From Phaeobacter italicus (GTDB taxonomy: Bacteria > Pseudomonadota > Alphaproteobacteria > Rhodobacterales > Rhodobacteraceae): DNA of 53,030 bases. Every line of letters starts with the position of its first letter. Position 1 is the stretch's first letter. Shown here piece by piece: positions 1 through 53,030 of the stretch. The translations under genes were made by a program, and so were the position numbers. The notes below the pieces were generated by a model that saw only the letters and a program-made list of their open reading frames with translations, had not been told where the DNA came from and made no database searches. The stretch spans positions 1-53,030 of the forward strand of contig NZ_CVRM01000006.1 of the NCBI RefSeq assembly GCF_001258055.1, written 5' to 3'.

Positions 1-210
1 ACATTGGACCAGCGCGCAGCGAACGGCAGCTCTCCGCCCCTCTTGCCTAGAGGCTTCGATGCTGCGAGCGCAAAGATCATGTCCGCTTTGGGCTGTTCGC
101 ACCTCAAACCACTCAAAGCACATAGGCCAACCAGCAGCTCCCGGATAGAACTCAAAACAGACCTCCGCAGCCCGCAGGGGGCGTTTTTGGCCTGCGCTGG
201 GGGGCGGGGG

Positions 211-582
211 TTAGGCGTCTTTTGCGAGGGCCTTGACCAGGTCGGATTTGGACATGGAGGAGCGGCCCTCGATGTCCTGGTCCTGGGCCATGGCGTAGAG
301 GTCGTCTTTGGTTTTCTGCTCCAGCGCGGCGGTGGAGCCTTTGGCGCGGCCGTTTTCGTCGGTGGCGGCGTCGATGGCGTCGAGGAGGCCCTGTTTCGTC
401 ATGGAGGCGCGGCCGGTGATGTCGAGATCGCGGGCGCGCTCCATCAGCATGTCCTTGGTTGGACCATCTTCCTTGATCCTGGCGACCTTGTCGCGCACGT
501 CGTCCGGCTGATCGACGAATTGGCTGTCGCCCTGCTTTTTGTCCCTGGTTGAGCGGGCGTATTCGTCTTTGGTCAGCAGCAT
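211..582 (-). CDS. Small Rho-N-domain-like protein
   Basis: This is a hydrophilic protein of 123 residues with no signal peptide or membrane segment. It contains two copies of a helix-extended-helix motif like the Rho termination factor N-terminal (SAP-like) domain. The first is around residues 42-70 (TKDMLMERARDLDITGRASM) and the second around 89-120 (TKDDLYAMAQDQDIEGRSSM). Such domains often bind nucleic acid; similar small proteins are frequently labelled plasmid stabilization protein without functional proof. It is the last of three small same-strand genes and lies 18 bases after its neighbour. A nucleic-acid-related or stress role is inferred, not shown. Confidence 0.75.
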   Translation of the reverse strand: MLLTKDEYARSTRDKKQGDSQFVDQPDDVRDKVARIKEDGPTKDMLMERARDLDITGRASMTKQGLLDAIDAATDENGRAKGSTAALEQKTKDDLYAMAQDQDIEGRSSMSKSDLVKALAKDA

Positions 583-600
583 GCGGACCTTTCGGGGGAG

Positions 601-855
601 TTAGCGTTCGCCGGATTGCGCGGAGGGGGCGCCGGATTTGGTGCCCCAGTCTTCCTCTGTCCATTGGTGGAGGTCGGTGTCCTCCTGGTCGGGGCTGTCG
701 TCGGTGTAGCCGCCGCCGCGTCTCTTGTATTCCTGCACCGCGAGCTGTGCCTTGCGGGCCGACCATTGGCCCGGCTCGCCGCCCTTGTCGCTGGCGGTGA
801 TTTCGTCTTTCACGTCTTCCCACAGGTCGGGGTCGGTTTTTTCGGCTGACGACAT
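601..855 (-). CDS. DUF5872-like small hydrophilic protein
   Basis: The 84-residue product is polar and probably cytoplasmic. Its core, with DLWEDVKDEI, KGGEPGQWSARKAQLA and YKRRGGGY, matches my memory of the DUF5872 family, which has no assigned function. The ATG at 855 is preferred over an upstream in-frame start because GAGGG lies 8 bases before it and it begins one base after the stop of the preceding gene. That arrangement suggests translational coupling. The C-terminus is acidic and low in complexity. The family name is recalled rather than searched, so it is moderately certain; the gene itself is well supported by spacing and ribosome binding site. Confidence 0.7.
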   Translation of the reverse strand: MSSAEKTDPDLWEDVKDEITASDKGGEPGQWSARKAQLAVQEYKRRGGGYTDDSPDQEDTDLHQWTEEDWGTKSGAPSAQSGER

Positions 856-856
856 T

Positions 857-1216
857 TCAGCTGCCCTCTGCCTGTGCGTCATGCTTTAGCGGGTCGTGGC
901 CCCAGTTCATCAGGGAATAGCGCCAGGGGGAGTGTTCGGTGGCTTCCTGCGGGCCACCTTGCGCGCGGTGACGTTTGATGTAGCCCACGACGGTGGCCAT
1001 GTGGTCCCACTGGCTGTCGCTCAGCTCTGCCTTGTTGGTACGCTTGATAGAGACGATGCGGCGACCGGATTTGTGGCCGGTGCTTTCGCCGTTGTCTGTG
1101 TCGCCGACGGATTTGGAGCGCTCGGTCTCAAGCCAGTCTTCCAGCTCGGCCGGGGCCATGTTGACGAGCGCGCGCCATTCCTCCCAGATCTGGTCCTTGG
1201 ATTTTGCCGACGACAT
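857..1216 (-). CDS. DUF3140-like protein
   Basis: The 119-residue protein contains VNMAPAELEDWLETERSKSVG, GHKSGRRIVSI and a central MATVVGYIKRH, which are the marks I associate with DUF3140, a family of unknown function sometimes labelled DNA-binding. The C-terminus WRYSLMNWGHDPLK is also typical. A GTG lies directly before the ATG; the ATG is preferred because AGGAG then sits 7 bases upstream. It is the first gene of a three-gene run with the DUF5872-like and Rho-N-like proteins, so the three probably share a transcript. No catalytic motif is visible. Confidence 0.75.
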   Translation of the reverse strand: MSSAKSKDQIWEEWRALVNMAPAELEDWLETERSKSVGDTDNGESTGHKSGRRIVSIKRTNKAELSDSQWDHMATVVGYIKRHRAQGGPQEATEHSPWRYSLMNWGHDPLKHDAQAEGS

Positions 1217-1317
1217 CACCGTTCTCCTGTTTGGGTCTGCAGGCCCAACGCCCGCCCGGCGGAGGAGTTCCGCGTTTTGCGCCTGTTTTGCGCAAAGATA
1301 GCCCTCGGGTCAGGGCC

Positions 1318-1770
1318 CTAGATCGGCAGGTCGAGCGTGGCCTTTTCGGTAGAGACAACAATCGATGTGCGGAATTTGCGCACGTTCTTGTCGGCAAAGA
1401 AAAAGCGATGGGTGAAGGTTTCGTAGTCGGCCATGTCCTTGGCGACGACAATCATCACGAAATCCGCGTCTCCGGCGATGCAGTAGAAATTGGTGACCTG
1501 TCGATCTTCGCGGGCCTTGCGCTTGAAGGCGTTGATCTGGTCAAGGCGGTCGCGTTCCAGTTCGACAGAGACGATGGCGGTGACGCCGAAGCCCAGTTTC
1601 GCCTGATCGAGGACCGCGACCTCCTTGCGGATAAAGCCGCCGTCGCGCAGCGCCTTGAGGCGGCGCTGCACCGAGGCGGTGGAGGCGCCTATGTGCTCGG
1701 CCATGTGCTGGATCGTGGTGCGGGCGTTGTCTTGCAGCAGGGCGAGAAGTTTGTGGTCGAGGTGATCCAT
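1318..1770 (-). CDS. Lrp/AsnC family transcriptional regulator
   Basis: The 150-residue protein has the usual two-domain layout. An N-terminal winged helix-turn-helix (about residues 1-60, with MAEHIGASTASVQRRLKAL) is followed by a ligand-binding RAM/AsnC domain (about 65-145, with AGDADFVMIVVAKDMADYE). It is transcribed divergently from azlCD, which encodes a branched-chain amino acid exporter. This arrangement is common for Lrp-type local regulators such as those controlling azl genes. A perfect 8-base inverted repeat lies in the shared promoter region. Sensing of branched-chain or related amino acids is inferred from context. Confidence 0.9.
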   Translation of the reverse strand: MDHLDHKLLALLQDNARTTIQHMAEHIGASTASVQRRLKALRDGGFIRKEVAVLDQAKLGFGVTAIVSVELERDRLDQINAFKRKAREDRQVTNFYCIAGDADFVMIVVAKDMADYETFTHRFFFADKNVRKFRTSIVVSTEKATLDLPI

Positions 1771-1810
1771 GATCGTATGGTGTCCTGATGTGTGCAGTTT
1801 GTGATGCTAT

Positions 1811-1837
1811 CAGATCATAATTGACTGAAATGATCTG
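1811..1837. promoter_or_regulatory. Inverted repeat between lrp-like gene and azlC
   Basis: The arms CAGATCAT and ATGATCTG are perfectly complementary and separated by 11 AT-rich bases. The dyad lies 36 bases before azlC and 40 bases before the divergent regulator. Lrp/AsnC proteins bind dyads of about this size, so it is a candidate operator for both promoters. Binding is inferred. Confidence 0.5.
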
Positions 1838-1873
1838 TTCTGTCGATCACCTGTTCTGCGTAACCTGCGGGGC

Positions 1874-2554
1874 ATGAAACATGGTGTATTTGCAATTCTT
1901 CCCCTGGCCTCTGGTGCGGCGGTCTATGGTTTTGCCTTTGGGCTGCTGGCTGCGCAGGTCGGATTCCCCTGGTGGGGTATTTCCCTGATGAGCGGGCTTG
2001 TCCATGCAGGGTCTTCGCAGATCGTGGCGGTAGAGCAGTTCGCGGGCAGCTCTGCTGTGCTTGGGGCGGCCTTTGCGGGGGCGGCGCTGAACCTGCGGTA
2101 TATCGGGATCGTGGCCTCGTTGTCTGACATTCTGAGCGGGCTGTCGCTGCGGATGAAGCTGGTGGCCATCCATATCACCGGCGACGAGAACTGGGCGCTG
2201 ACCATGGCAGAGCGGGCCAAGACCCCACGTGTTGGGGCAGAGTTCCTGCTGGGCTCGGGGATTGTCATGATTTCGGTCTGGACGGTGTCGACGACATTGG
2301 GGGCCGTTGCAGGGGCAAGCCTGCCGGATCTGGACCGGTTTGGTCTTGGGTTTGCCTTTACCGCGGCCTTTATCGCGATGGCGCGGGGGATGTGGCGTGG
2401 GGCGCAGAACCTGCTGCCCTGGGCCGTGAGCCTTGCAGGCACCCTTGCCGCTGTCCAGCTTGGGGCGCCAAAGGCCTATGCCATTGTTGCAGGCGCCTGT
2501 CTTGGTCTGGTGGTGTCCGGGCTTGTCCGGCGAAAAGAGAGGGTGGTTGCATGA
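1874..2554 (+). CDS. azlC: AzlC family branched-chain amino acid exporter, large subunit
   Basis: The 226-residue inner-membrane protein is very hydrophobic. It carries the AzlC signature at its N-terminus (LPLASGAAVYGFAFGLLAAQ) and the conserved SGLVHAGSSQIVAVE and GDENWAL segments. In E. coli the related YgaZ works with YgaH to export valine. The stop overlaps the start of azlD in an ATGA junction, so the two subunits are translationally coupled. The family and the partner agree; the exported substrate in this organism is inferred. Confidence 0.92.
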   Translation: MKHGVFAILPLASGAAVYGFAFGLLAAQVGFPWWGISLMSGLVHAGSSQIVAVEQFAGSSAVLGAAFAGAALNLRYIGIVASLSDILSGLSLRMKLVAIHITGDENWALTMAERAKTPRVGAEFLLGSGIVMISVWTVSTTLGAVAGASLPDLDRFGLGFAFTAAFIAMARGMWRGAQNLLPWAVSLAGTLAAVQLGAPKAYAIVAGACLGLVVSGLVRRKERVVA

Positions 2555-2865
2555 CGTTGTCCCATTGGATGTTGATCCTGCTCTTGGCGATTGCGGCATT
2601 TTCGATCCGGGTTCTGGGCCTGTTTGCGGGTGATGCCATCCGGACATCCCGTTTTGCGTGGGTGCTGGATGATGTGCCTGGGCTGTTGGTGGTGGCGCTG
2701 GTTGCGTCCTCGCTGGCGGGGCAGTCGGCGGTGACATGGGCGGCGGCTGCGGTGGCGCTGGGCGTGGCCTATGTCACCAATCATGTGATCCTGACCATGT
2801 GCGTTGGGGGGCTGGCCTATGCTGGCCTGGCGTCTGCGGGGCCGATCTGGGCTGCGCTGCACTGA
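2551..2865 (+). CDS. azlD: AzlD family branched-chain amino acid exporter, small subunit
   Basis: The 104-residue protein has about four hydrophobic segments and is the expected size of AzlD/YgaH. It contains the FSIRVLGL and LVASSLAG motifs seen in the family. The ATG overlaps the azlC stop by four bases. AzlC and AzlD form a two-component exporter of branched-chain amino acids in the cytoplasmic membrane. About 230 bases separate it from purA. Confidence 0.9.
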   Translation: MTLSHWMLILLLAIAAFSIRVLGLFAGDAIRTSRFAWVLDDVPGLLVVALVASSLAGQSAVTWAAAAVALGVAYVTNHVILTMCVGGLAYAGLASAGPIWAALH

Positions 2866-3096
2866 AGCCACGCTGCGAGAGGCCGGGCGCGGTGGTGGTT
2901 TTTGGGGGGAATCAACAGAGGCTGGGCCGCAAATCCGGATCTGGTGGTTCAATTCGCCCGCTTTGGACGGCGCTTGTGCGTCGATATCTTGTGGAAAAGC
3001 GGGGCTGAGGCCGGGTGCGGCGAAAAACCGGTTCCACTGCCGCCACTGCCTCGTTATACGGAGCGTCGGTTTCAACCAGCATGCAAAGGACCTGAG

Positions 3097-4410
3097 ATGG
3101 CCAATGTTGTGGTAGTCGGCGCCCAGTGGGGTGACGAAGGTAAAGGCAAGATCGTGGATTGGCTCAGCGAGCGCGCTGATGTGATCGCACGTTTCCAGGG
3201 CGGCCATAACGCCGGTCATACGCTGGTGATTGACAGCAAGGTCTACAAACTGCACGCGCTGCCGTCTGGCGTTGTGCGGGGTGGCAAGCTTTCGGTCATC
3301 GGCAATGGTGTGGTGCTGGACCCCTGGCATCTGATCAAGGAGATCGAGACCGTGCGCGCCCAGGGCGTGGACATCTCTCCTGAGACGCTGATGATTGCGG
3401 AAAACACCCCGCTGATCCTGCCGCTGCACGGCGAGCTGGACCGGGCGCGTGAGGAAGCGGCCTCCAAGGGTACCAAGATCGGCACCACCGGTCGCGGCAT
3501 TGGCCCGGCCTATGAGGACAAGGTGGGCCGTCGTGCGATCCGCGTGGCCGACCTGGCGGATGAGGCGACCCTGGTGGCGCGCGTTGACCGCGCCCTGCAG
3601 CACCATGATCCGTTGCGCAAGGGTCTGGGCATCGAAGCGGTTGATCGCGACGGTCTGATTGCCCAGCTGAAAGAGATCGCCAAAGAGATCCTGCCTTATG
3701 CGGCACCGGTCTGGAAGGTGCTGAACGAAAAGCGCAAAGCGGGCAAGCGGATCCTGTTCGAAGGGGCGCAGGGCGCGCTTTTGGACATTGATTTCGGGAC
3801 CTACCCGTTTGTGACCTCCTCCAACGTGATTGCTGGTCAGGCGGCAACGGGCGTGGGTATTGGTCCGGGCTCCATCGATTATGTGCTGGGCATCGTGAAG
3901 GCCTATACCACCCGTGTGGGCGAAGGCCCGTTCCCGACCGAGCTGTTGAAGGATGACGGCACGCCGGATGCGGATGGCGAGCGTCTGGGCACCCGTGGTC
4001 ATGAATTCGGCACCACCACCGGCCGTCAGCGTCGCTGTGGCTGGTTTGATGCCTGCCTTGTGCGTCAGACCTGTGCGACCTCTGGCATCACCGGCATTTC
4101 GCTGACCAAGCTGGATGTTCTGGATGGGTTTGAAACCCTGAAGATCTGCGTGGGTTATGAGCTGGACGGCGAGCGTCTGGATTACCTGCCGACCGCTGCC
4201 GACCAGCAGGCCCGCTGCACCCCCATCTATGAAGAGATGCCGGGTTGGAGCGAGTCGACGGAAGGCGCGCGCAGCTGGAACGATCTGCCTGCCAATGCGA
4301 TCAAATACGTGAAACGTGTGGAAGAGCTGATCGAATGCCCGGTTGCGCTTTTGTCCACCAGCCCGGAGCGGGACGACACCATCCTGGTGACGGACCCGTT
4401 TGCTGACTGA
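3097..4410 (+). CDS. purA: Adenylosuccinate synthetase
   Basis: PurA joins IMP and aspartate using GTP to give adenylosuccinate, the first step from IMP to AMP. The 437-residue protein has the usual length and the diagnostic N-terminus [14 protein letters not shown] (GTP P-loop and catalytic Asp), GGHNAGHT with the catalytic His, and [15 protein letters not shown] for IMP binding. The ATG at 3097 is preferred to the longer upstream frame because the family starts here and AAAGGA lies 6 bases before it. The stop overlaps the next start (TGATG), so a DUF2842 gene is coupled to it. Confidence 0.97.
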
Positions 4411-4655
4411 TGTCGGATAAACCCGCATTGAGCTACAAGGCCCGGCGGCGCTGGGCGCTGGTGATCCTGCTGATCGGCATGCCGCTTTATATCGTGCTGG
4501 CGGTCAACGTGATCAGCTGGCTTGACCGGCCGTCGCTGCTGGTTGAGCTGGTGGTCTATGTGCTGCTGGGGGTTCTGTGGATCCTGCCGTTCAAATTCGT
4601 CTTTCGCGGTGTCGGCAAGGCGGATCCGGATGATCCCGACCAGGATCAGGGCTGA
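4410..4655 (+). CDS. DUF2842 family small membrane protein
   Basis: The 81-residue protein has two predicted membrane helices (about residues 15-37 and 43-63) and a charged, Asp-rich C-terminus. The segment WILPFKFVFRGVG after the second helix is the hallmark I associate with DUF2842, a mostly alphaproteobacterial family without known function. It overlaps the purA stop by one base and is followed by a strong terminator, so it is co-transcribed with purA. No function can be assigned. Confidence 0.8.
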   Translation: MSDKPALSYKARRRWALVILLIGMPLYIVLAVNVISWLDRPSLLVELVVYVLLGVLWILPFKFVFRGVGKADPDDPDQDQG

Positions 4656-4717
4656 GGCGCGGAGCTGCGCGCGGGGAGAGGGGCGCTGCCCCTCTTGACC
4701 TTGCGGTCAATTCACCC

Positions 4718-4740
4718 GGGAGTATTTCGGGAAAGATGAC
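4718..4740 (+). repeat. Interspersed intergenic repeat, copy 1
   Basis: This 23-base segment begins GGGAGTATTT and ends GGGAAAGATGAC. It recurs with one difference at 50163-50185. Both copies follow a stop codon by 50-65 bases and sit downstream of GC-rich, partly self-complementary sequence. I recall near-identical segments between many genes in Rhodobacteraceae, so it is probably a member of a dispersed family. Confidence 0.6.
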
Positions 4741-4760
4741 GGGCGATTGGCCCGGACGTG

Positions 4761-4790
4761 AAAAAGGCGGCCTTTGAGGCCGCCTTTTTT
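4761..4790. terminator. Bidirectional intrinsic terminator
   Basis: AAAAAGGCGGCC and GGCCGCCTTTTTT form a near-perfect 12-base stem with a short loop. A T-run follows on both strands. It separates purA-DUF2842 from the convergent acidic-protein gene and can terminate both. Confidence 0.92.
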
Positions 4791-4821
4791 GCTGTGGTGT
4801 TATGGGTCTCAGGGGCAGAGG

Positions 4822-7074
4822 TCAGCCTGCGGCGCGGTTGCCGGGCTGGAAGCCGATCTGGCCTGACGCGGTGAAGCGGCCGTTGTCGGCGCGTTCGATT
4901 TTGCCCTCGCGCAGGAGCTGGCCAAAGCTGCGCAGCCCGTCTTCGCGGTTGAACTCGGTCCCGTCGACGCCGCGGACCTTGTTCATCAGCTGCGGGCGGG
5001 AGAAGTGATCGCGCCCTTCGACGAAGCTCATGTAGGCGGCTGCTGCCTCAAGCAGTTCGCCCAGTTCGACGGCGCCTGCCTCTTGTGCGTAGGCGGCAAA
5101 TCCACCTTCGCTGCCGCTGTTGCGGGGCTCTTCGGCGAGAACGGCAGCAGAGACCCGGCGCGGGCGCACGGGGGCGGCTGCGGGAGTTTCGGTTTCGTCA
5201 ATGCGTTGTTCCTGCACCAGTTTCAGCGGTGCCGGGCGGCTGATCTGGGCGCCAGGGCGGCGGTCGCTGCCGCTGTCGGCGCGGCTGCCGGGGCGACGGG
5301 GACGCACAACGCTGGCAAGATCGTCGCGATAGACCTGCGCGTCATCTTCCTTGTCCAGACTGCCACCGGCAGAGCGTTCGGCAGAGGCTGCCGCCATCAC
5401 CGCGCGCAGCTGGCTGTAGGTTTCGCGCTGATCGCTGGTTTCGGGGTCTTCCAGCTTGGCATCGGTTGCAGCCATCAGTCGGGCGATGTCGCTGTCGGCG
5501 GTGCTGGTCGGGCCGCGCTTGGCGGGTTCATCCAGTGCGGCGGGCTGGCGGCCGGGGATGATGCTCTTGGCGATATTGCCAAGATCGAGCGGCGCGGGGC
5601 GTTTGGCGACGGGGGTGTCGTCGTGGGTCTGCTCCGCGTTCTCCTGCATGTCATCGTCGTCATCGAGAGCCGCGAGATCGACGCTGTCGTCGTCAAGATC
5701 GTCGAGATCCTCTGCCGCTTCCGCGTCGTGCTGCGCCACATCTGTCAGATCGATGTCTTCGCCCAGCAGCTCGGCCTCGACGGCGGCGAGTTCGGCCATC
5801 AGGTCGGCTTCGTCGTCATCGGAGAGGCTGCTGTCTGCGTCAGGCTGCAACTTGGCGCGTTTGCGCGGAGCGGGGGTGTCTTGTTCCGAAACCTCGGGGC
5901 TCTGGCTGTCGTCGTCCAGTTCTTCAAGGGCGCCTGCTGCCATTGCGGCCTCCAGATCGGCGCGTTTGATGCGGGCGATCCGGGCGGTGCGGCGGGGGCG
6001 CTCTGGGGTGGTTTCGGCGGCAGGTTCTGCGGTGTCCTCGGCGTCGTCCTGCGCCTCGTCCTGCGCAAAGAGGCTGTCGTCTTCGTCGCTGTCATCGTCC
6101 AGAACGGAGATGGGATCGTCGGCAGAGAGGTCTTCGTCTTCTGCGTCGTCGAAATCGTCACTGGCCGTGTCGTCGCTGTCCGTGTCGTCGCTGGCGATCA
6201 AGCTTGGGCTGTCGGCGAAGAAGGCATCGGCCTCGGCGGGGGCGTTGATTGCAGCGGCGGTGGAGGTGCTGGCCAGATCAATCCGGTCAAGTGCGGCGGC
6301 AATGGCGTCATCGGTGGCATCATCAATGCTGTCGTCGCCGTCGAGCTCTTGGTTGGTTTCCGGCTCTGCGTCGATTGCGTGATCGGCGGATAGAGCGTTC
6401 TGGATGTCCTGCAGCGCCTCTTCGCGCACCTGGTCGGCGTGCTGGTCTTCGGTGAAGTCATCGCTTGGTGTCTGGGCCACAACCGCACGGATGCGGCGCA
6501 GTTTGGCGGCGATGCTTTCGGGAGAGGCGGCGGGTTTCGGGGCCGGTTCGGCGACGTCTTCGGCGACGGGCGTGTTGGCGTCCGCTGTCAGATCCTGGGC
6601 CTGATCCTCTGCGATCTCCTCCGGGATGTCCTGTGCTGCGGGCTCGGCCTCTTGTGCCGGGGCTGCGTGCTGGACGGGGGCAGTGGTCTGGACGGGGGTT
6701 TCGGCTTGGACTGGGGCGACGTCTTCGATCGGGGCGGGGGCGGCGGCTGCAGGCGCCGGCGCGGCCGCCGGTTCCGGCTGAGCAGGAGCCGGTTGCGGGG
6801 CCGCGGGCGCGGGCAGGCCAGTGGCCGCTCGCAGGTGAATGCCTTCGGTGCTGGTGCGCGCTTCGACCTGGCGGGCGATTTCCTTTTGCGCAATCCGTGC
6901 CAGCATATCCGCGTCGGGTTGCGGCGGCTCTGCGCCGAAATAGCGGTCGTCTGCGGCCAGATCGCGGAAATACTCTGCGATGGCCTGCATCGTGCCAAAG
7001 GAATCTTCGAACCCTTCCAACGTGCAGGAAAAGGTCCCGTAGGAAACCGTCAAAACCTTGTTATTCTGTACCAT
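4822..7074 (-). CDS. Large acidic low-complexity protein, Rhodobacteraceae-type
   Basis: The 750-residue protein has three parts. A compact N-terminus (about 1-70, NKVLTVSYGTFSCTLEGFED and a DRYFGAEPP segment) and a folded-looking C-terminus (about 665-750, with FVEGRDHFSRPQLM and FGQLLREGKI) flank roughly 590 residues rich in Asp, Glu, Ala, Pro and Ser. The middle is likely disordered. There is no signal peptide or membrane segment. The ATG at 7074 is chosen because GAGGA lies 10 bases upstream; ATGs at 7110 and 7116 are in frame but lack a clear site. Similar proteins are sometimes labelled CheA, but no histidine-kinase or HPt motif is visible. It is divergent from thiN. Its function is unknown. 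Confidence 0.8.
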   Translation of the reverse strand: MVQNNKVLTVSYGTFSCTLEGFEDSFGTMQAIAEYFRDLAADDRYFGAEPPQPDADMLARIAQKEIARQVEARTSTEGIHLRAATGLPAPAAPQPAPAQPEPAAAPAPAAAAPAPIEDVAPVQAETPVQTTAPVQHAAPAQEAEPAAQDIPEEIAEDQAQDLTADANTPVAEDVAEPAPKPAASPESIAAKLRRIRAVVAQTPSDDFTEDQHADQVREEALQDIQNALSADHAIDAEPETNQELDGDDSIDDATDDAIAAALDRIDLASTSTAAAINAPAEADAFFADSPSLIASDDTDSDDTASDDFDDAEDEDLSADDPISVLDDDSDEDDSLFAQDEAQDDAEDTAEPAAETTPERPRRTARIARIKRADLEAAMAAGALEELDDDSQSPEVSEQDTPAPRKRAKLQPDADSSLSDDDEADLMAELAAVEAELLGEDIDLTDVAQHDAEAAEDLDDLDDDSVDLAALDDDDDMQENAEQTHDDTPVAKRPAPLDLGNIAKSIIPGRQPAALDEPAKRGPTSTADSDIARLMAATDAKLEDPETSDQRETYSQLRAVMAAASAERSAGGSLDKEDDAQVYRDDLASVVRPRRPGSRADSGSDRRPGAQISRPAPLKLVQEQRIDETETPAAAPVRPRRVSAAVLAEEPRNSGSEGGFAAYAQEAGAVELGELLEAAAAYMSFVEGRDHFSRPQLMNKVRGVDGTEFNREDGLRSFGQLLREGKIERADNGRFTASGQIGFQPGNRAAG

Positions 7075-7213
7075 CGGATAGGTGTCCTCGCCAAAGTCAG
7101 TGCCATTCATATTCATGGCGCAGGGGGTCAAATTCCGCCCGAATCCGTGCAATTGATCGTATCATTTTGTGTTCAGATTGTGGTCTGTTTCCTTTTCTGC
7201 GAGTAATTCCGCC

Positions 7214-7870
7214 ATGACAGAGGTTATTGTTGATCGTCGCCAGCCGGTGACATTGGTCGGGGCTGGGGCGCTTGGCGCGCAAGATCTGGCGCTTTCGCTG
7301 GGGTTGGCGCCGACGTTGGTGGCGGCTGATGGGGGCGCGTTGCATGCGCTGGAGGCAGGCCATCTGCCGGAGGCGGTGATTGGCGATCTCGACTCGCTGC
7401 CGCAGGAGCTGCGCGCAGATATCCCGGCGGGGCGGCTGCATCATGTCAGCGAGCAGACCACAACCGATTTTGACAAGGCGCTGCGCATGATCCGCGCACC
7501 ACTGGTCATTGCTGTCGGCTTCATGGGCGGGCGCATCGACCATCAGCTGGCAGGGTTCAACACGCTGCTTCAGCCCCATCCCAGCCCTTGCGTGCTGCTG
7601 GGTGCACAGGAGGTGGTGTTTCACCTGCGCGCGCCTTTCTCGCTGCCGATGGAGGCAGGAGAGGTCGTCTCTTTGTTTCCGATGCAGCCGGTCCGGGGGC
7701 GGTCCGAGGGGCTGGAATGGCCGATCGACGGGCTGGAGCTGGACCCGATGGCGCGTATCGGCACGTCAAACCGCGCGACAGGTCCGCTCAGGCTGGAGGC
7801 GGACGGTCCGGGGTTGTTGGTGATCTTGCCACGGGCGCGGCTGGCGGATGTGGTGGCCGCGCTGGTCTAG
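7214..7870 (+). CDS. thiN: Thiamine pyrophosphokinase
   Basis: The enzyme transfers pyrophosphate from ATP to thiamine, giving thiamine diphosphate in one step. The 218-residue protein has the family motifs AADGGA (38-42), IGDLDS (56-61), TTDFDKA (83-89) and GFMGGRIDHQL (102-112), which bind ATP-Mg and thiamine. The ATG at 7214 is chosen over an upstream GTG because the family begins near here and the extra N-terminal residues are not conserved-looking. It is divergent from the acidic-protein gene. No TPP riboswitch is seen in the 139-base upstream gap. Confidence 0.9.
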   Translation: MTEVIVDRRQPVTLVGAGALGAQDLALSLGLAPTLVAADGGALHALEAGHLPEAVIGDLDSLPQELRADIPAGRLHHVSEQTTTDFDKALRMIRAPLVIAVGFMGGRIDHQLAGFNTLLQPHPSPCVLLGAQEVVFHLRAPFSLPMEAGEVVSLFPMQPVRGRSEGLEWPIDGLELDPMARIGTSNRATGPLRLEADGPGLLVILPRARLADVVAALV

Positions 7871-7908
7871 TTGCTGGCGCGGTTGTGCGGGCCGGCTGGG
7901 GCTGACGG

Positions 7909-8871
7909 TCAGACCGCGGGTTGTTCCGGCGCGATGGGCGGATCCTTGAGCAGCAGCACTTCGCGATCCGCGGCGGCTTGTCTCAGCTGGATCTGGCGTT
8001 CGCGCAGGATCACAAACAATCCGGCGGCGATGGTGATCAGGATCCCCAGAGCGGCGAGGCCGTTTGGCAGCTCGTCAAAGATCCACAGGCCGATCAGGGC
8101 CGCGACGGGGATTTCCAGATACTGCATGGAGGCAAGGGTGGCGGCGGGGGCGTAACGCAGGCTCCATGTCATCAGGAGATGAGCCGCCGTGCCAAGAAGG
8201 CCAATGGCCGCCAGAAGGGCCCATTGATCTGCGGTGGGGGAAACGATGGCAAGGATCGGCAGATCCGTCGCCGCGCCCACGGCAAAGACAGGTGCGAGCA
8301 GACCGCAGGCCATCGAGCCCGAGACCGCCTGCAGGCTGATCGGGTCGGTGTCCTTGGCGATCTGGCGGGTGACCAGCATGAAGAAGGCAAAGATCACCGC
8401 CACCATCAGTGGCCAGAGCGCGTGCCAGCCGACGGCCACAAAGCTGGGCTGGATCACCAGAAGCGTGCCACCAAAACCGACGATGCAGGCCAGCAGGCGC
8501 ACCATGCCGACCTCTTCGCCCAGAATGAATTTGCCGAGAAACAGCATGATGAAGGGCATCACGAAGGCAATCGCAACGGCATCTGCGAGGGGCAGATACT
8601 TGAGACCGGTGAACATCGCGCCGATGCCCGCAATATGCAAGAGCGTGCGCACGAAGGTCAGCCGCAACACCCGGCCCTGCATGCGCCAGACGCGGCCAGT
8701 GGCGAGGATGAGCGGCGCCAGCAACAGAACCTGCGCGGCAAAACGGACCAACAGCAGCTGACCCAGAGGGATATGCGCCCCAAGAAGTTTGGCCACCGCA
8801 TCCCCCATCGGGGCGGTGATACAGAAACCAAGCATCAGGAGGATGCCAAGGGAGGGGCGATCATGTGTCAT
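7909..8871 (-). CDS. EamA/DMT family transporter
   Basis: The 320-residue inner-membrane protein has about ten hydrophobic segments in two homologous halves, the usual drug/metabolite transporter layout. Typical elements are the end of helix 3-4 GLKYLPLADAVAIAFVMPF and, in the second half, SLRYAPAATLASMQYLEIPVAALIG. A 45-residue polar tail follows the last helix. The substrate cannot be predicted. It lies downstream of sdaA on the same strand, separated by a stem-loop. Confidence 0.88.
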   Translation of the reverse strand: MTHDRPSLGILLMLGFCITAPMGDAVAKLLGAHIPLGQLLLVRFAAQVLLLAPLILATGRVWRMQGRVLRLTFVRTLLHIAGIGAMFTGLKYLPLADAVAIAFVMPFIMLFLGKFILGEEVGMVRLLACIVGFGGTLLVIQPSFVAVGWHALWPLMVAVIFAFFMLVTRQIAKDTDPISLQAVSGSMACGLLAPVFAVGAATDLPILAIVSPTADQWALLAAIGLLGTAAHLLMTWSLRYAPAATLASMQYLEIPVAALIGLWIFDELPNGLAALGILITIAAGLFVILRERQIQLRQAAADREVLLLKDPPIAPEQPAV

Positions 8872-8964
8872 TGCGCCACGCTAGGGCGCTGGCGGGTGTG
8901 GTGCAAGCTGGAGTTGCGGGGAGCGGAGGAACGTTGCGTTCATCGGGCGTGTCGAACGCCGGGC

Positions 8965-8988
8965 AGGAAGGCGCATTTGCGCCTTCCT
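8965..8988 (-). terminator. Stem-loop after sdaA
   Basis: AGGAAGGCGC and GCGCCTTCCT form a perfect 10-base stem with loop ATTT, 34 bases after the sdaA stop. No T-run follows on the minus strand, so it may be a U-tract-poor terminator or an mRNA 3' end stabiliser. Confidence 0.55.
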
Positions 8989-9021
8989 CAGGTCACGTCA
9001 GGTTCTGACAGGTCGTCGACC

Positions 9022-10395
9022 TCAGCAGTTGGGTACGTTCACGGCCAGACCGCCAAGCGAGGTTTCCTTGTACTTGTCGTGCATGTCGGCACCGGTCTGG
9101 CGCATGGTCTCGATGCAGGCGTCCAGTGGCACAAAGTGCTGGCCGTCGCCGCGCAGGGCGAGCGATGCGGCAGAGACCGCCTTGATCGCCGCCAGGCCGT
9201 TGCGTTCGATGCAGGGGACCTGCACCAGACCCTTCACGGGGTCGCAGGTCATGCCGAGGTGGTGCTCCAGTGCGATCTCAGCCGCGTTTTCCACCTGTTC
9301 AGGCGTGCCGCCCATCACCGCGCAGAGACCGGCGGCAGACATCGCGGAGGCCGAGCCGACCTCTGCCTGGCAACCTGCCTCGGCGCCGGAGATCGACGCG
9401 TTGTATTTTACAAGACCGGCGATGGCGGCGGCGGTCAGCAGGAAGTCCTCGACGTGGCTTTCCGAGGCGCCCGGCACATGGTCAAGGTAGTAGCGGATCA
9501 CTGCAGGCAGGGTGCCTGCCGCGCCATTGGTCGGCGCGGTGACGACCTGACCGCCGGCCGCGTTTTCCTCGTTCACGGCCATCGCGTAGACGCTCATCCA
9601 GTCGTTGATCGTGTGCGGGGCGTTGATGTTCATGCCGCGCTCTGCGAGCAGGGCATCATGGATGCCTTTGGCGCGGCGGCGCACGTTCAGGCCACCGGGC
9701 AGGATGCCGTCGCGCGACAGACCGCGGTTGATGCAGTCGTTCATCACCTGCCAGATACGCGCGGTCCCTTTGGCAAGGCTTTCGGGACAGCCGCGTGCGA
9801 TTTCGTTGGCGCGCTTCATGTCGGCGATGGACTTGCCGCTGGATTTCGCCATCTCCAGCATTTCGGCTGCGGATTTGAAGGGGAAGGGCACCGGGTCGCC
9901 TTCGTCGGTGGCCTTGCCTGCGGCGAGTTCTTCCTCGGTCACGACAAAACCGCCGCCGATGGAATAGAACACCTGACGCAGGGTGACGTCGCCCTGGGCG
10001 TCGGTTGCCATCAGGATCATGCCATTTGCGTGGCCCGGCAGCGCGTGATCGTAGTCAAAGATCATGTCGGCCTTGGGGTCGAAGTGCAGCTCGCCCAGAC
10101 CTTCGGGGTGCATTTTGTGGGTTTTGTCCAGCTCTGCCAGAAAGGCCTCTGCCTTTTCGTCGTCGTAGTCCTCGGGCACAAAGCCGCCGAGACCCAGGAT
10201 GGTGGCGCGGTCGGTGGCGTGGCCGACGCCAGTGAAGGCGAGCGAGCCGTGCAGCGAGGCGCGCAATCCGTGGAATTCAAACGGTGAGGCGCGCATCATG
10301 TCGAGGAACCGCGCGGCGGCCACCATCGGCCCCATGGTGTGGGAGGACGACGGGCCGATGCCCACTTTGAACATGTCAAAAACGGAGAGGAACAT
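9022..10395 (-). CDS. sdaA: L-serine ammonia-lyase, single-chain iron-sulfur type
   Basis: The enzyme deaminates L-serine to pyruvate and ammonia with a [4Fe-4S] cluster. At 457 residues it is full length for the fused alpha/beta form. The beta-type N-terminus has GIGPSSSHTMGPM (12-24). The alpha part has TAPTNGAAGTLPAV and three conserved cysteine contexts for the cluster, GAEAGCQAEVGSA, HHLGMTCDPVKG and VQVPCIERN, plus the C-terminal Cys. Its start overlaps the stop of the upstream glutathione S-transferase by one base (TAATG), so the two are translationally coupled. The link between serine breakdown and the transferase is not understood. Confidence 0.95.
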   Translation of the reverse strand: MFLSVFDMFKVGIGPSSSHTMGPMVAAARFLDMMRASPFEFHGLRASLHGSLAFTGVGHATDRATILGLGGFVPEDYDDEKAEAFLAELDKTHKMHPEGLGELHFDPKADMIFDYDHALPGHANGMILMATDAQGDVTLRQVFYSIGGGFVVTEEELAAGKATDEGDPVPFPFKSAAEMLEMAKSSGKSIADMKRANEIARGCPESLAKGTARIWQVMNDCINRGLSRDGILPGGLNVRRRAKGIHDALLAERGMNINAPHTINDWMSVYAMAVNEENAAGGQVVTAPTNGAAGTLPAVIRYYLDHVPGASESHVEDFLLTAAAIAGLVKYNASISGAEAGCQAEVGSASAMSAAGLCAVMGGTPEQVENAAEIALEHHLGMTCDPVKGLVQVPCIERNGLAAIKAVSAASLALRGDGQHFVPLDACIETMRQTGADMHDKYKETSLGGLAVNVPNC

Positions 10396-11123
10396 TAGGT
10401 GGCTGATCCTTCTGAGGGATTTGCGTAAGAGGGCTGTGTGAACGGGGTGGGGCCGAGCCCCTCTGCCTGAGCGGCGGTTGCGGTGCTGGGGCGCTGTTCC
10501 AGCTGTGCCAGCGCCGCCGCGAGGGCGGGTGTTGCGGTGATGTCAAACCAGCTGCGATCCCACGTGCTGGGATAAAGTGCCATCCAGCGCATCATGCAGG
10601 CAAGATACAGCAGCGGCGCAGTGGGCGTGAGGCCATCCTCGGCGTCCCGCCAAAGAAGGTCGGGATTGGCGGTGCACTCACGATCGATGTTTTCCAGATG
10701 CACCTTCAGGCGGGCGCAAATGCCGTCTTGCAGCGCGGTCTGTTGGGTAGGGTCGCTGCCGATGTATTTGTCCGGATAGAACAGGATCCGCAGATCGGCG
10801 TGAACCGTGTTGGAAAGGTGAAACAGCCACTTGAGCGCATGGGCGCGGCGGGGGCTGTCCGGGGTCGGCATGAGGCCTGCCTCTGGGTGGCGGTCGGCCA
10901 GCCACAGCAGGATCGCGGCCGTTTCAAAGATCGCCCCGTCTGGGGTTTCCAGAACCGGGATCAGACCTGCCGGATTGAGCGCCCTGTAGGCGGCTGACTT
11001 ATGCGCAGCTGCGCGCCGATCGACCAAAGCGGTCTGATAGGGCTGGCCCATCTCTTCCAACGCGAGCCGGATCACCAGCGAGGCGTTGTCGGGGGCATAG
11101 TGCAGGCGGTAGCTGTCCATCAT
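10395..11123 (-). CDS. Glutathione S-transferase family protein
   Basis: The 242-residue cytosolic protein has a thioredoxin-like N-terminal domain (about 1-80) with the cis-proline and glutathione contacts ALNPAGLIPVLETPDG and IFETAAILLWLADR, then an all-helical C-terminal domain. The substrate is unknown. Two adjacent ATGs start the frame and either may be used. It overlaps sdaA by one base. No ribosome binding site is visible, and a promoter-like pair TTACCC-N16-TAGAAT would put transcription start at the ATG, so the message may be leaderless. Confidence 0.9.
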   Translation of the reverse strand: MMDSYRLHYAPDNASLVIRLALEEMGQPYQTALVDRRAAAHKSAAYRALNPAGLIPVLETPDGAIFETAAILLWLADRHPEAGLMPTPDSPRRAHALKWLFHLSNTVHADLRILFYPDKYIGSDPTQQTALQDGICARLKVHLENIDRECTANPDLLWRDAEDGLTPTAPLLYLACMMRWMALYPSTWDRSWFDITATPALAAALAQLEQRPSTATAAQAEGLGPTPFTQPSYANPSEGSAT

Positions 11124-11162
11124 GGAACCATTCTAAGGTGTCTGATGGCAGGGGTAACGCCC

Positions 11163-11187
11163 GTTTCCGACGTTTCCAATAGGAAAC
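11163..11187 (-). promoter_or_regulatory. GTTTCC half-site array upstream of GST-sdaA
   Basis: GTTTCC occurs at 11163 and 11172, and GGAAAC at 11182, so the last two form a dyad GTTTCC-AATA-GGAAAC and the first adds a third half-site 9 bases away. The array lies 40-64 bases before the transferase start and just upstream of a possible promoter (TTACCC complement at 11152-11157, TAGAAT complement at 11130-11135). It is a candidate operator; the cognate regulator is unknown. Confidence 0.45.
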
Positions 11188-11242
11188 ACGCATTCTGGCT
11201 GCCCCCGGCGCCAATTTGCCGGAGGAGCCTGGGTTTGCAGCC

Positions 11243-12922
11243 TCAGACCGCAGGGGGCGCCTTGGTGGCGGCGGGTTGCGTCGGTCCGAAGGTTTCAAAG
11301 TGGATCCGCCCTGGTGCGATGCCGGATGCCTCAAGCTGTTGGCGCAGGCTGCCGATCATTGCGGCCGGTCCACAAAGCATGAAATCCGCCTCAGTTGCCC
11401 CATCGAGCGTGAGCAGCTCTGCTGCGGTGATCCTGCCGTGGTGGTCATAATCGTGCCCCAGTCTGTCGGAGGGGTCGGGATCGCTGAAATAGCGCAGCTG
11501 GCGGGCATTGGGGGCGGATGCGATCAGCGCGGCAACTTCGTTTCGCAGGGCGTGGTGGCGTCGATTGCGCGTCCCGTGGATATAGCAGACCGGGCGGTCG
11601 GGCTGTTGCGCGAGGGTTTCGTGCAGCATGGCGACCATAGGGGTGAGGCCGACGCCTGCACTGACCAGGAACAGCGGGCGTTCTGACACTGGGCGGGTGA
11701 AATCGCCGGAGGGTTTGCCAACGCGCAGGGTGTCACCGGCTTTGAGGGTGTCGTGCAGCAGGCGAGAGACCTGGCCTTGGGGTTCGCGTTTGATCGACAG
11801 CCGGTAGTGCCCGCTGGCATCCGACGCGCCAGAGAGCGAATAGCTGCGGCTGGCCGGGATGTACTGGCCCTCGATGTCCACCTCGACAGGCAGATGTTGC
11901 CCGGCCTTGAAGGGCGGCAGCGGCTTGCCATCCTTTGCGCCCAGATAAAAGGAGGTGATTTCAGGCGTTTCCTCCTCGCGGCGCAGGACCTGCAGCGCGC
12001 GGGTGCTGGTGATCCCGCCGGACCAGCGCAGGGACAGGGCATTGGGCCGTTCCACCACGGCGTCGATGTCCACCTCGATCATGCGCCAGGCGGCGGGGTC
12101 GTGGCTGTTTTCCGGGCGCCAGTTGACATGGGCGCGCCCGCTCACATGCAGCAGGCTGCCGGTTTCAAAGTCGACAAAAACGAGACCCACCCGTTCGTCG
12201 GTCAGGATATTGCCGATGGTGTTGAAGAAGTTGTTGCCAGAGTAGTCCGGAATGGCGAGCCGGGTGGGGCTGGCGACATGCACAAAACCCGGCGCGCCGC
12301 CCCGGTGTGACGCATCATAGCCGCGCGACGGCACGTCTGCGCCCTTTTGATGGCCGGAGCCGATGAACAGCGTGTCGGCGCGGCTGATCTGTCTGATCTG
12401 TGCGCTGCGCAAGGTGGCGCTGTGCCGGACCGGTTTTGGCGCGGCAGCGACCCGCCGCCAGCTGCGTTCGTGGATATACTGCGGACAGTTGCCAAAGGTC
12501 TGGCGGATGTCGATGCCGTAGCCTGCCGTGGTCTTGCGGATATGACCGCTGAAGCGGTTGCGGCGGCGACTGTGCAATTCGATCCCGACCACGCCAATGT
12601 CCGTGCCTGCCTCAAAGGCGGCTGCGAGCGGATCTGCGGGGGCGATATGGGTGTCGAGAGATAAGGATTTGGCATTGGGCGAAGTGATGAAGCCCTCGGC
12701 CCCATCGACCAGCGTGACCCAGGTCTGGCCCGCGGCATCGGCGCCAGCCATGACGAGGAACGGCAGGGAGGTATAGAAATCGCGGTGCTGGGCAGGCATG
12801 TGGTCGCGGATGAAGCCACCGGCCCAGGCCGCCACATTCCCGGCACCGGCGCGTGCCTGCGCCTCCAGTTCCCCGGCGTGAAAGGGATTGGGGGGCTGGG
12901 TCACATTCAGGGCCTTGTCCAT
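11243..12922 (-). CDS. Pyridoxamine-oxidase-like split barrel fused to ferredoxin-reductase domain
   Basis: The 559-residue protein combines two modules. The N-terminal part (about 1-300) resembles the pyridoxamine 5'-phosphate oxidase-like flavin split barrel (SLPFLVMAGADAAGQTW; FFNTIGNILTDERVGLVFVD). The C-terminal part is a ferredoxin-NADP reductase type FAD/NAD module with SRSYSLSG for FAD, VSAGVGLTPMVAML for NAD(P), and CGPAAMI near the end. Many relatives continue into a plant-type [2Fe-2S] domain; this one stops soon after HFETFG. ATG 12922 has AGGAG 8 bases upstream and is preferred to the longer frame. It is probably a flavoenzyme oxidoreductase of unknown substrate, downstream of a GST gene. 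Confidence 0.85.
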   Translation of the reverse strand: MDKALNVTQPPNPFHAGELEAQARAGAGNVAAWAGGFIRDHMPAQHRDFYTSLPFLVMAGADAAGQTWVTLVDGAEGFITSPNAKSLSLDTHIAPADPLAAAFEAGTDIGVVGIELHSRRRNRFSGHIRKTTAGYGIDIRQTFGNCPQYIHERSWRRVAAAPKPVRHSATLRSAQIRQISRADTLFIGSGHQKGADVPSRGYDASHRGGAPGFVHVASPTRLAIPDYSGNNFFNTIGNILTDERVGLVFVDFETGSLLHVSGRAHVNWRPENSHDPAAWRMIEVDIDAVVERPNALSLRWSGGITSTRALQVLRREEETPEITSFYLGAKDGKPLPPFKAGQHLPVEVDIEGQYIPASRSYSLSGASDASGHYRLSIKREPQGQVSRLLHDTLKAGDTLRVGKPSGDFTRPVSERPLFLVSAGVGLTPMVAMLHETLAQQPDRPVCYIHGTRNRRHHALRNEVAALIASAPNARQLRYFSDPDPSDRLGHDYDHHGRITAAELLTLDGATEADFMLCGPAAMIGSLRQQLEASGIAPGRIHFETFGPTQPAATKAPPAV

Positions 12923-12942
12923 TGTCACGTCTCCTGTGGTTT

Positions 12943-12976
12943 GGGGAGTGTTGCGGGGTGGGGAGTGTTGTGGGGT
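12943..12976. repeat. Two tandem 17-base repeats
   Basis: GGGGAGTGTTGCGGGGT is followed directly by a second copy with one C-to-T change. The pair lies 20 bases before the start codon of the split-barrel/reductase gene, in its leader. Confidence 0.7.
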
Positions 12977-12981
12977 GGAGG

Positions 12982-13019
12982 CCCTGTGTCGGACCCAAAG
13001 GCGCGGGCCAGACACAGGG
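12982..13019. other. Strong stem-loop between GST and reductase genes
   Basis: CCCTGTGTC pairs perfectly with GACACAGGG, and the inner GG-A-CCC and GGG-CC segments extend the stem. A T-run (GCAGTTTTTG) follows only on the plus strand, whereas both flanking genes are on the minus strand. It may be a processing or attenuation structure in the minus-strand transcript, or a terminator facing the other way. Confidence 0.55.
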
Positions 13020-13051
13020 GCAGTTTTTGTTGTGGGGATGCCGGGGAAGGA

Positions 13052-13675
13052 TCAGGCCAGTTCCGGCACCTCGGATGCGACCATGGGGACAAAATTGTCC
13101 TCTGCTTCGATCCGGTTCAGCCAGGCGCGCAGATTGGGATAGGGGGCCAGATCCACGCCGCCTTCCGGTGCGTGTGCGATATAGCTGTAGCCTGCAATAT
13201 CCGCGATGGTGATGGTTTCGGCTGCGAGCCAGTTGCGGCCGTCCAGGTGGGTTTCCATCAGTTTGAACAGGTCATGTGATTTGGCGATGGCTGCTGCGTG
13301 ATCCAGCTGCGCGCCAAACAGAGTGACCAGGCGGGCAGAGCAGGGGCCGGAAAAGATGTTGTCGGCGGCAATGGTCAGCCAGCGCTGCACTTCTGCTGCG
13401 GTCTTTGGGTCTTCGGGCAACCAGTGCGACCCTTTTGCGTAGGTCTGGACCAGATAGACCAGAATGGCGTTGGAATCGGACAGGGTATAGCCGCTGTCGT
13501 CGATGGCGGGAACTTTTCCGAAGGGGCTGATCTTGAGGTATTCCGGGGCTTTGTGCGCACCATTGGCCATGTCGAGGTCAATGGTTTCATAAGGCAGGCC
13601 GAGAAAGGCCAGAATCAGTTCGACACGGTGGCAGTGGCCGGATTTTGGATTGCGGTAGAGTTTGATGGGGGTCAT
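13052..13675 (-). CDS. Glutathione S-transferase family protein
   Basis: The 207-residue protein starts with the thioredoxin-fold segment KLYRNPKSGHCHRVELIL and has the glutathione-binding ISPFGKVPAIDDSG and LSDSNAILVYL. The helical C-terminal domain carries TIADIAGYSYI, the N-capping/hydrophobic staple region of the family. The ATG at 13675 has AGGA 6 bases upstream and matches family starts. The LysR gene is divergent, with a 155-base shared promoter region, which suggests that the LysR protein controls this gene. Confidence 0.92.
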   Translation of the reverse strand: MTPIKLYRNPKSGHCHRVELILAFLGLPYETIDLDMANGAHKAPEYLKISPFGKVPAIDDSGYTLSDSNAILVYLVQTYAKGSHWLPEDPKTAAEVQRWLTIAADNIFSGPCSARLVTLFGAQLDHAAAIAKSHDLFKLMETHLDGRNWLAAETITIADIAGYSYIAHAPEGGVDLAPYPNLRAWLNRIEAEDNFVPMVASEVPELA

Positions 13676-13794
13676 GGGATGTCCTGTTCTTTGAGGTCTT
13701 TGGGTCAGCGTTGAAATTCGGCTGGGCCGCAATGTGGTGGCCCCTTGGTGATGGGGGAAAGGTAGTTTGCCCCGATCTGCGAATGAATATACTG

Positions 13795-13819
13795 TTTGCG
13801 AAAGGCATTATTTCGCGAA
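13795..13819. promoter_or_regulatory. Inverted repeat in GST-lysR promoter region
   Basis: TTTGCGAAA and TTTCGCGAA are complementary at 8 of 9 positions with a 7-base spacer. The dyad ends 11 bases before the LysR start and lies 120 bases from the divergent GST. LysR-type regulators often bind such dyads near their own promoter, so autoregulation is a reasonable inference. Confidence 0.45.
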
Positions 13820-13830
13820 GTGATGGTAAT

Positions 13831-14727
13831 ATGGATCGATTGCAGAGCCTCGAGGTGTTTGTTGCGGTGGCCGAGGCGGAGAGTTTTGCCGCCGGGGCGC
13901 GGCGGATGGGGTTGAGTGCTCCGTCGGCGACGCGCGGGGTGAATGCGCTGGAGGCGCGGTTGGGCGCACGCCTGTTTACCCGCACCACCCGCAGCGTGCG
14001 TCTGACTGATGTGGGACGCCGCTATCTTGAGGATGCCCGCCACATTCTGGCGCAGATGCAGGCGGCAGATGATGCCGCAACCGGCGCGGCCTCCAATCCG
14101 GTTGGTCAGCTGCGCATTACCTGCCCGAATGAGTTCGGCCGCATCTATGTAACACCGATCCTGACCGAGTTTCTGGACACCTATGCAGGTGTCAGCGCCG
14201 AGGTGGTCATGGTGGACCGGATTGTGAACATGGTGGAGGAGGGGTTTGATCTGGCGGTGCGCATCGGAGAGCTGCCTTCCTCGGGGCTGACGGCTGTGCG
14301 GGTGGGGCAGGTGCATCGGGTGGTCTGTGGATCGCCTGCGTATCTTGCGGCGGCGGGGACGCCCCTGACCCCGGCTGATCTGTTGCAGCACAAGGTGGTG
14401 TCTGCCTCGCCCATCAGCCCGGTCTCAGAATGGCGCTTTGGCGGCGAGCTGCGCGATGTGGTGCGGCTGCGCCCGCGTCTTGCGGTGACAAGTGTTGCGG
14501 CGGCGATCGAGGTGGCGCGCCGGGATTGGGGGTTGTGCCGGGTTTTGTCCTATCAGGTCGGGCCGGATCTGGAGGCTGGCCGATTGGTGCGGGTCTTGCA
14601 GGATCACGAACCGGCGGCGCTGCCCATTCATCTGGTCCATGCAGAGGGGCGGCGGGCGCCTGCCAAGGTGCGGGCCTTTATCGATTTTGCCAAGGCGCGG
14701 CTGCAGTCGGTGGCGGTGTTGCGCTAG
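13831..14727 (+). CDS. LysR family transcriptional regulator
   Basis: The 298-residue protein has the LysR winged helix-turn-helix at residues 1-60 (LEVFVAVAEAESFAAGARRM and SATRGVNALEARLGARLFTR) and an effector-binding periplasmic-binding-like domain (about 90-295) with DLAVRIGELP, typical of the group that often controls GST or quinone/aldehyde-detoxification genes. The ATG at 13831 fits the family start; the longer upstream frame would place about 40 extra residues before the HTH. It is divergent from the GST gene. Confidence 0.93.
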   Translation: MDRLQSLEVFVAVAEAESFAAGARRMGLSAPSATRGVNALEARLGARLFTRTTRSVRLTDVGRRYLEDARHILAQMQAADDAATGAASNPVGQLRITCPNEFGRIYVTPILTEFLDTYAGVSAEVVMVDRIVNMVEEGFDLAVRIGELPSSGLTAVRVGQVHRVVCGSPAYLAAAGTPLTPADLLQHKVVSASPISPVSEWRFGGELRDVVRLRPRLAVTSVAAAIEVARRDWGLCRVLSYQVGPDLEAGRLVRVLQDHEPAALPIHLVHAEGRRAPAKVRAFIDFAKARLQSVAVLR

Positions 14728-14760
14728 GGACAGGATGCCAGATCAATGCATCCTGACCCT
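14726..14760. repeat. Palindromic interspersed element after lysR
   Basis: AGGGACAGGATGC and GCATCCTGACCCT pair except for one central mismatch, with a 9-base loop, and the element begins within the LysR stop codon. One arm recurs inverted and exact over 14 bases after xseA (31723-31736), and a degenerate arm lies after rpiA near 15750. It may act as a 3' end structure for the LysR message. Confidence 0.6.
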
Positions 14761-14936
14761 GGGGGCTGTGCGACAGAAGCGGCGAGGCGGAGGGGAAAGT
14801 TCGTCGCCGCGGCGCAAATCTGGCGCAAAAGCCCTGAACCTGCAGGTGCTTGCGCTGTTCCATCTCGCACGATGCACCGAAGTGGCCTATAGGTAAGCCA
14901 AGGGAGCCCATGCCCATCTATCCACGGAGACCTGCC

Positions 14937-15725
14937 ATGACCGGAGAGCTGTCGCCCATCGACAAGGCCAAATTTGTCGCTGCCAAACGTGCGGCGGAAA
15001 TGGTTGAGGATGGTATGCGGGTTGGCCTGGGGACCGGATCAACGGCCGCCTGGCTGGTGCGGTGCCTGGGGGAGATGGTGCGCAGCGAAGGTCTGCGTAT
15101 CAAGGGGGTGCCGACCTCGACCCGGACGGCAGAGCTGGCGCGCGAGGTCGGGATTGATATCATCTCTCTGGATGAAGCCAAATGGCTGGATCTGACCATT
15201 GATGGTGCTGACGAATTTGACGGGGATCTGAACCTCATCAAGGGTGGTGGCGGTGCGTTGTTGCAGGAAAAGATTGTCGCCACCGCCTCGGACCGGATGG
15301 TGGTCATTGCCGACAAGGCCAAGGAAGTCGAAACCCTTGGGGCGTTTCCGCTGCCGGTCGAGGTGATCCCCTTTGGCTGGCAGACCACGCAGGCGCTGGT
15401 GGAAGAGACGCTGGTTGCGATGAATGTGATGGGGCGCAAGACCACGCTGCGCATGAATGGCGATGCCGCCTTTGTGACGGATGAGGGCAACCACATCCTT
15501 GATCTGCACCTCAATCGCATCGGCAACGCCCGCCAATTGGCGCTGGTGATGAACCAGATCCCCGGCGTGGTCGAAAATGGCCTGTTCATCGATATCTGCG
15601 ATACCGTTGTGGTGGGCTATGGTGATGGCAAGGTCGAAGTGCGCGACATCAACGAGGGCACGATTGAAACTGACCGGCTGGAGTTCATGGAAAGCGACAA
15701 TCTGTTTGCAGATCTTGGCGACTGA
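14937..15725 (+). CDS. rpiA: Ribose-5-phosphate isomerase A
   Basis: RpiA interconverts ribose 5-phosphate and ribulose 5-phosphate in the non-oxidative pentose phosphate pathway. The 262-residue protein has the phosphate-binding GLGTGSTAAW (30-39), the catalytic DGADEFD and KGGGGALLQEKI. The family is usually about 220-260 residues, so the length is normal to slightly long. The ATG at 14937 has GGAGA 6 bases upstream and is preferred over the upstream in-frame ATG at 14850. It is convergent with the PACE gene. Confidence 0.95.
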   Translation: MTGELSPIDKAKFVAAKRAAEMVEDGMRVGLGTGSTAAWLVRCLGEMVRSEGLRIKGVPTSTRTAELAREVGIDIISLDEAKWLDLTIDGADEFDGDLNLIKGGGGALLQEKIVATASDRMVVIADKAKEVETLGAFPLPVEVIPFGWQTTQALVEETLVAMNVMGRKTTLRMNGDAAFVTDEGNHILDLHLNRIGNARQLALVMNQIPGVVENGLFIDICDTVVVGYGDGKVEVRDINEGTIETDRLEFMESDNLFADLGD

Positions 15726-15766
15726 GCCGCCGCGCCTCGACGCTGCGCACTCAATGCATCCCGACC

Positions 15767-16192
15767 TTAACTCTCTTGCCATTCAGGCAGCGGAAACAGC
15801 CGGTCATAAGCCCAGTTAAAGACCAGCGCGTAAACCATGTAGAAGGCCGCAAAAGAGATATCGAGCACAAAGGCCTGCCAGAGGGTGATCTGCAGATACC
15901 AGGCAAAGAACGGCATCAGGACCACCAGAAGGCCCGCCTCGAACAGGATGGCGTGCAGGACGCGAACGGGCGGCGATTTCTGGGTAGACCCGCTGATCCG
16001 GCGCATGACGCGATCAAACAGCTCGTTATAGGCATAGTTCCAGACCGTGGCGAGGGTCGCCGCCACAATGGTGGCCACGCCGATTGCTTCAACCGGCATG
16101 TGAAACAGCCAGGCACCAAGGGGAATGATCAACAGCAGGGCCAGAATCTCAAAGCTGAGGGCGTGGCGGATACGGTCGAGGGGGGATCTCAT
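15767..16192 (-). CDS. PACE family efflux transporter
   Basis: The 141-residue inner-membrane protein has four helices formed by two bacterial transmembrane pair units. All four PACE motifs are present: RIRHALSFE (motif 1A), WNYAYNELFD (1B), RVLHAILFEAGL (2A) and YALVFNWAYD (2B). The conserved Glu in the first helix is present. The prototype AceI exports chlorhexidine and short diamines such as putrescine and cadaverine by proton antiport. The substrate here is unknown. Two perfect direct repeats lie upstream of its start. Confidence 0.9.
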   Translation of the reverse strand: MRSPLDRIRHALSFEILALLLIIPLGAWLFHMPVEAIGVATIVAATLATVWNYAYNELFDRVMRRISGSTQKSPPVRVLHAILFEAGLLVVLMPFFAWYLQITLWQAFVLDISFAAFYMVYALVFNWAYDRLFPLPEWQES

Positions 16193-16214
16193 GACGACCT
16201 TTCGATTTTTTCTG

Positions 16215-16257
16215 CGGGTCGTCCCGATAAAAGATCACATGACCGGGTCGTCCCGAT
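16215..16257. repeat. Paired direct repeat upstream of the PACE gene
   Basis: CGGGTCGTCCCGAT occurs at 16215-16228 and again, identically, at 16244-16257, with a 15-base spacer. Each copy contains the small dyad CGGG-N4-CCCG. The pair lies 23-65 bases before the PACE start and about 240 bases before gor. This is the layout of a two-site operator. The remaining bases between the PACE and gor starts show no gene. Confidence 0.6.
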
Positions 16258-16497
16258 CACGGGCAGACCGGCGCGGTCTGCGGGCCACAAGATGACGCCG
16301 GGGCGGGCGGCTTTCAAGAGGGATGTAGGTGTAAAAGCGTAAGGATGGGGCTGAGAAATTTTCACGCGACCTTCACGGTTTCGCGATTAAACCACTCCAA
16401 ACCATTTGAAACCTCGTCAGAACACCCCACCTGCGAGACTGGCAATTCGCATCGCGCTGTGGGATACCTCGCGCAAGACATAAGAAGGGCGACGGAA

Positions 16498-17853
16498 ATG
16501 AGCTTTGATTACGATCTCTTTGTCATCGGTGGCGGCTCCGGTGGGGTACGGGCAGCACGTGTGGCGGCCGCAGGCGGCGCCAAGGTCGCCCTCGCAGAGG
16601 AAGACCGCTATGGCGGCACCTGTGTGATCCGGGGCTGTGTGCCCAAGAAACTGATGGTGTTTGCTTCTGAGTATGCCTCTGTGGTTGAGGACGCCCAGGC
16701 CTATGGCTGGGACATCACTGCGGGTGATTTCAACTGGGATGCCTTCAAGGGCAAGCTGCACAACGAGCTGGACCGGCTGGAAGGGATCTATCGCAATCTG
16801 CTGAAGAACTCTGGTGTGGAGAGCTTTGACCAGCGCGCCAAGCTGGCCGATGAACACACCGTCGAGCTGGCAGATGGCACCAAGAAGACCGCAAAGCACA
16901 TTCTGGTGGCGACGGGTGGCTGGCCGTCGATGCCTGATATCAAGGGGGCGGAGCTTGGGATCTCTTCGAACGAGATTTTCCATCTCGACAAGTTGCCGGA
17001 AAATATCCTGATCGTCGGTGGCGGCTATATCGCCTGCGAATTCGCGGGGATCATGAACGGGCTTGGCGTCAAAACCACGCAATATTACCGCGGCGCGCAA
17101 ATCCTGCGCGGCTTTGACGATGAGGCGCGGGGCCTGGTGTCCGAAGAAATGTGTCAGGCAGGCATCGATCTGCACCTTGGCACCAATGTCCTGGAGATGC
17201 GCAAGGAAGGCGACAAGATCTGGGTCAAGGCGACAAACGGCGACGAGACCCTGTTCGATCAGGTGCTGTTTGCCACTGGCCGCAACCCGAATGCGGACAA
17301 CCTTGGCCTTGAGGCGCTGGGCATCGAGCGGGACCGGGCAGGGGCCATTGTGGTGGATGACTACAGCCAGACGGCCGTGCCCTCGGTTTATGCGATCGGC
17401 GACGTGACCAACCGGGTGAACCTGACGCCCGTGGCGATCCGTGAGGGCATGGCGTTTGTCGAAACGGTGTTCAACGGCAATCCGACCAGCCCCGACCACG
17501 ACCTGATCCCGACTGCGATTTTCACGCAGCCGGAGATGGGCACCGTGGGGCTGAGCGAAGAAGACGCCGCCGAGCAGGAAGCGATCGAGGTTTACGCAAC
17601 CTCCTTCAAGCCGATGCAGCAGTCCTTTGCCGGTCGTGCGCAGCGGGTTCTGATGAAGCTGATCGTCTCCAAGGAAACACGCAAGGTGCTGGGCTGTCAC
17701 ATTGTCGCGCCGGGCGCGGGTGAAATGATCCAGCTTGCGGGGATCGCCGTAAAAATGGGCGCAACCAAAGAAGATTTCGACCGGACAGTGGCGGTTCACC
17801 CCACCATGTCGGAAGAATTGGTGACGATGAAGACCCCTGTGCGGACGGCTTGA
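16498..17853 (+). CDS. gor: Glutathione-disulfide reductase
   Basis: Gor reduces glutathione disulfide with NADPH and keeps the cytosolic thiol pool reduced. The 451-residue protein has the N-terminal FAD motif IGGGSGG, the redox-active disulfide GGTCVIRGCVPKKLM (Cys42 and Cys47), the NADPH-binding IVGGGYIACEFAGIM, and the dimer-interface active-site HPTMSEE (His434, Glu439). The ATG at 16498 fits the family; the longer frame upstream adds unrelated sequence. Two GST genes nearby would use the same pool. Confidence 0.95.
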   Translation: MSFDYDLFVIGGGSGGVRAARVAAAGGAKVALAEEDRYGGTCVIRGCVPKKLMVFASEYASVVEDAQAYGWDITAGDFNWDAFKGKLHNELDRLEGIYRNLLKNSGVESFDQRAKLADEHTVELADGTKKTAKHILVATGGWPSMPDIKGAELGISSNEIFHLDKLPENILIVGGGYIACEFAGIMNGLGVKTTQYYRGAQILRGFDDEARGLVSEEMCQAGIDLHLGTNVLEMRKEGDKIWVKATNGDETLFDQVLFATGRNPNADNLGLEALGIERDRAGAIVVDDYSQTAVPSVYAIGDVTNRVNLTPVAIREGMAFVETVFNGNPTSPDHDLIPTAIFTQPEMGTVGLSEEDAAEQEAIEVYATSFKPMQQSFAGRAQRVLMKLIVSKETRKVLGCHIVAPGAGEMIQLAGIAVKMGATKEDFDRTVAVHPTMSEELVTMKTPVRTA

Positions 17854-17922
17854 TTTTTCAAGAAGAAACCACAGGTACATAACACGAGCCGCGATGGGCG
17901 GCGACTAAGGGATTGGAGACAT

Positions 17923-19089
17923 ATGGCGGGCAACAATGGTGGCCCCTGGGGGGGCGGAGGCTCTTCTGGCGGTTCTGGCAACAGAGGCAACAATCAGGGC
18001 GGTGGGGATGACAACCGCGGTGGCGGCGGACGTCGCCCCGAAGATCCCCAGATCCCCGAGATCGACGAGCTGGTCAAAAAAGGTCAGGAACAGCTGCGCG
18101 TTCTGATGGGCGGTCGTAGTGGTGGTGGCAACTCCGGTGGCGGCCGTGGCGGCAACTCTGGTGGGGGTGGCCCCATGTTCACCAAGGGCACTGTTGCGCT
18201 TGGTGCGCTCGCGGCAGCGGCGTTCTGGGCCTACATGAGCTTTTACTCGGTCAAGACGGAATCCCGTTCTGTCGAATTGTTCCTCGGTGAATATTCACAG
18301 ACCGGCCAGCCGGGTCTGAACTTTGCGCCCTGGCCGTTTGTCACCTACGAGGTGATCCCGGTTCTGGTGGAACAGACCGAAAATATCGGTGCTGGTGGTC
18401 GTGGCTCTGACGCGGGTCTGATGCTGACCGGGGATGAAAACATCATTGATGTGGACTTCCAGGTGGTCTGGAACATCAATGATCCGGCGAAGTTCCTGTT
18501 CAACCTGCGTGATGCGCGCACGACCATTGCGGCTGTGTCCGAATCCGCCATGCGCGAGATCATCGCCCAGTCTGAACTGGCGCCGATCCTCAACCGTGAC
18601 CGGGGTGTGATCAGCGACCGCCTGAAGGAACTGATTCAGTCCACTCTGGACAGCTACGACAGCGGCGTGAACATTGTGCGGGTCAACTTTGATGGAGCGG
18701 ATCCGCCGGATCCGGTCAAGGATGCCTTCCGCGAGGTCCAGTCTGCTGGTCAGGAACGCGACCGCCTTGAGAAACAGGCCGACGCCTACGCGAACCGCAA
18801 ACTGGCTGCGGCACGCGGTCAGGCAGCCCAGACCCTGGAAGAAGCCGAAGCCTACCGCGCCCAGGTTGTGAACCAGGCGCAGGGTGAGGCGTCTCGCTTT
18901 ACTGCCGTTCTGGAAGAATATCAGAAGGCACCCGAAGTGACCCGCAAGCGTCTGTATCTGGAGACGATGGAAGAGGTTCTGGGCCGCGTCGACAAGATCA
19001 TCCTTGATGATACTGCCGGTGGCGAAGGTGGTCAGGGCGTCGTTCCTTATCTGCCGCTCAATGAACTGCGTCGGACGGAGAACCAGTGA
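17923..19089 (+). CDS. hflK: FtsH protease activity modulator HflK
   Basis: The 388-residue protein has a glycine-rich cytoplasmic N-terminus (1-85), one membrane helix (about 88-108, VALGALAAAAFWAYM) and a periplasmic SPFH/band-7 domain (about 115-300), followed by a long helical region with EAEAYRAQVVNQAQGEASR. HflK and HflC form a cage around the membrane protease FtsH. GGAG lies 4 bases before the ATG. The stop overlaps the hflC start by one base. Confidence 0.96.
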   Translation: MAGNNGGPWGGGGSSGGSGNRGNNQGGGDDNRGGGGRRPEDPQIPEIDELVKKGQEQLRVLMGGRSGGGNSGGGRGGNSGGGGPMFTKGTVALGALAAAAFWAYMSFYSVKTESRSVELFLGEYSQTGQPGLNFAPWPFVTYEVIPVLVEQTENIGAGGRGSDAGLMLTGDENIIDVDFQVVWNINDPAKFLFNLRDARTTIAAVSESAMREIIAQSELAPILNRDRGVISDRLKELIQSTLDSYDSGVNIVRVNFDGADPPDPVKDAFREVQSAGQERDRLEKQADAYANRKLAAARGQAAQTLEEAEAYRAQVVNQAQGEASRFTAVLEEYQKAPEVTRKRLYLETMEEVLGRVDKIILDDTAGGEGGQGVVPYLPLNELRRTENQ

Positions 19090-19973
19090 TGAACAAATCG
19101 ACATTTATTCTGCCGGTCATTGTTGTCGCTTTGATCGCGGCGCTGTCTGCGGTGTTCATCGTGGACGAACGCGAAAAGGCGCTGGTGCTGCGCTTTGGTC
19201 GGGTTGTGGACGTCAAAGAAGACCCGGGTCTCGCCTTTAAGATGCCGATCATCGACGATGTGGTGCGCTATGACGACCGTATCCTCAGCCTTGAGGTCGG
19301 CCCGCTGGAGGTCACCCCGCTGGATGACCGCCGTCTGGTGGTCGATGCGTTCTCGCGTTACCGGATCGCTGATGTCCAGCGCTTCCGCGAAGCGGTCGGC
19401 GTGGGCGGTGTGTCCGCTGCGGAAACCCGTCTGGACAACATCATGCGCGACCAGACCCGTGAGGTTCTGGGTACCGTGAGCTCGAATGACATCCTGTCGT
19501 CCGATCGTGCGGCGCTGATGCTGCGGATCCGCAACGGCGCCATCGCAGAGGCGCGCTCTCTCGGGCTTGAGGTGATCGACGTGCGTTTGAAACGGACCGA
19601 CCTGCCGCAGGCCAACCTTGAGGCGACCTTTGCGCGGATGCGCGCAGAGCGGGAGCGGGAAGCAGCAGACGAGATCGCCCGCGGTGAAGAGGCCGCGCAG
19701 CGTGTGCGTGCGCAGGCGGACCGGACCGAGGTCGAGCTGGTATCTGATGCGGAACGTGAAGCCGAGGTCATCCGAGGTGAGGCCGACGCTGAGCGCAACG
19801 GCATCTTTGCCCGCGCGTATGGCGCCGATCCGGAGTTCTTTGACTTCTATCGCAGCCTGAACGCCTATGCGAAATCGCTTCAGGGGGGCAATTCCTCTCT
19901 GGTGCTGTCGCCGGACAGCGAGTTCTTCAACTACCTGAAGTCCTCGGACGGTGCGGCGCGCAGCGGTCAGTAA
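19089..19973 (+). CDS. hflC: Protease modulator HflC
   Basis: The 294-residue partner of HflK has an N-terminal membrane helix (about 5-25) and an SPFH domain with DEREKALVLRFGRV, then the helical RAEREREAADEIARGEEAAQ. The C-terminus has FFDFYRSLNAYAKSL, conserved in HflC. The ATG at 19089 shares one base with the hflK stop; a GTG three bases earlier is possible. A strong terminator follows, so hflKC ends separately from degP. Confidence 0.96.
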   Translation: MNKSTFILPVIVVALIAALSAVFIVDEREKALVLRFGRVVDVKEDPGLAFKMPIIDDVVRYDDRILSLEVGPLEVTPLDDRRLVVDAFSRYRIADVQRFREAVGVGGVSAAETRLDNIMRDQTREVLGTVSSNDILSSDRAALMLRIRNGAIAEARSLGLEVIDVRLKRTDLPQANLEATFARMRAEREREAADEIARGEEAAQRVRAQADRTEVELVSDAEREAEVIRGEADAERNGIFARAYGADPEFFDFYRSLNAYAKSLQGGNSSLVLSPDSEFFNYLKSSDGAARSGQ

Positions 19974-20029
19974 GACTGGCAACAGGCGGTCATCAGACCT
20001 GACCTTTCGTCAGGCAGACAATACAAGCA

Positions 20030-20057
20030 GGGGCTGGCCAATGGCTGGCCCCTTTTT
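20030..20057 (+). terminator. Intrinsic terminator after hflC
   Basis: GGGGCTGGCC and GGCTGGCCCC form a 10-base stem with two G-U pairs and a 3-base loop, followed by five T. It lies about 57 bases after hflC. Confidence 0.88.
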
Positions 20058-20070
20058 CGTGACCGTGGGG

Positions 20071-20257
20071 TCAGGCCCCGAAACCGGGATTTCCACCTGC
20101 AAGTTCAATGGCTAAGCCCGTCGCGTTGGCAAGGGTTTGCTCATCCCACAGTGAATAGTTCCGCAAAGGAAGCTCACTGGGTTTCACTTCAATTTGAATA
20201 CGTGCAACATTCATTGTGAGGTTTTTTTGGAACACTACATTAACGGCCATAGCCGAC
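20071..20257 (-). CDS. Doubtful small ORF in the hflC-degP gap
   Basis: This minus-strand frame, taken from an internal ATG, would encode about 61 residues with segments MNVARIQIEVKPSELPLRNY and LWDEQTLANATGLAIELAGG. The residue composition looks protein-like and the stretch is visibly lower in GC than its neighbours. I recognise no family and see no ribosome binding site. It could be a small gene, the remnant of one, or chance. The rest of the 380-base hflC-degP gap holds only the hflC terminator and the degP leader. Confidence 0.25.
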
Positions 20258-20355
20258 ATGGTGCGACCCCACTCCGGAAGAGCAGGAAGACAGAGCTCCG
20301 GTCCAGGTGATCCCCATGCGGCATGGTCATAATGCGACAACTAAGGAGTAGTTTC

Positions 20356-21858
20356 GTGCAGCCACAGGTTACATCCAATTCCATCACGAGCGGAGCCCTG
20401 CGCCCACTGGCGCTTTTGGGTTCGGCGCGCGTGATGCTGCTGGCAGGGCTCGCCATGATGATGGTGCTGGCGCAGGTTGCCATTGCACAGGCGCGTCCCG
20501 ATAGTCTTGCGCCACTTGCTGACAAGGTCAGCCCCGCCGTGGTCAATATCACCACAACCACCGTCGTCGAGGGCCGCGCAGGGCCGCAGGGCATCGTGCC
20601 CGAAGGATCCCCGTTCGAGGATTTCTTTCGTGAATTCCAGGATCGCAACGGTCAGGGCAACCGTCCGCGCCGTTCCTCTGCGCTGGGGTCCGGTTTTGTG
20701 ATCTCCGAAGATGGCTATATCGTCACCAACAACCACGTGATCGAAGAAGCCGATGAAATCGAGATCGAGTTCTTTCCGGGCGATGGCCAGCCTGCGCAGC
20801 CGCTGCCTGCAAAGGTCGTGGGTACTGATCCCAACACCGATATCGCACTGCTGAAAGTTGACGCGCCGATGCCGCTCAGCTTTGTGAAATTCGGCGACAG
20901 CGACATTGCCCGTGTTGGTGACTGGGTGGTGGCCATGGGCAACCCGCTGGGTCAGGGCTTCTCTGTTTCGGCGGGGATCGTGTCTGCGCGCAACCGCGAA
21001 TTGTCGGGTTCTTACGATGACTACATCCAGACCGATGCCGCGATCAACCGGGGCAACTCTGGCGGACCGCTGTTCAACATGGATGGCGAGGTGATCGGCG
21101 TGAACACTGCAATCCTGTCGCCCAATGGTGGCTCCATCGGTATCGGTTTTTCGATGGCATCCAATGTCGTGACCAAGGTGGTCGATCAACTGCGTGAGTA
21201 CGGTGAAACCCGTCGCGGCTGGCTCGGCGTGCGCATTCAGGACGTCACCAGTGATGTTGCCGAAGCCATGGGCATGGACAGCGCCAAGGGTGCGCTGGTG
21301 ACTGATGTGCCGGAGGGCCCGGCCAAGGACGCAGGTCTGTTGGCTGGCGATGTGATCCTGTCCTTTGACGGCGCTGACGTCGAAGACACACGGGGTCTCG
21401 TGCGTCAGGTTGGCAACACCGAGGTGGGCAAGGCCGTGCGCGTCGTGGTCTACCGCGAGGGCAAGACCGAGACCCTGCGTGTGACCCTGGGGCGCCGTGA
21501 AGATGCGCAGCGTCAGGCCGGAGCCGACACCGGTAGCGAGATCGCACCGGACACCCGCGAGAAGGAGCTGCTGGGTCTGACGGTGAGCCGTCTGAGCGAT
21601 GATCAGCGCAGCGAGCTGAACGTGCCGGAGGGCACCGATGGTTTGGTCATCACCGGCGTTGATGAAACATCCGAAGCCTTTGAAAAAGGGCTGCGTGCGG
21701 GCGATATCATCACCGAAGCAGGCCAGCAGAAGCTGTCCACCATTGCAGAGCTGGAAGACCGCATCAGCGAAGCCAAGGAGGCAGGCCGCAAATCGCTGCT
21801 CCTGTTGGTGCGCCGGGCGGGTGAGCCACGTTTTGTGGCCCTGAACCTGGCAGAGTAA
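20356..21858 (+). CDS. degP: Do-type periplasmic serine protease/chaperone (DegP/HtrA)
   Basis: The 500-residue protein has a signal or anchor segment (about 22-45, ending AIAQA), a trypsin-like domain with the triad His127 (TNNHVI), Asp162 (NTDIALLKV) and Ser235 (RGNSGGPL), and two PDZ domains (about 295-385 and 405-495). It degrades or refolds misfolded envelope proteins. The start is taken as GTG 20356 because AAGGAG lies exactly 7 bases upstream; in-frame ATGs at 20323 and 20332 have no such site. It lies next to hflKC, a second membrane-protein quality-control system, but after a terminator, so it has its own promoter. Confidence 0.95.
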   Translation: MQPQVTSNSITSGALRPLALLGSARVMLLAGLAMMMVLAQVAIAQARPDSLAPLADKVSPAVVNITTTTVVEGRAGPQGIVPEGSPFEDFFREFQDRNGQGNRPRRSSALGSGFVISEDGYIVTNNHVIEEADEIEIEFFPGDGQPAQPLPAKVVGTDPNTDIALLKVDAPMPLSFVKFGDSDIARVGDWVVAMGNPLGQGFSVSAGIVSARNRELSGSYDDYIQTDAAINRGNSGGPLFNMDGEVIGVNTAILSPNGGSIGIGFSMASNVVTKVVDQLREYGETRRGWLGVRIQDVTSDVAEAMGMDSAKGALVTDVPEGPAKDAGLLAGDVILSFDGADVEDTRGLVRQVGNTEVGKAVRVVVYREGKTETLRVTLGRREDAQRQAGADTGSEIAPDTREKELLGLTVSRLSDDQRSELNVPEGTDGLVITGVDETSEAFEKGLRAGDIITEAGQQKLSTIAELEDRISEAKEAGRKSLLLLVRRAGEPRFVALNLAE

Positions 21859-21903
21859 ACCAGCCCAAGGGCATTCGGGGGCAAACCCCATTCATGACAC
21901 GAC

Positions 21904-21934
21904 AAAAGGGCCGGGCGGCAATGCCTGGCCCTTT
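21904..21934 (+). terminator. Intrinsic terminator after degP
   Basis: AAAAGGGCCGGGC and GCCTGGCCCTTTT pair over 13 positions with one G-U pair, with a T-run on the plus strand and an A-run that would serve the other strand. It lies 45 bases after degP. Confidence 0.9.
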
Positions 21935-21936
21935 TG

Positions 21937-22477
21937 CGTCGGGGCCTGTGCCGGTCAGGGGCCCAAGTGCCCCCAGCCTTTGATCCTGCGGAATACGGCT
22001 ATCACGCAGGCAGGATGCGGCCCGGCAGGTCTGGCTGGTGTCCTGCGGATCGCCTCCGGGCACCTGACGGCTGCCCCGAAACCCTGCGCCAGCTGCGGCA
22101 ACCCGCATTTGGCGAAACTCGTCGGTCTGTTTTGGTCTGTTTGCGGCTGCTGTCTGGGATGCAGCCCCCCCGGCCAAGTCCAAGCGTGCTCTCCCGGCGA
22201 CGGTCAGTCGGATGCCAGGCGCGTTTGTCTGTGGCGTCTGGCCGATCTGTTTGGCTGTCGTCCCCCATATGAGCCATGTGCCGGGACACAAGTGGCACAT
22301 GGCTCTAGATGGGACAGGCAACCGTTGGGATGGAACGGATAACGGCGCCTGTGTGGACATTCGCCCATCAGGTGCCTTTGGGTCTGTGACCCAGTTCACA
22401 AAGGGTGCATTTTTTTGCCGGGGGCAGGCATGGAGGGGATGGCCCCCGTTTCTGCACACCATTTCAGTACATCTGTG
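21937..22477. other. Long convergent gap with a perfect stem-loop
   Basis: About 540 bases lie between degP's terminator and the end of the convergent Crp-type gene. No convincing coding frame exists: every long frame either runs antisense into degP or has unlikely composition. The one clear structure is at 22271-22305, where GAGCCATGTGCC and GGCACATGGCTC form a perfect 12-base stem with an 11-base loop. No T-run follows. The rest shows nothing I can name. Confidence 0.6.
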
Positions 22478-23167
22478 TCAGCCGATATCGGGGTCGGCCA
22501 ACAGCATCAGCGCCTTGCGGTCCAGAATGGTCAGGCTGCCGCGTCCGATATCGATCACATCGCTGCGTTTCCATTGCGAGAGCGTCTTGGAGACCGCCTC
22601 GCGGGTGGCGCCGACGAACTCGGCCAGTTCAGTCTGCGACAGGCTGAGGCGGCCATCTCCGCCATCGGGGGTGAGGTAAAGCAGTTTGCGCGCCAGCCGG
22701 ACGGGCATCGGCAGGAACACCTGTTCCGACAGCTGAGTGTTCATCCAGCGCATGCGCTGACCCGCCAGGCGCAGGAGATCCCCCGCCAGATCAGGATGGG
22801 CCGCCAGCTGGCTGAGAACGTCACGGTTGCGCAGGCGGCGCAGGCGACTTGGTTCAAGCGCAGTGGCCGTCGCGGTGCGGGGGCCGGGATCAAACAGGGC
22901 AATCTCGCCAAAGACCGCGCCCGCCCGCATGATATCAAGGGACAGTTTGCGCCCGGCGGAGGAGAGCGTGGAAAATTCCACCGCGCCGCTTACGATGGCA
23001 TAAAGCGCATCGCCGTCGTCGCCCTGATCAAACAGGATATCGCCAGCCTGCAGCAGCACTTCGCTGGCCTCGCTGTCGAGGATCTCAAGCAGGCGTTCCG
23101 AGGCACCGGAGAGAAACCCGCGGTTCGGCAGCAGCCACTTGCGCCGCTTGGGCGCGCTGAGTGTCAT
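22478..23167 (-). CDS. Crp/Fnr family transcriptional regulator
   Basis: The 229-residue protein has a cyclic-nucleotide-binding-like beta-roll (about 20-135, with GDILFDQGDDGDALYAIVSG and GAVFGEIALFD), a long dimer helix, and a winged helix-turn-helix (about 170-225, with LSQTELAEFVGATREAVSKTL). It lacks cysteines, so it is not an FNR-type oxygen sensor. The effector is unknown. The ATG at 23167 lies one base after the stop of the upstream lipoprotein gene, so the two are probably one operon. Confidence 0.92.
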   Translation of the reverse strand: MTLSAPKRRKWLLPNRGFLSGASERLLEILDSEASEVLLQAGDILFDQGDDGDALYAIVSGAVEFSTLSSAGRKLSLDIMRAGAVFGEIALFDPGPRTATATALEPSRLRRLRNRDVLSQLAAHPDLAGDLLRLAGQRMRWMNTQLSEQVFLPMPVRLARKLLYLTPDGGDGRLSLSQTELAEFVGATREAVSKTLSQWKRSDVIDIGRGSLTILDRKALMLLADPDIG

Positions 23168-23168
23168 G

Positions 23169-23720
23169 TCAGAGCTCAACAGCAATCAATCCCAGTTTGC
23201 GGGCGCTCAGCAATGACAATTCGTCATTTGCAAACCCGTCGAGTTCCTGAAAACGGCGTACCGCTGCGCGGGTGGGGGCATCCATCGTGGCGGTGATCTG
23301 CCCGTCATAGAGCCCGCGCACCGCCAGTGCCCGTTGCAGGGAACCGATGAAATAGGGGCTCATCTGATCGGGGCAGGGGGTTTCAAACCAGCTTTCGCGC
23401 CGCTCTTCGACGATGCTTTGGCGGGTTTCACGGCGAAACCGCGCGGGCCGTTCGATCGTGCCATCAGGGGCGACGCGGGCAGGATGCGTCATGACCTGAA
23501 CAGTGACCGTTTCGATCACGGCGGGGCTTGTGTGGGTGGACCAGCAGGTGCCGGGTGGGGCGTCTGCGGGGCTTTGCGGTGGCTGGGTTTCTGCGCGGCC
23601 GACCTGCGCACCGAGCGTGCCGGTGGTGCCCGCACAGCCCGCAAGCGCGCCCATCAATAGGCCCGACAGCGCACAGCCGACCAGCAGCCGGTGCCCATGT
23701 CTGCGCAGGTTGTCCGCCAT
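23169..23720 (-). CDS. Peptidoglycan-binding lipoprotein
   Basis: The 183-residue protein has a lipoprotein signal peptide with lipobox LAGC (Cys29). A low-complexity linker follows, then a C-terminal peptidoglycan-binding domain 1 fold (about 125-183), with LQRALAVRGLYDGQITATMD and TRAAVRRFQELDG. It is probably anchored in the outer membrane and contacts the cell wall. It is the first gene before the Crp-type regulator with a one-base gap, and divergent from the ferredoxin gene. Its exact function is unknown. Confidence 0.85.
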   Translation of the reverse strand: MADNLRRHGHRLLVGCALSGLLMGALAGCAGTTGTLGAQVGRAETQPPQSPADAPPGTCWSTHTSPAVIETVTVQVMTHPARVAPDGTIERPARFRRETRQSIVEERRESWFETPCPDQMSPYFIGSLQRALAVRGLYDGQITATMDAPTRAAVRRFQELDGFANDELSLLSARKLGLIAVEL

Positions 23721-23879
23721 GCCGTGTGTCCCGTGGCCCTGTGTTGCGTTGTTCCACCGAAACTATCCCAGATCCGCGCGCGGGCAAAGACCCTGATGCA
23801 GCCGCCACATCACAGTGCCAGAGAGGCAAATTCGCACTGGCGCGGCGGTGGCGGGTTGGCTACAAAATCGGACGCGTAG

Positions 23880-24224
<345 letters not shown>

Positions 24225-24358
24225 TGGTCGGGCCGTGCCCTGCGCAAGGCGAAAGCGCTGCGCGGGCGCGGCGTCTGCCGTCGGATGGTGGGCGAGCGGC
24301 CCTGCGCCGCGCGGAGCGAACCGCCCGCCCGGTTGATGGGCAGATCTGTCTGACATGG

Positions 24359-25102
24359 ATGAAGGCGGCTGCTATGGCGGCCGCTTTCGTGTTTGTGCCC
24401 TCATTGGGGGGCAAGGGGGCTGTGGCAGAGGTGCTGCCGCAGCTGACCGAGGCGCGGTATGACGCGCCCACCCGTCATTATCCGCATGCTGTCCTGGGCG
24501 ATGATGTCGAATATTCCGCGCTGGTCCTGCGCGACAGTGCTGGGACCCGTTACCGCGTTGAACTGCCGGCAGACGGGCCGGTGTTTGAGGATCTGCAACC
24601 GCGGCTGTGGGATGTGACCGGGGATGGCCGGGCAGAGGTTGTGGTGGTGGAAAGCCACCCGACGCGGGGCGCGCGCCTTGTGGTCTATGGTCTGACGCAA
24701 ACCGGGCTGCGCGAAATCGCCGCCACGCCCAATATCGGCACCCGCTTTCGCTGGCTGGCGCCAATCGGGGCTGCGGATATGGATGGCGATGGCCATGTTG
24801 AAATCGCCTATATCGATCGTCCGCATCTGGCACGGCTGCTGCGGGTGTGGCGCTACAGCGCGGGCGAGTTGACGGAGGTCGCCCAGACCAGCGGGTTGAC
24901 CAACCACCGGATTGGTGAGGATTTCATCACGTCGGGCCTGCGCGATTGTGGTGACGGGGTCGAGATCATCACGCTCAACCCCGGCTGGAACCGGATCATT
25001 GCGACCCGACTGGTTTCCGATGGGTTGCAGACCCGCGATCTTGGCGTGTTTCGGGCTGACCTCGGCCTGGGGGATGTGCTGAGCTGCACCGACCCGCGGT
25101 GA
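24359..25102 (+). CDS. Secreted FG-GAP/VCBS-like repeat protein
   Basis: The 247-residue protein has a signal peptide (MKAAAMAAAFVFV...GAVAE) and at least two FG-GAP/VCBS-like calcium-loop segments, WDVTGDGRAEVVVVE and AADMDGDGHVEIAYID, of the type found in beta-propeller proteins. It is expected to act in the periplasm or outside. The frame extends to an ATG at 24224 that overlaps the ferredoxin stop, but those extra 45 residues are Arg-rich and would bury the signal peptide, so the internal ATG is preferred. No strong ribosome binding site decides it. Function unknown. Confidence 0.75.
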   Translation: MKAAAMAAAFVFVPSLGGKGAVAEVLPQLTEARYDAPTRHYPHAVLGDDVEYSALVLRDSAGTRYRVELPADGPVFEDLQPRLWDVTGDGRAEVVVVESHPTRGARLVVYGLTQTGLREIAATPNIGTRFRWLAPIGAADMDGDGHVEIAYIDRPHLARLLRVWRYSAGELTEVAQTSGLTNHRIGEDFITSGLRDCGDGVEIITLNPGWNRIIATRLVSDGLQTRDLGVFRADLGLGDVLSCTDPR

Positions 25103-25286
25103 TTGCTGACCAGCCCGCACTGCAGGGCTGCGTGTATCGCTAAATTTGCAGGCATTTTGTTACCTGTTTCTTGGGAAGTGGGCCCGTCTGTTTGAGGTTT
25201 GTTCACCACTTTCGCCGTACCGTCTTGCAACAGACAACTTTCCGAACCGCAGCGGCGGATCTCGTTTGCAAGCAGGAGACAGGCGC

Positions 25287-27059
25287 GTGACCTTTTCACC
25301 CTATGTTCTGGGAACCGGCATTGCCGGCTGGAATTTTCTGGATCGCACCCGGACCCAGCAGCAGCAGATTTTTGAGAAGTCTCCGATACTTGACCGTGCT
25401 GTTCAGGATTTCACCAACAAGATCGACAGCATTCAGACCGCAGATCAGCTGTTGGATGACTACAATGTCCTGCAGGTTGCCCTAGGGGCGTTTGGTCTGG
25501 AAGAAGACATCGCCAACCGCGCCTTTATCAAACAGGTGCTGGAATCGGATCTGAGCGATCCACGTTCTTTTGCAAACCGATTGAACGACAACCGCTACCT
25601 TGGCCTGGCGCAGACGTTCGGTTTTGGCAGCGAGGATGGCCCGCAACTGCCCAGTGCAAGCGCGGAAAAGCCCTATGTCAACGTGGCGAGCCCCGAAGAC
25701 CTGCTGTCGAACAAGACGCTCCTTAATCAGGCGCTCGATGATTTCGGCCTGCAGCGGTATGCGGGGAATGAGTTCTTTTTGCAAAAGGTGCTGGAATCCG
25801 ATCTCTCGGACGACAATTCCTTTGTGAACAGGCTCAGCGATACCCGGCTTGCCGATTTTGCCAGCCAGTTCAAATTCAACGCGCCGCCGGAATACACAAG
25901 CAGCATGGATGCCATGCTGGGGGAGTTCACGGCCATGAACGATGGCGCGGGGCCTGCCAACGCGGATGAGCTGCTTGGCAATGAAACCCTGCTGAATGCG
26001 GTGATCGAGACATTCGATCTGGAATACACCAACCCCATCTTCCTCAAGCGGATGCTGGAAGCGGACCCCTATGACGAAAACTCTGCTGTGCGGCAGCAGG
26101 AGGATCCGCGCGTTCTGGCCATGTCGCGGGCATTCGGCTTTGGCATGCCGGATATCAACAGTTTTTCCAGCCCGGACGAGCTGTTTGCGCGCCCTGAATT
26201 GCTGGAGGAGGTGTTGGACCAGTTCAACAACAGCAATCCGGGAGAGGATTTTCTGCGCCAGGTTCTGGAATCGGATCTTTCGGATCCGAATTCTTTCGTG
26301 AACCAGCCCGGCAACCTTGCGTTTTTCGATCTGGCAGAGGCCTATCAGACCGAATGGACGCCACCGCCCAGCAAGGTAAAGGTTCTGGCAGACGAGGTGG
26401 GCACGAAACTGTCCGGCTATGAGAACCCGCGGCAGTTTGTTTTCGACTTTGATGCCTTTGAGGCGGGGCTGGATGTGTTCAACATGAATGAGCGACAGCT
26501 GGATTTCAGCTTCATGCTCAAGGTGTTCGAATCGGATCTGTCCTCCGAAACCTCATATGCCAATCTCTACCGCGATCCGAATGTTCAGGCGATGGCGAAT
26601 GCTTTTGCCTTCAACCCCGGCGGCAATGATCGCACCTATCCGCCCGGTTTTGCCGAAGAGATTGCCGATCTTTATACCGACCGGAACTTTGAAATCGCCA
26701 TCGGTGAAAGCGACCCCAATATGCGGCTTGCGCTCGCGCTTGAGCGGGAGCTGCAGTCCATCGCGGATGCCGGAGGCAGCGAGGATGCCCATTGGTATGG
26801 GATCATTGGCTCGCCGCCGCTGAAGACGGTGTTTGAATCCGCATTGGGCCTGCCATCGAGCTTTGGCCAGCTGGATGTGGATCGACAGGTCAACGAGATG
26901 AAAGACCGGGCTTTTGCGTCCTTCGGGACGACCCATCCTGCGGACCTGCTGAAGCCGGACAAGCTGGAGGAGTTCCGCAACCGTTTCCTGTTGCTGAGCG
27001 AACTGAATTCCGACACCGCATCGGCGGGCTTCTCTGACCCGATCTTTGCGTTGTTCTGA
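25287..27059 (+). CDS. Multi-repeat DUF1217 (flagellar-type) protein
   Basis: The 590-residue protein repeats a unit of about 70-90 residues five times. Each ends in a variant of LESDLSDPxSFxNRLxD, at about residues 84, 168, 257, 326 and 413, followed by a F.F. segment. The C-terminus has ESDPNMRLALALERELQ, GSPPLKTVFESALGLPSSFG and FRNRFLL, which mark DUF1217, a family found in alphaproteobacterial flagellar clusters. The start is GTG 25287, with AGGAG 8 bases upstream and the family-like MTFSPYV start. It has no signal peptide and no flagellar neighbours here. A role in motility is inferred from the family only. Confidence 0.85.
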   Translation: MTFSPYVLGTGIAGWNFLDRTRTQQQQIFEKSPILDRAVQDFTNKIDSIQTADQLLDDYNVLQVALGAFGLEEDIANRAFIKQVLESDLSDPRSFANRLNDNRYLGLAQTFGFGSEDGPQLPSASAEKPYVNVASPEDLLSNKTLLNQALDDFGLQRYAGNEFFLQKVLESDLSDDNSFVNRLSDTRLADFASQFKFNAPPEYTSSMDAMLGEFTAMNDGAGPANADELLGNETLLNAVIETFDLEYTNPIFLKRMLEADPYDENSAVRQQEDPRVLAMSRAFGFGMPDINSFSSPDELFARPELLEEVLDQFNNSNPGEDFLRQVLESDLSDPNSFVNQPGNLAFFDLAEAYQTEWTPPPSKVKVLADEVGTKLSGYENPRQFVFDFDAFEAGLDVFNMNERQLDFSFMLKVFESDLSSETSYANLYRDPNVQAMANAFAFNPGGNDRTYPPGFAEEIADLYTDRNFEIAIGESDPNMRLALALERELQSIADAGGSEDAHWYGIIGSPPLKTVFESALGLPSSFGQLDVDRQVNEMKDRAFASFGTTHPADLLKPDKLEEFRNRFLLLSELNSDTASAGFSDPIFALF

Positions 27060-27422
27060 TCCTGTTGCCACCGCGCCAGAGCTGCGCTGAGATATACTTC
27101 AGGGCAATCAGGCGCGCAGCCGTGGTCTTGGCAGGCTGACCGGCCTTTTGCGGCGCATGGCAAAAGCCTGCGGTAAGCCCCGGCGCGCCGTGGGTGCGGT
27201 TTTGCTCAGGCGGGGGCACGGAGAGGCAGGGGCTGGCAGACGGTGCATGGCAGCCAGAGCATGACAGGCGGGGCATCGCAGGCGGGGTGACGCCAACAGG
27301 CTATCTTCGGGATAGCTCCCTTGGTCTAACCGGCACGGTTGGCCCGGCTGGCACGGTTGGCCCGGCTGGCATGTTGGCAGGGTTGGCCCGGTTGGTACGG
27401 CGGCAAGAAATGCCGGGCAGGC
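27060..27422. other. Gap with an 18-base tandem repeat
   Basis: This 360-base stretch lies between the convergent DUF1217 and bestrophin genes. GGCACGGTTGGCCCGGCT occurs twice in tandem at 27332-27367, followed by a degenerate third unit up to about 27395. The surrounding sequence is also rich in GGCAGG and GGCACGG. The open frames through it arise from this repetitive composition and none resembles a protein. Confidence 0.6.
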
Positions 27423-28304
27423 TCAGGACAGGAAATAGTCGACAGGCTGAAGCGGTGGGGGCACCTCTTGCCCGAGGCGGGGCGCAAGCGTCCGCTCCAC
27501 GGTTCGGCAGATCGCATCCAGTGGCAGGCCGTTCACGGTTTCCCCAAAGGGTGTCGACAGCTCTTCTGTCACTTCGGCCAGGCCAAAAAACACATAGGCC
27601 ACGATGCCCACGAATACCGGGGTCAGCCAACCCGCGCCATCAATCAGCGCAAAGGGCAGAAGCAGGCAGTAAAGATAGGTCGTGCGAAACACCAACAGCG
27701 AATAGACATAGGGGAGCGGAGTGGTCGCGATCCGCTCGCAGCCGGCCTGGGCCAGAGCCATGCTTGCAATGCGTTCCCCCAGCGCCTTGCGGCCAAACCC
27801 GTCATCTGCGGCGCGGCCGACTTCCACGGTCAGGCGGTCCAGCGCAGCGCAGGGCGGATGCGGGGCGGTTGCGAAATCCTCTCCCGCCCAGAACAGGACG
27901 GCAGAACGGTCATCTTGGCGGCGCAGATTGATCCGGTGCAGATGCAGAAAACCCAAGGCGAGCCGCAGGATGCGGTGGCGGGCCTCGCTGCTGCTGACAA
28001 ACAGATCGCAATCGCGGCTGAGCCCGCGCATGTCGGCCACCAGCTGCCCCCAAAGCTTGCGCCCTTCCCACCAGCGATCATAGGCGGCATTGTTGCGAAA
28101 CCCCAGAAACAGCGAAAGAGCGATGCCGAAAACCGCGAAGGGTGCGGCGTTGGTATGGGGCAGGCGCAGAACCTCGCTATCGATCCACAGGATCAACGCA
28201 GAGAGGGCCGAAAGACCGATGATGCGCGGCAAGATCCGGGGCAGAACGGAGCCGCGCACCGCAAACATCAACTGCATCAATCCGGGTTTGTCGCGCAGGA
28301 TCAT
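27423..28304 (-). CDS. Bestrophin family (UPF0187) membrane channel
   Basis: The 293-residue inner-membrane protein has the bestrophin pattern of four membrane helices. Diagnostic segments are SLFLGFRNNAAYDRWWEGRK after the second helix, TPLPYVYSLLVFRTTYLY in the third, and EELSTPFGETVNGLPLD near the C-terminus. Bacterial bestrophins form pentameric ion channels, cation-selective in the studied Klebsiella protein. The ion selectivity here is not known. It is on the same strand as purD, 445 bases upstream, with a terminator between. Confidence 0.9.
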   Translation of the reverse strand: MILRDKPGLMQLMFAVRGSVLPRILPRIIGLSALSALILWIDSEVLRLPHTNAAPFAVFGIALSLFLGFRNNAAYDRWWEGRKLWGQLVADMRGLSRDCDLFVSSSEARHRILRLALGFLHLHRINLRRQDDRSAVLFWAGEDFATAPHPPCAALDRLTVEVGRAADDGFGRKALGERIASMALAQAGCERIATTPLPYVYSLLVFRTTYLYCLLLPFALIDGAGWLTPVFVGIVAYVFFGLAEVTEELSTPFGETVNGLPLDAICRTVERTLAPRLGQEVPPPLQPVDYFLS

Positions 28305-28660
28305 CAGGTCACGGGCTCCGTCAGGGTTTTGGGAACGGTCTGGTCAATTGGTCCGGTTCAGTGCTGTCTTGTCCAAATCGAGACGCTTGGGGGGCTTGGG
28401 TTATGGTGCCCCTGATATCTTTCAATACCTAGCCTGCCGAAACCGTCGCCACTTCGCAGAAAGCGGCAGGACAGAGGCATTCCCGCCAGCTGCCCTGGTT
28501 TTCCGGAAAACCATGATCTGCGTCAGGACCGCCGGGTTCTTGGCGGGTCACTGCCGGGCCTCGAACCGGGATCAACACCCGATCCCTCAACACGGTGCGC
28601 TGGTGAAGAGTGGGGCGCAAGGTCGGATGGGATGGTTGGGCAAGGGGGAGGCCTGCAACG
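28305..28660. other. Gap with perfect 18-base palindrome
   Basis: The region upstream of the bestrophin gene has no convincing frame. TGGTTTTCCGGAAAACCA at 28496-28513 is a perfect palindrome without spacer, about 190 bases before the start codon. It could be an operator for the bestrophin gene or an unrelated site. Confidence 0.55.
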
Positions 28661-28684
28661 AAAAACCGGGCGCATCGCGCCCGG
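28661..28684 (-). terminator. Intrinsic terminator after purD
   Basis: On the minus strand CCGGGCG and CGCCCGG form a stem with loop CGATG followed by five T (A-run at 28661-28665 on the plus strand). It is 66 bases after the purD stop. Confidence 0.88.
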
Positions 28685-28749
28685 CCACGCCCAACTGTGT
28701 GGGGCAATCTTTGATTGGTCCGAAACAGGCGGGAGAGCCTGTCTTTTGG

Positions 28750-30015
28750 TTACTTCAGCGCGCGCCAGCCGATGTCGCGGCGGAAAAAGCCCTGTGGCCA
28801 GTCAACGCCGTCCACCATCGCATAGGCGCGATCGCGGGCCTCTTGCAGGGTGTCGCCACGGGCGGTCACATTCAGCACCCGGCCGCCAACCGCCAGAACC
28901 TTGCCGTCTTCGGCCTTGGTGCCCGCGTGAAAGACCATGTTGCTGCTGTCCTCAGGCAGGGTGTCTAAGCCTTTGATCTCGCTGCCTTTTTCATAAGATC
29001 CCGGATAGCCTGCGGCGGCCATGACAACAGTGATGGCATGATCATCGGCCCAGTTTACCTGCGCCTCACCCAGACGGCCTTCGGCTGCGGCCTGCATCAG
29101 GTCCAGCGCCTGCGCGCCGAGGCGCATCATCAGAACCTGGCATTCGGGATCGCCAAAGCGGACGTTGTATTCCACCAGTCGTGGCTGGCCGTCCTTGATC
29201 ATCAGGCCCGCATAAAGGACCCCCTGATAGGGCATGCCGCGCTCTGCCATCACCTTCATGGTGGGTTTGACGATTTCTTCCATTGCGCGCGCTTCGATCT
29301 CGGCGCTCAGGACCGGGGCGGGGGAATAGGCGCCCATGCCGCCTGTGTTCGGGCCGGTGTCGCCTTCGCCGACGCGCTTGTGATCCTGGGCAGACCCAAT
29401 CGCCAGCACGTTTTCGCCGTCGACCAGCACAAACAAGGACGCTTCTTCGCCTTCCATGAACTCTTCGATCACCACCTCGGCGCCGGCCCCGCCAAAGGCG
29501 CCGCCGAACATGTCGTCGATGGCGTCGATGGCTTCGGCTTCGCTCATCGCGATAATGACGCCTTTACCTGCGGCGAGCCCGTCAGCCTTGACCACTGTTG
29601 GCGCGCCGTGCTGACGCACATGTGCCTTGGCGGCTTCGGCGTCGGTGAAATGGCCATACGCTGCGGTTGGCGCATTGGCCGCATCGCAAATTTCCTTGGT
29701 GAAGCTTTTGGAGGCTTCAAGTTTCGCAGCCGCCTCGGAGGGGCCGAAAACCAGCAACCCAGCCTCGCGCAGCCTGTCTGCAACCCCGGCCGCCAGCGGG
29801 GCTTCTGGCCCGATGATCACGAAATCGATGGCGTTTTCCTCGGCGAAATTGGCCACCGCACCACCGTCTTCGATGTCAAAGGCGGCGCAATCCGCGATCT
29901 GGGCGATGCCTGCGTTGCCTGGTGCCACGATCAGCTTGTCGCATTTTGGGTTTTGCATCACCGCCCAGGCCAGAGCATGTTCGCGCCCGCCGCTGCCAAG
30001 GATGAGGATGTTCAT
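28750..30015 (-). CDS. purD: Phosphoribosylamine-glycine ligase (GAR synthetase)
   Basis: PurD joins glycine to 5-phosphoribosylamine with ATP, the second step of purine synthesis. The 421-residue protein has the N-terminal nucleotide-fold signature ILGSGGREHALAW, the ATP-grasp domain with KADGLAAGKGVI and EEFMEGEEASLFVL, and RFGDPECQVLMMRL. The ATG at 30015 has GGAGA 8 bases upstream and matches the family start; the longer frame would overlap the divergent xseA promoter. It is divergent from xseA. Confidence 0.96.
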   Translation of the reverse strand: MNILILGSGGREHALAWAVMQNPKCDKLIVAPGNAGIAQIADCAAFDIEDGGAVANFAEENAIDFVIIGPEAPLAAGVADRLREAGLLVFGPSEAAAKLEASKSFTKEICDAANAPTAAYGHFTDAEAAKAHVRQHGAPTVVKADGLAAGKGVIIAMSEAEAIDAIDDMFGGAFGGAGAEVVIEEFMEGEEASLFVLVDGENVLAIGSAQDHKRVGEGDTGPNTGGMGAYSPAPVLSAEIEARAMEEIVKPTMKVMAERGMPYQGVLYAGLMIKDGQPRLVEYNVRFGDPECQVLMMRLGAQALDLMQAAAEGRLGEAQVNWADDHAITVVMAAAGYPGSYEKGSEIKGLDTLPEDSSNMVFHAGTKAEDGKVLAVGGRVLNVTARGDTLQEARDRAYAMVDGVDWPQGFFRRDIGWRALK

Positions 30016-30158
30016 TTGCGTCTTCTCCGATCTGCCTGAGCCCGTGGCCTCCCACCGCGCGGCGGGGCTTGCCTTGCTTGCAGCGGGTTCTATGCTGCGC
30101 GGACCTTCAAAACAAGAACTCAGTACGCGCCCCGGCGCCGCAGGAGAGCAGCCCCAGT

Positions 30159-31724
30159 ATGTCAGACCTGTTTGATGATCCCGCCCCATCCGACCGGCCC
30201 GGCCAGAACGCCCCCGAATTCACGGTTTCGGAGATCTCTGGCGAGGTAAAGCGGACGCTGGAAGGGACGTTTGGCCGCATCCGTGTCAAAGGCGAGGTTG
30301 GCCGTGTCTTCAAGGCCCGGTCCGGGCATCTTTATTATGACATCAAGGATGATCGCTCGGTCCTGGCCTGTACGACCTGGAAGGGCCAGATCAGCAGCCT
30401 GTCGGTGGTGCCCGAAGAGGGGCTGGAGGTGGTTGTAACCGGTCGGCTGACCGCCTTTGGCGGGCAGTCCAAATACAACATGAACGTGGACGAGGTGGCG
30501 GTTGCGGGGCAGGGCGCGCTGATGGCGCTCTTGGAAAAACGCAAGAAACAGCTGGAGTCAGAGGGTCTCTTTGCGCCAGAGCGTAAGAAACCGCTGCCCT
30601 ATCTGCCGCAGATCATTGGTGTTGTCACTTCGCCATCGGGGGCGGTGATCCGGGATATTCTGCACCGGCTGCGCGACCGATTTCCGCGCAAGGTGCTGGT
30701 GTGGCCCGTCGCAGTGCAGGGGGCGAACTGCGCCGCGGAAGTGGCGCGTGCAATTGATGGCTTTAACCAGCTCACACCGGGAGGGGCGCTACCGCGTCCC
30801 GATCTGATCATCGTGGCGCGCGGCGGTGGCTCAATCGAAGATCTCTGGGGCTTTAACGAAGAAATCGTGGCACGGGCCGCAGCAGGCAGCCAGATCCCGC
30901 TGATTTCTGCGGTGGGCCACGAGACGGACACCACGCTGATCGATTTTGTCTCTGACAGGCGGGCGCCCACGCCGACGGCGGCGGCAGAATTGGCCGTTCC
31001 TGTGCGACTGGAGCTGCTGGGCTGGGTGGAACAGCAGGGGGCGCGGTTGACGCGCGGGGCTGGCCAGGCGGTGCAAATCCGACGCCAGCGGCTGAACGAC
31101 CTGTCCCGCGCCCTGCCCAAACCCGATACCTTGCTGGAAACCCCGCGCCAGCGGCTGGACCAGGTGTCCTATCGCCTTCCGGATGCATTGATCCGGGGTG
31201 TCGACCGGCGCCGCCTCAAGCTGAGCGAAGCCGCCGCCTCGCTGCGCCCGGCCACCTTGCGCCAGCTTGTGCAGGGGCGTCGGGATGGATTGAAAAACCT
31301 GTCTTCCCGGCTCAGCCTGCGCCCGATTGAGCGCGAAGTCGCCCGTCAGGGTGACAGGTTGACCCAACTCGCGCAGCGAATGAACGCATTGCAGAGCCAA
31401 CGCCTGCAGCAGGCGCGCCGGGGGCTGGATGCCACTGGCAGGCAGTTGGAGATCCTGAGTTATAAAGCCACGCTTGATCGAGGATATGCGGTTGTGCGTC
31501 ATGGCAGCGACGTGGTGACACGGGCCGCCGGGGCCAGGGGGGCGGATCATCTGCGGATCGAGTTTGCCGATGGCGAGATCGCCGTTCACCCGGACGGCTC
31601 TGACGCAGGTGCAAAAACCGTTCAGCAGAGCACCGCGCAAACGTCTGCACCGTCCAAACCTGCCGCGCGCAAGCCAAAGGCGGATCCGGGTCAGGATGAT
31701 GGCGGGCAGGGGACGCTGTTCTAG
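30159..31724 (+). CDS. xseA: Exodeoxyribonuclease VII large subunit
   Basis: The nuclease degrades single-stranded DNA in both directions together with XseB. The 521-residue protein has an N-terminal OB-fold (about 18-115, with EISGEVKRTLEGTFGRIRVKG), a catalytic domain with GVVTSPSGAVIRDI, RGGGSIEDLWGFNEE and SAVGHETDTTLIDFVSD, then a long helical region and a Lys/Pro/Ala-rich tail. The ATG at 30159 matches the family start, with GGAGA 11 bases upstream. xseB is not adjacent. A short repeat arm begins at its stop codon. Confidence 0.95.
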   Translation: MSDLFDDPAPSDRPGQNAPEFTVSEISGEVKRTLEGTFGRIRVKGEVGRVFKARSGHLYYDIKDDRSVLACTTWKGQISSLSVVPEEGLEVVVTGRLTAFGGQSKYNMNVDEVAVAGQGALMALLEKRKKQLESEGLFAPERKKPLPYLPQIIGVVTSPSGAVIRDILHRLRDRFPRKVLVWPVAVQGANCAAEVARAIDGFNQLTPGGALPRPDLIIVARGGGSIEDLWGFNEEIVARAAAGSQIPLISAVGHETDTTLIDFVSDRRAPTPTAAAELAVPVRLELLGWVEQQGARLTRGAGQAVQIRRQRLNDLSRALPKPDTLLETPRQRLDQVSYRLPDALIRGVDRRRLKLSEAAASLRPATLRQLVQGRRDGLKNLSSRLSLRPIEREVARQGDRLTQLAQRMNALQSQRLQQARRGLDATGRQLEILSYKATLDRGYAVVRHGSDVVTRAAGARGADHLRIEFADGEIAVHPDGSDAGAKTVQQSTAQTSAPSKPAARKPKADPGQDDGGQGTLF

Positions 31725-31736
31725 GGTCAGGATGCA
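31723..31736 (-). repeat. Interspersed repeat arm after xseA
   Basis: AGGGTCAGGATGCA is the exact reverse complement of 14747-14760, one arm of the palindromic element after the LysR gene. Both occurrences begin at a stop codon. Confidence 0.55.
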
Positions 31737-31777
31737 GTGATTGGGGAAGGTCCGGCGCGGCGGCTGAGAGGCAGCTC

Positions 31778-32188
31778 TTAGACGCCGACCTCCGGCCCCA
31801 GGCAGATCATTTCCTCTTCGACCTCATCGGCCTCGTACAGTTGGGTTTCCTCTGGGTCGCCTTCAAACTGTGCAACCAATCCGCCCTGATCCAGGGTGAA
31901 GACCCAGCATTGGGGCGAGCCGATGGTGTCATAGACGAAACAGATCTGATCCCCCTTGGGATACCATTCGCCGTCCTGGCACCTGCCATCCAGAAAAGAC
32001 CAGATCACACGTCGGCCGGGCAGATACCGCTCAACCCCGTAGGCAACACCATCAAAGCCGTAAAACAGCGTGCGCCCTTGGGTGTAGCGGTCAAATTCCT
32101 CGGCACCGAGCGGTGCAGCCTTTGCGTCAGGGCCCATCAACAGGCCCAGAGACAGCGGGAACAAGAGAATCAGTTGCAGGTGTCGCAT
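31778..32188 (-). CDS. Small secreted protein of unknown function
   Basis: The 136-residue protein has a clear signal peptide (about 1-24, LLFPLSLGLLMGPDAKA). The mature part is acidic with four cysteines, at DGRCQDG, DQICFVY, PQCWVF and EMICLG, which could form disulfides in the periplasm. The segments GRTLFYGFDGVAYGVERYLP and FLDGRCQDGEWYPKGDQICF suggest a compact beta-rich fold. I do not recognise a named family. It is convergent with xseA. Confidence 0.75.
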   Translation of the reverse strand: MRHLQLILLFPLSLGLLMGPDAKAAPLGAEEFDRYTQGRTLFYGFDGVAYGVERYLPGRRVIWSFLDGRCQDGEWYPKGDQICFVYDTIGSPQCWVFTLDQGGLVAQFEGDPEETQLYEADEVEEEMICLGPEVGV

Positions 32189-32328
32189 GGGTCAACTGTG
32201 CCAGAGCGGCGCCATTCTGGCCAATTTTGTGCCCTTGTGAGCCGCGGCCCTTTGCGTCGCGTCACCTTTGACCGCGGACATCTACAGGGTCAGGGTGATG
32301 TCGTCGGGCAAGTAAGGGACTGAACATC

Positions 32329-33006
32329 ATGGCATTTGACGGGTTTGGGGCGCTTTCGGGTGGGGCGGGGGTGTCCCTTGCGGTGGCGGCCGTGTTTGCG
32401 GTGATTTACCTGCCGATGGCGGCGGGGGCCGCTGGTCCTTTCCGCAGTCTCAGTAAAACGCTCTCGGTGGCCTTTCTGGCCCTTGCGGCCGCCCTTGCCG
32501 GTGCGCCCTGGCTGTTGGTGCTGGCGCTTGGGCTATGTGCGGCGGGGGATTTTTGCCTGTCACAGGAGGGCGAGACGAGCTTCATGGCCGGTGTCGGGGC
32601 CTTTGCTGCGGGGCATCTGGCCTATGTGGCCCTGTTTTTGAGCATTGGCGAAAGTGATCCAACGCGCTTGATCAGCGGTGCCGGACCTGCATTTGTTGCG
32701 GGTTTTGCCGTTGTCGGCCTGTTCATGGCCTGGCTTCTTGCACCGCGTGCTGGTGATCTGAAGGTGGCGGTGCTTGCTTATGTGCCGATCATCCTTGCAA
32801 TGGGGGTGGCGGCGTTGACGCTGCCGCCGGTGGCAGGCCTTGCGCTGGTGCTGCCGGCTGCGCTTGCCTTCATGGCGTCTGACATCACGCTTGCCTTTGA
32901 AACCTTCGTGCTGGCAGAGGATCATCCGGCGAGGCGTGCCACGCCCTATGCGGTCTGGCCGCTTTATTGGGGGGCGCAGGCGGCGTTTTTGCTGGCATTT
33001 TCCTGA
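32329..33006 (+). CDS. Lysoplasmalogenase-like (YhhN/TMEM86) membrane protein
   Basis: The 225-residue protein has about eight membrane helices and the YhhN signatures: SKTLSV in helix 2-3, LCAAGDFCLS with the conserved Asp, AGHLAYVALF, and FMASDITLAF with a second Asp. The eukaryotic relative TMEM86B hydrolyses the vinyl ether bond of lysoplasmalogen. The substrate of bacterial members is uncertain. It precedes ftsY on the same strand by 90 bases. Confidence 0.85.
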   Translation: MAFDGFGALSGGAGVSLAVAAVFAVIYLPMAAGAAGPFRSLSKTLSVAFLALAAALAGAPWLLVLALGLCAAGDFCLSQEGETSFMAGVGAFAAGHLAYVALFLSIGESDPTRLISGAGPAFVAGFAVVGLFMAWLLAPRAGDLKVAVLAYVPIILAMGVAALTLPPVAGLALVLPAALAFMASDITLAFETFVLAEDHPARRATPYAVWPLYWGAQAAFLLAFS

Positions 33007-33096
33007 CGTGATCTGCGCGTGGTCCTTTGCACTTGCCCCAAAAGGGGATTAGGTGTCCGCAGGTAAAGACCAAGACATCTGAATGCGGAGACCGAG

Positions 33097-34353
<1,257 letters not shown>

Positions 34354-34474
34354 GCCGGGCCCTATTGGGTCCGACTGTGCCATGACCCAGATCCAGGGGT
34401 CTTCGTGATGGCTGAAGATACCCCGTGGGGCAACACAGCCCCGTCGGATCCGTGTTTTTGTAAAGGTATTTGAC

Positions 34475-35377
34475 GTGAGCGATTGGCTGATCTCGCTTGA
34501 AGGCACTGAGGCGGGGCATCATGTTGCGCTGGGGCTGGCGCTGATGGCGGCGCTTCTTCACGCGTTGTTTGGGGCGCTGCAAAAAGGGCGTTATGATCCC
34601 TGGCTGTCGCGGGGCGCGATTGATTTCTCCTATGGGATGATGGCGATGCCGGTGGCGCTTTTTGTTGTGCCCTGGCCCGAACCCCATATGTGGCCGATTT
34701 TTGCGGGTGTCTGGGTGATCCATGTCCTGTACAAGATCTTGCAGGGGCTGGCCTACAGTCGGGGCAGCTATACGGTGGTTTATCCTGTGGTGCGCGGCAC
34801 GGGGCCGTTGTTTACCGTGTTGGGCGCATCCGTCCTGTTTGACGAGCGTTTCACGGCAGTGCAGTGGCTTGGTGTTGCGGTGCTTCTTGCGGGGATCTTT
34901 GGTCTCGCGCTCTATAATTTCCGCAATCTGACCCACAATCGCGAAACCCTGACCAGCGCGCTGGCGCTGGCTGTGGCGACGGGCGTGTTTGTGGCGCTCT
35001 ACACCACCTATGACGCCTACGGTATCCGTGCGACGGCCGATCCGTTCACCTTTCTGGCGTGGTTCTTCTTTATCGACGGGCTGGCGATGCCCCCTTATGC
35101 CTATCTGCGCTGGCGGGCGATGTCGCCGCGGCCTGACCCCAAGCCGCTGATGGCGAAGGGGCTCCTGGGCGGGGTGATCGCCTTTGGCTCTTTTGGTGCG
35201 GTGATGCTGGCGACCCGGCTCGACAAGGTGGGTGAGGCGGCTGTCTTGCGGGAGACATCCACGGTGTTTGCCGCGCTCATTGGCTGGTTGGTGCTGAAGG
35301 AGACTGTCGGTCCACGTCGCATCGCGCTGATGGCTTTGATCGCGCTAGGCGCCGTGATAGTGGAGATGGGCGGATGA
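34475..35377 (+). CDS. EamA/DMT family transporter
   Basis: The 300-residue inner-membrane protein has ten helices in two EamA halves. Landmarks are GLAYSRGSYTVVYPVVRGTGPLFTVLG at the end of the first half and MLATRLDKVGEAAVLRETSTVFAALIGWLVLKE in the second. It starts with GTG, preceded by AAAGG 9 bases upstream. No substrate can be given. It lies between ftsY and yciB on the same strand. Confidence 0.88.
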   Translation: MSDWLISLEGTEAGHHVALGLALMAALLHALFGALQKGRYDPWLSRGAIDFSYGMMAMPVALFVVPWPEPHMWPIFAGVWVIHVLYKILQGLAYSRGSYTVVYPVVRGTGPLFTVLGASVLFDERFTAVQWLGVAVLLAGIFGLALYNFRNLTHNRETLTSALALAVATGVFVALYTTYDAYGIRATADPFTFLAWFFFIDGLAMPPYAYLRWRAMSPRPDPKPLMAKGLLGGVIAFGSFGAVMLATRLDKVGEAAVLRETSTVFAALIGWLVLKETVGPRRIALMALIALGAVIVEMGG

Positions 35378-35500
35378 TCTGCCCGGACATCACCATCGTA
35401 TGATACGCAGACAGGTTGAAGACATTGGTCTGGCAACCCAGATTTCGCAGAACGAAGCGCGCCCGCCTATGATCCGCGGGCGCAACAGGCAGGAGATCCC

Positions 35501-36112
35501 ATGGCGGGCAAACCCATCAACCCAACCCTGAAACTGGTGCTGGAATACGGCCCGCTTGTTGCGTTTTTCGCAGGCTACCTGCTGCTGCGTGACGAGGTGT
35601 TTCTGATTGGGGGCAGCGAGTATGACGGTTTCATCGTGGTGACTGCCGGGTTCATTCCGATCATGATCGCCTCTACCCTCGCGCTGTGGCGGCTGACCGG
35701 GCATATTTCCAAGATGCAGGTGGGCACGCTTGTGATCGTGGTGCTGTTTGGTGGTCTTTCGGTTTGGTTCAACGATGAACGCTTCTTCAAGATGAAGCCG
35801 ACGATCCTCTATGTGCTTTTGGGGGCGGCCTTGGCGATCGGCCTGATGCGGGGGCAGAGCTACCTCAAGGTGATGATTGACGAGCTGATGCCGCTGCAGG
35901 ACGCGGGTTGGATGATCCTGACCCGGCGCCTGTGCTATTTCTTCTTTGCGCTCGCGGTCACAAATGAGCTGATCTGGCGCACGCAGAGCACGGACACCTG
36001 GGTCTATTTCAAGACCTTTGGGCTGTCGCTTGCGATGTTTGCGTTTTTCATGACCCAGGCCCGCGTGTTCCAGGCCTACGCGCTGCCGGATGCGGACGAA
36101 GACGAGGGCTGA
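35501..36112 (+). CDS. yciB: Inner membrane-spanning protein YciB (septation protein A family)
   Basis: The 203-residue protein has five or six membrane helices and the YciB/IspZ pattern: KLVLEYGPLVAFF at the N-terminus, FNDERFFKMKPTILYVLLG in the middle, and TRRLCYFFFALAVTNELIWR. Family members affect cell-envelope integrity and, in some bacteria, intracellular septation. It ends 184 bases before the metZ aptamer, in a separate transcription unit. Confidence 0.92.
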   Translation: MAGKPINPTLKLVLEYGPLVAFFAGYLLLRDEVFLIGGSEYDGFIVVTAGFIPIMIASTLALWRLTGHISKMQVGTLVIVVLFGGLSVWFNDERFFKMKPTILYVLLGAALAIGLMRGQSYLKVMIDELMPLQDAGWMILTRRLCYFFFALAVTNELIWRTQSTDTWVYFKTFGLSLAMFAFFMTQARVFQAYALPDADEDEG

Positions 36113-36254
36113 TCGCCCCAAAGGACCGTGAGCGTTCGGCAAACAGATGGGGTGGGCTGTCACAAATGGCATCTCTGGTGACGCCTCGCGCCCGGTGTTG
36201 ACGCGGACGTGATGAATTTGAACAGCGCAGCCCCTGCTGTGAGGGTTGCTGGGC

Positions 36255-36283
36255 TTGACCCAAGGGCTGATTGGGCGTATCCG
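36255..36283 (+). promoter_or_regulatory. Putative sigma-70-type promoter of metZ
   Basis: TTGACC at 36255-36260 and TATCCG at 36278-36283 are separated by 17 bases. Transcription would begin near 36290, a few bases before the first stem of the SAM-II aptamer, which is the expected geometry. The assignment is by eye. Confidence 0.5.
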
Positions 36284-36293
36284 GCAGACATTG

Positions 36294-36350
36294 ATCGTGG
36301 CGATTTGTTACCGGATTGCGGGCCACGTTAAATAATCCCGCTAAAGAGGT
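36294..36350 (+). ncRNA. SAM-II riboswitch aptamer
   Basis: The stem CGTGGC/GCCACG encloses GATTTGTTACCGGATTGCGG, and TTAAATAATCCCGCTAAAGA follows. CCCGC can pair back to GCGGG, forming the H-type pseudoknot of the SAM-II class, and the conserved GATTT, ATTGC and GCTAAA positions are present. SAM-II RNAs bind S-adenosylmethionine and lower expression of methionine genes in alphaproteobacteria. Here it precedes metZ, its typical target, with a terminator in between. Confidence 0.92.
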
Positions 36351-36364
36351 CAGGATGTGAAGGA

Positions 36365-36396
36365 CCCCCTTTCGCTTGGCCGAACGGGGGTTTTTT
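36365..36396 (+). terminator. Riboswitch-controlled terminator in the metZ leader
   Basis: CCCCC and GGGGG, with inner TTCG/CGAA pairing, form a hairpin followed by six T, 15 bases after the aptamer and 30 bases before metZ. The upstream GCTAAAGAGGTC can pair partly with GACCCCCTTT of the left arm, which would be an antiterminator. SAM binding is thus predicted to favour termination. Confidence 0.85.
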
Positions 36397-36425
36397 GATG
36401 CGCGGATGGCGCAAGGAGTGATGAG

Positions 36426-37616
36426 ATGAGCGAGAGCTGGAACAAACGCACCAAACTGGTTCACGGCGGCACCCGCCGCAGCCAGTACAACGAAGTCAGC
36501 GAAGCAATCTTTCTGACGCAGGGCTTTGTCTACGAAAACGCCGAACAGGCCGAGGCACGGTTTATCGAAACCGGCGAGGATGAATTCATCTATGCCCGCT
36601 ATGGCAACCCAACCGTTGCCATGTTCGAAGAGCGGATCGCAGCGCTTGAGGGGGCAGAAGATGCTTTTGCCACGGCGTCCGGCATGGCGGCGGTCAACGG
36701 CGCGCTTACCTCGATGCTGAAGGCGGGCGATCATGTTGTTTCCGCCAAGGCGCTGTTTGGCTCCTGTCTTTACATCCTCGAAAACATCCTGACCCGCTTT
36801 GGGGTCGAGGTGACGTTTGTGGACGGCACCGATCTTGACGCCTGGCGCGCGGCGATGCGCCCGGACACCAAGGCTGTGTTTTTCGAATCCATGTCGAACC
36901 CTACGCTTGAGGTGATCGACATCAAAGCCGTGGCAGAGATTGCCCATTCGGTCGGCGCGACCGTTGTGGTGGATAATGTGTTCTCAACACCCGTCTTCTC
37001 TGACGCGATCGCGCAGGGGGCCGATGTCGTGGTCTATTCCGCGACCAAGCACATTGACGGGCAGGGTCGTGTTCTGGGCGGCGTCATCCTTGGGACACGC
37101 GATTTTATCCGCGGGACTGTCGAACCCTACATGAAGCACACCGGCGGTAGCCTCAGCCCGTTTAGCGCCTGGACCTTGTTGAAGGGGTTGGAGACCATCA
37201 CACTGCGGGTGAATGCACAGGCCGAGAGCGCACTGCAGATCGCCGAAGCACTGAACGGTCACCCGGCGCTGGAGCGCACGATCTATCCCGGTCTGGCAGA
37301 CCACGCCCAAAACGCCCTTGTCCAAAGCCAGCTTGGCGGCAAGGGGGGCACTGTTTTGTCTCTGGATCTCAAGGGCGGCAAGGAGGCTGCGTTCACCTTC
37401 CTCAATGCACTGACCATTCCGGTGATTTCCAACAACCTTGGTGATGCGAAATCCATCGCAACCCATCCGGCGACCACCACGCACCAGCGGCTTTCCGACG
37501 TGCAGAAGGATGATCTGGGCATCACACCGGGTCTGGTGCGGTTCTCTGTCGGTCTGGAAGATACGCAGGACCTGATCGCGGATCTGACGCAGGCCCTTGC
37601 TGCGGCGTCCGCCTGA
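36426..37616 (+). CDS. metZ: O-succinylhomoserine sulfhydrylase
   Basis: MetZ is a PLP enzyme that makes homocysteine directly from O-succinylhomoserine and sulfide. The 396-residue protein has YARYGNPTVAMFEERIAALE, the PLP-lysine segment YSATKHIDGQG (Lys208), and the C-terminal THPATTTHQRLS of the Cys/Met metabolism family. AAGGAG lies 7 bases before the ATG. Expression is governed by the SAM-II leader, so it should rise when S-adenosylmethionine is low. A long hairpin follows the stop. Confidence 0.94.
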   Translation: MSESWNKRTKLVHGGTRRSQYNEVSEAIFLTQGFVYENAEQAEARFIETGEDEFIYARYGNPTVAMFEERIAALEGAEDAFATASGMAAVNGALTSMLKAGDHVVSAKALFGSCLYILENILTRFGVEVTFVDGTDLDAWRAAMRPDTKAVFFESMSNPTLEVIDIKAVAEIAHSVGATVVVDNVFSTPVFSDAIAQGADVVVYSATKHIDGQGRVLGGVILGTRDFIRGTVEPYMKHTGGSLSPFSAWTLLKGLETITLRVNAQAESALQIAEALNGHPALERTIYPGLADHAQNALVQSQLGGKGGTVLSLDLKGGKEAAFTFLNALTIPVISNNLGDAKSIATHPATTTHQRLSDVQKDDLGITPGLVRFSVGLEDTQDLIADLTQALAAASA

Positions 37617-37623
37617 AAACGGC

Positions 37624-37660
37624 CCAGTCGGGGGTGCGGGCTTGCCGCGGCCCCGATTGG
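37624..37660 (+). terminator. Long hairpin after metZ
   Basis: CCAGTCGGGG and CCCCGATTGG pair over ten positions with one G-U pair, and an inner GCGG/CCGC stem continues the hairpin. It starts 8 bases after the metZ stop. No T-run follows, so it may be a 3' end stabiliser rather than a classical terminator. Confidence 0.5.
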
Positions 37661-37864
37661 CACCAGATAAACCTGTGACGATGAGTGGTGCCATCACTGC
37701 GGCGGCGATGCAGCCTGCCTGACCCTGGGTCGGATTTGAAAACCGGGACGGATTGGCGTCAGATACGACGCTTTTGAATGATCTGTTTTGCGATCCTGCG
37801 CGTAACACTCTAAAAGCACACCTGCTGCCTATTGGAGGGCGGCATCAGCGGAGGTCTCTGTTTC

Positions 37865-38968
<1,104 letters not shown>

Positions 38969-39009
38969 GCTGTCGGAAGGGGCTGGCGTGTCCCTCGAAC
39001 GTTATCAAG

Positions 39010-39037
39010 ATCGTCCGCCCCACCGGCGGGCGATTTT
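39010..39037 (+). terminator. Intrinsic terminator after folE2
   Basis: ATCGTCCGCC and GGCGGGCGAT form a 10-base stem with one G-U pair and a 5-base loop, ending in a short T-run. It lies 42 bases after folE2. Confidence 0.82.
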
Positions 39038-39108
39038 GCGTTTCCGCCGGACGCGATCGTAAAATTTGTGCACCTTCAGTGAATTTCTGCGATGCGGCAA
39101 GATTTTTG

Positions 39109-39119
39109 CTGCAGTGCAG
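39109..39119. promoter_or_regulatory. PhaR-box-like site
   Basis: CTGCAGTGCAG fits CTGC-N3-GCAG, the pattern reported for the polyhydroxyalkanoate regulator PhaR in Paracoccus. It is followed by a further GTGC. It lies about 140 bases before a gene whose product resembles a PhaF-type phasin. The motif is short and could occur by chance. Confidence 0.4.
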
Positions 39120-39148
39120 TGCGAATCTGCTAGGCTTTCTGGATATGA

Positions 39149-39245
39149 GAGGCAGTTTGATCTGCCTCCACCACGGCGCCAGTGTTCTGGGCTGTAGTTG
39201 CCCGTGCGTTTGGTCCTGCCATCGATTGGCGGAGGTTCTCCGCCA
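39149..39245 (+). promoter_or_regulatory. Two perfect hairpins in the leader of the phasin-like gene
   Basis: GAGGCAG-TTTGAT-CTGCCTC (39149-39168) and TGGCGGAG-GTT-CTCCGCCA (39227-39245) are perfect stems of 7 and 8 bases. The second ends 5 bases before the GGGAG ribosome binding site. They may affect translation or stability of the message. Confidence 0.45.
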
Positions 39246-39260
39246 GATAGGGAGACGTTC

Positions 39261-39983
39261 ATGATTGCCTTTTTCAACTTTTCCGACATGCCCAGAACCC
39301 CAGCTGCAATGGCGGGAACCATTGTGGGTCAGAACCTGCGTTTTTGGCGGGGCGCGATCTCAATGATGGGGGCTGTGCCTGCAGCACAGGTCGAGCTGGC
39401 CCAATCCGTCTGGGGGCTTGGGGCGTCTGCTGCTGTCGCTGCGCCTGATGCTGTTGCCGTTCAAAAATCGACGACCAAACCCGCAACGAAGCCAGCCGCA
39501 CGACGCAAGGCCGTGGCCCGCAGCAAGGCAAAACCAATATCGCGTAAGGCGGCGACAAAGCAGGCAACGCCGCAGACTGCACCCGCACGGACCGCAGCCA
39601 GCAAGGCTGCGCCTGCAAAGGGAACGTCGGCCAGCAAACCTTTTGCCAGCCAGAGAAAGACGCAGGGCGACCCCGCAGGTGCGACGCCAAACACCGATGC
39701 CACACGCCCGTCTGCCGCAGAGGCAAAGCCGAGCCGCCCGACGCCGGTTCGCAGGCGCCACAGGGCACCGTCCAAGCCGGCAGAAATGCCAGCGGCCGCT
39801 TCCAGTTTGCAGGCGGAGCAATCCAGCAAACGACAGGCGGTGTCGCCCTCCGCTGCCGCCACAAAGGTCGCAGGCGATATCAAGGCCGCACCCAAGGCTG
39901 CGCCCACACCGACCCCGCAAGCGACGGCTGAGACAGGCAAACCTGTGCCACAGGTGAAGAAAACCACCCCGCCAAAGAGTTGA
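39261..39983 (+). CDS. Phasin-like N-terminus with histone H1-like Lys/Ala/Pro-rich tail
   Basis: The 240-residue protein has a short amphipathic N-terminus (about 1-65, MIAFFNFSDMPRTP and QNLRFWRGAISMMGAVPAAQ). A 175-residue basic tail rich in Ala, Lys, Pro, Thr and Arg follows, with segments such as KPATKPAARRKAVARSKAKP. The layout resembles PhaF of Pseudomonas, where a granule-binding phasin domain precedes a histone H1-like DNA-binding tail. The N-terminus is shorter than a full phasin domain, so the match is by architecture only. GGGAG lies 6 bases before the ATG. A PhaR-like box and two hairpins lie upstream. It could instead be a nucleoid-associated basic protein. Confidence 0.7.
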   Translation: MIAFFNFSDMPRTPAAMAGTIVGQNLRFWRGAISMMGAVPAAQVELAQSVWGLGASAAVAAPDAVAVQKSTTKPATKPAARRKAVARSKAKPISRKAATKQATPQTAPARTAASKAAPAKGTSASKPFASQRKTQGDPAGATPNTDATRPSAAEAKPSRPTPVRRRHRAPSKPAEMPAAASSLQAEQSSKRQAVSPSAAATKVAGDIKAAPKAAPTPTPQATAETGKPVPQVKKTTPPKS

Positions 39984-40035
39984 TCCAAACCGCGATGGCT
40001 TGACTTCACCTGCCGCTGAGGCCAACGCTGCGCCC

Positions 40036-41484
40036 ATGTTGGATCTGCGTCCGGTCGGATATGTCATTGGCCTTTTGGTGGCTATTCTTGGGGCAACCAT
40101 GGTGTTTCCCCTCGCAGTCGACCTGTATGACGGGCAGGGCGAATGGCCGGTCTTTCTGGAAAGTGCGGTGATTACCATTCTTGGTGGCGGTCTGATCGCC
40201 CTGAGCTGTGCCAATGGCGTGCGTGAAGGTCTGACGATCCAGCAGACGTTTCTTCTGACGACGTTGGTCTGGGTGGCGCTGCCGTTGTTTGGGGCCATCC
40301 CGCTTATGCTGGGCGCAACCGAACTGCGGTTTGTAGATGCGTTTTTTGAGGCGATGTCAGGCCTGACGACCACGGGCTCTACCGTGATTTCCGGCCTTGA
40401 TGATTTGCCCCGCGGCCTGCTGTTGTGGCGCGGCATCCTGCAGTGGCTGGGCGGGATTGGCATCATCGTGGTTGCGATGGTGTTCCTGCCCGAACTGCGC
40501 GTTGGGGGTATGCAGATTTTCAAGTCCGAAGCCTTTGACACGATGGGGAAAATCCTTCCTCGCGCGCAGGCAATCGCAAAACAGATCTCGCTGATCTATG
40601 TCGGGCTGACAGTGGCCTGTATGGTGGTCTATCTGGCACTGGGCATGGAGCCCTTTGACGCTTTGGTGCATGCGCTCACCACCTGTTCGACCGGTGGGTT
40701 CTCCAATTATGATGCGTCGTTTGGGACATTCTCTGGCGCACCGGAATATGCAGCATCCGTTTTCATGATCCTCGCGGCCCTTCCGTTTGTGCGCTATGTC
40801 CAGTTGATCAACGGTCAGTCCCGTCCATTGGTGCGTGACAGCCAGATCCGCGCATTCCTTGCGACCATCGCCATTTTGGTTGTCGTGACCTCTTGCGTGC
40901 TGGTTTACGTCTTTCCCCATCATCCGGAACAGGCCGTCCGCGAAGCACTGTTCAATATCACCTCGATCATTTCAGGCACCGGATACGCCAGCGTGGATTA
41001 CATGGGGTGGGGCAGTTTTCTTGTCACCATGTTCTTCTTCATCGGTTTGATCGGGGGATGCGCGGGATCGACGGCCTGTTCAGTCAAGATCTTTCGGTAC
41101 CAGCTGCTGTTTGCCTCTGTTCGGGTCCAGATCCAGAGGATCCACTCGCCGCATGGGGTGTTCATCCCCCGCTACGAGGGGCGCGCGGTCGACAATGAAG
41201 TGCTGAGTTCGGTGATCTCGTTCTTCATGTTCTTTGTGGTGACGCTGGGGATCGTGTCCTGGGCGTTGGCTCTGACCGGGCTTGATTTCATCACCGCCGT
41301 TTCCGGCGCGGCCACTGCGGTGGCCAATATCGGGCCGGGGCTGGGCGACACCATTGGACCTGCCGGCAATTTCTCGACCCTCAATGATGGGGCCAAGTGG
41401 ATTCTGAGTGCGGCAATGTTGATCGGTCGATTGGAATTGATGGCCGTTTACGCCATTCTGACGATCCGTTTCTGGCGTAGCTAG
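40036..41484 (+). CDS. trkH: Trk-type potassium uptake protein TrkH
   Basis: The 482-residue channel-like subunit has four repeated membrane-pore-membrane units with selectivity-filter sequences TTTGSTV, CSTGGFSN, SGTGYAS and NIGPG. It imports potassium with the cytoplasmic regulator TrkA, which is not in this window. The ATG at 40036 gives the usual length and an N-terminus beginning at the first helix; a TTG at 40000 is in frame but without a ribosome binding site. It begins 52 bases after the phasin-like gene. Confidence 0.94.
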   Translation: MLDLRPVGYVIGLLVAILGATMVFPLAVDLYDGQGEWPVFLESAVITILGGGLIALSCANGVREGLTIQQTFLLTTLVWVALPLFGAIPLMLGATELRFVDAFFEAMSGLTTTGSTVISGLDDLPRGLLLWRGILQWLGGIGIIVVAMVFLPELRVGGMQIFKSEAFDTMGKILPRAQAIAKQISLIYVGLTVACMVVYLALGMEPFDALVHALTTCSTGGFSNYDASFGTFSGAPEYAASVFMILAALPFVRYVQLINGQSRPLVRDSQIRAFLATIAILVVVTSCVLVYVFPHHPEQAVREALFNITSIISGTGYASVDYMGWGSFLVTMFFFIGLIGGCAGSTACSVKIFRYQLLFASVRVQIQRIHSPHGVFIPRYEGRAVDNEVLSSVISFFMFFVVTLGIVSWALALTGLDFITAVSGAATAVANIGPGLGDTIGPAGNFSTLNDGAKWILSAAMLIGRLELMAVYAILTIRFWRS

Positions 41485-41641
41485 TCGATCTGACGAATGC
41501 ATCGCTGAAGCACGCATCAAAACTGCGTGTCTGCTCGTCAATCTGCCATGTATCATTACAATCGGTAGACTTGCCCTCCGTTGGCCGCTCGCATATGAGG
41601 CGGGGAGTTGAAACCCGCAAGCGCACGGAGAGTTTTGCCCC

Positions 41642-42880
41642 ATGCCCGTTCTTGTGATGAAATTCGGCGGCACATCTGTCGCCAACCTTGACCGCATCCG
41701 CCGCGCTGCCAAGCGTGTGGGCGTCGAAGTGGCCAAAGGCTATGACGTGATCGTCATCGTGTCTGCCATGTCTGGCAAGACCAACGAGCTGGTGGGTTGG
41801 GTCAATGAAACCTCGCCGCTTTATGATGCGCGTGAATATGATGCTGTTGTGTCCTCTGGGGAAAATGTCACGGCCGGTCTGATGGCGCTGACCCTGCAGG
41901 AAATGGATGTGCCTGCACGCAGCTGGCAGGGCTGGCAGGTGCCGCTGAAAACCAACAGCGCGCACAGTCAGGCGCGGATCGAGGAGATCCCGACCGACAA
42001 CATCAACGCCAAATTTGGTGAAGGCATGCGTGTGGCGGTTGTCGCAGGCTTTCAGGGGATCAGCCCGGAAGGCCGGATCACCACTCTGGGGCGGGGTGGA
42101 TCCGACACCACTGCGGTGGCCTTTGCCGCGGCCTTTGATGCGGAACGGTGCGATATCTATACTGACGTGGATGGTGTCTACACCACCGATCCGCGGATCT
42201 GCGACAAGGCTCGCAAGCTTGATAAGATCGCATTCGAAGAGATGCTGGAACTCGCCTCTCTGGGGGCAAAGGTGCTTCAGACCCGCTCGGTCGAGCTGGC
42301 GATGCGCTACAAGGTGAAACTGCGCGTTCTGTCCAGTTTCGAGGAACAATCGGACGAGGCCGGAACTCTGGTCTGCGACGAGGAGGAAATCATGGAATCC
42401 AATGTTGTGGCCGGTGTGGCCTATTCCCGTGACGAAGCCAAGCTGACCGTCCAGTCGGTTGCAGACCGTCCCGGTATTGCGGCGAACATCTTTACCACGC
42501 TGAGCGATGCAGGCGTGAACGTCGATATGATCGTGCAGGATATCTCGGACGAGGGTCGCACCGACATGACCTTCTCTTGTCCGACGGATCAGGTGGCCCG
42601 AGCCGAGCAGGCACTGCAGGCGATCAAGGAAAAGGGCGAATTGAACTATGCAGAGCTGCTGGCAGACAAGGATGTCGCCAAGGTGTCTGTCGTAGGGATC
42701 GGCATGCGCTCGCAGTCCGGTGTGGCGGCCAAGATGTTCAAGGTGCTTTCTGATGAAGGAATCAACATCAAGGTGATCACCACCTCCGAAATCAAGATTT
42801 CGGTGCTGATTGACCGGAAATACATGGAACTTGCTGTTCAGGCGCTGCATGATGCGTTTGAATTGGACAAGGCGGCCTGA
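41642..42880 (+). CDS. lysC: Aspartate kinase
   Basis: The enzyme phosphorylates aspartate, the committed step to lysine, threonine and methionine. The 412-residue protein has the kinase signature VMKFGGTSVAN (5-15), GRGGSDTTAVAFA and, from about residue 265, two ACT domains (VQSVADRPGIAANIF; VSVVGIGMRSQSGVAAKMF) for feedback control. No lysine riboswitch is seen in the 157-base leader, which has only a small hairpin. ptsP follows after 43 bases. Together with metZ it belongs to the aspartate-family pathway. Confidence 0.96.
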   Translation: MPVLVMKFGGTSVANLDRIRRAAKRVGVEVAKGYDVIVIVSAMSGKTNELVGWVNETSPLYDAREYDAVVSSGENVTAGLMALTLQEMDVPARSWQGWQVPLKTNSAHSQARIEEIPTDNINAKFGEGMRVAVVAGFQGISPEGRITTLGRGGSDTTAVAFAAAFDAERCDIYTDVDGVYTTDPRICDKARKLDKIAFEEMLELASLGAKVLQTRSVELAMRYKVKLRVLSSFEEQSDEAGTLVCDEEEIMESNVVAGVAYSRDEAKLTVQSVADRPGIAANIFTTLSDAGVNVDMIVQDISDEGRTDMTFSCPTDQVARAEQALQAIKEKGELNYAELLADKDVAKVSVVGIGMRSQSGVAAKMFKVLSDEGINIKVITTSEIKISVLIDRKYMELAVQALHDAFELDKAA

Positions 42881-42923
42881 TCCATTATTGGCCGACTGAC
42901 ACCAGAATTGTGTGAACGGCCCT

Positions 42924-45164
42924 ATGGTAAAAGCGACCGAATCTGAAAGCCGCAACCTGTTGATGCGGTTGCGCGAGGCCATGGCTGGCGATGACGCCGG
43001 CCAGGCCCGGCTTGACAAGATCACCCAGCTGATCGCGGACAGCATGCATTGCGAGGTGTGCTCGGTCTATCTGTTCCGCGATGACGAGACGCTTGAACTC
43101 TGTGCGACACAGGGCCTGAACGTCGAATCCGTGCACCAGACCCGTATGCGCATCGGCGAAGGCCTGGTGGGGCGCGTGGCGAAGTTTGGCAAGGTGGTGA
43201 ACACACCTGACGCCCCCAGCGCCAAGGGCTTTCGCTATATGCCGGAGACGGGGGAGGAGCGTTATGCCTCTTTCCTCGGGGTTCCGATCCAGCGTCTTGG
43301 CGAAATGCTCGGCGTGCTTGTTGTCCAGTCCAAAGAGGCGCGCGAGTTCTCCTCTGATGCGGTTTATGCGCTAGAGGTCGTGGCGATGGTCATCGCCGAG
43401 ATGACCGAGCTTGGCGCCTTTGTCGGTGAGGGTGCGGCGTTGTCGCCCCTGCACCAGCAGCCTGTGCTCTTGCGTGCGACCATTGCGCAGGAGGGGGCCG
43501 TTGAGGGCCACGTCTGGCTGCACGAACCACGCGTCGTTGTCACCAACCCGATTGCCGATGATCCCCACCGCGAGCTGGAACGCCTGCATGAGGCTGTGGA
43601 AGAGCTGCGTGTGGGGGTCGACAAGATGCTCGAAGTCACCCAGACCGGTGACAAGGAGCAGTTGCAGGTTCTCGAGGCCTACCGGATGTTTGCCAATTCC
43701 AAAGGCTGGATGCGCCGGATGGAAGAGGACATCGGCCGCGGTCTGAGCGCCGAGGCAGCCGTGGAAAAGGAACAGTCGCAGGCGCGCGCGCGCATGTTGC
43801 AGGTGCAGGATGCCTATCTGCGCGAGCGGCTGAGCGATCTTGATGACCTGTCCAACCGCCTGCTGCGTATCCTGACGGGGCAGGGCAGTGCGACCGGGGC
43901 AGAAATGCCCGATGACCCGGTTCTGGTCGCCCGCAATATCGGCCCAGGTGAGTTGTTGGAATACGGGCGTTCCTTGCGTGGCATCGTGCTGGAGGAGGGC
44001 TCTGTGGGCTCTCATGCGGCGATCATTGCCCGCGCCCTGGCAATTCCATTGGTTGTCCGCACAAAGCGCATCACCAATGAGGCGCTGAACGGTGATCATA
44101 TCATGGTCGATGGCGAGCAGGGGGTCGTGCACCTGCGGCCAGACGATACCGTTGTCGGCGCATTTCGGGACAAAATCGCGATGCAGGCCAAGGCGCAGGA
44201 GCGCTATGCCTCTATCCGTGACAAAAAGGCGATCACCCGTGACGGCTCGCGCGTGCATCTGCTGATGAACGCTGGCCTGATGGCAGATCTACCGTCGCTT
44301 GAAAACTCTGGCGCCGAAGGCGTGGGGCTGTTCCGGACCGAACTGCAGTTCCTGGTGCGCAACCAGATGCCCAAGCGGTCTGAACTTGTTGCACTTTATC
44401 AGCGGGTTCTGGATTCGGCCGGGGGCAAGCGGGTGGTGTTCCGTACGCTTGATATCGGGTCGGACAAGGTTCTGCCCTACATGAAGCCAACGGATGAGCC
44501 CAACCCTGCGCTTGGGTGGCGGGCCATTCGCGTTGGTCTGGACAAGCCGGGCGTGATGCGGATGCAGTTGCAGGCGCTGATCCGCGCGGCGAACGGGCGG
44601 CCATTGTCGATCATGTTCCCGTTTGTGGCGCAGTTTGAAGAGTTCCGCGACGCCAAGGCCGAGGTCGACAAGACCATCGAGCGCGAGCGCCGCCTGGGGC
44701 ATGCGTTGCCGTCCAAGTTGGAAGTGGGCGCGATGCTTGAGACCCCATCGCTGGCCTTTGCTCCGCAGAAATTTTTTGACGAGGTAGAGTTTCTGTCCAT
44801 CGGCGGGAACGACCTTAAACAGTTCTTTTTCGCGGCTGACCGTGAAAATGAACGGGTGCGCAGGCGCTATGATACGCTCAATGTCAGCTACCTTAGCTTT
44901 ATCGCCCAGATCGTTGAACGCTGCGAGATTTCCGGCACACCGCTCAGCTTCTGTGGCGAGGATGCAGGGCGGCCGATCGAGGCCGTCTGCCTGGCTGCGA
45001 TGGGATTGCGGATCCTGTCGATGCGGCCTGCGTCGGTTGGTCCTGTGAAGTCGCTGTTGATGCGTGTTGACCTGGGTGAACTGCGCAAAATCATCACCGA
45101 TGCCCGTCATCGCGGCGATCAAACTGTCCGTCCGGCGGTGATGCAGTATCTGCGCGAAATCTGA
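42924..45164 (+). CDS. ptsP: Phosphoenolpyruvate-protein phosphotransferase PtsP (EI-Ntr)
   Basis: EI-Ntr takes phosphate from phosphoenolpyruvate and passes it to NPr in the nitrogen PTS. The 746-residue protein has an N-terminal GAF domain (about 15-155), a PTS EI N-terminal region with the phosphorylated His364 in GSVGSHAAIIARALAIP, and the PEP-utilising barrel with GLFRTELQFL and, near the end, LSFCGEDAGRP with the active-site Cys. The ATG at 42924 is chosen over a GTG at 42912; neither has a strong ribosome site. The lysC-ptsP order is common in alphaproteobacteria as I recall. A terminator follows. Confidence 0.94.
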   Translation: MVKATESESRNLLMRLREAMAGDDAGQARLDKITQLIADSMHCEVCSVYLFRDDETLELCATQGLNVESVHQTRMRIGEGLVGRVAKFGKVVNTPDAPSAKGFRYMPETGEERYASFLGVPIQRLGEMLGVLVVQSKEAREFSSDAVYALEVVAMVIAEMTELGAFVGEGAALSPLHQQPVLLRATIAQEGAVEGHVWLHEPRVVVTNPIADDPHRELERLHEAVEELRVGVDKMLEVTQTGDKEQLQVLEAYRMFANSKGWMRRMEEDIGRGLSAEAAVEKEQSQARARMLQVQDAYLRERLSDLDDLSNRLLRILTGQGSATGAEMPDDPVLVARNIGPGELLEYGRSLRGIVLEEGSVGSHAAIIARALAIPLVVRTKRITNEALNGDHIMVDGEQGVVHLRPDDTVVGAFRDKIAMQAKAQERYASIRDKKAITRDGSRVHLLMNAGLMADLPSLENSGAEGVGLFRTELQFLVRNQMPKRSELVALYQRVLDSAGGKRVVFRTLDIGSDKVLPYMKPTDEPNPALGWRAIRVGLDKPGVMRMQLQALIRAANGRPLSIMFPFVAQFEEFRDAKAEVDKTIERERRLGHALPSKLEVGAMLETPSLAFAPQKFFDEVEFLSIGGNDLKQFFFAADRENERVRRRYDTLNVSYLSFIAQIVERCEISGTPLSFCGEDAGRPIEAVCLAAMGLRILSMRPASVGPVKSLLMRVDLGELRKIITDARHRGDQTVRPAVMQYLREI

Positions 45165-45188
45165 TCCAGTTTAGTGAATTTTACGGTA

Positions 45189-45217
45189 GCGCGAGCCTCT
45201 CGGGGCTCGCGCCTTTT
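45189..45217 (+). terminator. Intrinsic terminator after ptsP
   Basis: GCGCGAGCC and GGCTCGCGC form a perfect 9-base stem with a 6-base loop, followed by CTTTT. It lies 25 bases after ptsP. Confidence 0.92.
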
Positions 45218-45219
45218 CG

Positions 45220-45803
45220 TTTCTGATGGAGATTTGATTCAATCTATTGGTGTTTATCTTGTAGTTTTCCACGTGGGATCTGCGCCTCGGCTCCTGTCTT
45301 GAGTTGTCTTTTCGTGATAAATAGCGCGCGAAAATATGCCGTGTTTCAGCAATGACTTGGGTATAGACTTACAAATATCAACAAAACCAGCGTTCTTCGT
45401 CCTGATGCGAAGAATTCTCACTATGATTGAGTGTTCCAGAAAAATACCCAGATTTATCCACAGGGGTGACGGTCCGACATCTTGTCCAGTAACTCTCTGA
45501 TTTTGCAGACGGCACGATGCACTAATCTGGTCTGAATATGCCTCTGCGGGAGAGGTTCTCTACATCAACTCTGCCCGTTAGGGGTTTGTTAACCGGCGTT
45601 AATTTTCCCGCTTCGACCGGCATTCAAACGGTGAGGGGCCTGCGAGAGAGAAACTCCGGCGCAAGGGTTTGGGCAAAACGTGAAGATTTTCTTAAGGCAG
45701 AATCCGGCTTAACGGAAAAGCTTCAAGCATGAAATTTTAAACTTGAAATGTATTGCCAGCCGCATATTCTGACTGCAGCCAAGATTGCAGGAGGGAGTGC
45801 ATC
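45220..45803. other. AT-rich 580-base leader of the aromatic-acid operon
   Basis: This stretch is clearly lower in GC than the rest of the window and has no convincing frame. It holds TTATCCACA at 45454-45462 (the DnaA-box consensus) and a related TTTTCCACG at 45265. There is a perfect hairpin TTCTTCG-N8-CGAAGAA at 45393-45414. The dyad TTAAC-CGGC-GTTAA at 45589-45602 also resembles a CtrA site. The wider dyad TTCAAG-N14-CTTGAA lies at 45722-45747. The last two are plausible operator sites for the MarR protein of the operon. GGAGG lies 9 bases before the first gene. Confidence 0.5.
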
Positions 45804-48098
45804 ATGAAAATCGCCTGTCTGGGAGGCGGCCCCGCCGGTCTGTATTTTGCGATCTCGACCAAGCTGCGTCAGCCGGATGCTGAAATCACGGTATTCGAAC
45901 GAAACAAGCCTGATGACACCTTTGGTTGGGGCGTGGTGCTGTCGGATGATGCGCTCGAAAACTTGACCGCCAACGATCCGGTGAGTGCCGAAAAGATCCG
46001 CGATAAATTCGCCTATTGGGACGATATCGCAGTGGTTCACGGCGGTGTGCGGACGGTTTCCGGGGGGCATGGTTTCGCCGGGATCGGCCGCAAGGCGATG
46101 CTGATCATCCTGCAAGAGCGGGCCCGCGAATTGGGCATTGATCTGCAGTTCGAGACAGAGGTCGGCCCGGCGGCGTCCTATCAGGCGGATTATGATCTGG
46201 TGGTGGCCTGTGACGGTCTGAACTCTCGTGTGCGCAGCGAATTTGCGGAACACTTCAAGCCAAACATCGATGTGCGCCCCTGCAAATTTATCTGGCTGGG
46301 TACGAAACAGAAATTTGACGACGCCTTCACCTTTATCTTTGAGAAGACCAAGCATGGCTGGATGTGGATCCACGCCTATCAATTTGATGCCGACACCGCG
46401 ACGGTGATTGTCGAATGCTCTGCTCAGACCTGGGAAAACTGGGGCTTTGAAGCGATGAGCAAGGACGAGATCCTGCGAACCTGCGAGGCGATTTTTGCCG
46501 ATCATCTGGGTGGCCATGCCCTGATCTCCAATGCGGATCACCTGCGCGGTTCTGCGGTCTGGATCAACTTCCCCCGTGTGTTGTGCGAAACGTGGCATCA
46601 TGAAAACGTTGTTCTGTTGGGCGACGCTTCTGCCACGGCGCATTTCTCCATCGGGTCGGGGACCCGACTGGCCTTTGACAGTGCGATTGCGCTTGCAGAA
46701 TTCATCACCACCGAACCAACGCTGGAGCAGGCCTTTGTGCGCTATCAGGAGGAGCGGCGGCTGGATGTGTTGCGCCTGCAATCAGCTGCGCGCAACTCGT
46801 TGGAATGGTTTGAAGAGGTCGAGCGCTATCTGGATATGGATCCGGTCCAGTTCAACTACTCTTTGCTGACGCGATCACAGCGGATTTCACACGAGAATTT
46901 GCGTCTGCGCGACGCGCAGTGGCTCGCCTCGGCTGAGAAATGGTTTCAGGACGCCGCGAGCGCGCCCAGCGATGCGCCGACCCGCCCGCCGATGTTTGCG
47001 CCGTATCAGTTGCGGGACATGCAGTTGAAGAACCGGATCGTTGTGTCGCCAATGGCCCAATACAAGGCCGTGGATGGTTGCCCGACCGATTGGCACCTTA
47101 TCCACTATGGAGAGCGCGCCAAGGGTGGGGCAGGCCTAGTTTACACCGAAATGACCTGTGTTTCTGCCGAGGGGCGGATTACGCCGGGGTGTCCGGGGTT
47201 GTATGCGCCAGATCACGAGGCCGCCTGGACGCGGCTGGTCGATTTTGTCCATGCTGAAACCGATGCCAAGATCTGCTGCCAGATCGGGCATTCCGGGCGC
47301 AAGGGTTCGACTCAGGTCGGCTGGGAGACGATGGATGCGCCCTTGACCAGCGGGAACTGGGAGACGGTATCTGCCTCGGCCATTGCCTGGTCCGACGCCA
47401 ACCCGTCCCCGCGGGAGATCACGCGCGCTGAAATGGACAGCATCAAGGCTGAATTCGTGGCTGCTGCGGAGATGGCTGCACGTGCGGGATTTGACATGAT
47501 CGAACTTCATGCAGCGCACGGCTATCTGATTTCATCGTTCATCTTGCCAAAATCCAACATTCGCAGCGATGACTATGGTGGATCGCTTCAGAACCGACTG
47601 CGCTATCCGCTAGAGGTTTTTGACGCAATGCGCGCTGTTTGGCCTGCGGAAAAACCGATGTCGGTGCGGATTTCGGCAAACGACTGGGTTGGTGACGAAG
47701 GCGTGACGCCGGAAGACGCGGTGGAGATCGCGCGGGCCTTTACTGCGGCTGGCGCGGACATCATCGATGTTTCGGCGGGGCAGACCACCACAGAGGCACG
47801 CCCGGTCTATGGCCGGATGTTCCAGACGCCGTTTTCGGACCGGATCCGCAATGATGCGGGGATCGCCACAATGGCGGTGGGCAATATCTATGAGGCGGAT
47901 CATGCCAACTCTATCCTGATGGCGGGGCGGGCTGATCTGGTATGTGTGGGCAGGCCGCATCTGGCCGACCCCTACTGGACCCTGCATGAGGCGGCGCGGA
48001 TCGGTGACCGTCATGCGGACTGGCCGCTGCCCTATCTTGCTGGCCGTGATCAGGCCTGGCGTCTGGCGGATCGCGAGGCAGAGGTGATCCGGGCATGA
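45804..48098 (+). CDS. 2-aminobenzoyl-CoA monooxygenase/reductase-type fusion protein
   Basis: The 764-residue protein joins two flavoenzymes. The N-terminal half (about 1-390) is an FAD-dependent aromatic hydroxylase with the dinucleotide fold [12 protein letters not shown] and the second FAD motif [20 protein letters not shown]. The C-terminal half (from about 397) is an Old Yellow Enzyme barrel with [13 protein letters not shown] and [17 protein letters not shown]. This fusion is known for 2-aminobenzoyl-CoA monooxygenase/reductase of Azoarcus evansii, which hydroxylates and then reduces the ring. Databases often label such fusions salicylyl-CoA 5-hydroxylase. ATG 45804 has GGAGG 9 bases upstream. 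It heads the operon; its stop overlaps the SDR start. Confidence 0.88.
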
Positions 48099-48853
48099 GC
48101 AGCATGATGGGCAAGCATGTGGTCATCACCGGCGGGGGATCTGGCGTTGGGGCCGCCCTTGCGCGGAGCTTTGCGGCTGAGGGCGCGCGGCTTACGCTTT
48201 TGGGGCGGCGGATTGAGCCACTGGAGGAAATAGCGGGAGAAACCCAAGGCCTGCCGCTTGCCTGTGATGTCACAGACGCAGGCGCAGTCAGAGCCGCGCT
48301 GGAAACCGCGCGAACGGAACATGGCCCCGTAGCTGTTGCAATTGCCAACGCAGGCGCGGCGCCATCAAAGCCGTTTGCGAAGATGGATGAGAGAGACTTC
48401 TCTGCGGCGCTTGCGGTCAATCTCGGCGGTGTGTTCAATCTTTGGCAGGCGGTCCTGGCGGACATGAAATCCGCAGGTTGGGGCAGAATGATCGCTGTTG
48501 CCTCGACCGCGGGCCTGAAAGGATACCCCTATGTGTCGGGGTATTGCGCTGCGAAACATGGGGTTGTCGGGCTCACGCGCTCGCTTGCGCAGGAATTGGC
48601 GCGCACCGGCATCACCGTCAATGCGATCTGCCCGGGCTTTATCGAAACCCCGCTTCTGGAACGGTCGATCGCAACCATTGTCTCCACCACCGGCATGAGC
48701 GAGGAAGAGGCCTCGAAATCACTGCGCGCAGGCAATCCGCAAGGCCGGTTCATTCAACCCGAAGAGGTGGCTGACACCGCGCTGTTTCTGGCGTCTCCTG
48801 CCGCAGGATCCATCAATGGGGCATGTTTGCCCCTTACCGGAGGGGAGATCTGA
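48095..48853 (+). CDS. SDR family 3-hydroxyacyl-CoA dehydrogenase-like oxidoreductase
   Basis: The 252-residue classical short-chain dehydrogenase has the NAD(P) motif TGGGSGVG (12-19), IANAG, the catalytic YCAAK (Tyr150, Lys154) and the [10 protein letters not shown] segment. In the 2-aminobenzoate pathway of Azoarcus an enzyme of this kind is thought to oxidise a 3-hydroxyacyl-CoA-like intermediate. The start overlaps the previous stop (ATGA) and the end overlaps the MarR start (TGATG), so all three are coupled. Confidence 0.9.
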
Positions 48854-49311
48854 TGCAGTCGGAACGGTCCAAGGACAGGCTGCGCCTGTGGCTCAAGGTG
48901 TTGAAAGCAACCCGCGCGGTGGAGGCGGAGATCCGCGAAAACCTGCGTCAGGATTTTGCAACCACGTTGCCGCGCTTTGACGTGATGGCGGCGCTCAGCC
49001 GTCATCCGGATGGGCTGAAGATGAGCGAGCTGTCAGGTGTGCTGCGCGTGTCCAATGGCAATGTCACGGGCATCGTGGAGCGGTTGGTGGATGACGGCCA
49101 TGTGCGGCGTGAAAAGGTGCCGGGCGACCGGCGCGCGAGCCGGGTTCTCTTGACACCAGAGGGGCTGGCGGAATTTGGCAGGCAAGCGGCTGCCCATGAA
49201 GGCTGGATCGACCAGATGTTCGATGCGGTGCCCGAAGATGCCGTGCACACCCTTTCCGAGGCGCTGGAGCAGGTGGCGCAGCGACTGGACAGCGAAGGAT
49301 CAGACACATGA
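48853..49311 (+). CDS. MarR family transcriptional regulator
   Basis: The 152-residue protein has the MarR winged-helix core, with [30 protein letters not shown] and the wing [15 protein letters not shown], flanked by dimerisation helices. The ATG at 48853 has GGGGAG 5 bases upstream and overlaps the SDR stop. It lies inside the operon, so it probably controls it. CoA thioesters are known ligands of MarR proteins in comparable aromatic pathways, so 2-aminobenzoyl-CoA or a relative is a reasonable inferred ligand. Confidence 0.92.
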
Positions 49312-50111
49312 TTTCAACAGACACCAAACATTTTCTGTGCCGCATCGAGGATGGCATCGCCACCGTTTCGCTGGACCGGCCGGAACGCAAGAACCCGCTG
49401 ACATTTGACAGCTATGCCGAGATGCGCGACTGGTTCCGCGATCTGCACTATGATGACGATGTGAAGGCTGTTGTGTTTGCCCCCAACGGCGGCAACTTCA
49501 GTTCGGGCGGGGATGTGCATGACATTATCGGCCCCCTGACCAAGATGTCGATGAAAGAGCTGTTGGCCTTTACCCGGATGACCGGGGATTTGGTAAAGGC
49601 GATGGTCAACTGCGGAAAGCCGATCATTGCGGCCCTGGACGGGGTCTGTGTCGGGGCAGGTGCCATCATTGCGATGGCATCGGATATCCGTATTGCCACC
49701 CCTGAGACCAAGACCGCGTTCTTGTTCACCCGCGTGGGCCTTGCAGGTTGTGACATGGGCGCCTGTGCAATCTTGCCCCGGATCATCGGGCAGGGGCGCG
49801 CGGCTGAGCTGCTTTATACCGGGCGGTCGATGTCGGCAGAGGAAGGCGCGGCCTGGGGGTTTCACAACAAGGTTGTGGCTGCAGACGAGCTGCTGGCCGA
49901 GGCGCAGTCCTGGGCCACACGCATCGCGGCGGGGCCGAACTTTGGGCATATGATGACCAAGACCATGCTGGCGCAGGAATGGTCGATGTCGATCGAACAG
50001 GCGATCGAGGCCGAAGCGCAGGCCCAGGCAATCTGCATGCAGACGGCTGATTTCGAGCGCGCATATCAGGCCTTTGTCAAAAAGGAAAAACCGCTGTTTC
50101 AGGGTGACTGA
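49308..50111 (+). CDS. Enoyl-CoA hydratase/isomerase family protein
   Basis: The 267-residue crotonase-fold protein has the oxyanion-hole segments NFSSGGDV and [17 protein letters not shown]. The region that carries the catalytic Glu in standard hydratases reads [20 protein letters not shown], with Asp in place of the usual residue pattern, so the chemistry may be ring-opening or hydrolysis rather than simple hydration. Its start overlaps the MarR stop (ATGA). It probably acts on the reduced ring of the CoA-bound intermediate. Confidence 0.9.
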
Positions 50112-50162
50112 GGCGCGACGCTGCCGAAGCCTGTGCCACGGGAGAGGGCAGAGGCCTCCGGC

Positions 50163-50185
50163 GGGAGTATTTTGGGAAAGATGAC
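50163..50185 (+). repeat. Interspersed intergenic repeat, copy 2
   Basis: This segment differs at one base from 4718-4740 and again lies about 50 bases after a stop codon, here inside the catabolic operon between the crotonase and acyl-CoA dehydrogenase genes. It suggests the 107-base gap was created by insertion of a repeat unit. Confidence 0.6.
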
Positions 50186-50218
50186 AGGGGCTTTGCCCAT
50201 TTGATCGGGAGATGAGAC

Positions 50219-51379
50219 ATGGCGGACAAGACGTTTCTGAGCTGGCCGTTTTTTGAGGATCGCCATCGCTCTCTTGCGGTTGAGCTGGATGACTGGGCTG
50301 CAGGGGCTCTTGGCGATGTGGATCACAGCGATACCGATGCCGCCTGCCGTAGCCTTGTCACGGCGCTTGGAGAGGCGGGGTGGACGCAGCATTCCGCCGC
50401 CATGACAGGGGAGCGGCTGGATGTGCGCAGCCTGTGTCTGATCCGTGAAACACTTGCACGTCATGATGGGCTGGCGGATTTCGCCTTTGCCATGCAGGGG
50501 CTGGGAACCGGGGCGATATCGTTGTTTGGTACGCAGGCCCAGCAGCAGGAATGGCTGCCGCTGACCCGCGCGGGCAAGGCGATGTCGGCTTTTGCCCTGA
50601 CCGAGCCGCAGTCCGGATCGGATGTGGCGAATTCCACAATGACGGCCACGCTGGATGGCGACAGCTATGTCCTGAACGGTGAAAAGACCTGGATTTCCAA
50701 TGGGGGCATCGCGGATGTCTACACGCTTTTTGCGCGCACCGGAGAGGCACCCGGCGCCAAGGGGCTGAGCGCCTTTATCGTCCCTGCAGGCCTGCCGGGT
50801 TTCGAGGTTGTTGAACGGTTGGACACCATTGCACCACATCCGCTTGCAAGGTTGCGGTTCAGCGATTGTCGTATCCCGAAATCGGCGCTTCTGGGGCAGT
50901 CGGGACAGGGTTTCAAGATTGCGATGTCGGTGCTGGATGTGTTCCGCTCCACCGTGGCGGCTGCGGCCCTTGGGTTTGCGCGGCGGGCCCTGGATGAGGC
51001 ATTGAGCCGGGTCAGCGCACGCCATGTGCAGGGCGCGCCACTGGCCGATCTGCAGATGGTCCAGGGCCATATCGCTGATATGGCGTTGGATGTGGATGCT
51101 GCTGCGTTGCTGGTTTATCGCGCGGCCTGGGCCAAGGACAGTGGCTCGGCGCGGATCACACGCGAGGCGGCGATGGCCAAGCTGTTTTCCACCGATCAGG
51201 CGCAGCTGGTGATCGACAAGGCTGTGCAGCTTCATGGCGGAGACGGTGTGCGGCGCGGTGAGAAAGTCGAAGAACTGTATCGCGATATCAGGGCGTTGCG
51301 GATCTATGAAGGGGCCTCGGACGTGCAGCGCGTGGTGATTGCGCGCCAGACACTTGCAGCCCATCTGGGAGGACAGTGA
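50219..51379 (+). CDS. Acyl-CoA dehydrogenase
   Basis: The 386-residue flavoenzyme has the family signatures [16 protein letters not shown] (FAD/substrate loop), [10 protein letters not shown] and the C-terminal [11 protein letters not shown] and [16 protein letters not shown]. Glu364 of YEGASD is the expected catalytic base. In the aerobic 2-aminobenzoate cluster of Azoarcus an acyl-CoA dehydrogenase gene is also present. It follows the crotonase gene after 107 bases that hold an interspersed repeat, and ends two bases before the ligase start. Confidence 0.92.
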
Positions 51380-51380
51380 C

Positions 51381-53000
51381 ATGTTGGGACCAAGCGCGCA
51401 TATTGACACGTTCACGCGGGACAATCTGCCCCCTGCCGACAGCTGGCCCGAATTCCTGATGGAAGGGTTTGACTATCCCGAACGGCTGAACGCCGCGGTG
51501 GAGCTGACCGATGCGATGGTCGAAAAGGGCTTTGGCGATCATACCGCGCTGATCGGCAACGGGCGACGTCGCACCTATAAGGAACTGAGCGACTGGACCA
51601 ACCGGCTTGCCCATGTGCTGAGTGAGGATCTGGGAGTTAAGCCTGGCAATCGGGTGCTGATCCGTTCAGCCAACAACCCTGCGATGGTTGCCTGCTGGCT
51701 GGCTGCGACCAAGGCGGGGGCGGTTGTGGTCAACACCATGCCGATGTTGCGGGCAGGCGAGCTGGCAAAGGCCATCGACAAGGCCGAGATCAGCCATGCG
51801 CTTTGTGATACGCGGTTGATGGATGAGCTGGTGACTTGTGCAAAGACCTCCGCTTATCTGACCTCGGTTGTGGGCTTTGACGGGACGTCAAATCACGATG
51901 CAGAGCTGGACCGGCTCGCCCTTGAAAAACCGGTCACCTATGAGGCGGTCGAAACCGGGCGCGATGATGTTGCGTTGTTGGGTTTTACGTCGGGCACCAC
52001 GGGCGCGCCAAAGGCGACCATGCATTTTCATCGCGACCTCCTCATGATCGCTGACGGATATGCCGCCGAGGTTCTGGGGGTGACTTCTGAGGATGTTTTC
52101 GTAGGCTCCCCGCCGCTTGCGTTTACTTTCGGCCTTGGTGGATTGGCGATCTTTCCGTTGCGATTTGGCGCCTCTGCCACCTTGCTGGAAAATGCCTCGC
52201 CACCAAATCTCATTGAGATCATCGAGAAATATAAGGCCACGGTTTGTTTTACCGCGCCCACGGCTTATCGCGTGATGTTGCGCGCGATGGAGGAAGGGGC
52301 GGATCTGTCGTCGCTTCGGGCGGCGGTTTCGGCGGGGGAAACCTTGCCAGCGCCGGTCTATCAGGACTGGATCGACAAGACGGGCAAGCCGATGCTGGAT
52401 GGCATTGGTGCAACGGAAATGCTGCACATCTTCATTTCAAACCGTTTCGATGACCATCGCCCGGCCTGTACCGGCAAACCGGTCACGGGATATCAGGTTC
52501 GTGTTCTGGACAGCAACGGGGATGAAGCCCCACGCGGTGAGGTTGGCCGCCTTGCGGTCAAGGGGCCGATGGGGTGCCGCTATCTCGCGGATGAGCGTCA
52601 GGCGGAGTATGTTCAGGACGGCTGGAACGTCACTGGTGACAGCTTTGTCATGGACAGCGACGGATATCTTCATTTTGCGGCGCGCAATGACGATATGATC
52701 GTTTCGGCGGGTTACAATATCGCAGGTCCGGAAGTGGAGGCTGCGTTGTTGGCACATGAAGCGGTTGCCGAATGTGCGGTGATTGGCGCACCGGATGAAG
52801 CGCGCGGCGAAATCGTGCAGGCGCATGTGGTGTTGAGCGAGGGGCACAGCGCATCCGAGGCGTTGGTGAAACTGCTGCAGGATCATGTGAAAGCCACGAT
52901 TGCCCCCTACAAATACCCCCGTCACATGGCTCTGTTGCACAAATCGGGGTTTGAGCAGACTTCCCCTTCCCCAGACGGACTTATCCTACGGGCTCTGTGA
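51381..53000 (+). CDS. 2-aminobenzoate-CoA ligase-type AMP-forming ligase, 3' end interrupted
   Basis: The enzyme would activate an aromatic acid, probably 2-aminobenzoate, to its CoA thioester. ATG 51381 has GGAGG 8 bases upstream. The N-terminal adenylation domain is intact, with the P-loop LLGFTSGTTGAPKATMHFHR, GIGATEMLHIF, and the hinge region DGWNVTGDSFVMDSDGYLHF. Similarity runs to IAPYKYPRH (residue 515). The expected ending with a TGK lysine motif, which is needed for adenylation, is absent. Instead the frame continues 24 residues (MALLHKSGFEQ...) into a sequence that looks like an insertion-sequence end, then stops. The protein is likely inactive or impaired. Confidence 0.85.
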   Translation: MLGPSAHIDTFTRDNLPPADSWPEFLMEGFDYPERLNAAVELTDAMVEKGFGDHTALIGNGRRRTYKELSDWTNRLAHVLSEDLGVKPGNRVLIRSANNPAMVACWLAATKAGAVVVNTMPMLRAGELAKAIDKAEISHALCDTRLMDELVTCAKTSAYLTSVVGFDGTSNHDAELDRLALEKPVTYEAVETGRDDVALLGFTSGTTGAPKATMHFHRDLLMIADGYAAEVLGVTSEDVFVGSPPLAFTFGLGGLAIFPLRFGASATLLENASPPNLIEIIEKYKATVCFTAPTAYRVMLRAMEEGADLSSLRAAVSAGETLPAPVYQDWIDKTGKPMLDGIGATEMLHIFISNRFDDHRPACTGKPVTGYQVRVLDSNGDEAPRGEVGRLAVKGPMGCRYLADERQAEYVQDGWNVTGDSFVMDSDGYLHFAARNDDMIVSAGYNIAGPEVEAALLAHEAVAECAVIGAPDEARGEIVQAHVVLSEGHSASEALVKLLQDHVKATIAPYKYPRHMALLHKSGFEQTSPSPDGLILRAL

Positions 53001-53030
53001 TGGGTATGCCAAGGGCCGTGTAGCGATTGA
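52928..53030. mobile_element. Left end of an IS5-family-like insertion sequence
   Basis: GGCTCTGTTGCACAAATCGG at 52928-52947 has the form of terminal inverted repeats in IS5-family elements (GGCTNTGTTGNANAAATC). It starts exactly where the ligase loses similarity to its family. The element would continue beyond the window, so the transposase and the other end cannot be seen. A short frame beginning ATGGGTATGCCAAGG at 52999 meets a stop after seven codons. The call rests on recalled IS ends, not on a search. Confidence 0.72.

Follow-up and report, generated by a model that had tools for sequence, protein, structure and literature searches.

Very probably, a recent insertion of an IS903-type element of the IS5 family has interrupted the ligase gene that closes an anthranilate-type CoA operon in Phaeobacter italicus, with loss of the A10 lysine and impairment of the entry step of the pathway. 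The window, that is, the whole stretch of DNA that was analysed, is all of contig C6 (NZ_CVRM01000006.1), 53,030 bases long, and the assembly contains nothing past position 53030 (Table 1).

In the course of events that we propose, a member of this insertion sequence (IS) type would have inserted among the final 23 codons of the gene for the ligase, which would stand at the end of a CoA degradation operon of the 2-aminobenzoate (anthranilate) type. The ligase frame runs into the IS and stops on a codon inside it, so that 23 residues, the A10 lysine among them, are lacking. The resulting protein would be unable, or hardly able, to form the acyl-adenylate, and the entry step of the pathway would be missing unless another ligase contributes. 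The strain may therefore fail to use the pathway despite a complete-looking operon, the damage being visible only in the last 24 residues of the ligase. In other respects this would be routine IS inactivation, an event of a common kind and ordinary gene damage.

Table 1. Features of the ligase operon and of the element at the contig end (window coordinates)
Feature	Position	Strand	Basis and remarks
Bifunctional FAD monooxygenase/OYE-type reductase (salicylyl-CoA 5-hydroxylase/oxidoreductase model); resembles 2-aminobenzoyl-CoA monooxygenase/reductase	45804-48098	+	NCBIfam NF006101, 1289.2 bits (cut-off 1078); PF00724, PF01494
SDR-family dehydrogenase	48095-48853	+	PF00106, PF13561; ORF list
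MarR-family regulator	48853-49311	+	PF12802, PF01047; start by likeness to sister genomes, ORF list start 48823
Enoyl-CoA hydratase family protein	49308-50111	+	NCBIfam NF006107, 476.6 bits (cut-off 330)
Acyl-CoA dehydrogenase	50219-51379	+	PF00441, PF02770, PF02771
Remaining ligase-coding part, residues 1-515 plus two bases; putative aryl-CoA (probably 2-aminobenzoate-CoA) ligase	51381-52927	+	89-91% identity to orthologues; PF00501, partial PF13193; best PDB match 4wv3
Tail of 24 residues and stop codon of the ligase frame, encoded by the IS	52928-53000	+	Codon 516: first two bases from ligase
Terminal inverted repeat GGCTCTGTTGCACAAATC	52928-52945	.	18 bp; closely similar repeats at both ends of the L137-L140 elements
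Transposase-3′ end of IS5-family (IS903-type) IS, ended by the contig end	52928-53030	-	103 bp; 3 differences from C35 end; 140 plasmid records
Terminal 55 bases, exact match to the end of contig C35 (assembly overlap)	52976-53030	.	Contig-end comparison
3′ end of the IS transposase gene (15 codons plus stop)	52981-53028	-	tblastn with L139 transposase, 87% over 15 aa, E 0.005; translation

The junction and the element at the contig end

According to the ORF list and its translation, the ligase frame comprises 539 codons (51381-53000) and stops at 52998-53000. Its likeness to the family ends at residue 515, and the terminal inverted repeat begins at base 52928. The junction lies at 52927/52928: ligase sequence extends through codons 514 (R, 52920-52922) and 515 (H, 52923-52925) and two bases of codon 516, the third base of which comes from the element, and the remainder is IS. 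The IS part encodes 24 residues (516-539), which stand in place of residues 516-538 of the sister orthologues; 23 residues of the ligase are lost, the lysine of the A10 motif among them. These coordinates bear out the initial annotation, which had placed a change to 24 foreign residues at 52926-52928. In a profile search the frame retains PF00501 (AMP-binding, P-loop domain; 243.5 bits, ligase residues 50-397). The match to PF13193 (AMP-binding_C) starts at ligase residue 451 and covers profile positions 1-65 of 76 only; in an intact orthologue from Leisingera aquaemixtae (L141) it covers 1-76 of 76.

Several observations identify the inserted sequence. With up to 3 mismatches allowed, GGCTCTGTTGCACAAATCGG has a single match in the window, at 52928-52947 (+), and 0 matches in 100 shuffles. 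The minus strand from 53028 to 52981 reads NRYTALGIPITEPVG followed by a stop, and 13 of these 15 residues agree with the C-terminal end of a transposase annotated as IS5-family (tblastn, E 0.005). A search of 72,556 plasmid records with the final 103 bases of the window gave matches in 140; the best, at 92%, is in Leisingera, and one is contained in a gene annotated as ISPko3. Elsewhere in the assembly, contig C33 encodes 172 N-terminal residues that are 76% identical to an annotated IS5-family transposase. The earlier identification of an IS5-family terminal repeat is thus backed by the transposase C-terminus and the plasmid matches besides the 20-mer, and of the transposase that was expected to accompany the repeat, the last 15 codons are present in the window and the remainder falls past the contig end.

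In annotated relatives of the element (L139, L140) the corresponding end is the one nearest the 3′ end of an IS5-family transposase, and nearly the same repeat is present at both ends. The outer repeat-to-repeat distance is 1,051 bp in L139, 1,089 bp in L140 and 1,331 bp in both L137 and L138. The L138 element is flanked on both sides by the 9-mer AAGTAAAGC; no 9-bp duplication was seen in L137, L139, L140 or the copy in sister genome G004, where the flanking 9-mers differ, so that one of the five complete relatives has a duplication. The IS903-group elements of Paracoccus are given lengths of 1,050-1,054 bp and 9-bp duplications in the relevant portion of a published account (PMC3281130). The window element is like members of this group (ISPam1, ISPpa8 and ISPko1 of Paracoccus) in its type of terminal repeat, GGCTYTGTTGCACAAATC, and in its IS5-family transposase, although the window copy is readable over 103 bases only and the relatives L137 and L138 are longer, at 1,331 bp. 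We take the repeat type as a mark of the IS903 group because of the element length and the L138 duplication, and the sequence accordingly read points to membership of the IS903 group of the IS5 family. In the same-genus genome G004 (L042) a complete 991-bp IS5-family element lies 283 bp after the stop of an intact ligase, in the same orientation as the window element.

The contig appears to end inside the IS as a consequence of the way in which the assembly was made. The assembly has 37 contigs, the smallest of 2,004 bases, and 69 of its 74 contig ends are readable (five read N). Pairing ends that have at least 20 bases of terminal sequence in common gave 55 contig-end pairs, 42 with exactly 55 bases, 9 with 56, 2 with 57, one with 118 and one with 123; all 10 ordered end overlaps are of 55 bases. 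The assembly graph was presumably built with 55-base overlaps, and the assembler would have been unable to cross the repeat. An IS body of about 1 kb would be missing from an assembly that has no contigs under 2 kb. This agrees with a search of the assembly, in which a 331-base query matched C6 and C35 only, and the IS ends of these two contigs differ at 3 bases in 103, all upstream of the last 55 that they have in common.

This setting bears on whether the junction might be an assembly chimera, in which ligase and IS end were wrongly joined and the real gene is intact. The junction does lie within the last 103 contig bases, inside a multi-copy element. Contig-end overlaps are of 55 bases, however, and a wrong join needs such a common stretch, yet the junction is 103 bases from the end and exactly at the inverted repeat; furthermore, the three differences from the C35 end and the failure to find an uninterrupted ligase 3′ end in the assembly both speak against a chimera, which we judge to be very unlikely indeed.

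Two other features of the contig ends were seen. The sequence TGTTGATTGTCACTGAGAA, which we take to be perhaps an IS21-like end, occurs in the last 120 bases of 18 of the 69 readable contig ends, and many contig breaks in the assembly are therefore probably IS-caused. Contigs C18 (17,765 bp) and C24 (5,441 bp) each have ends that overlap one another by 55 bases, as in complete small circular plasmids.

The A10 motif in homologous ligases

At least 593 of 596 pattern stretches were confirmed as ligase relatives, and the best 80 of these at least 593 were taken for comparison. With 19 loci from other relatives, the total is 99 homologous loci, of which 98 are distinct, a single identical protein end being common to both sets (L012 = L191). 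At the A10 position after KYPR, all 80 best-ranked loci have GK, in 79 as [TS]GK and in one (L207) as AGK. The motif is present in all 19 further loci as well, in 17 by pattern and in L022 and L024 by eye. The A10 motif with the catalytic lysine is therefore absent from the window ligase and present in 99 of 99 homologous loci (98 distinct), and the 24-residue IS tail was not seen among these loci. Homologues with the same C-terminus, which would have spoken against an interruption, were looked for in the same 99 loci and none was found. The claim of the initial annotation that an IS5-family end interrupts the ligase and removes the A10 lysine agrees both with the retention of the A10 GK in every homologous locus and with contig C35, which ends in the same IS end.

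The best solved relative of the window ligase is the anthranilate-CoA ligase 4wv3 (residues 52-517, 273.7 bits), and the benzoate-CoA ligase 2v7b scores 221.8 bits. The intact orthologue L141 aligns through LPKTETGKIQRF with 4wv3 and with benzoate-CoA ligases such as 2v7b; the window protein, unlike these families, is without this A10 stretch.

The tail could instead be tolerated, the ligase still working. The fusion has an uninterrupted frame of ordinary length (539 aa, against 535-549 aa in the best 80 of at least 593 homologues), and dN/dS is not raised (see below). Against these points, the tail comes from the IS, read in a chance frame; it contains no A10 motif and occurs in none of the 99 homologous loci, making a working fusion very unlikely.

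Ligase orthologues at 89-91% identity are found in five of the six same-genus genomes, the sixth (G001) having no close ligase (best E 1.3e-49). An in-frame TAG interrupts the N-terminal domain of an orthologous ligase from another genus (L021, G029:C12:528230-529780), the C-terminus of which is intact; this is possibly an independent loss or else a sequencing error.

The operon, its pathway and the age of the break

As the initial annotation had held, everything upstream of the ligase appears intact: all five upstream genes have open frames. The start of the monooxygenase/reductase gene is an ATG chosen by likeness to the sister genomes (the ORF list alternative is TTG 45753; profile searches used 45801-48095). 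In 74 of 80 loci (the best 80 of at least 593), the 3 kb upstream of the ligase contain a match to an acyl-CoA dehydrogenase.

Since 4wv3 is the best solved relative, anthranilate appears to be the likeliest substrate of the ligase. The window ligase scores 323.9 bits against the benzoate-CoA ligase family TIGR02262, below the cut-off of 375.25; this is not due to the truncation, because two intact orthologues also score below it (352.8 and 360.3 bits). To judge by gene content, the upstream genes resemble a 2-aminobenzoyl-CoA route. The 2-aminobenzoyl-CoA pathway of Azoarcus evansii, as far as the cited portion of its description goes (PMC4539516), likewise brings together a ligase, a flavin monooxygenase/reductase and beta-oxidation-type genes; it differs from the window in that the entry ligase here is truncated.

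The A10 lysine is described as a key catalytic residue of aryl-CoA ligases in the pertinent part of one report (PMC8388817), and its acetylation prevents adenylylation according to the corresponding part of another (PMC4053389). Because the window protein is without this lysine, loss of most ligase activity is likely, in line with the proposal of the initial annotation that the pathway has lost or weakened its entry enzyme. A search of the genome with the ligase gave 19 matches, of which the second best is 36% identical over residues 21-519 and has its own TGK. Similar second-ligase matches (35-36%) occur in five sister genomes, and for these reasons the second-best ligase has the appearance of a general ligase and not of a copy.

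The dN/dS of the remaining ligase is 0.040-0.048 against five sisters, with 0.064 for one sister pair, and that of the other five operon genes against the sisters is 0.024-0.111 (the G003 monooxygenase over 598 codons only); these values are weak evidence because dS is near saturation (0.9-1.8 against the sisters). As dN/dS is not raised, either little time has passed since the break or the gene product still serves a purpose. We infer that the ligase break is recent, with which dN/dS is compatible, though it is a weak test. We also considered that the fusion was kept as beneficial, the A10-less ligase stalling anthranilate breakdown (or retaining a residual half-reaction) and so sparing anthranilate for other use, a reading that we hold to be exceedingly improbable.

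The far side of the element and other IS copies

The inverted repeat, with up to 2 mismatches, occurs at five sites in the genome, comprising 3′ ends on C6 and C35 and 5′ ends on C2, C33 and C35. With three 5′ ends against two 3′ ends, an attempt to pair the IS ends gave no unique solution. No ligase sequence was found beside any of the three 5′ ends, and the expected 9-mer CCGTCACAT (52919-52927, beside the window IS end) is absent next to all three in the assembly, which may not include the partner flank. A degenerate A10-motif pattern, which recognises all 5 sister ligases and 70 of the 80 best-ranked homologues, has no match anywhere in the genome assembly. A 32-residue C-terminal query gave 10 genome matches (E up to 10), the best of which (52%) is another ligase, and the displaced end was not found. 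The second repeat at the locus, the target duplication and the displaced ligase 3′ end that had been hoped for at the outset were thus not recovered from the assembly, in which contigs under 2 kb are absent.

These results could indicate that the insertion was followed by an IS-mediated adjacent deletion or by recombination between IS copies, in which case the ligase 3′ end would have been lost from the genome or joined to another site, and the IS flanks would not be two halves of one ligase. The missing 3′ end and the three 5′ ends with neither ligase sequence nor the 9-mer beside them would fit such a sequel, which is a finer version of the insertion reading and not exclusive of it; however, the smallest contig has 2,004 bases, and the 3′ end may have been on a shorter one that was left out of the assembly. 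The missing ligase 3′ end is equally compatible with a dropped short contig, deletion or recombination. Because the far flank of the IS was not recovered, simple insertion is indistinguishable from insertion with deletion or recombination, and we regard the latter as a tentative possibility.

Gene content after the ligase was also considered in this regard. In four sisters (G002, G003, G005 and G006; loci L039, L040, L041 and L043) the ligase is followed by a three-gene module; to judge by eye, two of its proteins are glycosyltransferase-like, of about 373 and 1,105 aa, and the third is sulfotransferase-like. In the P. italicus assembly the large glycosyltransferase has only partial matches of about 44%, on C11, and the sulfotransferase has no match, so that the lack of close module orthologues could be counted in favour of a deletion. 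The absence need not be loss, however: close orthologues were found in none of seven of the 11 genomes searched (P. italicus, G001, G004 and four of other genera), the more distant matches being partial for the glycosyltransferases (up to 55%, in G030) and 30% for the sulfotransferase (in G004), and in the best 80 of at least 593 loci tblastn found no member of the module in the sequence that follows the ligase, which was covered for up to 3 kb and amounts to at least 1.5 kb in 78 of them. Since the other genomes and the 80 loci are also without the module, its absence is no evidence of deletion, and with close orthologues in only four sisters of 11 genomes deletion is not supported as the cause of its lack. 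A polar effect of the insertion on downstream genes was rejected, the next gene being convergent in four of five sisters.

The remaining IS copies have features of their own. At G000:C35:149977-150659 (L004) there is a nested insertion, in which the 3′ end of a second copy interrupts 580 bp of an IS903-type element at 150557. The 5′ half of the transposase in this L004 element has an in-frame stop, which the C33 copy is without, and contig C33 breaks off where the element on C35 is interrupted by the nested insertion. A fragment on C2 that looks like a dGTPase C-terminus was rejected as a synteny anchor, having matched one of seven genomes, P. italicus itself only. Beside the 5′ end on C33 (L092, G000:C33:1-1500) lies a tyrosine integrase-like C-terminus with tRNA-Cys-like sequence near it (by eye), and this region is perhaps the boundary of an integrative element.
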